Source: Lysobacterales bacterium (GTDB taxonomy: Bacteria; Pseudomonadota; Gammaproteobacteria; Xanthomonadales; SZUA-5). Taken from it: DNA of 40,384 nt. The notes beneath the pieces are model-generated. The model was not told where the DNA came from. It did not search any database and worked only from the letters and a program-made list of their open reading frames with translations. This document shows positions 1-40,384 of the stretch, one piece after another. Where the stretch lies: the NCBI GenBank assembly GCA_019187485.1, contig JABAQR010000051.1, forward strand, positions 1-40,384. The letters run 5' to 3'. Every line of letters begins with the position of its first letter. Positions within the stretch are counted from its first letter, which is position 1. The position numbers and the translations under genes are program-made.

Positions 1-232
1 CCTGCTCCACCAACGTCCCTGCGATTCCCGCGAGTTCCGGCGGCGGCAAGGCCTCGACGTGGCCCGCTGCGGGGTTCAGTCCCTCCAATCCGTTCAGCGC
101 GGAATATCGCCAGGATTCGACCCGCCGGTCCGGCAGGCCCGCCGCCGCGAATGTGGCGCGCGCCGCGGCCGCCTGCGCATCCGCGGGCGCCGGCAGCGCC
201 GCGAGCAGGCGTTCGGCGAGCGCGGCACTCAT
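1..232 (-). CDS. sufD: SufD, Fe-S cluster assembly scaffold subunit (N-terminal part, cut by window edge)
   Basis: First 77 codons of SufD, which with SufB and SufC forms the SufBC2D scaffold that builds and transfers Fe-S clusters in the cytoplasm. What is visible is an Ala-rich amphipathic N-terminus followed by LPDRRVESWRYSALNGL. That matches the conserved SufD pattern in which a short helix ends in a Pro-x-x-Arg-x-Glu-x-Trp-Arg-Tyr segment before the beta-helix domain. The ATG at 232 overlaps the sufC stop in an ATGA arrangement, so translation is probably coupled to sufC. The rest of the gene lies beyond position 1. Identity is supported by this motif and by the operon position directly after sufC; the SufD-specific C-terminus cannot be seen. 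Confidence 0.88.
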   Translation of the reverse strand, partial: MSAALAERLLAALPAPADAQAAAARATFAAAGLPDRRVESWRYSALNGLEGLNPAAGHVEALPPPELAGIAGTLVEQ

Positions 233-990
233 GCCGCACCCCCGATCCGGCGCTCGCGTACCCAGGCGTAGCCATGCTCTTCGAGTTGCAGCGCGAGCCC
301 ATGACCGCCGCTCTCGACGATGCGTCCGTCGGCGAGCACGTGCACTCGATCCGGCACGATGTAGTCGAGCAGGCGTTGGTAGTGGGTGATCACGAGGAAG
401 CCGCGCTCGGGCGAACGCAGCCGGTTGACGCCGTCGGCAACCAGCTTCAACGCGTCGATGTCGAGGCCGGAATCGGTCTCGTCGAGGATGCCGAGGCGCG
501 GCTCCAGCATTGCCATCTGGAAGATCTCGTTGCGCTTCTTTTCGCCGCCCGAGAAGCCTTCGTTGACCGCACGGTGCAGCAGGTCTTCCGAGATCGACAG
601 CACCTTGAGCTTTTCCCTCGTCAGCTTCAGGAACTGCATCGAATCCACCTCGGGCTCGCCGCGGAAGCGCCGCTGCGCGTTCAGCGCGGCCTTCAGGAAG
701 TAGGTGTTGTTGACCCCGGGAATCTCGACCGGGTACTGGAAAGCGAGGAACACACCCTTGGCCGCGCGCTCCTCCGGCGGCAGCGCCAGCAGGTCCTCAC
801 CGAGATAGCGCACACTGCCGGCGGTGATCTCGTAACCTTCCCGCCCGGCGAGTACATGGCCGAGCGTGGACTTGCCCGAGCCATTCGGGCCCATGATCGC
901 GTGCACCTCGCCGGCGTTCACGGTCAGCGTGAGGCCCTTGAGGATGGTTTTGCCCGCCACGCGCGCGTGCAGGTCGGTGATTTCGAGCAT
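229..990 (-). CDS. sufC: SufC, Fe-S assembly ATPase
   Basis: A 253-aa ABC-type ATPase, the usual length for SufC. It powers conformational change of the SufBC2D scaffold in the cytoplasm; it is not a membrane transporter subunit. Walker A is GPNGSGKST at about residues 34-42, the ABC signature is FSGGEKKRNE, and Walker B with the catalytic Glu is LGILDETDSGLD, where the SufC-typical Asp-Glu-Thr-Asp-Ser is clear. I place the start at the ATG at 990, giving MLEITDLHARV, the normal SufC N-terminus. The reading frame continues 16 codons upstream to 1038, but that extension does not resemble the family. It follows sufB after a 141-nt gap holding two hairpins and overlaps sufD by 4 nt. Confidence 0.97.
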   Translation of the reverse strand: MLEITDLHARVAGKTILKGLTLTVNAGEVHAIMGPNGSGKSTLGHVLAGREGYEITAGSVRYLGEDLLALPPEERAAKGVFLAFQYPVEIPGVNNTYFLKAALNAQRRFRGEPEVDSMQFLKLTREKLKVLSISEDLLHRAVNEGFSGGEKKRNEIFQMAMLEPRLGILDETDSGLDIDALKLVADGVNRLRSPERGFLVITHYQRLLDYIVPDRVHVLADGRIVESGGHGLALQLEEHGYAWVRERRIGGAA

Positions 991-1067
991 TGCGATGTCC
1001 TTACTAAACTTGTGTGCCTGGAAGCGTGGCTCCGTCACGCTCTCCAGTTGCTCGGTGCCTGCGTCCG

Positions 1068-1131
1068 GCCCGCAAGCGCAGCTTGCGGGCGTTCGCCCCC
1101 ACGCACCGCATGCGGCGCGAGCAGTGGGGGC
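1068..1131. repeat. Two adjacent hairpins in the sufB-sufC gap (REP-like)
   Basis: The 141-nt gap between sufB and sufC contains two perfect inverted repeats. The first has a 10-bp stem, 1068-1077 against 1081-1090 (GCCCGCAAGC and its complement), with a 3-nt loop. The second has an 8-bp stem, 1095-1102 against 1124-1131 (GCCCCCAC), whose loop contains the 10-bp palindrome CCGCATGCGG at 1106-1115. Neither is followed by a T-run on the minus strand, so they do not look like intrinsic terminators. Intergenic placement and structure resemble REP-type elements or an mRNA-processing site that adjusts sufC-sufD expression relative to sufB. Function is inference. Confidence 0.5.
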
Positions 1132-2590
<1,459 letters not shown>

Positions 2591-2604
<14 letters not shown>

Positions 2605-3076
2605 GGCCACTCGCTTCCGGGAGTCGTCCGTTTGAAGCCACCCGCTCGACGCTGACGCGCGGCTGCCACTGGCGCGGTGGGGCGGCCATGTCGGCGAGCG
2701 TGATCGCGCGCAGCGCGCCCTCGACCGCGGCGCTGATCTTGCGCAAGTTGTTCGACACCGTGCAGTAGCTCTCGCGCTGGCAGAGGCCGCTGTGGATGCT
2801 GCACTCGGTCATGCCGAGCGGGCCCTCGATGGCAACCACGATGTCGGCGATGCTGATCGCACCCGCCGTCCGCGCCAGCCGGTAACCGCCGGTGGCGCCG
2901 CGTGTCGAGCTGACCAGGCCGACCTGTGCCAGTTGCTTGAGCAACTTGGACACCGTCGGACCCTCCAGCCGCGTGCGCTCGGCGAGCGCCTGCGCCGACA
3001 ACTGGCGCGCAGGCTCCTCGGCCAGGCAAGCCATCAGCACGGTCGCATAGTCGGCGAGCTTGGACAGACGGAACAT
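2591..3076 (-). CDS. Rrf2-family SUF system regulator
   Basis: A 161-aa Rrf2-type transcription factor of the group found as first gene of gammaproteobacterial suf operons. The N-terminus [19 protein letters not shown] is the usual Rrf2 opening. A winged helix follows ([27 protein letters not shown], then [13 protein letters not shown]). Three cysteines at about residues 92, 99 and 105 ([15 protein letters not shown]) sit where IscR has its cluster ligands C92, C98 and C104, so it probably senses Fe-S status. The spacing here is C-x6-C-x5-C. The C-terminal tail, about 30 residues past the wing, is unremarkable. It is the first gene of the operon and overlaps sufB. A GTAC-N7-GTAC element over its own -10 suggests autoregulation (inference). 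Confidence 0.93.
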
Positions 3077-3100
3077 CGAGGGTGGCGGCAAATCGATACA

Positions 3101-3138
3101 GTACGAAAATAGTACCAATTCGATGAACCCGCGATCAA
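3101..3138 (-). promoter_or_regulatory. Candidate suf operon promoter with overlapping regulator operator
   Basis: On the minus strand, TTGATC (3138-3133) and TACTAT (3114-3109) are separated by 18 nt, a good sigma-70 pair ending 32 nt before the regulator ATG at 3076. GTAC occurs at 3101-3104 and 3112-3115 (GTAC-N7-GTAC, an inverted repeat). It overlaps the -10, a position where a bound Rrf2 protein would block transcription. The -35 is only 6 nt from the fumC stop, so the promoter occupies the short fumC-suf gap. Promoter elements are seen; operator function is inferred. Confidence 0.5.
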
Positions 3139-3144
3139 CCTCCT

Positions 3145-4554
<1,410 letters not shown>

Positions 4555-4689
4555 CGGATCGACTCCGTCGTGCGGAACCACGATTGTGCAACAGCGCCGC
4601 GCACGCCGAATCGACGACCGCGGGCGGCACGCCGCTCTTGCGCACCGGATCGAAACGTCCGTGCCTCGCGCTGTGCTAGCCTGCGCGCG

Positions 4690-4856
4690 CCGCGTGGGAG
4701 AGACCGGATTCGTCCGGCGCCGAAGGAGCAACCGCCCCGGAAACTCTCAGGCCAAAGGACCGCGCGGCTGCGGGTACATCTGGAAAGAGACGCTGCGGAA
4801 AAGGCGTCCGCCGAAGGGGTCACGCTCTCAGGCACAGCGACAGATGGGGCCGAAAC
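4690..4856 (+). promoter_or_regulatory. Tandem glycine riboswitch upstream of gcvP
   Basis: Two consecutive glycine aptamers are recognisable by their conserved cores. Aptamer 1 (about 4690-4772) has GGGAGAGACC, then CGCCGAAGGAGCAA, then AACTCTCAGGCCAAAGGACC. Aptamer 2 (about 4773-4856) has TCTGGAAAGAGA, then CGCCGAAGGGGTCA, then GCTCTCAGGCACAGCGACAG. This is the classic cooperative gcvT-type architecture. About 42 nt separate the second aptamer from the gcvP start. No hairpin followed by a T-run is seen there, only a small GGCGC/GCGCC hairpin (4859-4871), so control may be translational. A weak extended -10 (TGCTAGCCT, about 4674-4682) could be the promoter. Confidence 0.95.
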
Positions 4857-4898
4857 GAGGCGCTGCGCGCCCGCCCTGCCCTGTCCGCCGGAGTTCCC

Positions 4899-7754
<2,856 letters not shown>

Positions 7755-7907
7755 GCGCGCAGGCGGGACCTCGTTCGCCCGCGCCGGTCCGATTCCGCCG
7801 CGTCCGGAGAGGCGCGGGAGTTGGAAGGATCCGCCTCGATTTGCCCGCTTCGGTTCCGAGCGAGGTGTTCGCGTCCCATCCCTCGCGGCTCGCTCCTCTT
7901 GCGAAGC

Positions 7908-9638
7908 TCAGTCGAAGCGCCGGCAATCGTGCAGGCCGCAGCGGCGCAGTACCCGAAATGCGAGCACGCGCGGACGGGCGGGTGTTGCCTGCCAGCCCCA
8001 CAGTTCGGCGGCCACGGACTGGTCGATGTGGCCTTCGACCAGTCGCGGCGCGGTCCCGGCCCGACGCCCGACCAGAACGAAAGGTTGATCCGCGGGCGCT
8101 TGCAGCCGATAGCCCCCGTTCGCGGCGAGCAGCTCCAGCCATTCCGCACGCGCCAGGATCTTGAAGTAATTGCGGTCCAGGCCTTCGAGATTGCCGCGTC
8201 GGAATGGCTTTTGACGAACCACCAGGCCGCTCGTCAACATCCAGAAATCACCCGCTCGCACCGAGCCGAGGCCGAAGTCCAGTGTGCTTCGCAGCTGGCG
8301 GACGCTGCCGGATCGATAGCCATACAGGATGGCGATCGTGGCCGGCATCAGGTGCGTGATCCGGTGATAGCGGTCGGCGAAGAATGCGCCGGGTTCGGGC
8401 GCCACGAAGCTCAGCGGATCTCCACCAAAAATGCTGCCCTGGAACTGCGCGTGCACAGGCAGTGGCTCCAGGAAATCGAGCACCGCGTGCCGGTAGTAGG
8501 GCCGCGACAGGCGCATCGCTTCCAGCACGGTCAATGTCAGACCAGCCAGCAGACCTGCCAACATCAGCGCGCGTAGCGGAGTTCCCAGCGCCAGGAGACC
8601 GCGCAGCGGACGCACGCACAGCACCGCATTCAGAGGCGCGAGGAAGGCCAGGTAACGCACTTCCTTGAAGCTGGTCCAGTGCAAGGCGAGAACCAGAAAC
8701 AGCCAGCTCAGCGCGATCAGGCGTTCCAAGCGACTGCCACGGCGCAACGCCATCGCCAGCCCCGGCAACAATAGTGCGACGCACAGCGGACCGTAGGCCC
8801 AGAGGTTGCGGGCATAGGTTCCGATGGCGAAAACCGCCGCCGCACCGCCTTCCTTGTCGTACATTCCGGATATCGCCTGGATCTGCAACCAGGGTCTGAT
8901 CCACCACGGCGAATCGGTGTACGGAACCGCCAGCGCAAGGCCGTAGCACAGCCAAGTCAGTACACCGCTGACGACGGCGGCCGAGCAGAGCGTGGAGTAG
9001 CGCTTGCGCAAGAGTCGCCATTCGCCGCCCAGGCGCAGCGCCAGCGGCATCGCCAGGACGATGGCGACCCACAGCAGGGCATAGGTCTGCTTCAACATCG
9101 GCAAGATCGCGCCGACGAGGGCCAGCAAGACCCAACGCCCCACGCTGGGCACCTGCATGTGGCGATCCACCAGGTACAGCATCCACAGCACCAGGACCGC
9201 GGGTGCGATGTCGAAACTGATGAACGGGGCATAGCTGGCGAACACCGGCGTCAGCAACGCAGCCAACCAGGCGAGCGCACTGACGCCGTCGCGACCGTGT
9301 ATGCGCGCAAGCAGGCTCCAGCTCGCGGCCAGGCTGCACAGCACCGCGATGGCCATCGTCAGGTGCGCCGGACGGACATCCAGCGGATGCAGCTCCAGCG
9401 CACGCACCAGCAGTTGTGCGGGAATCAGCAGCAGCGCAGGCAACGGGCCACCGTTGAAGGAATGCTCGGTCCGTTCCCCGAGGAAATACGGGACATTCGA
9501 GAGCGTGCCATAGCCATCCTCGGACTCGATGTTGACGGTGGCCGCAGCCCACGCCAGCCAACCGCCCACCGCCAGCAGCGCCACCGCCACCGTGCGCGTG
9601 CCAATCTGTCCGGTGCGTAATTCTGTTGGGTTGCCCAA
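7908..9638 (-). CDS. Polytopic glycosyltransferase-like membrane protein (GT39/ArnT-like fold)
   Basis: About 576 aa with an N-terminal half of some 10-12 hydrophobic helices and a soluble C-terminal part, the layout of PMT/ArnT-type transferases that use lipid-linked sugar donors at the periplasmic face. An acidic motif ESEDGYGTLSNVPYFLGE follows the first helix where GT-C enzymes carry their catalytic Asp/Glu loop. Further helices include LTMAIAVLCSLAASWSLLA, WVLLALVGAILPMLKQTYA and LIALSWLFLVLALHWTSF. No ATG gives a sensible N-terminus. I chose the TTG at 9638 (LGNPTELRTGQIGTRT before the first helix); GTG codons at 9590 or 9746 are alternatives. It lies 185 nt downstream of the TauE-like gene on the same strand. 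The acceptor is unknown. Confidence 0.72.
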   Translation of the reverse strand: MGNPTELRTGQIGTRTVAVALLAVGGWLAWAAATVNIESEDGYGTLSNVPYFLGERTEHSFNGGPLPALLLIPAQLLVRALELHPLDVRPAHLTMAIAVLCSLAASWSLLARIHGRDGVSALAWLAALLTPVFASYAPFISFDIAPAVLVLWMLYLVDRHMQVPSVGRWVLLALVGAILPMLKQTYALLWVAIVLAMPLALRLGGEWRLLRKRYSTLCSAAVVSGVLTWLCYGLALAVPYTDSPWWIRPWLQIQAISGMYDKEGGAAAVFAIGTYARNLWAYGPLCVALLLPGLAMALRRGSRLERLIALSWLFLVLALHWTSFKEVRYLAFLAPLNAVLCVRPLRGLLALGTPLRALMLAGLLAGLTLTVLEAMRLSRPYYRHAVLDFLEPLPVHAQFQGSIFGGDPLSFVAPEPGAFFADRYHRITHLMPATIAILYGYRSGSVRQLRSTLDFGLGSVRAGDFWMLTSGLVVRQKPFRRGNLEGLDRNYFKILARAEWLELLAANGGYRLQAPADQPFVLVGRRAGTAPRLVEGHIDQSVAAELWGWQATPARPRVLAFRVLRRCGLHDCRRFD

Positions 9639-9823
9639 TCTCGGCTGTCCATGCGGCCCGGTCCATGTACTACCACAGGCGCCGCCAGCGTGCCGGTACG
9701 GTGACGTGTCCGTTCCCGGCGTACGATGCGCAGCAGTTTCGCGCACAGACGAGCGCGCTCGGAGCTTCGTGATCCGCGCAGGATCGACCTCAAGGATCGT
9801 GGGCTGCGCTCGCAGTGAATGGC

Positions 9824-10606
9824 TCAGAGCCAGCCGAGCAGCAGTCCGCCGCCGACCAGCATCAGGCAGGCCGCGACCAGCTTCTGCACCTGCGGCATGC
9901 GCACCTTGCGCAAGCGGTGGGTACCCAACCATGCGCCGGCGATGGCGCTGATGCAGGCGATCACGATCAGCAACGGCATCCCCGCCGGCGCGCCTTCAAG
10001 CGCCACCCATTGCGCAGGTCCGTACCACGCGAGCCGGGTCAGGTCGATCATGACCGCGATCGCGACGCCGGTGGCGACGAAGGCACTGGCGTCGAGTCCG
10101 CACTTGACCAGGAACATCGAACGGAGTGCCCCCTGGTTGCCGCACAGGCCACCGAAGAAGCCGCTCAGCAGGCCGCCGAGCGGCATCCAGCGCGACGACA
10201 GACGCGCCTCCCGTATCCGCGGGTGGCCCTCGATCAGCACGAAGGCCAGGATCAGCGCGCCGACCACCGCCTTGACCGGTTCCACCGCGAGCTCGCGCCC
10301 GGCCAGGGTATATCGAAACCAGGGCGGCAGGTGCGCCAGTTCGCTCAGCAGACAGGCGCCGGCGAAGGCCGCGGGCAACGCAGTGGGCAGGAAATGCAGC
10401 AGCACGCGACGGTCCGCGTGGCGTGCCAGCAGAGCACCCTTGAACAGGTTGTTCGCCAGATGCACCAGCGCGGTCGCCGCGATCGCCAGTGGCAGCGGAA
10501 CGAACAGTGCGAAGGCCGGCATCAGCAGGGTGCCGAGGCCGAAACCCGAGTAGAAGGTGAGCAGCGAGGCGCCGAAGGCGACGACCGCGATCAGAAGTGT
10601 TTCCAT
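9824..10606 (-). CDS. TauE/SafE family membrane permease
   Basis: A 260-aa inner membrane protein with about 7-8 predicted helices and the two-fold repeat typical of TauE/SafE (sulfite exporter/anion permease) proteins. The first repeat opens with METLLIAVVAFGASLLTFYSGFGLGTLLMPAF. The second carries PLGGLLSGFFGGLCGNQGALRSMFL, containing the family's Gly-rich G-x-x-x-G-x-x-G-x-x-G-A motif. Such proteins are assigned to export or uptake of sulfite, sulfoacetate or other small organosulfur anions; the substrate here cannot be told. Start is the ATG at 10606, which gives a clean N-in hydrophobic helix. The gene precedes the glycosyltransferase-like gene on the same strand. A functional link between them is not evident. 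Confidence 0.88.
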   Translation of the reverse strand: METLLIAVVAFGASLLTFYSGFGLGTLLMPAFALFVPLPLAIAATALVHLANNLFKGALLARHADRRVLLHFLPTALPAAFAGACLLSELAHLPPWFRYTLAGRELAVEPVKAVVGALILAFVLIEGHPRIREARLSSRWMPLGGLLSGFFGGLCGNQGALRSMFLVKCGLDASAFVATGVAIAVMIDLTRLAWYGPAQWVALEGAPAGMPLLIVIACISAIAGAWLGTHRLRKVRMPQVQKLVAACLMLVGGGLLLGWL

Positions 10607-10880
10607 GCCGGGATCATGCGCGCTGCGCAGACGGGGCGCAGCGACATCCGTGGTGCGAGCGCGATTCGACGCGGTCCTGCTCGCTGGATCCCTCGGGGCG
10701 GATCGCCACGCGGACCAATTCGCCGACGATGGCGACGCGGGCGTGATTGTGGGCACGAGAATCAGCGAACGCTGCCTGCATCACGTTGCAGCGACACGGG
10801 CGAAGCGTGCACCTATCGTTTCGTCGCATCAAGCGCAACCTGCACCCCGTCCAGGCGGGCCAGAACGTCCACTCCCCGGC

Positions 10881-11083
10881 GTGCTCGAAGTACCCGAGCA
10901 GGCGATCATCGAGTTGCTGGTCAACGCGCTGATCCACCGCGACTACTTCACCAGCGCCTCGATCCGCCTGCCGATCTTCGCCGACCGCATCGAGATCATC
11001 TGCCCGACAACCTGAGCACCGAGCAGATTCGGCAAGGCAGGTCGAACCGGCACAATCCGACCCTGACCGATCACGCCGTGACG
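10881..11083 (+). pseudogene. Decayed fragment of an AlbA_2/HATPase_c_4 (RecG-like ATP-binding) protein
   Basis: The plus strand encodes VLEVPEQAIIELLVNALIHRD and then YFTSASIRLPIFADRIEIIC, the conserved Glu-Ala-x-x-Asn-Ala-x-x-His-Arg-Asp-Tyr block of HATPase_c_4 domains in putative DNA-binding or transcriptional regulator ATPases. Right after IEIIC the frame changes. In the next frame DNLSTEQIRQGRSNRHNPTL continues the same family pattern (Leu-Pro-x-x-Leu-T/S-x-Glu, then Asn-Arg/His-Asn-Pro). The Ser-Pro-Gly-x-Leu-Pro linker expected between them has been lost at about 11008-11012. No upstream DNA-binding domain or downstream part remains, so this is a remnant. It lies just 3' of tRNA-Glu, a common integration position. 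The flanking 10607-10880 holds nothing I recognise. Confidence 0.75.
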
Positions 11084-11183
11084 ACCAATGTGGCGCCTTC
11101 AAGAAGGGCGCACCTTGGGTCGCTGCTGCGGCCGCCTGGACGGCCGAAAAGGTGTGAGGAAATCAGACCGGACATTCCCCATA

Positions 11184-11213
11184 AAACAAAAAGGCCACCC
11201 TTTCGGAAGGCCT
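11184..11213 (-). terminator. Rho-independent terminator of the tRNA-Ala/tRNA-Glu unit
   Basis: On the minus strand AGGCCTTCC-GAAA-GGGTGGCCT (11213-11192) forms a stem with a GAAA tetraloop and one internal mismatch. It is followed by a T-rich tract (TTTTTGTTT, 11192-11184). It sits 16 nt after the 3' CCA of tRNA-Glu, as expected for the end of this transcript. Confidence 0.85.
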
Positions 11214-11229
11214 AAGTCATTGTTTTTAT

Positions 11230-11305
11230 TGGCGTCCCCACGGGGATTCGAACCCCGGTTACTGCCGTGAAAGGGCGGTGTCCTAGGCCTCTAGACGATG
11301 GGGAC
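11230..11305 (-). tRNA. tRNA-Glu (anticodon TTC)
   Basis: A 76-nt tRNA with encoded CCA. Acceptor GTCCCCA pairs with TGGGGAC, the anticodon arm is CCGCC-CTTTCAC-GGCGG with anticodon TTC, and the T-arm carries GGTTCGAATCC. It lies 11 nt downstream of tRNA-Ala on the same strand and probably shares its promoter; a terminator follows. Confidence 0.97.
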
Positions 11306-11316
11306 TCTGGGTGCTT

Positions 11317-11392
<76 letters not shown>

Positions 11393-11407
11393 ACGGCTGA
11401 GTCCGCC

Positions 11408-11437
11408 AAAATATCTGCGGAATGGTTGCAGTGTCAA
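11408..11437 (-). promoter_or_regulatory. Sigma-70 promoter of the tRNA-Ala/tRNA-Glu unit
   Basis: A perfect -35 TTGACA (11437-11432) and a -10 TATTTT (11413-11408) with an 18-nt spacer. The GC-rich discriminator GGCGGACTC follows, as is usual for stable-RNA promoters under growth-rate or stringent control. The remaining 11438-11676 up to pilU shows no gene I can support. Confidence 0.85.
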
Positions 11438-11676
11438 GCCGCTGCTGCAACGCGATTGCTACCCGACCGTCGACTGTGCCTGCACGACGAGTGCATTCGA
11501 CTCGGACGACACCAGTTCGGGCATCGCGGCTCAGAGGTGGCCGGGGATCCTGCCGGCCCGTGCGCACGAGACGGATGGCCAACGCCAGGTCACGCTACAG
11601 TCGCAACGCACGCGACGCATCGCGATTGCCATCGACACCGATGGCGCAGTCCGGGCCGGCAGGCAGGCGCGCACCG

Positions 11677-12837
11677 TCATCGACCGCGCTCCGAACCGGC
11701 CTTCCCATACATGAAACCGGTATCTGTCGGCGGATCCTCGATCTCCTCCATTTCGAGACCGCCGGCTTCGCCGGTCGGAGTCGTCAGGCGGATGCGCAGG
11801 GCAAGGTCGGTGCGCGAATCGGCGTTGTCCAGGGCCTCGTCGTAGCCGATGCGGCCGTCCCGATAGAGCCGGTACAGGGACTCATCGAAGGTGAGCATGC
11901 CGAGGTCAATGCCTTGCTTCATCGCGTCCTTGAGCAGGTCAATCTCGCCCTTGGAAATCAGGTCGGCGACGTAGGGCGTGCGTAGCATCAGCTCGACCGC
12001 CGGCAGACGCTTGCCATCGACCCCGCGGACCAGGCGCATCGACACCACCGCCTGCAGGTTGAGCGAGAGGTCGACCAGCAACTGGCGGCGGGCGCTGTCC
12101 GGGAAGAAGTTGATGATGCGGTCCAAGGCCTGATTCGCATTGTTCGCGTGCAGCGTCGACAGGCACAGGTGACCGGTTTCGGCGTAGGCGATCGCATGCT
12201 TCATGATCTCGCGGTCGCGGATCTCGCCGATCATGATCACGTCCGGCGCCTCGCGCATTGCGTTTTTCAAGGCGTTCTCGTAAGACAGGGTGTCGAGCCC
12301 GATCTCGCGCTGATCGACGATCGAGCGGCGGTGCCGGTGCAGGTACTCGATCGGTTCCTCGATGGTCAGGATGTGGCCGGTGCGCATCTGGTTGCGGTAG
12401 TCGATCATCGACGCCAGCGTGGTCGACTTGCCCGAGCCGGTGCTGCCCACCACCAGCACCAGCCCGCGTGGCAGCATGATCAGATCCTTGAGCTTCTCCG
12501 GCAGGTTCAGTTGCTCCAGTGAGGGAATCTCCTGGGTGATGTAGCGCACCGCGATCGCGACTTCGCCGCGTTGGCGATAGATGTTGATGCGAAAGCGCCC
12601 GATGTTGGGCAGCGCCAGCGCCAGATTCATCTCGAGCGCGGCCTCGTAGTCGCGTTGCTGCTGCTCGCTCATCACCCCGAAGGCCATCGCGCGGACCTGC
12701 TCGCCACTGAGCGGGACATCGCCGAGGTGCACGGTGTTGCCCTCGATCTTGATCGACGGCGGCGCGCCGGCGCTGAAGAAACAGTCCGAGGCCTTCTGGC
12801 GCGCCATCAGTTGCAGGTAGCTGTTCAGATCCCGCAT
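11677..12837 (-). CDS. pilU: PilU, type IV pilus retraction ATPase
   Basis: A 386-aa hexameric secretion-type ATPase of the PilT/PilU branch. PilU assists PilT in depolymerising the pilus for twitching motility, acting at the cytoplasmic base of the machine. Visible are the PAS-like N-terminal domain (residues about 1-110), Walker A VVGSTGSGKSTTLASM, Asp box ILTIEEPIEYLHRH, Walker B APDVIMIGEIRDREIM, and His box ETGHLCLSTLHANNANQALDR. Length and the long C-terminal tail with MEEIEDPPTD favour PilU over the roughly 345-aa PilT. The ATG at 12837 has GGGGAG just upstream. pilT, its usual neighbour, is not adjacent here; the tRNA unit lies beyond its 3' end. Confidence 0.93.
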   Translation of the reverse strand: MRDLNSYLQLMARQKASDCFFSAGAPPSIKIEGNTVHLGDVPLSGEQVRAMAFGVMSEQQQRDYEAALEMNLALALPNIGRFRINIYRQRGEVAIAVRYITQEIPSLEQLNLPEKLKDLIMLPRGLVLVVGSTGSGKSTTLASMIDYRNQMRTGHILTIEEPIEYLHRHRRSIVDQREIGLDTLSYENALKNAMREAPDVIMIGEIRDREIMKHAIAYAETGHLCLSTLHANNANQALDRIINFFPDSARRQLLVDLSLNLQAVVSMRLVRGVDGKRLPAVELMLRTPYVADLISKGEIDLLKDAMKQGIDLGMLTFDESLYRLYRDGRIGYDEALDNADSRTDLALRIRLTTPTGEAGGLEMEEIEDPPTDTGFMYGKAGSERGR

Positions 12838-12975
12838 TGGTGCTCCCCGGCAATGGCATTCGTGCGCTTGGCATTTTCCGCGAGAACCGGCGAGTCGGAT
12901 TGACCTGGATTCAGGCCGGCGGCGCGGCGTGCGCGCAAGCTGCCCGCAGTCCCCCTCATTCCGCGCGGAGCAGCC

Positions 12976-13557
12976 ATGACTTTCGCTTTCAGCGATTCGC
13001 AACGCCAGCAGCTCTTCGACGGACTCGGGCGCAGCGACAGCGGCGCCTGGCACCTGACCGGGGACGTGGAACTGGCGCTGTCCGCATACGGCGGCGGCGA
13101 TGCCGTCGCCCGGGCGAACTCTGCCGCGGTACTGGACGCGGCCTTCGCGCACACGCTCGGGCAGCTGCGCTGCTTGCGCGAGGATCTCTACGCGCTGCCG
13201 GAGCGCGCCCAGGAACTGGCTGCGCTGGGCCGCTTCGGCGGCGACCAGGCCATCGATCTGACGCGGCTCGCGCACAGCGCCGGCGATGCGCTGGACCGCC
13301 TCGGGGCGCGTCTTTCCAGTCTCGCCCGTCGCGAGGGCGTGGCTGCGGCCGGGCCCTGCGCGGACGCCGAGCGATTCGTGCGTGCCGTCGCTCAGGCCTA
13401 CCGCAACCGCCTGAACATCAAGCCGACCGCCGATGGCCCCTTCCGGCAATTCCTGGATGTGCTGTTCCATCTGGTGCAGAGGCGTCACGCCGACATCGAC
13501 GAGCTCGCGCGTGTGCTCGATACGTCCAGACTGGCGCGAATCCTGGGACTGGATTGA
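12976..13557 (+). CDS. Unrecognised 193-aa protein
   Basis: Not recognised. The protein is predicted soluble and mostly helical, with no signal peptide or membrane segment. It is rich in Ala, Arg and Leu and has five Asp or Glu clusters spaced through amphipathic helices. The most distinctive stretch is AYRNRLNIKPTADGPFRQFL near residue 150, which looks conserved in character (an Asn-Ile-Lys-Pro-Thr turn followed by a hydrophobic helix). A short C-terminal helix ends in ARILGLD. The ATG at 12976 has GGAG at 12963-12966, so translation is plausible. It diverges from pilU across 138 nt. No functional call is justified. Confidence 0.7.
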   Translation: MTFAFSDSQRQQLFDGLGRSDSGAWHLTGDVELALSAYGGGDAVARANSAAVLDAAFAHTLGQLRCLREDLYALPERAQELAALGRFGGDQAIDLTRLAHSAGDALDRLGARLSSLARREGVAAAGPCADAERFVRAVAQAYRNRLNIKPTADGPFRQFLDVLFHLVQRRHADIDELARVLDTSRLARILGLD

Positions 13558-13718
13558 CCAACTCTTCGCGAATATCGCCGAAGGTGCGCGATCTGAGCCT
13601 GCCCCTATGCGTCCGCTCCTCGACAAGTGTTTGAAAGTTCGTCGTTTCTGACTGGCCCGCCGATTGCAGCGGGTTAACCCGTCGGATCCTTGTGCAGGTC
13701 CGTTGTGGAGGTGCTCCG

Positions 13719-13937
13719 ATGAGTGCAGGTCGTGGTTCTGCGGGCAATGTGATCGCCGCGCTCGCGAGTTTCTTCATCGCCGGGCTCGGCCAGTTGCTGC
13801 AGGGGCGCTTGCTGATCGCGATCGTTCAGTTCGTGCTCGCGGCGATCCTGTGGCTGGTCTTCCTCGGCTGGATCATCCACCTGTGGTCGATCCTCGACGC
13901 CGCGCTGTACGAGCCGCCGCAGCGCTGCTACTGCTGA
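13719..13937 (+). CDS. Small two-helix membrane protein (TM2-like)
   Basis: A 72-aa inner membrane protein with two hydrophobic segments: VIAALASFFIAGLGQLLQGR and LLIAIVQFVLAAILWLVFLGWI. The Phe-x-x-Gly-Leu-Gly-Gln-Leu-x-x-Gly turn between the helices is the hallmark seen in TM2-domain and related small proteins of unknown function. The C-terminus is WSILDAALYEPPQRCYC with two cysteines at the end. I chose the ATG at 13719 because GGAGG (13707-13711) precedes it at a good distance; the frame is open 27 nt further upstream. Its stop is only 2 nt from the stop of the convergent antiporter gene. Role unknown. Confidence 0.82.
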   Translation: MSAGRGSAGNVIAALASFFIAGLGQLLQGRLLIAIVQFVLAAILWLVFLGWIIHLWSILDAALYEPPQRCYC

Positions 13938-13939
13938 AG

Positions 13940-16000
13940 TCAGCTTGCCGGTCCCTGCGCGAGCAGGCTGCGGGCCTGCGCGATCGCATCGTGGGTGCCG
14001 GCGAGGACCAGGATGTCGTCGCTCTGGAGCGCCTGCTTGCCGTCCGGGGTCAGCACCGAGCCCTCGCCACGGCGGATGGCGAGCACGGTCGCGCCGGTCA
14101 CCGCGCGCAGGTTGATCTCGCCGAGCGTGCGGCCCACCCAGGGATTGCCGGTGGCGAACACGAAGGGTGCGAGGTCGCCGAGGCCGGGCAGCAGATGCTC
14201 CATCTGGTCGAGCGCCCGTTCCTGCTCGACCCCGCTGGCGCCGGGCAACGCCACCGCCGCGACCAGCGCCTCGGCGCCGGCGCGTACATGTCCCTGCAAC
14301 TGGGTCGCGCTGCGCCAGAAGGCGAATCCCGCGACGCCCAACAAGAGCAACAGCGGCAGTACGCCGCGCACGCCAGGCACGAAAGGCTGGAGCAACGCGC
14401 TGCAAGGCAGGACGATCAGCACCATGAGTCCCAATTGCAGCGCGACCACGAAGGCGCGGCGCGGCGCCTGTGCGAAGTCCACTTCCCCCTCCGGCACCGG
14501 CGGCAGCGCCGCCAGCGCGAGCGCGCGCCCGAGCGCACGCACCAGCCGGAACAGCCCGAGCGCAAGCGGCAGCGCAAGTGCCGCAAAACCAATCGCGACG
14601 ATCCAGCGCACCGCATCGGCGGCCAGCGGCAACTTGCGGCGCAGGAAGCCGGCCACCTCGTCGGCACCGGCGCTGGAGGCGATCAACAGGGCCACCAACA
14701 GTGCCGCATCAAGCACGATCAGGCGCACCAGTCGGCGTACGCGCGCGCCCAGCGTGCCGCGCCGGCGTGCGTCGCCAAGATGTTCGATCCAGCTTCCGTA
14801 GAGCGCGACGAAGGTCTGCAGCGCGCGTGGCAGCACTTGGTCGATGCGCTCGCCCAGGCGCGCCGAGTGCTGCACCGCGAAGGGCGTCAGCAAAGTGGTC
14901 AGGCAGGACACGCCGACCGCGATCGGATACAGGCGCGAATCGATCGCACCGAGGCTCACGCCGAGGCCGGCGATGATGAAGGAGAACTCGCCGATCTGGC
15001 CCATTGCCAATCCCGCCTGGGCCGATGCCTTGACCGGACTGCCGGTCGCGAAGAAGCCAAGCGCCACGCCGACGAACTTGCCGACCACCACCAGCGCCGA
15101 GAACAGCGCGATCCAGTGCCACTGCGCGAACATCTGGGCGGGATCGATGGACAGGCCGACCGAGACGAAGAACACCGCGGTGAACATGTCGCGCAGCGGC
15201 CGGATCTGGCCGGCGATGCGCTTGCCCTCGCCCGATTCGGCCACCAGGCAGCCGGCGAGGAAGGCACCGAGCGCCACCGAGTACTCATAGCGCTGCGCGG
15301 CCAGCGCGGCTGCGAAGCAGACGCCGACCGAGGTCACCAGCGTGGTCTCCGGCCGCTTCAGCGACACCACGAAACGGATCAGCCGCGGCACCACCAGCAG
15401 GCCGACCAGCATCAGCACCGTCAGGAAGATGCCGAGCCGGCCGGCCGCCGTCGCCAGGCCCGCGACATCCAGGCTGCGCGTGGTTGCGAGCGTGGTCAGC
15501 AAGGCGATCAGCAGGATCGCAAAGATGTCCTCGATCACCAGCGCGCCGAAGATCTGCTCGCGCACGCGCGGCGAGACCCGGTGCTCCTCGAAGGTGCGCG
15601 CGATGATCGTGGTCGAGGAAATCGCCACCATCGCCGCCAGAAAGGCGCATTCGATCGGCGCGAAGCCGGCCAGTCGCCCGGCGAGGTAGCCCAGAAACAG
15701 CATCAGGCCCATCTCGACCAGCACCACGACGAAGCCGCGCGGCCCAATCTCGACGAGCTTGCGCAGCGACAGTTCCATGCCGATGTAGAACATCAGCAGG
15801 ATCACGCCGAGTTCCGACAGCGTGACGATGATGCCGGGATCGGCCACCAGCAGCGGCGGCGCGTGCGGTCCGATCAGCACGCCGGCGAGCAGGTAGCCGA
15901 GCACCACCGGCAGGTGCACGCGCTGGCACAGCACCGTGGTCGCCGCGGCGACGCACAGCACCATGGCCAGGCTCTCGAGGAAATGCGAATCCGCGTGCAT
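13940..16000 (-). CDS. CPA2-family cation:proton antiporter with extra membrane helices and a TrkA-C domain
   Basis: A 686-aa Kef/CPA2-type monovalent cation:proton antiporter. Residues about 8-385 form the Na_H_Exchanger core, including VLGYLLAGVLIGPHAPPLL, a FAILLIALLTTLATTRSL region and a long helix series. Residues about 420-570 add four further hydrophobic helices, for example LIVLDAALLVALLIASSAGA and VLPLLLLLGVAGFAFWRSA. The C-terminus (about 610-682) is a TrkA-C/RCK_C domain: VTGATVLAIRRGEGSVL and QSDDILVLAGTHDAI. The NAD-binding TrkA-N domain of KefB/KefC is absent, so ligand sensing would rest on TrkA-C alone. Expected role is K+ or Na+ efflux with proton uptake; ion and regulator are not determinable here. 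Confidence 0.9.
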   Translation of the reverse strand: MHADSHFLESLAMVLCVAAATTVLCQRVHLPVVLGYLLAGVLIGPHAPPLLVADPGIIVTLSELGVILLMFYIGMELSLRKLVEIGPRGFVVVLVEMGLMLFLGYLAGRLAGFAPIECAFLAAMVAISSTTIIARTFEEHRVSPRVREQIFGALVIEDIFAILLIALLTTLATTRSLDVAGLATAAGRLGIFLTVLMLVGLLVVPRLIRFVVSLKRPETTLVTSVGVCFAAALAAQRYEYSVALGAFLAGCLVAESGEGKRIAGQIRPLRDMFTAVFFVSVGLSIDPAQMFAQWHWIALFSALVVVGKFVGVALGFFATGSPVKASAQAGLAMGQIGEFSFIIAGLGVSLGAIDSRLYPIAVGVSCLTTLLTPFAVQHSARLGERIDQVLPRALQTFVALYGSWIEHLGDARRRGTLGARVRRLVRLIVLDAALLVALLIASSAGADEVAGFLRRKLPLAADAVRWIVAIGFAALALPLALGLFRLVRALGRALALAALPPVPEGEVDFAQAPRRAFVVALQLGLMVLIVLPCSALLQPFVPGVRGVLPLLLLLGVAGFAFWRSATQLQGHVRAGAEALVAAVALPGASGVEQERALDQMEHLLPGLGDLAPFVFATGNPWVGRTLGEINLRAVTGATVLAIRRGEGSVLTPDGKQALQSDDILVLAGTHDAIAQARSLLAQGPAS

Positions 16001-16045
16001 GCCCGGTTTCTAGCATGCACGCGGCGCGGACGTCATCCGCCGCAA

Positions 16046-16122
16046 TGGCGGGCCCGGAGGGACTCGAACCCCCGACCACCTGGTTCGAAGCCAGGTGCTC
16101 TATCCAACTGAGCTACGGACCC
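16046..16122 (-). tRNA. tRNA-Arg (anticodon TCG)
   Basis: A 77-nt tRNA with encoded CCA. Acceptor GGGTCCG pairs with CGGGCCC (one T-G wobble), D-arm GCTCAGTTGGATAGAGC, anticodon arm CCTGG-CTTCGAA-CCAGG with anticodon TCG, T-arm GGTTCGAGTCC. Its 5' end is only 5 nt after the stop of the same-strand amino acid permease gene. It is therefore either released from that mRNA or transcribed from a promoter inside the permease 3' end. Confidence 0.96.
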
Positions 16123-16127
16123 CGAGA

Positions 16128-17570
16128 TCAGCCTTTCCCGTTCGCCAGCGCGCTGCGCTTCATGCCGTACATGAGATAGACGGCAATACCGATCGCCCCC
16201 CAGATCAGGAACAACCGGATCGTCTCCCAGCCCAGCGAGAAGAACAAGATGGTGCAGCCGATCACTGCAAGCGGCCCGACCAGCCAGACCATGGGCGTAC
16301 GGAAGGGACGGTAGCGGTCCGGCTGCGACTTGCGCAACACCATCACGCCGATCGCGACCACGAAGAAGGCGAACAGGGTGCCAGAGTTCGAGATGTCGGC
16401 CAGCGCGCCGACCGGGAACATCGCTGCGAACAGCGAGACTGCGACACCGGTGATGATCGTGACCACGTGCGGGGTCGAATACTTCTCGTGCACGCGCGAA
16501 AAAACTTCCGGCATCAGGCCGTCGCGCGACATCACGAACAGGATGCGGGTCTGGCCGTAGATCATCATCAGGATCACGCTCGGCAGCGCGATCACGGCCG
16601 CCGCCGCTACCCAGTTACCGACCTGGCCATAGCCGATCTCGCGCAGCACGAAGGCCAGCGGTTCCTTCGACTGCGCCAGCGCGCCGCCGGGCTGTGCGCC
16701 AACCGCACCGGTCGCGGCATAGGCGACCAGCAGGTAGAAGACGGTGCACACCGCAAGCGAACCGATCAGGCCGATGGGGACATTGCGGTTGGGGTTCCTG
16801 GTTTCCTCGGCGGCGGTCGATACCGCATCGAAACCAACGTAGGCGAAGAAGATCGAGGCGGCGGCACCGAGCACACCGACCGAAGACAGCGGCGTGCCCC
16901 ATCCATTCGGCAGCAGCGGCTCGAAATGGACGCCCTTGACCGCCGGCAGCGCCAGGATCACGAACACCGTCAGCGCGAGCACCTTGATCGCGACCAGCAC
17001 CGCGTTGACCTGGGCGCTCTTGCTGGTGCCGATCACCAGCAGCCAGGTGACCAGCAGCGAAATCAGGAAGGCGAGCAGATTGAAGCCGCCGCTGGCGACG
17101 GTGCCATCGGCGAGCGTGATGGTGTCCTTGGGGCCGGCGGTCAGCGCCAACGGCAGGCCCATGCCCATCTCGCGCAGCACGCCGTTGATGTAGCCGGACC
17201 AGCCGACTGCGACCGCGCCGGCTGCCACCGCGTACTCCAGGATCAGCGCCCAACCGACCAGCCAGGCGACGAACTCCCCGAGGATCGCGTAGGAATAGGT
17301 GTAGGCCGAACCGGAGACCGGCACCATCGCCGCGATTTCGGCATACACCAGCGCGGTCAGTGCGCACACGATCGCGGCGATCACAAAGGAAAACATCATG
17401 CCGGGACCGGCCTTGTTGGCGGCCACCGCGGTCAGCACGAAGATGCCGGTGCCGATGATCGCGCCGATGCCGAGCATGGTCAGTTGCAGGGCGCCCAACT
17501 GGCGCTTCAGGCTTTTCTTCGCCGCCGTTTCCAGGATCTGGTCGAGCGGTTTGACGCGCCAGAAAATCAT
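16128..17570 (-). CDS. APC-superfamily amino acid permease (cationic amino acid transporter-like)
   Basis: A 480-aa inner membrane transporter with about 12-13 helices, similar to YfnA/CAT-type members of the amino acid-polyamine-organocation superfamily. Helix 1 carries GIGAIIGTGIFVLTA, the unwound substrate-binding Gly-x-Gly-Ile-Phe motif. AYTYSYAILGEFVAWLVGWALILEY and FFAYVGFDAVSTAAEETRNP NRNVP are further CAT-type hallmarks. It probably imports or exchanges amino acids with protons; the substrate is not certain. The ATG at 17570 gives MIFWRVKPLDQIL, the usual short cytoplasmic lead-in of this subgroup. It diverges from the Nudix gene, and tRNA-Arg lies immediately downstream. Confidence 0.92.
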   Translation of the reverse strand: MIFWRVKPLDQILETAAKKSLKRQLGALQLTMLGIGAIIGTGIFVLTAVAANKAGPGMMFSFVIAAIVCALTALVYAEIAAMVPVSGSAYTYSYAILGEFVAWLVGWALILEYAVAAGAVAVGWSGYINGVLREMGMGLPLALTAGPKDTITLADGTVASGGFNLLAFLISLLVTWLLVIGTSKSAQVNAVLVAIKVLALTVFVILALPAVKGVHFEPLLPNGWGTPLSSVGVLGAAASIFFAYVGFDAVSTAAEETRNPNRNVPIGLIGSLAVCTVFYLLVAYAATGAVGAQPGGALAQSKEPLAFVLREIGYGQVGNWVAAAAVIALPSVILMMIYGQTRILFVMSRDGLMPEVFSRVHEKYSTPHVVTIITGVAVSLFAAMFPVGALADISNSGTLFAFFVVAIGVMVLRKSQPDRYRPFRTPMVWLVGPLAVIGCTILFFSLGWETIRLFLIWGAIGIAVYLMYGMKRSALANGKG

Positions 17571-17738
17571 CGGATGGATTCCCTCGGTGTGCGGCCGGTG
17601 AGGTGCTTCGCCCCGGCCAGGTGGAGGCTCGGCAGACGCCGGCGCGCGGACCCGAGGTCGCGCGCCTGAGCGGCGGCTGGACCCAGGCGCCGGGTAACAT
17701 ACGGCAGCCCCCATGGGGCGGCAAGCAGCGGAGGCCGC

Positions 17739-18308
17739 ATGACGCAAGCCACCATCCACGCGCTGGTGCAGGAGCTGCTGCGCTATCGCGATGCGCATGT
17801 GGACGAGCGCGACACGGCGGAGCGCTTCCTCGCCTTCGCGCACAGCGGCGACGATGTCTGCCTGCGCAGCCGTCCGGACGGTCATTTCACGGCCTCCTGC
17901 TGGCTGCTTTGCAACGATGGCGAGCGCGTGCTGCTGACCCACCACCGCAAGCTCGATCGCTGGCTGCAGCCCGGCGGCCACGCCGATGGCGATGCCGACC
18001 TCGCGCGCGTGGCCTGGCGCGAGGCGGCCGAGGAATCCGGTTTGCCCGACCTGCTGGTCGAGGGCGCGATCTTCGACCTCGACGCGCACACCATCCCGGC
18101 GCACGGCGCCGAGCCCGCGCACCTGCATTGGGACGTGCGCTACGTGGTGCATTGCCGCGGCAGCGAGGACTGCGTGGTGTCGGCCGAGTCGCACGCACTG
18201 GTCTGGGTGCCGGTGGCGACGGTGCTGGCGAGCGACGATGCCTCCTTGCGGCGGATGGCGGCGAAGTGGCTTGCGCGCGCGCAAGGCCGGCCCACCGCCG
18301 TGGGTTAA
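17739..18308 (+). CDS. Nudix hydrolase
   Basis: A 189-aa Nudix-fold pyrophosphohydrolase. The Nudix helix reads GGHADGDADLARVAWREAAEESGL. The Arg-Glu-x-x-Glu-Glu-x-Gly core that binds the catalytic Mg2+ is intact, but the first Glu of the G-x5-E pattern is Ala, as in some members of this branch that have an Asp-rich lead-in (Asp-Gly-Asp-Ala-Asp). The preceding strand HHRKLDRWLQPGG is typical. The substrate, a nucleoside diphosphate derivative or similar, is unknown. GGAGG at 17730-17734 precedes the ATG at 17739 with 4 nt spacing. The deacetylase-like gene follows after 36 nt on the same strand and is probably cotranscribed. Confidence 0.93.
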   Translation: MTQATIHALVQELLRYRDAHVDERDTAERFLAFAHSGDDVCLRSRPDGHFTASCWLLCNDGERVLLTHHRKLDRWLQPGGHADGDADLARVAWREAAEESGLPDLLVEGAIFDLDAHTIPAHGAEPAHLHWDVRYVVHCRGSEDCVVSAESHALVWVPVATVLASDDASLRRMAAKWLARAQGRPTAVG

Positions 18309-18344
18309 GCTGCCCGGGCGGAGCAGCAGTGCGCGGAGGGCGCC

Positions 18345-19283
18345 TTGAAGCTGGCCTACCTGTCCCACCCCGATTGCCTGCGCCACGAGATGGGCGCGGG
18401 CCATCCGGAATCTCCGGCGCGGCTGCGCGCGATCGAGGACCGCCTCGGTGCCGCCGGCGTGCTCGACTGGCTGCTGCACGTGGAAGCTCCGGAAGTGGCG
18501 CCGGAGGCGCTGCGGCGCGCGCACGACGCGCTCTACCTGGCGGAGCTCGCGGCGCTCGATCCCGGCGCCGGCTATGCGCACGTCGATCCCGATACCTGGG
18601 CCAACGCCTGGTCGCTGCGCGCGGCGCGGCGCGCGGCCGGCGCGGTGGTGCGCGCGGTCGACGGCGTGATCGCCGGCGAATTCGAGCGCGCCTTCTGCGC
18701 GGTGCGTCCGCCCGGCCACCACGCCACGCGCGCGGCGGCGATGGGCTTCTGTTTCTACAACAATGCCGCGATCGGCGTGTTGCACGCGCTCGACCACCAC
18801 GGCCTCGCGCGCGTCGCGCTGATCGACTTCGACGTGCATCACGGCAATGGTTCCGAGGACATCCTCGCCGGCGAGGAGCGCGTGCTGATGGTCTCGACCT
18901 TCCAGCATCCGCTGTATCCGGCCAGCGGCGTCGACCCGCTCGGGCCGAACATGTGCAACGTGCCGCTCGCCCCGTACACCGACGGCAGCGCCCTGCGCGG
19001 CGCCGTCATTCGCGACTGGCTGCCGGCGCTGGACGCCTTCCGGCCGCAGCTGATCGTGGTCTCGGCCGGCTTCGATGCCCACCGCGACGACGACATGTCG
19101 CAACTGCGCTGGAGTGAGGACGACTACGCCTGGGTGACCACGCAGATCGTCGACGTCGCCCACCGACACGCACGCGGGCGCATCGTGTCCACGCTCGAGG
19201 GGGGCTACGACCTGCCGGCGCTGGGGTGCAGCGTGCTCGCGCACATCCGCGCGCTCGGTGAGACGATGCCGGCATCGGCATGA
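18345..19283 (+). CDS. Histone deacetylase-like amidohydrolase (class II/AcuC-ApaH superfamily)
   Basis: A 312-aa zinc amidohydrolase of the arginase/deacetylase superfamily. Active-site elements in order are the catalytic His pair in RPPGHHA (His125-His126), zinc ligands Asp163 and His165 in IDFDVHHGNG, the third zinc Asp in VVSAGFDAHRDDD, and the EGGYDLPALG transition-state loop. All catalytic residues are present. Bacterial members deacetylate acetyl-lysine proteins, acetylpolyamines or small acetyl-amides; which one is unknown. It starts with TTG at 18345 (MKLAYLSHPDCLRHEMG): GGAGGG at 18335-18340 is placed correctly for it, and no ATG fits the conserved N-terminus. It is downstream of the Nudix gene in one probable operon. 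Confidence 0.93.
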   Translation: MKLAYLSHPDCLRHEMGAGHPESPARLRAIEDRLGAAGVLDWLLHVEAPEVAPEALRRAHDALYLAELAALDPGAGYAHVDPDTWANAWSLRAARRAAGAVVRAVDGVIAGEFERAFCAVRPPGHHATRAAAMGFCFYNNAAIGVLHALDHHGLARVALIDFDVHHGNGSEDILAGEERVLMVSTFQHPLYPASGVDPLGPNMCNVPLAPYTDGSALRGAVIRDWLPALDAFRPQLIVVSAGFDAHRDDDMSQLRWSEDDYAWVTTQIVDVAHRHARGRIVSTLEGGYDLPALGCSVLAHIRALGETMPASA

Positions 19284-19327
19284 GCGACCGGGCTGGCGAG
19301 CGGCAAGGTCTCGGCCTCGTGGCGACC

Positions 19328-19345
19328 GGCCCGCAGCAGCGGGCC
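19328..19345. terminator. Possible bidirectional terminator hairpin
   Basis: GGCCCGC (19328-19334) and GCGGGCC (19339-19345) form a perfect 7-bp GC stem with a 4-nt loop. It sits in the 186-nt gap between the convergent deacetylase-like and LTXXQ genes. No T-run follows on either strand, so the terminator reading is tentative. Nothing else was recognised in this gap. Confidence 0.3.
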
Positions 19346-19469
19346 CGGCGTCGGCATGGGCGCGACCGCAGCGCAAACCGATTGTCGGGTTCGACGCAGA
19401 CCCTGTCCGGCGCGCCCCCGTGGCGCCGCGGGCTGCCGGAATCGGCAGGGCGCGCGGGGCGCCCTTGGC

Positions 19470-19799
19470 TCACTGCGCTCGCTGCGCCGACGCGTACGGC
19501 GGCCGCACGTCGGGGCTCGGACGCGCCGCTTCGAGCGCGACCAGCTGGTCCGGCGTCAGCAGCGCCGCCAGTTCGGATCGGTGGCGCTCGCGCAGTGCCG
19601 TGTCGGCCTGCTGGTGTTCCCGACGTTGACGCAGCAAGACTTGGCGTACCTGTTCGCGACGAGCGTTGTCCAGTTCGAGTCGGGACAGGACGTGCTCGAC
19701 CGGCGGCGCAAGGCGCTCCGGCGGTGGCGGTGGCATCGGCTGCGCGCAAACGATGCTGGACAACACGTTCAGGACGATCAGGTAAAGGATCCTGGGCAC
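19470..19799 (-). CDS. Small exported LTXXQ-motif protein (Spy/CpxP-like)
   Basis: A 109-aa protein with a hydrophobic signal peptide (ILYLIVLNVLSSIVCAQ, cleavage likely after Val-Cys-Ala). A Pro-rich linker follows, then a charged helical domain: LELDNARREQVRQVLLRQRR leading to SELAALLTPDQLVALE. The Leu-Thr-x-x-Gln motif near the end of the helix is the signature of the Spy/CpxP family, periplasmic chaperone-like proteins that often answer envelope or metal stress. It starts with GTG at 19799; GGAG lies about 10 nt upstream. No ATG fits the signal peptide. It is short for the family (about 140-165 aa), with one clear LTXXQ motif. No sensor kinase gene is nearby. The 19800-20036 gap shows no gene. 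Confidence 0.72.
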   Translation of the reverse strand: MPRILYLIVLNVLSSIVCAQPMPPPPPERLAPPVEHVLSRLELDNARREQVRQVLLRQRREHQQADTALRERHRSELAALLTPDQLVALEAARPSPDVRPPYASAQRAQ

Positions 19800-20036
19800 G
19801 GCGGCACTCCGCTCCGGCGACGATCGCCGGGTCGGGGACAAGCCTGCGTCCAGAGTGTGGCGCAAATTTGCAGGAAGCGGGCAGAGATCGGGGAACCGGT
19901 GGTTTGCATCGCAGGCATGCGTGAACGGTGCAGGACGCGGAGCTGCGGGCCGCGCTTCGTGGACATACGGCCGTGATCGCAACCAGTGCTGCCGCCGCCG
20001 CGATGGTGGGTGCATTCCCCCCAGCGCGAGGCCTTG

Positions 20037-20831
20037 CTACAGCCACTGCGCCAACCGGAAGTGATGCGGTTTGCGGAACAGCATGCGCCGCAGCAGGCCA
20101 TCGCGCCGGAATGGTTGCCAGCCGCCCTCGGGCTGCGCAAGACGATCCGCGACCGCCCACAGCACGAGCGGATTGACCCCCATGCCGAGATGACTGGCGG
20201 CGATCTCGATGTTCTCGCTGCGATCGGCATCTGGCGCCAGGGACACCTTCCAGGAAACGATGCCGTCGGCCTTGCTGAAGATCGAGGTGTTCGGCATCGG
20301 CGGCTGCACGCTCGCCATGCGCCGGAGTTCCGGGTCGTCGGTGCGCCAGCCGCTGACCGCCTCGAAGATCTTCCAGGCGTTGGTGGCGCGTCCGTGCGGC
20401 TGCACCGGCGAGCCCAGCGTGATCACGTTGCGCACGGAGTCCGGCAGGTGCGCGCCGACCGCGCGCGCCATGGCCCCGCCGAGCGACCAGCCGATGAGAC
20501 TGAGCTTGCGGCCGTGCTTGCGCTCGATCCGACGTACCCGCGCCAGCAGCTTGGGCACGGTTTCGCCACGCGGGCCGAAGTTGACGCCGAGTTGCCATGG
20601 GTAGGATACGTAGCCGAGTTCCTCGAGCAGGCGTCGCAGCGGCCAAGTGGAGCTGTCGCCGGCGACCAGGCCCGGCAGCACCATCACCGGGTGGCCATCG
20701 CCGCGAGGCGCACGCTTCAGCAGCGGCCAAGCCAGCGGCAAGGCCGCCCATTCCAGCACCGCCCGCGACTCCAGCGCGAACAGCAGTCGCGAGGGCGGTG
20801 GCGGGCTCAGGGTTTCGCTGCCGATGCTCAT
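20037..20831 (-). CDS. Alpha/beta-hydrolase (lipase/esterase-like)
   Basis: A 264-aa alpha/beta-hydrolase fold protein. The oxyanion strand is HPVMVLPGLVAGDSSTWPLR. The nucleophile elbow is SLIGWSLGGAMAR with Ser116 in Gly-Trp-Ser-Leu-Gly. Asp (SKADGIVSW) and His (AASHLGMG) candidates complete the triad in the expected order. It has no signal peptide and is probably cytoplasmic. The N-terminus holds an amphipathic segment. The ATG at 20831 overlaps the stop of the upstream WS/DGAT gene as ATGA, implying coupled translation. That context suggests action on wax esters, triacylglycerol or acyl-CoA-derived lipids, but the substrate is inference. Confidence 0.9.
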   Translation of the reverse strand: MSIGSETLSPPPPSRLLFALESRAVLEWAALPLAWPLLKRAPRGDGHPVMVLPGLVAGDSSTWPLRRLLEELGYVSYPWQLGVNFGPRGETVPKLLARVRRIERKHGRKLSLIGWSLGGAMARAVGAHLPDSVRNVITLGSPVQPHGRATNAWKIFEAVSGWRTDDPELRRMASVQPPMPNTSIFSKADGIVSWKVSLAPDADRSENIEIAASHLGMGVNPLVLWAVADRLAQPEGGWQPFRRDGLLRRMLFRKPHHFRLAQWL

Positions 20832-22228
20832 GCGGGCAGTTTGCGTTCCAGAGTCGCCAGACCGCGCTCGAGTGCACGCACGATCGCGTCCGGGCGGGCC
20901 ACGACGTCCTTGGCGCTGATCGCGCCGATCTCGAGAAATCCGCCGTAGCTCTGTGCAGTCACGTTCAGCGCCAGCCCATGGGTCACGATCGACACCGGGA
21001 AGTGATGCAGGAGACGTGCTCCCGCCAGGAACAGCTCGACGGGCGGTCCGGGTACGTTGGAGACCACCAGGTTGGCCAGCGCCGGCAGGCGCTCGGCGAT
21101 GCGACCCCGCGCCCACAGACGGCTGAGACCCGCGGCCCAGAGCGGTGCCGCCAGTCCGGGGAAATCGGTCGGAATCAGTTCGCGCAACGCGCCGACGCGC
21201 TGCTTGATGCCGGCGGTCGCCGCGTGGATCGCGCGCAGGCGCGCCAACGGACAGGCCAGATGCGTGGGCAGCGGACACTGCGCCATCGACACCTGGTTGT
21301 TCGCCTCGCCGTCGCCGGAACCGCGCAGCGAGACCGGCATGCCGACCACCAGCGCCTCATCGGGCAGGGTGGCCCGACGCGTCAGCCATTCGCGCAGCGC
21401 ATGCGCCACCATCGCAAGCACCACGTCGTTGAGGCTGACGCCGTGGCCGCGGGCGACGCGCTTGACCCGCGCCAGGTCGATGCTGGCGACGGCCAGGGCA
21501 CGTTCTCGGCCGATGTGGACGTTGAAGGCGGTCTTCGGCGCCAGCAGCACGCTCTCGCGCAGCTTGCCGAGCGCCCCCGGCTCGGTGACCGCCACGCGCG
21601 CAAGCCGGAAGGCGGCCGGCAGGGCGCGGAGCAAGCGCGCGAACTGCGATGTCGTGGCCCGCACCGCGGTTTGGGCGCGGGCGCGGGTGCCCGGGAGGCG
21701 CGTGGCCGACGCCGACTCGTCTACTGTCGGTCGCTTCGGGATGCGCGGTGCGAGATCGAGCAGCACCTGCGCCAGCGCCACGCCTCCCTGGCCGTCCAAC
21801 AGCGCGTGGTGGATCTTCGAGTACAGCGCGGTCTCGCCGCTGGCGAGCCCCGCGATGACGACCAGTTGCCACAAGGGGCGGTCGCGCGGCAGCAGGTCTG
21901 CGTGCAACTCGGCGACGCGTCGCAGCAGTTGCGCCATCGATCCCGGTCGCGGCAGAGTCTCGGCGCGCACATGGTGGTCGATGTCGATCCGTGCCGCCTC
22001 GCCCCACATCGGGTGGCCGAGTTCCAGCGGTGCATCGATCAGGACGCGCTTGAGCGCGCGCGCCTTGGGCAGGCGTTCGGCGATCAGCACCTTCAGCGCG
22101 CGGTGTAACTCGTAGCCGCGACGTTTCGGCGGTCGCAGCAACATCAGGCTGCCGACGTGCATCGGCGTACCCGAGGCCTCGAGGTACAGGAACCCGGCAT
22201 CCAGGCCGCTCAGCGTCCGTAATCGCAC
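20828..22228 (-). CDS. Wax ester synthase/diacylglycerol acyltransferase (WS/DGAT family)
   Basis: About 466 aa. Bifunctional WS/DGAT enzymes join acyl-CoA to fatty alcohols or diacylglycerol for storage lipid. The catalytic HHxxxDG motif is present in KIHHALLDGQGG (His140-His141 with the chosen start, the position known in characterised members). The N-terminus LSGLDAGFLYLEASGTPMHVG is diagnostic, and the second-half motif NDVVLAMVAHALREWL and the NLVVSNVPGPP segment of this family are both visible. I prefer the GTG at 22228 (MRLRTLSGLD; AGGGG 10 nt upstream). The ATG at 22264 would add 12 atypical residues. It is translationally coupled to the hydrolase downstream and diverges from yajC. 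Confidence 0.92.
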   Translation of the reverse strand: MRLRTLSGLDAGFLYLEASGTPMHVGSLMLLRPPKRRGYELHRALKVLIAERLPKARALKRVLIDAPLELGHPMWGEAARIDIDHHVRAETLPRPGSMAQLLRRVAELHADLLPRDRPLWQLVVIAGLASGETALYSKIHHALLDGQGGVALAQVLLDLAPRIPKRPTVDESASATRLPGTRARAQTAVRATTSQFARLLRALPAAFRLARVAVTEPGALGKLRESVLLAPKTAFNVHIGRERALAVASIDLARVKRVARGHGVSLNDVVLAMVAHALREWLTRRATLPDEALVVGMPVSLRGSGDGEANNQVSMAQCPLPTHLACPLARLRAIHAATAGIKQRVGALRELIPTDFPGLAAPLWAAGLSRLWARGRIAERLPALANLVVSNVPGPPVELFLAGARLLHHFPVSIVTHGLALNVTAQSYGGFLEIGAISAKDVVARPDAIVRALERGLATLERKLPA

Positions 22229-22477
22229 TCCGTCGATGCCCCTGCGCCCGCGTGCGCGGAGCATAGTGGCGCAGGCAGGCGGCGTCGTTGTGCGCCGCCG
22301 CATCGACCGACCGCGCGGCTTTCGTCGCATGGCCCGCTCTTGCAAACGGAATGAACGCCCGCACCTCGCTTCTCGCCGTCGACCAGCACGCAGCGACCGG
22401 CAGTCGTTCCAGGTGGCATACTAGTCGGCTGAGCCGCGATCGCTTCGCGCCCGATCCAACCCTTCGAGTCCCCGTCC

Positions 22478-22804
22478 ATGGATTTCCTCATCTCCCCGGC
22501 CTACGCGCAGGCGCCTGGTCCGCAGCCCAGCATGTGGCCCAGTCTGATCATGCTCGTGGTGTTCTTCGCGATCTTCTACTTCCTGCTGATCCGCCCCCAG
22601 CAGAAGCGCATGTCCGAGCACAAGAAGATGGTCGACGCGCTTGCGCGTGGCGACGAAATCGTCACCCAGGGCGGTCTGCTGGGCCGCGTCGAGGAAGTCG
22701 GCGACAGTTTCGTCACGCTGGAGATCGCGCCCGGCGTCAAGATCCGGGTGCAGAAGCACGCGCTCGGCGCGGTGCTGCCGAAGGGTACCTACAAATCCGC
22801 CTGA
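22478..22804 (+). CDS. yajC: YajC, Sec translocase accessory subunit
   Basis: A 108-aa single-pass inner membrane protein that associates with SecDF and SecYEG. After a short periplasmic N-terminus with an Ala-Gln-Ala-Pro region, one helix (MWPSLIMLVVFFAIFYFLLI, residues about 19-38) is followed by the family signature IRPQQKRMSEHKKMVDALARGDEIVTQGGLLG and a small beta domain. Length equals typical YajC. It is the first gene of yajC-secD-secF. The usual upstream neighbour tgt is missing here; instead a divergent WS/DGAT gene precedes it. The ribosome binding site is weak. Confidence 0.97.
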   Translation: MDFLISPAYAQAPGPQPSMWPSLIMLVVFFAIFYFLLIRPQQKRMSEHKKMVDALARGDEIVTQGGLLGRVEEVGDSFVTLEIAPGVKIRVQKHALGAVLPKGTYKSA

Positions 22805-22849
22805 TCCGCAGGCCCCTCAACGTTGCAACGGCCTCGATCGAGGTGATCG

Positions 22850-24706
22850 ATGTTTGATTTTCCGAAGTGGAAGCTCGGCCTGGTGGTCGTGCTGGTGTTG
22901 CTGGCAGCGGTGTATTCGCTGCCCAATCTGTTCCCGTCGCAGCCGGCGATCCAGATCTCGGCCAACCGCGGTTCGACCATCGACGAGGCCCTGCAGGGAC
23001 GCGTCGAGGACATCCTCCAGGACAAGCAGATTCCCTTCCTGGCGGTGGAGCGCACCGACACCAGCCTGCTGGTGCGCTTCGGCGATCCGGACGAGCAGCT
23101 CAAGGGTGCGGACGTCCTGCACGACGAGTTGCAGGACAAGTACACGGTCGCGCTGAACCTCGCATCGACCGTTCCCGGCTGGCTGACTGCCATCGGCGCC
23201 CGGCCGATGACGCTCGGCCTCGACCTCCAGGGCGGCGTGCACTTCCTGATGGAAGTCGACGAGCAGGCTGCGCGCGACAAGCTGGTCGAGCGCTATGTCA
23301 GTGAGCTCTACCAGTTGCTGCGCGCAGACAAGATCGCCTACCGCTCGGTCGCCGCCACCGTCGGCGGGCTGTCGATCCAGCTCTCGACGGTGGACGACCG
23401 TGTCAAGGCGCAGGCGACGATTGCCGCCAAGTCGCCGGACCTGCTGCTCGACGAGCCCGACCCGGCGAGCACCTCGCTGTTCGCGCGCATCCGGCCCGAG
23501 AAGCTGATCGAGGCGCAGACCCACACGATCACGCAGAACATCACCACCTTGCGCAACCGCGTCAATGAGCTCGGCGTGGCCGAGCCGATCATCCAGCAGC
23601 AAGGCAAGATGCGCATCGTCGTGCAGTTGCCGGGCGTGCAGGACACCGCGCTCGCCAAGCGCATCCTGGGCGCCACCGCCACCCTCGAATACCGCGCGGT
23701 CAACGACACCGCAAACGCGGTCGAGGCGCAGACCGGCGGCAAGATCCCGCCCGATTCCAAGCTGTATTTCGACAAGGAAGGCCGCCCCTACCTGCTCAAG
23801 AAAGAAGTGATCGCAACCGGTGACCAACTGATCGACGCGACCAGCGGCTTCGACCAGCAGTCCGGCACGCCGAGCGTCTCGGTGCGTCTGGATTCCAGCG
23901 GTGGCAAGCGCATGCTCGATTTCACCAGCGAGAACGTCGGCCGGCCGATGGCGGTGGTCTACATCGAGCGGGTGCCGGAAACGCGCACCATCGACGGCAA
24001 GGAAGTGCGCAGCTTCAAGGAGACCCAGACGGTCATCAGCGTCGCCTCGATCCGTGGTGTGTTCGGCCCCACCTTCCAGACCACCGGCCTCGAAAGCAGT
24101 ACTTACGCGCGCGACCTCGCACTGCTGCTGCGCGCCGGCTCGCTCGCAGTGCCGGTGGACATCATCGAGGAACGCATCATCGGCCCCTCGCTCGGCCGCG
24201 AGAACATCCGCGCCGGTGTCGAAGCGATGGTGATCGGCACCGCCTTCATCATCGTGTTCGTGATGTTCTACTACAAGCTGGTCGGCGTGGTCACGGTCCT
24301 CGGCCTTGGCATCAACCTGCTACTGCTGGTGGCGATCCTGAGCGTTCTCGGTGCCACCCTGACCATGCCCGGCATCGCCGGCATCGTGCTGACGCTCGGC
24401 ATGGCGGTCGACGCCAACGTACTGATCGCCGAACGCATACGCGAGGAAATCCGTGCCGGCAACTCGCCGTTGACCGCCTTGCGCGCGGGCTACGAGAAAG
24501 CCTGGGGTACCATTCTGGACGCCAACCTGACCCACGTGTTCGCATCGCTGGCGATGTTCGCCTTCGGATCCGGCCCGATCCGCGGCTTCGCGATCACCAT
24601 GTTCGCTGGCATCCTGACTTCCATGTTCAGCGCGGTCACGGTCACCCAACTGATCATGGCACTGATCTACGGCCGCCAGCGCAAGGTCCAGGCCATCTCG
24701 GTCTGA
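22850..24706 (+). CDS. secD: SecD, protein translocase subunit
   Basis: A 618-aa RND-superfamily membrane protein (E. coli SecD 615 aa) that with SecF uses the proton gradient to complete export of proteins through SecYEG. One N-terminal helix (KLGLVVVLVLLAAVYSLPNLF), a large periplasmic P1 domain, then five C-terminal helices. Conserved motifs include GLDLQGGVHFLMEVD and AGIVLTLGMAVDANVLIAERIREE with the Asp of helix 4, plus NLTHVFASLAMFAFGSGPIRGFAITM. GAGGTGAT at 22839-22846 precedes the ATG. Spacing to yajC (45 nt) and secF (24 nt) supports one operon. Confidence 0.98.
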   Translation: MFDFPKWKLGLVVVLVLLAAVYSLPNLFPSQPAIQISANRGSTIDEALQGRVEDILQDKQIPFLAVERTDTSLLVRFGDPDEQLKGADVLHDELQDKYTVALNLASTVPGWLTAIGARPMTLGLDLQGGVHFLMEVDEQAARDKLVERYVSELYQLLRADKIAYRSVAATVGGLSIQLSTVDDRVKAQATIAAKSPDLLLDEPDPASTSLFARIRPEKLIEAQTHTITQNITTLRNRVNELGVAEPIIQQQGKMRIVVQLPGVQDTALAKRILGATATLEYRAVNDTANAVEAQTGGKIPPDSKLYFDKEGRPYLLKKEVIATGDQLIDATSGFDQQSGTPSVSVRLDSSGGKRMLDFTSENVGRPMAVVYIERVPETRTIDGKEVRSFKETQTVISVASIRGVFGPTFQTTGLESSTYARDLALLLRAGSLAVPVDIIEERIIGPSLGRENIRAGVEAMVIGTAFIIVFVMFYYKLVGVVTVLGLGINLLLLVAILSVLGATLTMPGIAGIVLTLGMAVDANVLIAERIREEIRAGNSPLTALRAGYEKAWGTILDANLTHVFASLAMFAFGSGPIRGFAITMFAGILTSMFSAVTVTQLIMALIYGRQRKVQAISV

Positions 24707-24730
24707 CTCTGACCGCATTAGGAGCTAGAC

Positions 24731-25681
24731 ATGGAATTGTTCAACCCGAACGCGAACATCCCGTTCATGAGCTGGCGCCGGATCTCGATCGGGATCTCCG
24801 CGCTGCTGATCGTGGCCTCCCTGACACTGGTCTTCACGCGCGGCTTCAACCTCGCGTTGGACTTCACCGGTGGCACCCTGGTCGAAGTGCAGTCGGAACA
24901 GGTGCTGGACACCGGCAAGGTGCGCGAAGCCCTGGTGGCCGGTGGTTTCGGCACCGTCGCGGTGCAGAGCATTGGCGGTGCCAAGGAAGTGGCGATGCGC
25001 TTGCCGCCGGAAGAAGGCAGCAAACCCGGCGACCAGGAGCAGAAAGCGACCGCTGAGCGCGTGCGTCAGGCGCTGGCGGCCGCCGGCATGGAGGTCAAGA
25101 TCAAGCGCAGCGAATTCGTCGGCCCGCAAGTCGGCAAGGAACTCGCCGAGGACGGTGCGGTGGCGGTGGTCTTCGTGCTGCTGACCATCATGCTGTACGT
25201 GGCTTTTCGCTTCGAATGGCGCTTCGGCCTTTCGGGCATCGCCGGCGAAGTGCATGACATCATCATCACGCTCGGCTTCATCTCGCTGATCGGCATGGAG
25301 TTCGACCTGACCGTGCTGGCCGCGCTGCTGACCGTCGCCGGCTACTCGATCAACGACAAGGTGGTGGTTTTCGACCGCGTCCGCGAGATCTTCAGAAGCG
25401 CGCGCAAGCTCGGCGCCGAGGAGACCATCAACAAGGCGATCAACAACACGCTCTCGCGCACCCTGATCACCGGCGTGACCACCTTCATGGCCCTGTGGTC
25501 GTTGTACTTCCTGGGTGGTCCGGTGGTCGAGAACTTCGCGCTGACGACGATCTTCGGCATCGTCATCGGCACTTTCTCGTCGATCTTCTTCTGCAATCCA
25601 TTCCTGCTCTGGCTCGGCGTATCGAAGTCCGACCTGCAGGTGGTGAAGAAGGAAGACCCAGCGCTCGCGTTGCGACCCTGA
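24731..25681 (+). CDS. secF: SecF, protein translocase subunit
   Basis: A 316-aa partner of SecD with the same RND-type fold. An N-terminal helix (RRISIGISALLIVASLTLVF) precedes the GLALDFTGGTLVEV-like segment (seen as FNLALDFTGGTLVEVQSEQVL). The C-terminal helices carry LAALLTVAGYSINDKVVVFDRVREI, the SecF D4 motif, and RTLITGVTTFMALWSLYFLGG. Length matches the family (E. coli 323 aa). AGGAG at 24720-24724 precedes the ATG at 24731. It is the last gene of the operon; the 214-nt gap after it is shared with the convergent CsgG-family gene. Confidence 0.98.
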   Translation: MELFNPNANIPFMSWRRISIGISALLIVASLTLVFTRGFNLALDFTGGTLVEVQSEQVLDTGKVREALVAGGFGTVAVQSIGGAKEVAMRLPPEEGSKPGDQEQKATAERVRQALAAAGMEVKIKRSEFVGPQVGKELAEDGAVAVVFVLLTIMLYVAFRFEWRFGLSGIAGEVHDIIITLGFISLIGMEFDLTVLAALLTVAGYSINDKVVVFDRVREIFRSARKLGAEETINKAINNTLSRTLITGVTTFMALWSLYFLGGPVVENFALTTIFGIVIGTFSSIFFCNPFLLWLGVSKSDLQVVKKEDPALALRP

Positions 25682-25736
25682 CCAGATTGCCGGGAATGGG
25701 TTGCGGACCTGGGCGACCCGATCCGCGGAATGGGAC

Positions 25737-25756
25737 GCCGGCCATGCACGGCCGGC
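25737..25756. terminator. Possible terminator hairpin after secF
   Basis: GCCGGCC (25737-25743) and GGCCGGC (25750-25756) form a 7-bp stem with a 6-nt loop, 55 nt after the secF stop and before the convergent CsgG-family gene. A second short stem (CCCG/CGGG, 25756-25768) follows, then a run of five T at about 25783, too far away for a textbook terminator. It is the only terminator-like signal seen in this 214-nt gap. Confidence 0.3.
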
Positions 25757-25895
25757 CCGCAAATCGGGCGCGCAAGTGATCGATTTTTACGAAACCGTGT
25801 CCGGACTCATGCCAGACACGGCGCGGAACGACGAGACCGCAGAATGACGAGACCAGGATGGACTCGTCCAGACCCAGTTGGTTTCTTCCCAGGGC

Positions 25896-26618
25896 TCAGT
25901 CGTCGAGGTCTAGTGCACCGCGGGTTTTTTCGCGACGACGGCTTTCCTTCGCGTCGTATTCGTCGAGACAGCGGTCCTGCTCGACCATCGCGCATTCGAG
26001 ATAGTCGGTGATCTCCACCAGCGCCGCACGAATGGCCTTGCCGGCCGGAGTCTTGTTCTCACTCGCCAGTGAGCCCCCGAAACCACCGCGGTAGAGACCG
26101 ACGCTCATGCCGCCGCCCTTGGCGGTGCCCTCGATGGTGCGCGTGTAGTCCACTTCGCCGGTAGTGGCATTGATCACGCGCAGATCCACCGCGAGGTAGG
26201 CCTTCTCGCTCTTGCCGCCAAGCGAGACACCGCCGAAACTGATCCCGCCGCCGGTGCTGGCGGTCTCTTCCTCGTAGGCGGTCACGGTGCCGGTCACCAG
26301 ATACTGGGCACCGGTGAGCTTGCCGATCTGCGCACCGGTGCCGGCGGCGATGCGACCGGATGCGGCGAGATTCTGCTCGTCCAACACTGCGCGAATCTGT
26401 TCGCGCTCGAGCACCTTGAAGGCGCCAGTCGCGGACAGCTCATTGCTGAGCATGCCGGCGAGTTCCCAGCCCACCCCGCCACGCCACCAACCGGCACCGG
26501 ACTGGTTTTCGAATTCCGTTACCGCGAGCACCGGCTTGTCGCCGCGCGCCAGAGCCAGGTCGGGCGCACAGGCCAGACCACCGATCACCGCCAGACCACA
26601 CCACCAGATTGCTCGCAT
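25896..26618 (-). CDS. CsgG/HfaB-family curli-secretion-like protein
   Basis: A 240-aa exported protein with an N-terminal signal (MRAIWWCGLAVIGGLACAPD followed by Leu-Ala-Leu-Ala). The mature part matches the CsgG/penicillin-binding-lipoprotein-like fold: KPVLAVTEFENQSG at the start, then the helix and strand LVTGTVTAYEEETASTGGG and the region YLAVDLRVINATTGEVDY. CsgG forms an outer membrane export pore, but many members of the wider family are lipoproteins of unknown role. The Gly-Leu-Ala-Cys stretch is only a weak lipobox. It is shorter than E. coli CsgG (277 aa) and no curli genes are nearby, so curli secretion should not be assumed. GAGG precedes the ATG at 26618. The C-terminus is charged. 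Confidence 0.8.
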   Translation of the reverse strand: MRAIWWCGLAVIGGLACAPDLALARGDKPVLAVTEFENQSGAGWWRGGVGWELAGMLSNELSATGAFKVLEREQIRAVLDEQNLAASGRIAAGTGAQIGKLTGAQYLVTGTVTAYEEETASTGGGISFGGVSLGGKSEKAYLAVDLRVINATTGEVDYTRTIEGTAKGGGMSVGLYRGGFGGSLASENKTPAGKAIRAALVEITDYLECAMVEQDRCLDEYDAKESRRREKTRGALDLDD

Positions 26619-26717
26619 CGATTCATCCTCGGAATTGACCGCCAGCACGGCGGCAAACGGAACGGGAAGTTTAGGACCATACGCCAGCGCCGGCAGCAAC
26701 GCACTGCTGGCCTCGCC

Positions 26718-26741
26718 CACCACACGGGGCGCCGTGTGGTG
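26718..26741. repeat. Perfect 10-bp hairpin between DUF1249 and CsgG-family genes
   Basis: CACCACACGG (26718-26727), loop GGCG (26728-26731), CCGTGTGGTG (26732-26741): a perfect 10-bp stem in the 228-nt gap. No T-run follows on the minus strand, so it may be a terminator without a U tract, an mRNA-stabilising element or a protein site. Nothing else was recognised in this gap except the ribosome binding site of the next gene. Confidence 0.45.
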
Positions 26742-26846
26742 CCGGGACACGCCCCACGGGACTGCCGCGCAAGCCCCCCGACAGCCACGAGCTCGACGGT
26801 CCACCCGGATGACTCGCGACTTGCGGATGCCCCGAGCCGCGCGGGT

Positions 26847-27395
26847 TCAGACAGAACTCAGGGTACGTCTTGCCCCACGGCGAGCGGGCCGCTCCTCGGC
26901 CTCGTCCCCCGCACCCGGCGCCACAACCAGACGACGATCCCATTCGGGCACCGGTCCCTGAAGTACCCAGCGCTGCGGGTCGTAGCCGCCCTGCAATAGA
27001 TGTTCCAGCCATTTGTTCGCGAAGCTGTTCATGCGTCGGCGGTACTGCGCGATCTGGCGCGCCGGCGTGTTCGGGGCGAACAGGCGCACGCGATGGGAGT
27101 CGAACCGGCAATGCGTAACCTCGGCCTGGCGGGCGTCGTGGTAGACGCGCCAGTAGGACTCCGGGTCTTCCTCTGGCGCCGATTCGACAAAGCGCAAACT
27201 AAGACGCAGCAGGGTCGTATAAGGCTGCTGTTCGAGGACGTCGAGCACCAGCGCCGGCTGTCCCGGCGACTCGTTGAGGTAGCGACCGGGCACCAACCGG
27301 CGTGCGTCGACCAGGCGCTGCAGGCGCTCGAAGTTGTCGCCATACAGGCCGAGCAACCATTCGAAGGCATTGGGCAGGGCGATCCGGGTATTCAT
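26847..27395 (-). CDS. DUF1249 family protein (YqiB-like)
   Basis: A 182-aa cytoplasmic protein of the DUF1249 family (E. coli YqiB, about 140 aa). Recognisable parts are WLLGLYGDNFERLQRLV near the start, then LVLDVLEQQPYTTLLRLSLR, the YHDARQAEVTHCRFDSHRVR core with conserved Tyr-His-Asp and His residues, and FANKWLEHLLQGGYD near residue 140. About 40 extra residues at the C-terminus are Arg- and Ala-rich and look poorly conserved. I chose the ATG at 27395 (MNTRIALPNAFEW); the longer frame upstream does not resemble the family. The function of DUF1249 is unknown. It lies 92 nt downstream of the caspase-like gene on the same strand. Confidence 0.86.
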   Translation of the reverse strand: MNTRIALPNAFEWLLGLYGDNFERLQRLVDARRLVPGRYLNESPGQPALVLDVLEQQPYTTLLRLSLRFVESAPEEDPESYWRVYHDARQAEVTHCRFDSHRVRLFAPNTPARQIAQYRRRMNSFANKWLEHLLQGGYDPQRWVLQGPVPEWDRRLVVAPGAGDEAEERPARRGARRTLSSV

Positions 27396-27487
27396 GGGTC
27401 CAGGCGTGGCAACGGAATCTGCGCCGGGAGCCATGCACCGGCAGGCACCACCGTCATGACGGCGGCACCCACCGGTTTCAAGACCGT

Positions 27488-29524
27488 TCAAGCCTCACGC
27501 GGCAGGAAAAAGAACTCGCTGCCTTCGTGGCCGGCATGTCGCAGTGCCGAGTATTGCGGCCGCTGCGGCAGGCGGGCGATGGCGGAACGCTGGCTCACCA
27601 GTTCGGAAACCTCTTCGTATAGGCGATAGCCCTCGGCGAGTCCATCTGCCTGCTTCAAGGCAGTCAGGAAGGCGTGGGCGAAAATCGAGTGCCCGCTGCC
27701 GCCGTCGTCGAGCACCGGTTGCAGCCCGCCGGAAGTGATCACCGTGCGCGCCTTGACGCGCGAGATGAACAGCAGGTCTTCTTCCTTGGCGTCCAGCGGG
27801 ATCGGCCGGATCGCGTTGCCGGACATCGTGCCGGAGTAGCAGGAATCGGCGACCACCATCACATGCTTGGCCGCCGAGGCGCCGAGGTAGTCGTTGATCT
27901 GGTCATTCGCGATCCAGCTCTTCGGGTCGTCGCTGCGGCCGTCGGCCGGGATCCAGTAACCCTTGCCCTGAGCGTCGATCTGGCCATGGCCGGCGTAGTA
28001 GATCAACAGGTTGTCGGTCTTTTTCATCGCCATCGTGATCTCGGCGAGCTTGGCGATGATCGCCTCGCGGCCGACGTTGGTGAGCTTGCTGACCTTGTAG
28101 CCGTAGTGCGTCTGCAACTGCTCGGCGACCGCATCCGCATCGGCCACGGCGGTCTTCAATGCTGGGAAACCGGTGTAGGCGTCATTGCCGATCACCAATG
28201 CGTGGAAACTGCCGAGGTCGTCGCGCATGCGCCGCTGGAAGAGCTTGCTGGTGACGCGCTTGGCCGCCGCAGCGCCACCGCGATCACGGGTGATCAGGAA
28301 ACTCTCGATGGCGCTCATGCCATCGTCCGTGACCGCCTGGATCTCGACCGGGGTGTCGCCGGCGGCGAGATCGAGGTCGATCTGGAACAAGCCGTCGCCG
28401 TCGACCTGCTCGCGCACGTCGCGATCGTTGATCTTGAGCGCCTTCAGGCTCTGCGCCGGATAGACGCGGCCGATCACCTGGTAGCTCGGGACCGCGGCCA
28501 GCAGTGGCGCCGCGAGCACGCCGCTGCGGGTGGTGACCAGCTTGGGTGCGATCAATTGAATCTTCGGCTGGGTGCCAGCCGGCGCCGGGCCGCGCTGGCT
28601 CATGTCCACACCCATCATCGTCAGCACTTTCTCGGACTCCGCGCGCGACAGCTCGACCGCCCGTTCCTTGTCGGCGACCTGTTTCTCCAGCTCGGAGATG
28701 CGCTGCATCGCCTTTGCCGCGCGCGCCTGGTCGCTGGCGGCGGAACGCAGTTCGGCCCGCGCGCCGTAGAGGTCCTCGCGGGTGCGCTCGAGTTCGGCCT
28801 TCTGCTGGCTCAACTGGGCGCGCGATTGCTCGAGCTGGCCGCGCAGGCGCTCGACCTCGCCGCGCAGGCGTTCGGTCTCCGCGGCGGCGGCGCGCCGGCG
28901 TGCCTGTTCTTCCTCGGTGACCAGTTCGAGTTCGCCACCCTTGAGGCCGGACGCCTTGCGGTACCAGTTCATCGCCTGGGTCATGTCCTGGCCGACGCCA
29001 CGACCGGCTTCGTAGAGGCTGCCGAGGTTGATCATCGCCCCGGAGTGTCCCTTGTCGGCGGCCTTGCGGAACCATTCGGCGGCGGTCGCGTAGTCGGGCG
29101 CGACGCCGAGGCCCTGTTCGTAGATCTCGCCGACATAGTTCATCGCATTGACGTCGCCTTCCTTGGCGGCCGGCAACCAGACCTTCAGCGCGGTCGCGTA
29201 GTTGGCGCGGTCGAAAGCGACATACTCGCCGCCGCGGATGGCGCAGTCCTTGGCGGTAGTCCGGATCGGCCGACGCGCCGACAGATAGGTGAAGTTGCCA
29301 CCCAACTGGCGCACCTGCCCGGGCAGCAGACAGTCGACGATGGCCAGATCCTCGGCGCTGACCGCACCCTGCGGCAACTCCACTTTTTTCGCCGCCAGCA
29401 GCGAGCCGCTACCGAGCAAGGTCACCGCAATCGCGCTGCCCAGCGCCAGCGCCAGTCGCCGCCAGCCGCGCGCCGATGCGCCAAACCGGTCAATACGGAA
29501 TTGTCGTGGGGTGCATTGCAGCAT
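27488..29524 (-). CDS. Exported caspase-like protease with Sel1 repeats and coiled coil
   Basis: A 678-aa protein. An N-terminal hydrophobic segment (LALALGSAIAVTLLGSGSLLAA) predicts export, probably to the periplasm, either cleaved or anchored. Residues about 108-198 hold Sel1-type TPR repeats (NAMNYVGEIYEQGLGV; GAMINLGSLYEAGRGVGQD). About 205-310 form a long charged coiled coil. A beta-rich linker follows, and the C-terminal peptidase C14 domain starts near residue 470. The catalytic His513 is in IYYAGHGQ and Cys562 in VVADSCYSGT, 49 residues apart as in metacaspases, so the protease looks active. The ATG at 29524 has GAGAGGAGC upstream, only 13 nt after the stop of the autotransporter gene, so they form an operon. 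Substrate unknown. Confidence 0.92.
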   Translation of the reverse strand: MLQCTPRQFRIDRFGASARGWRRLALALGSAIAVTLLGSGSLLAAKKVELPQGAVSAEDLAIVDCLLPGQVRQLGGNFTYLSARRPIRTTAKDCAIRGGEYVAFDRANYATALKVWLPAAKEGDVNAMNYVGEIYEQGLGVAPDYATAAEWFRKAADKGHSGAMINLGSLYEAGRGVGQDMTQAMNWYRKASGLKGGELELVTEEEQARRRAAAAETERLRGEVERLRGQLEQSRAQLSQQKAELERTREDLYGARAELRSAASDQARAAKAMQRISELEKQVADKERAVELSRAESEKVLTMMGVDMSQRGPAPAGTQPKIQLIAPKLVTTRSGVLAAPLLAAVPSYQVIGRVYPAQSLKALKINDRDVREQVDGDGLFQIDLDLAAGDTPVEIQAVTDDGMSAIESFLITRDRGGAAAAKRVTSKLFQRRMRDDLGSFHALVIGNDAYTGFPALKTAVADADAVAEQLQTHYGYKVSKLTNVGREAIIAKLAEITMAMKKTDNLLIYYAGHGQIDAQGKGYWIPADGRSDDPKSWIANDQINDYLGASAAKHVMVVADSCYSGTMSGNAIRPIPLDAKEEDLLFISRVKARTVITSGGLQPVLDDGGSGHSIFAHAFLTALKQADGLAEGYRLYEEVSELVSQRSAIARLPQRPQYSALRHAGHEGSEFFFLPREA

Positions 29525-29537
29525 GTCAGTGCTCCTC

Positions 29538-32500
29538 TCAGAACTCGAATCTCGCGCCGACGTTGACGGTGGTCTGGCTGAGGCCTTCGACACCGACGGT
29601 CTGGCGCAGTTGCAGATAGGCCTGCTTGCCGTTGGCAAGAATGTACACAAGACCGAAACCGACGCTGCCATAGCTCTTGTCGGGGTCCTCCGGGCGCAGG
29701 CGGAAGAAGTCGCCAGCCTCGCCCCCGACATAGCTGGCATCGATGACGGTGTCGTCGTTGCCGGTTTCCTGGTTCCACGCGAGGTCAAACTGCGGCGTCA
29801 GCACGCCGTTCGACAGGCTGATCACGCGCGAGACCTGGAGGCCGGCGCCAAACACCATCGACTTCACCGTCTGGTCGCTGTAGCGGACCGCGAAATCGCT
29901 GTCGGATTCCGAGAAGCCGTCGACGCTGCTGTGCATGTAGCGCACGAATCCGCTCGGCGTGAACGTCCAGGCACCGCGGCTGATGTGGTGGCCCACGCTG
30001 GCCGCGAAAGTCAGCTGCGAGGCGCTGGTGTCGCCGTCCAGGAGTTCGTCGAGGGTGAAGCCGGTCAGGTTGACGCGCACGCGGCGCGATTGTTCGAGGT
30101 CGATGTCGGCCCACGACAGCCGGGTGTCGACGTAGGTGCTGTCGTTCAGGTACCAGGCACTGAAGCCGGTCAGCGTGAAGCCGCTGGTGTCGAGCGCGCC
30201 GCCATCGGTCAACGAGGACTCGAAACGGTTGTAGCCGATCGCGCCGCCAAGCACCCAGCGCGCACTGCGCCGGTAGTCGATGCCGGCCGTCACGGCCACC
30301 GAATCGAAGTCCTGCACGACCTCGCGGTCATTGCCCTCGATCTCCTGGTCGCCACGGCTGATGCTGCCATTCACGAAGAAACCCCACGGGCTGATGAGCT
30401 CACCCGTGCCACCGATCTCGGGTTCGTCCGCAGAGGCGAACAAGCCCTGCAGCAGACCGAGCGGGATCGCCTGGCGGCCGTTGATGATGGTCAAACCGGA
30501 GAGGCTGACGCCGCCACCACCGCCACGCAGCTCCGCCAGGCGCGCATCGATGTTGAAGGCCTGCGCCGTGCCGAGTTGGTTCAGCGAAGCGTGGTGCGAC
30601 AGCACTTCTTCGGGGTACAGCGCGCGCAGGGCCTCGGCGACCGCCGCATCGTTGTGGTTGGCGGCATCCCCGAGCAGGGCGTCGCAGAGCGCTGAGACCC
30701 GCCCGGACGAGGCATCGCACAGGCGCACTACCGGACCGACGGCATCGCCGGCGATCGGATCGCGGCCGAGGCCGGACTCCAGCAGTTCCTCGGCGATCGT
30801 GCCAGTCGGCGTTTCCACCGCCGTGCTCTGCGAGGCGCGGTTGTTGGCCGTCACCGGATCGCTGGTCGCCGATTCGACCGTGGCCTCGTTGGTCACGCTA
30901 CCGGCCGTGTCCGGCGCGGTCACGGTCACGACGACGCTGAGTTGCTGGCCGGCCGCCAGTGGCGCAGCCGCGGTGCAAACGACATTGGCGCCGCCGGCGC
31001 AGGCCAAACCGCTGCCCGCGGCGGAGACGAAGCCGAGCCCGGAAGGCAGCGGATCGCGCACAACGACGCCGCTGGCCGCAGCCGGCCCGATGTTGCGCAC
31101 CGTCAGCGTGTAACTGAACTGTGCGCCGAAGGACACCGGGTCGGTGCTGTCGGTCTTGGCGATGCTGAGATCGGCACCCTGGGCCGCTGGCGTCACCCCG
31201 ATATGGACGGTGCTCGCATTGTTCGGTGCCACCGGATCGGGCGTGGTCGACGAAGCTGTCAGGCTGGCCGACACGCTGTTGCTGGCGGTGGTCGCGATCA
31301 GCGCCTGCAACTGCAAGGTCACCGCGACGCCCGGGGGCAGCGAGCCACCGTGGCAGTCGAGCGCGCCGCCGCTGGCGGTGCAGGTGAAGCCGGAACCGCT
31401 GCCAGACTCGAGGACCAGCGCGCCATTCGGCTGTGCCAGCAGACGCACCGCCGCCGCCGGCCCGGGGCCGAGGTTGCGGATGGTGGCACTGATGTCGACG
31501 CGCGTGCCGGCCGCCGCCGAGGCCGGCGCGGTCGCGCTGATGCTGAGGTCGGCAAGATTTGCAGCGGGCTGGATGGTGGTCGACTCGCTGTCGCTGTTGT
31601 TGGCCTGCACGGGATCGCTGATGGTGCCGAAGACGCTGGCGGTGGCGCTCACCGTGCCACCGCCGCTGGCGCGCGCACGCAGCCGCAGCAGCGATTCGGT
31701 CCCCGCAGCCAGCGAGCCGCCGAGGTTGCATTCGACCGTGCCGCTGCCCTGACAGGCCCAACCCTGACTGCCGCTGCCCAGGGAAGTCACCGTCGCCGGG
31801 AGCACGAAACTCACGCGCACGCCGGCGGCCACGTCCGGTCCGAGGTTGCGCACCCGCGCCTGGTACTCGAAATCGGCGTCGGAGACGACCGGATCGACGC
31901 TGTCGGACAAGTCGATCGACAAGTCGGCGGTCGGCAGCGGCGTGCCGCCAGTGACCGTCAGACTTTCGGTGACCGCAACCGGCGCGACCCCGGATGCGCT
32001 CGCTTCGGCGCGGTTGCTGTACGTGCCGGCCGACTGCGGACGTGTTTCCACGACCACACTGCTGCTGGCGCCACGCGACAGCGCATCGCGCCGGCAACTG
32101 ATGCGAGCGCCCTCGACCGAGCAGGTCCAGCCCTCGCCGCTGGCGGCGACGAAATCGAGACCCGCCGGCAGGTCGTCGATGAGCACGAGGTTGGCGGCAT
32201 CGACTTCACTGGGATTGGTCACCGTCAGGTCGAACAGCGCGTTGTTGCCGAGCGTCACACTCGGGCTGCGCGCACGCTTGCTGAGCGTCAGCGCCCCCCC
32301 TTCGACGACCGTGGTGGTCGCCGTGCCGGCGGCGCCGGCGGAGTTCTGCGACGAGGACACCTGCGCGGTGTTGGTATGGATGCCGGCGGTCTCGGCGCTC
32401 ACGCGGATACGTACCGCCGAGGACGCCGACGGCGCGAGCGTGCCGATGAGCGTACAAGTGATGGTGGCTCCGGCCGTTGCTGGCCCGGTGCAGGACCACC

Positions 32501-34304
32501 CGCTGCCGGTGAATCCCTGGAAACTCATCGCCGACGGCAAGGGATCGACGATGCGCACACCGGTCTGGCCGACGTTGCCGGAATTGGTGACGGTCAACAC
32601 GTAATCGAAGGTCGCGCCGCGCGCAACCGGATCGACGCTGTCGGACTTCAGCAGGATCAGGCCGGTCAGCGCGGCGCTGACACCGACCGCCAGATTGGCA
32701 GTGTTGTTCGCGCTGCTCGGATCAAAGCTGGCCGCGGACGCCAGTGCGTTGAAAGCGAAGGGCCCGCCGGGCGCGTTCGGCGCGGTCAACGTCAGACCGA
32801 ACACATTGCCGCTGCCACTGCCGAGCGATGAACGCTGGCAACTGACCGTCTGGCCCGACAGCAGGCAGGTCCAGCCGGCGCCGCCCGAGAGCACGCCGAT
32901 GCCGAAGCCGGTCGGGATCGTGGCATCGACATTGACATTGGTGGCGGCGTCCGGCCCCGCGTTGCTGGCGTTCAGGCTCACACTGAAGCTCTCGCCGGCA
33001 CCGACCGTCGACGGGCCGCTCCAGGCCACACCAATGTCGGCACTGCTGCGAATGTTGGCGACCGCGCTGCCACTGTTGTTGGATGGATTCGGATCGGGCT
33101 CGGCGGCGCTGACCGTCGCGGTGTTGTTGACCGCAAAGGTACCGTTGACCGGGTTGTCGAAAACCACCACCAGATCGATGGGCGGGGCCGACTGGCCGAT
33201 GCCGAGCGAGCCGCTGAAGCTGCAATTGACCGTGGCGCTGCAATTCCAGCCGGAACCACTGGCCGATTGCAGCGTTAGTCCGGCCGCCAGCGGGTCGCTG
33301 ACCTGGATGGAGCTGGCCGTCTGCGTGCTGGCGCCGGAGTTGCTGACCACCAGCCTGAAGGTGAAGGGCTGACCACGCGGCACCGGTTGGGCACCGATCA
33401 CGGTCTTGCTCAATGACAGGTCCACCTGTGTCGGAGGCGCCGCACTGACCACGATGCTGGAACTGGCATTTGCGGGTGTCGGATCGGGCACCTGCGAGTT
33501 GGCGTTGAGTGCCAGCTGCGCGGTGCCTACGGCGGGTCCGGCAACGCCGTTGATCACGATCGGTGCCGCATTCACGCCGCTCGGCAAGGTTCCGGAGGGC
33601 GAACCGCCGAGGTAGCTGCAACTGATCGCGCCGTTGCTGTGCAGGCAGTTCCAGGCGGAAGACACCGAGAAACTGCTGAACACGATGGCACCGCTCAGAT
33701 TGCCGGACACCTGCACGCCGGGCGCCGCCGCGGGACCGCTGTTGCCTACATTCGCGGTGAAACTGATCGGATTGCCGACCGTGGCGGACGCCGAACTCGG
33801 CACGATCCCGAGTGTCAGGTCGGCGTTGCTGGCGACCACCTGGGTGGATTGCTGGATACTGTTGTTGTTGGAGGGATTGATGTCGGTGGAATCGGTGCTG
33901 GCCGAGACCGTGATCTGAACGGTCTGCGGCGAACCCGGCGCGGTGAAGCGCAAGGGCAGCGGCGGCGCGCTGCCTGGGGGCAGATCGCCGCTGGCGAGTG
34001 CGCAGGAAATGACCGTCGACACCGAACAGATCCACCCCGGGGTCGAGGGCGGCAAAGACGACAGTTGCGGGCTGTAGAATACCGACACCGCGACGTTCAG
34101 CGCTGTTGCCGAACCCGCGTTCGAGACGTTGATGTTGTACTGCACCTGCTGACCGACCACCACCGGATCCGGACTGTCGCTGGTGCTCACCACCAGATCC
34201 ACCTGGGCCAGCGCCGGCGTACTCGTCATCGCTGCCAGCAGCAGCAAAGCCCAGATCCACCTCCCAATCCGCGTCATACCCATCCCCAGCCGACGTCGAT
34301 TCAC
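29538..34304 (-). CDS. Giant autotransporter with nine DUF11-type repeats
   Basis: A 1588-aa type Va-like secreted surface protein. A signal peptide (WIWALLLLAAMTSTPALA, cleavage near residue 33) is followed by nine Ig-like DUF11 repeats of about 117-136 aa (residues about 34-1171). Typical openings read ADLSIAKTDSTDPVSFG, with GWxC before a second Cys. Every repeat keeps a close Cys pair. A linker (about 1172-1300) with LYPEEVLSHHASLNQLGTAQ is typical of autotransporter junctions. The C-terminal barrel (about 1300-1588) ends in NVGARFEF with terminal Phe, the outer membrane insertion signal. The GTG at 34304 has GAGGA 4 nt upstream; an ATG at 34277 is an alternative. The caspase-like gene follows after 13 nt. 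Ligand unknown. Confidence 0.92.
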   Translation of the reverse strand: MNRRRLGMGMTRIGRWIWALLLLAAMTSTPALAQVDLVVSTSDSPDPVVVGQQVQYNINVSNAGSATALNVAVSVFYSPQLSSLPPSTPGWICSVSTVISCALASGDLPPGSAPPLPLRFTAPGSPQTVQITVSASTDSTDINPSNNNSIQQSTQVVASNADLTLGIVPSSASATVGNPISFTANVGNSGPAAAPGVQVSGNLSGAIVFSSFSVSSAWNCLHSNGAISCSYLGGSPSGTLPSGVNAAPIVINGVAGPAVGTAQLALNANSQVPDPTPANASSSIVVSAAPPTQVDLSLSKTVIGAQPVPRGQPFTFRLVVSNSGASTQTASSIQVSDPLAAGLTLQSASGSGWNCSATVNCSFSGSLGIGQSAPPIDLVVVFDNPVNGTFAVNNTATVSAAEPDPNPSNNSGSAVANIRSSADIGVAWSGPSTVGAGESFSVSLNASNAGPDAATNVNVDATIPTGFGIGVLSGGAGWTCLLSGQTVSCQRSSLGSGSGNVFGLTLTAPNAPGGPFAFNALASAASFDPSSANNTANLAVGVSAALTGLILLKSDSVDPVARGATFDYVLTVTNSGNVGQTGVRIVDPLPSAMSFQGFTGSGWSCTGPATAGATITCTLIGTLAPSASSAVRIRVSAETAGIHTNTAQVSSSQNSAGAAGTATTTVVEGGALTLSKRARSPSVTLGNNALFDLTVTNPSEVDAANLVLIDDLPAGLDFVAASGEGWTCSVEGARISCRRDALSRGASSSVVVETRPQSAGTYSNRAEASASGVAPVAVTESLTVTGGTPLPTADLSIDLSDSVDPVVSDADFEYQARVRNLGPDVAAGVRVSFVLPATVTSLGSGSQGWACQGSGTVECNLGGSLAAGTESLLRLRARASGGGTVSATASVFGTISDPVQANNSDSESTTIQPAANLADLSISATAPASAAAGTRVDISATIRNLGPGPAAAVRLLAQPNGALVLESGSGSGFTCTASGGALDCHGGSLPPGVAVTLQLQALIATTASNSVSASLTASSTTPDPVAPNNASTVHIGVTPAAQGADLSIAKTDSTDPVSFGAQFSYTLTVRNIGPAAASGVVVRDPLPSGLGFVSAAGSGLACAGGANVVCTAAAPLAAGQQLSVVVTVTAPDTAGSVTNEATVESATSDPVTANNRASQSTAVETPTGTIAEELLESGLGRDPIAGDAVGPVVRLCDASSGRVSALCDALLGDAANHNDAAVAEALRALYPEEVLSHHASLNQLGTAQAFNIDARLAELRGGGGGVSLSGLTIINGRQAIPLGLLQGLFASADEPEIGGTGELISPWGFFVNGSISRGDQEIEGNDREVVQDFDSVAVTAGIDYRRSARWVLGGAIGYNRFESSLTDGGALDTSGFTLTGFSAWYLNDSTYVDTRLSWADIDLEQSRRVRVNLTGFTLDELLDGDTSASQLTFAASVGHHISRGAWTFTPSGFVRYMHSSVDGFSESDSDFAVRYSDQTVKSMVFGAGLQVSRVISLSNGVLTPQFDLAWNQETGNDDTVIDASYVGGEAGDFFRLRPEDPDKSYGSVGFGLVYILANGKQAYLQLRQTVGVEGLSQTTVNVGARFEF

Positions 34305-34742
34305 GGTTTCCTCGCGCGGTCCATTGCCTCAAGCCGCATTTCACGCCGAATGCGCGCCAGTGGCAAGCGGAAGGCGAGCCACCCGTGGGCAAACGGTCCG
34401 TGCCGCCCACATGGGCCATGTCGCGACTGCAACGGCCTCCCGGCAAACGGATCCCCACAGACGCAAGAGCACGGTACAAGCAATTGTGCACGGGATGCGA
34501 ACACCCACGGCACGGCCGGATATCGTGATCCCGACACGGACAGTCGGCGACCTGCGAGCGAACCGGTGCATGCAGTCGCCGCACACGGCCGCACCAGCGA
34601 GTCTCGGATCTCCGATTCAACGCGAACGCCTTTCATTTCCCGCAAACCGGAACGCGGACCGAGAAACCATTCCCGCGGCGACTTCCGTGAGTCTTGTCTG
34701 TCGCTTGCCTAGAATGCGCAGTCCCCGTCACTGGACCCACGC
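34305..34742. other. Divergent intergenic region (438 nt), no gene seen
   Basis: It separates the minus-strand autotransporter-caspase unit from the plus-strand alpha-2-macroglobulin gene. Short open frames here have no recognisable product or good ribosome binding site. On the plus strand TAGAAT (34710-34715) could be the -10 of the macroglobulin gene, about 28 nt before its ATG, but a matching -35 is not clear. I see no convincing promoter on the minus strand. Base composition is slightly less GC-rich than the genes on either side by eye. Confidence 0.6.
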
Positions 34743-37700
34743 ATGTCGATCGATGCCCGCCGCAACGTCGTCGCACCCCGGTTCGGGCATCGCGTCTGGC
34801 TCGCCTGCCTGACTGCCTTGCTGCTGGCGGCCTGTCAGCCCTCTTCGCCACCCGCGGAACCGTCGGCCACTTCGACCGAGGCTCCGCAGGGTTTCGTGGT
34901 CAGTGCGATCACCGGCGAGGCCAGCGATGGGCGGCCGGCGCTGACGGTGCGCTTCTCGCAGCCGCTGGCGCCGGCGCAGGATCTGGCGGCGGTGCTGAAG
35001 GTGACCGACGCGCAGGGCAAGGCGGTCGACGGCGGCTGGGTCTTCGAGGACGGCTTGCGCGCGGTGCGTTTCCCGCACGTCAAGGCCGAGCAGAAGTTCA
35101 CCGTCGAGGTGCTGGCCGGCGTGGTCGCGGGCGATGGCAGCACGCTGGCGGAGGGCCTCAAGCGCGAAGTCGAGTCGGTGGACCTGCCGCCAGCAGCCGG
35201 CTTCGCCAGTCAGGGCAGCATCCTGCCAAGCCAGGGCACCGATGGCCTGCCGATCATCACCGTCAACGTGCCGGAGGTCGATGTCGAGTTCTACCGCGTG
35301 CGCCCGGCCGGCCTGCCGCGCTTCTTCGCCGAGTTCCAGGGTGGCGGCCGGCGCGGCTACTGGGGCCTGGACGAGTTGCGTGCGCTCGCCGACCCGGTCT
35401 ACCTGAACCGTTTCGTGGTCTCCGCCGGGACCAACGAACGCGTGACCTCGCACCTGCCGGTGCATCAGATCGAGGAACTGACGGCACCCGGCCTGTATTT
35501 CGCGCTGCTGAAGCCGACCGCGAAGTTCGACGGTGGCTACCAGACCACCTATTTCGTGCGCAGCAACATCGGCATCCACACGCGCGCCCATCGCGACGGC
35601 CTGCTGGTGCTGACGCGCGCGCTCGACAGCGGCGAAGCACTCGGCGGCGTGGAACTCGAAGTGCTGGACGAGAACGGCGCCGTGATCGCCAGTGGCAGCA
35701 GCGACGGCGACGGGTTGCTGAAGCTCGATTACCGCATCGACAGCCGTCACGTGTTGATCGGGCGTCGCGGCGAGCACCTTTCGCTGCTGGCCTTCAGCCA
35801 GCCGGCGCTGGATCTGTCGGAATTCGCGGTGGCCGGCAGCACCGCCGGCGAACTCAGCATCTTCCTGTGGTCCGGACGCGATCTTTACCGGCCGGGCGAG
35901 CCGCTGCGGGTGGCCGCGCTGCTGCGCGACTACGACGGCAAACCGCTGGCCGGCGCGCAGCCGCTGTTCGCCACGCTCAAGCAGCCGGATGGCCGCACCT
36001 ATGCGAGCATGCAGTTGCGCGCCGAGGACGGCGGCTACTACCTGTTCGACCGGGCGATGCCGGCGGACGTGCCGACCGGCCGCTGGAAGCTCGAAGTCAG
36101 CCCGGATCCGGCCGGGCAGCGCGCGGTGCACGCCTACGATTTGCGCATCGAGGAGTTCCTGCCCGAGCGCATGAAGCTGAACCTCGACAGCGCGCAGACG
36201 CGGCTGGCGCCGGGCGAAACACTGGAACTGGTGATCGAGGGCGCCTACCTGTACGGCGCGCCGGCGGCCGGCAACCGCTTCACCGCCAAGCTCGCCTATG
36301 CGGTGGACGCCGCGCCGGTGCCTGGTCTCAAGGACTATCGCTTCGGTGATCCGGTCAACCCACCGTCGGCGGAGCCGGTGGACGTGATCGACGCCAGCCT
36401 GGATGAGGCCGGGCGACTGACGCAGTCGCTCGCGCTGGAACCCGGCAGCATCAACGGGCCGATCGCGGTCAGCGTGATCGGCAGCCTGTTCGAGTCCGGC
36501 GGACGCCCGGTGTCGCGGATCCTGAAGCGCACGCTGTGGCCGGCCGGGCAACTGGTGGGCGTGCGCCCGCTGTTCGATCCGGAGAACCTGCCGAGCCAGC
36601 AGCAGGCTGCCTTCGAGGTGCTGAAGGTGGACGCGCAGGGCCAGCGCGTCGCCGCCAGCGGCCTGAAAGCGGTACTGGTGCGCGAGGACCGCGACTACAC
36701 CTGGACCTACGACGATTCACTCGGCTGGCGCGTGGATTACACCCAGCGCTTCGTCGAGATCGAGGAGCGCATGCTGGACCTGCCGGGCGAGACGCCCGCG
36801 CGGATCACTTTCGACGTCAACTGGGGACCATACCGGCTGGAAGTCAGCGACCCCGCCACCGGCCTGGTGACCCGCCTGCCCTTCACCGCGGGATGGAGCT
36901 ACGAGGACGACAACCGCGGCCTCGACGCGCGACCGGACAAGGTCAAGCTGGCGCTCGACAAGAGCCAGTACCGCGCCGGCGACACCCTGGAACTGACGGT
37001 CACGCCGCCGCACGACGGCCCCGGCCTGCTGCTGGTCGAGAGCGACCAGTTGCTGCTGCGGCAGCCCTTCGACGCACGCGCCGGCGGTGTGCTGAAACTG
37101 GCCGTCGACGAGCGCTGGGAACGCCACGACGTCTACATCACGGCGCTGGTGTTCCGCCCGGGTACCAGCAAGGACAAGATCACGCCCTCGCGTGCGGTCG
37201 GCATCGTGCACGTGCCGATCGACCGCCGCGAACGCACGCTGGCGGTCGCACTCGAAGCGCCCGAAAGGATGCGCCCGAACCAGCCGCTGGAAGTGCGCGT
37301 GTCGGTACCCGCGCTGGCCGGCCAGGACGCGCAACTGACCGTGTCCGCGGTCGACCAGGGCATTCTCAACATCACCGGTTTCCCACTGCCGGATGCGGTG
37401 AAGCATTTCTTCGGCCAGCGCCGCTACGCGGTCGAGGCTTACGACCTCTACGGACGCATCATCGAGGCGCTGGCCGGCGAGCGCGCGCGCCTCAAGTTCG
37501 GTGGTGACCTCGCCGTGCCTGGCCTGCCGCAGGCGCGCCGGCCGACCGCCAAGGTGCTGACCGTCGATCTCTACAGCGGCCGGGTCGCACTGGACGCGCA
37601 GGGCCAGGCGACCGTGCGCCTGCCGGTCCCGGATTTCAACGGCGCGCTGCGGGTCTCGGCCCTGGTGTTCGGGCCGGACCGTTATGGCTCGGCGAGCGCC

Positions 37701-39629
37701 GAGACCCTGGTGCGCGCGCCGCTGGTGGCCGAGGTCAGCACCCCGCGGGTGATGGCGCCGGGCGACCGCGCCACGCTCACACTGGATCTGCAGAACCTAT
37801 CGGGAGCGACGAGCGAGATCGAACTGCGCTTCGAGGCCGATGCGCCGATCGCCATCGGCGACGCCAGTCGCAAGCTGAAGCTCGCCGACAACGCGCGCAG
37901 CACGTTGCGTTTCCCGCTGAGCGCGCTCGGCGATGTCGGCATCGGCCGCTTCCGCCTGCACGCACGCGCCGGCGACGTGGAACTGAAGCGCGACTGGGAG
38001 ATTACCGTGCGCTCGCCGTACCCGAGCGAGCGCCGCGCGCGCCTGGAACAGTTGAGCGGCCCCGTCGCGGTCGACCTCGGTGTCGCCACCGAGGGCCTGC
38101 TGCCGGCCACCGTGCGCTCACGCGTGAGCGCGTCCACGCGCGCGCCGCTGCCGGTCGGCCGACTGCTCGGCGAACTACTCGAGTACCCCTACGGCTGCAT
38201 CGAGCAGACCACCAGCAAGGGCTATCCCTACGTATTGTTGGACGAGACCGGCGCCGCTGCCCTCGGGCTGCCACAGCCAGATGCGGACAAACGCCGCACG
38301 AACGTGCAATTCGCGATTGATCGCATCGCCTCGATGCAACTGGACAGCGGTCACTTCAGCTTCTGGCCGGGCAGCGGCGACTACTCCGATCCGCTGATCA
38401 CGCCCTACGTGGTCGAGTTCCTGCAGGACGCCGAGGCGGCCGGTTTCAGCGTGCCCGCTCGGGTGCTGCAAAAGTCGCTGGAACGCCTGCGCGAAGATCT
38501 GCTGTCGGGCGGCGTGGTGTCCTGGGAGCGCGTCTGGGGCGAGCCCGCCGACCACGTGCGGCTGGCCTTCAACGCCCACGCCGGCATGGTTCTGGCGCGC
38601 GTCGACCAAGCCCCGCTCGGCACCCTGCGCAACCTCCACGACAACGCCGCCGATCATGCCCGCGGCCCGTTGCCGCTGATGCGACTGGCGGTGGCGCTGA
38701 GGCTGGCCGGCGATGGCGAGCGCGCCGCCGCGGCTGCGCGGATGGCCTTCGGCAAGCCCTGGGAACGCGGCAACGATTACTGGGGCGACTACCTGAGCGG
38801 TCTCGGCGATCGCGCGGCGACGCTCGCGCTCGCTGCCCAACATGGCTTCCTGGACGACGCCGCGCGCGCGCGCGTGCTCAAGGTCGGCCAGGAGGCGCAG
38901 GGCACGCGCTGGATCGGTACTCAGGACTCGATCGCGCTGGTCAAGCTCGCGCGCGCGCTCGCCGGCAAGGCCGATGCGCTGTCCGGCAAGCTCGTGATCG
39001 GCGGCATCGAGGAGGGCTTCCACAGCAGCGGCTGGTTCACCCGCGACCTCGCCATCGCCGACCTCAACGCCGGCGCGCGCCTGGACATCGCCAGCAGCGG
39101 CTCCTTCTTCCTGGTGCAGGACACCGTCGGCATCGCCGCGCGGCCGCCGCAGGCGAGCGCCAACGGCGTCCGCCTGGATGTGAGCTGGCACCGCCACGAT
39201 GGCAGCGAGTTCCAGGGCGACACCCTCAAAGAGGGCGAAGGCCTGGTGGTGCACATCCGCGTCAACGCCAGCGAGCGTCTCGCCGACGCGCTCGTGATCG
39301 ACGCGCTGCCGGGTGGATTGGAGATCGAGAACCTCAACCTGATGGATAGCCGCCAGCTCGCCGACCTCGTGATCGCTGGCACCAATCTGGACGAGTGGCG
39401 CAGTTATTCGGCCAACGTACGTTTCCAGGAATACCGTGAAGACCGCTACGTGGCCGCGATTTCGCTGGAGGCGGGTTCTGCGGTGGACCTTTATTACCTG
39501 GTGCGCGCGGTCTCGCCTGGCGAATACCTGATCCCGGCAACCTTCGTCGAGGACATGTACCGCCCGGAATTCCGCGCGATCACGAGCACCCCGGTGGCGA
39601 AGCTGAAGGTGGTGCCGCCGGGGCCGTGA
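34743..39629 (+). CDS. Bacterial alpha-2-macroglobulin lipoprotein (YfhM-like)
   Basis: A 1628-aa periplasmic protease trap. The N-terminus is a lipoprotein signal with lipobox LAAC (Cys31) and Gln at +2, so outer membrane anchoring is expected. MG-type beta domains follow, including the GELSIFLWSGRDLYRPGEPL segment typical of bacterial A2M. The thioester motif is intact: YGCIEQTTSKGYPY with Cys1152 and Gln1155, needed to bond attacking proteases covalently, inside an alpha/alpha toroid domain (about 1120-1430). A receptor-binding-like C-terminal domain ends in ITSTPVAKLKVVPP. E. coli YfhM is 1653 aa. It is followed by pbpC, the conserved A2M-PbpC pair thought to guard and repair the wall after attack. 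The ribosome binding site is weak. Confidence 0.97.
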   Translation: MSIDARRNVVAPRFGHRVWLACLTALLLAACQPSSPPAEPSATSTEAPQGFVVSAITGEASDGRPALTVRFSQPLAPAQDLAAVLKVTDAQGKAVDGGWVFEDGLRAVRFPHVKAEQKFTVEVLAGVVAGDGSTLAEGLKREVESVDLPPAAGFASQGSILPSQGTDGLPIITVNVPEVDVEFYRVRPAGLPRFFAEFQGGGRRGYWGLDELRALADPVYLNRFVVSAGTNERVTSHLPVHQIEELTAPGLYFALLKPTAKFDGGYQTTYFVRSNIGIHTRAHRDGLLVLTRALDSGEALGGVELEVLDENGAVIASGSSDGDGLLKLDYRIDSRHVLIGRRGEHLSLLAFSQPALDLSEFAVAGSTAGELSIFLWSGRDLYRPGEPLRVAALLRDYDGKPLAGAQPLFATLKQPDGRTYASMQLRAEDGGYYLFDRAMPADVPTGRWKLEVSPDPAGQRAVHAYDLRIEEFLPERMKLNLDSAQTRLAPGETLELVIEGAYLYGAPAAGNRFTAKLAYAVDAAPVPGLKDYRFGDPVNPPSAEPVDVIDASLDEAGRLTQSLALEPGSINGPIAVSVIGSLFESGGRPVSRILKRTLWPAGQLVGVRPLFDPENLPSQQQAAFEVLKVDAQGQRVAASGLKAVLVREDRDYTWTYDDSLGWRVDYTQRFVEIEERMLDLPGETPARITFDVNWGPYRLEVSDPATGLVTRLPFTAGWSYEDDNRGLDARPDKVKLALDKSQYRAGDTLELTVTPPHDGPGLLLVESDQLLLRQPFDARAGGVLKLAVDERWERHDVYITALVFRPGTSKDKITPSRAVGIVHVPIDRRERTLAVALEAPERMRPNQPLEVRVSVPALAGQDAQLTVSAVDQGILNITGFPLPDAVKHFFGQRRYAVEAYDLYGRIIEALAGERARLKFGGDLAVPGLPQARRPTAKVLTVDLYSGRVALDAQGQATVRLPVPDFNGALRVSALVFGPDRYGSASAETLVRAPLVAEVSTPRVMAPGDRATLTLDLQNLSGATSEIELRFEADAPIAIGDASRKLKLADNARSTLRFPLSALGDVGIGRFRLHARAGDVELKRDWEITVRSPYPSERRARLEQLSGPVAVDLGVATEGLLPATVRSRVSASTRAPLPVGRLLGELLEYPYGCIEQTTSKGYPYVLLDETGAAALGLPQPDADKRRTNVQFAIDRIASMQLDSGHFSFWPGSGDYSDPLITPYVVEFLQDAEAAGFSVPARVLQKSLERLREDLLSGGVVSWERVWGEPADHVRLAFNAHAGMVLARVDQAPLGTLRNLHDNAADHARGPLPLMRLAVALRLAGDGERAAAAARMAFGKPWERGNDYWGDYLSGLGDRAATLALAAQHGFLDDAARARVLKVGQEAQGTRWIGTQDSIALVKLARALAGKADALSGKLVIGGIEEGFHSSGWFTRDLAIADLNAGARLDIASSGSFFLVQDTVGIAARPPQASANGVRLDVSWHRHDGSEFQGDTLKEGEGLVVHIRVNASERLADALVIDALPGGLEIENLNLMDSRQLADLVIAGTNLDEWRSYSANVRFQEYREDRYVAAISLEAGSAVDLYYLVRAVSPGEYLIPATFVEDMYRPEFRAITSTPVAKLKVVPPGP

Positions 39630-39632
39630 GCA

Positions 39633-39768
39633 CGGGGTATGGGGCACGGGGCACGGAGCACGGGAGAAGCGCGCAAGCCCCGGCGCCGACGCAGGACCGC
39701 GGGCGATCACGCCCTGATTCGGACTTGCAGGCTGTTCGCGTGCTCCGTGCCCCGTGCACCATGCCCCG
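39633..39768. repeat. 30-bp inverted repeat flanking the A2M-pbpC gap
   Basis: The arm 39633-39662 and the reverse complement of 39739-39768 agree at 28 of 30 positions, separated by 76 nt. Each arm is itself built of near-tandem 8-bp GGGCACGG-like units. The right arm runs into pbpC: its ATG at 39761 and first codons are part of the repeat, and no separate Shine-Dalgarno is seen. If transcribed, the arms could form a long stem enclosing the pbpC start. It looks like a dispersed GC-rich repeat; copy number elsewhere is unknown. Confidence 0.8.
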
Positions 39769-40384
39769 CTTCGCCTTTGCCCTGCGCACCCTTGCGCTCG
39801 CCGGCGCCCTGCTCTTCGCCCTCGACCGCCTGTGCCCGCCGCCGCTGGCGCGCATCAAGGCGCCCGGCAGCACCCTGGTGCTGGCGCGCGATGGCACGCC
39901 GCTGCGCGCTTTCGCGGACGCGCAGGGTGTGTGGCGCTACCGGGTACGCATCGAAGAGGTGTCGCCCGCCTATCTCGCGACCCTGATCCGCTACGAGGAT
40001 CGCTGGTTCTTCCGTCATCCGGGCATCAATCCGGCCGGCCTCGTGCGGGCCTTGTTGCAGGCCTCGTTCAGCGGGCGCGTGGTCTCGGGCGGATCGACGC
40101 TGACGATGCAGGTGGCGCGCATGCTCGAACCGATTCCGCGCACGCCGCTGGGCAAGCTGTGGCAGGCGGCGCGCGCGCTGCAGCTGGAGTTGCGCCACAG
40201 CAAGACCGAAATCCTGGAGATGTACCTGAACCTCGCGCCTTTCGGCGGTACGATCGAGGGCGTGCAGGCGGCCAGCCACGCCTACCTCGGCAAGCCGGCG
40301 CGCGCGCTCAGCGACGCCGAGGCCGCGCTGCTGGTGGTGCTGCCGCAGGCGCCCAGCCGGCTGCGCCCGGACCGCCACCCGGCG
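39761..40384 (+). CDS. pbpC: PbpC, penicillin-binding protein 1C (N-terminal part, cut by window edge)
   Basis: The first 208 residues of a class A penicillin-binding protein. A membrane anchor (FALRTLALAGALLFALDRL) is followed by the GT51 glycosyltransferase domain. The donor-site Glu79 lies in IRYEDRWFFRHPGINP. Further GT51 motifs are GGSTLTMQVARML and KTEILEMYLNLAPFGGTIEGVQAAS, then ALLVVLPQAPSRLRPDRHP, which is PbpC-typical. It polymerises lipid II into glycan in the periplasm. The transpeptidase and C-terminal domains lie beyond the window. PbpC next to alpha-2-macroglobulin is a conserved pair. The ATG at 39761 sits inside the right arm of the inverted repeat, so the start could be misread; a later Met does not fit better. 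Confidence 0.93.
   Translation, partial: MPRFAFALRTLALAGALLFALDRLCPPPLARIKAPGSTLVLARDGTPLRAFADAQGVWRYRVRIEEVSPAYLATLIRYEDRWFFRHPGINPAGLVRALLQASFSGRVVSGGSTLTMQVARMLEPIPRTPLGKLWQAARALQLELRHSKTEILEMYLNLAPFGGTIEGVQAASHAYLGKPARALSDAEAALLVVLPQAPSRLRPDRHPA

Follow-up and report, generated by a model that had tools for sequence, protein, structure and literature searches.

The window, the whole 40,384-nucleotide stretch of Lysobacterales DNA analysed here, carries two adjacent genes on its minus strand: an autotransporter gene (29538..34304; type V, 1588 aa, with PF03797 and nine DUF11 stretches) and a gene for an exported Sel1-caspase (27488..29524; Peptidase_C14, 678 aa, ATG at 29524). The 13-nt gap between them (29525..29537, minus strand), read directly as GAGGAGCACTGAC, includes a GAGGAG ribosome binding site spaced 7 nt from the ATG, and no terminator-like site was found between the two genes on the same strand. 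This pair had been described in an earlier note on the same DNA, and its coordinates, spacing, and ribosome binding site were confirmed, as were the Sel1 repeats, the coiled coil, and the intact His513/Cys562 dyad assigned to the caspase. It is the only caspase match in this genome, which is 99.5% complete. Flanking the caspase gene on its 3' side are DUF1249, a CsgG-family gene, and then SecD/SecF (plus strand); a longer operon including the DUF1249 and CsgG-like genes was considered and rejected, as only some close relatives retain them, and we place them outside the module. Upstream of the pair, and divergent from it, is a bacterial alpha-2-macroglobulin (A2M; 34743-39629), a protease trap whose thioester motif is GCIEQ. 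It is kept in all six window-family loci with enough contig and was not seen beside the pair among 18 wider order loci, and is thus regarded as local.

The autotransporter has the hallmarks of a classical type V protein, with a signal-like MTRIGRWIWALLLLAAMTSTPALA, a passenger, a C-terminal barrel, and an aromatic end (FEF). The open reading frame (34304..29538, minus strand) starts with GTG; translation may in truth begin at an in-frame ATG (codon 8 or 10) immediately 5' of the signal peptide. Its passenger (residues 35-1160; 30825..34202, minus strand) is composed of DUF11 (412 bits, nine stretches), with cysteine pairs ∼6 to 12 residues apart along the repeats, and the DUF11 domain is similar to the CLIPPER domain (fibrillar adhesin). 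The beta-barrel (residues 1310-1565; 29610..30377, minus strand) is identified both by PF03797 (146 bits) and by a predicted model, in which the C-terminus forms a barrel with a preceding helix, and for which AaaA and EstA of Pseudomonas aeruginosa (type Va) are nearest. These share the barrel and the helix but carry enzyme domains of their own, whereas the window autotransporter has a DUF11 stalk and is linked to an exported caspase. The helical linker preceding the barrel contains Arg residues and a Cys1196/Cys1207 pair (30684..30719, minus strand). The idea that this Cys-pair module serves docking or cleavage specifically in the partners was evaluated and discarded; autotransporters unlinked to caspases carry it too, and it is therefore no mark of partnership. 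Caspase-linked autotransporters range from ∼420 aa to >2,000 aa; the passenger varies and the barrel is constant. In many lineages, as at five loci (L040, L047, L054, L065, and L086), the paired barrels have little or no passenger and total only 420 to 560 aa.

The caspase is a multidomain protein, with all of its features on the minus strand. A signal sequence (approximately residues 1-45; 29390..29524) has an L-A-A cleavage-like site where most relatives have a lipobox, and is followed by a conserved N-terminal module (62-106; 29207..29341; motif DCLLPGQ...CxIRGGEYVA), two Sel1 repeats found by domain search (126-192; 28949..29149), a coiled coil or long helices (204-303; 28616..28915), a beta-strand domain (321-413; 28286..28564), and the caspase domain itself (431-678; 27491..28234), which has the His513/Cys562 dyad together with the S1-type residues Asp462 and Asp560. 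Topology prediction places a single hydrophobic segment at the N-terminus (residues 24-42), with no further transmembrane segment, in agreement with the export signal proposed earlier. A simple rule finds a lipobox in 48 of 72 caspases, and ∼52 (∼70%) have one if near misses are included (e.g., L026, L033, L037, and L073); the leaders of those lacking a lipobox are signal-peptide-like, and the window-family caspases have signal-peptidase-I-like sites in its place. A periplasmic or outer-membrane-anchored location is thus well supported as a prediction from these leaders. Alignment of the relatives shows that Cys65 and Cys94, close to the N-terminus of the mature protein, are invariant, which fits a periplasmic disulfide, if not proving one.

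The protease domain is readily recognized, with a Peptidase_C14 Pfam match of 71.7 bits at residues 441-660 (cut-off, 21.4). Both dyad residues are present in the window caspase, and among aligned relatives His513 is conserved in 42 of 42 and Cys562 in 40 of 42; all 42 also keep Asp462 and Asp560, of which Asp560 lies two residues ahead of the catalytic Cys. Among solved structures MALT1 is nearest to the predicted domain (Z 23.2, 2.7 Å over 206 residues), with metacaspase 4 nearly level (Z 22.1), and MALT1 also ranks first by phmmer, albeit with a weak match (E 0.003) in which Asp462 is aligned with a MALT1 Asp. The MALT1 paracaspase is thus alike in protease fold and S1-type Asp, but is eukaryotic and cytosolic and has other accessory domains. 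In para- and metacaspases the S1-type aspartates imply Arg or Lys at P1, and from the invariant Asp462 and Asp560 we infer the same preference here; the protein is probably a paracaspase-like protease that would cut after Arg or Lys. Three Halieaceae homologues (L067, L072, and L073) have Thr in place of the catalytic Cys, and L072 also has Tyr in place of His. These are likely pseudo-proteases, their loci keep a kinase neighbor and have no barrel nearby, and proteolysis thus appears dispensable in some lineages.

Conservation of the pairing was examined in two samples: a wide one, from a peptide-pattern scan with one genome per species, giving 71 caspase loci, and an order-wide one of 151 genomes from 64 genera, chosen without peptide patterns. 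Lack of conserved adjacency in related genomes had been named in the earlier note as grounds for abandoning the link; instead, a barrel gene lies directly upstream of the caspase in all nine window-family genomes. The caspase was found in 54 of the 151 order genomes, representing 23 of 64 genera, and a barrel gene adjoins it or lies within 3 kb at 39 of 42 order loci examined, with longer flanks added; two of the three exceptions (L122 and L156) have short flanks. Adjacency expected from autotransporter density is ∼0.4% per locus; as related genomes are not independent, a binomial value for the excess is not to be taken at face value. In the wide sample, 32 of 71 loci have a same-strand barrel within 5 kb and two more have one on the opposite strand; a Rokubacteria locus (L065), with the barrel just downstream of the caspase, is missed by the distance rule used for the count of 32.

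Gene order is variable among these loci. The window family has the autotransporter followed co-directionally by the caspase, an order for which gaps are ∼9 to 60 nt in several relatives; at others the two are divergent (L143-L145; L150-L153). The caspase precedes the autotransporter in Thiodiazotropha, Pseudoalteromonas, Aliikangiella, Crenotrichaceae, and Rokubacteria. The pairing spans four phyla, including Acidobacteriota, Thermodesulfobacteriota, and Rokubacteria, and this retention of neighborhood while gene order changes is the strongest evidence for a functional link. In the caspase and barrel trees the linkage is scattered over several lineages rather than confined to one clade, and co-inheritance of the partner barrels as one clade is rejected, as the linkage label requires 10 changes on the tree. 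We also note that three Thiodiazotropha loci (L059, L062, and L064) have near-identical barrels in tandem 3' of the caspase, and that L059 and L062 have one more autotransporter on the other strand. In L047 and L086 a further conserved gene comes after the caspase and autotransporter (for L086, DUF4384), and L047 also has a guanylate-cyclase-domain gene.

The two-gene picture in the earlier note was correct as to the pair but incomplete, having missed a transmembrane kinase. A Hanks-type Ser/Thr kinase (PF00069) is the commonest caspase neighbor in the wide set, lying within 5 kb at 47 of 71 loci, and in nearly all linked kinases the kinase domain is followed by a single transmembrane segment and then by a short C-terminal tail predicted to be periplasmic. 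Kinase, caspase, and autotransporter are together in Aliikangiella marina (L083), and one family of the order has the autotransporter and caspase followed by a convergent kinase just 3' (L135, L136, L138, L158, and L159); many other caspase relatives have the kinase and no autotransporter nearby. The kinase orthologue in the window genome is unlinked, on another contig (G000:C74:7254-8714), retains the transmembrane segment and tail, and is 57% identical over its full length to the L043 kinase, the next best kinase being 41% identical. With presence called at E below 1e-80, the kinase is in 32 of the 151 order genomes, none of which lacks the caspase (Fisher p 1e-18, with no correction for phylogeny). 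The window genome is itself kinase rich, with 29 matches to Ser/Thr kinases over its 3.8 Mb. An alpha/beta-hydrolase-like lipoprotein gene (∼270 to 300 aa) is divergent and directly 5' of the caspase at seven loci (L026, L049, L055, L059, L067, L073, and L083), and often sits between the caspase and the kinase.

Because the pair, often with the kinase, stays together in distant bacteria despite reshuffled order, it looks like an envelope signalling module. We give about even odds to the reading that barrel, periplasmic protease, and kinase constitute an envelope-spanning sensing and proteolysis module, and a surface sensor with a proteolytic effector is the best of the ideas raised earlier, although itself inferred. 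In such a module the barrel would sit in the outer membrane, displaying at the cell surface, in the window, a long DUF11 stalk; the caspase would be periplasmic (a predicted lipoprotein in most relatives), with its Sel1 repeats and coiled coil available for docking; and the kinase, with its short periplasmic tail, would be the third partner. A surface event may alter the barrel or its periplasmic part, upon which the docked caspase would be switched on and cleave a periplasmic target, and the kinase would pass the state into the cytoplasm. Several observations weigh against this reading, however: the kinase in the window genome is unlinked to the pair, the partner barrels are not one clade and their Cys-pair module is shared with unlinked autotransporters, many caspase loci (some within type VI secretion system [T6SS] clusters) have a kinase yet no nearby autotransporter, and the catalytic Cys is lost in the three Halieaceae homologues. 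A previously unrecognized and widespread transenvelope signalling cascade, in which the autotransporter relays a surface event to the periplasmic paracaspase and cleavage controls the transmembrane Ser/Thr kinase, is a tentative proposal that we think rather less probable than not.

It is also conceivable, if unlikely, that the caspase is a maturation protease, severing passenger from barrel in the autotransporter, or trimming it, to release or mature the stalk. The autotransporter-caspase operon order with its short gaps, the presence of protease and secreted substrate together in the periplasm, and the Arg residues in the window autotransporter linker are all consistent with this. An exported protease is similarly paired with a large surface protein in SphB1/FhaB-type maturation, but SphB1 is a subtilisin-like autotransporter, whereas the window protease is a separate caspase. 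Passenger cleavage, however, usually occurs in the barrel or at the surface and not in the periplasm, and loci with only the kinase retain the caspase without a nearby autotransporter. Moreover, as passengers vary from almost nothing to >2,000 aa and barrels with little or no passenger are still paired, passenger cutting is unlikely as a conserved or ancestral job; the earlier proposal that the protease processes the passenger is thus not supported as a general role.

Similarly improbable is that the caspase serves mainly as a periplasmic input or scaffold of a Ser/Thr kinase pathway, in the manner of the envelope Tag proteins that feed PpkA, with the autotransporter one client among several. 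Kinase linkage in the wide sample is broader than same-strand autotransporter linkage (47/71 versus 32/71), some homologues are adjacent to PP2C, FHA, and T6SS genes, and the Halieaceae homologues without the catalytic Cys keep their kinase neighbor. The T6SS threonine phosphorylation pathway (PpkA/PppA/FHA and Tag proteins) also resembles the proposed module in having a transmembrane Hanks kinase fed by envelope proteins, although to our knowledge a caspase is not a described component of it. In the window family, in contrast, the autotransporter is always linked and the kinase is unlinked, the T6SS marker PF05936 is in none of the nine genomes, on which T6SS was rejected as the system context there, and the dyad is intact in 40 of 42 aligned relatives.

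Bacterial caspases are known in defense, and the window caspase matches a generic PADLOC caspase profile (1.5e-11), but a cell-death or anti-phage effector exported by happenstance is very improbable. A cytoplasmic effector in a defense locus would be expected; we find a conserved export signal, a fixed autotransporter neighbor in the family, envelope or housekeeping genes among the flanks examined, and a caspase present in more than one third of the sampled order genomes. Chance neighbors or mere vertical synteny, for which the flanking genes common to close relatives (e.g., the divergent A2M) might speak, have a negligible likelihood and are already contradicted by persistence of the pair through changed orientation, order, and flanks across phyla.

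Bacterial caspases have been studied almost solely as cytoplasmic death, stress, and defense proteases, and if the module reading is correct, an envelope caspase family tied to barrels and transmembrane kinases would imply an envelope signalling role for caspases. The parts themselves are known. A survey of 671 prokaryotic caspase homologues reported Sel1 in 40 and, in 46, a single N-terminal transmembrane helix that may be a signal peptide; its main text does not mention autotransporters (Asplund-Samuelsson et al. 2012, PMC3501461). These orthocaspases (Peptidase C14) share the caspase domain and HC dyad with the window protein, as some do Sel1 or the N-terminal transmembrane segment; the window protein differs in its autotransporter and kinase partnership. 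A periplasmic caspase is by itself not new, exported homologues having been listed in 2012. No description of the autotransporter-caspase-kinase association, nor of C14 peptidases with T6SS, was found in the open-access literature searched, and the combination of autotransporter, caspase, and kinase looks to be undescribed. Cultured hosts such as A. marina are available for direct testing.

Outside the window family, some caspase relatives have T6SS genes, FHA, and PP2C around them, and Sel1-caspase lipoproteins at such loci may be an input, so far undescribed, from the envelope to the control of T6SS phosphorylation. Genes for Sel1-caspase lipoproteins are beside T6SS genes and a Ser/Thr kinase at seven loci (L034, L035, L044, L045, L068, L074, and L078), with FHA in L044 and L045, and TssM, TssK, and TssJ typed in L045.
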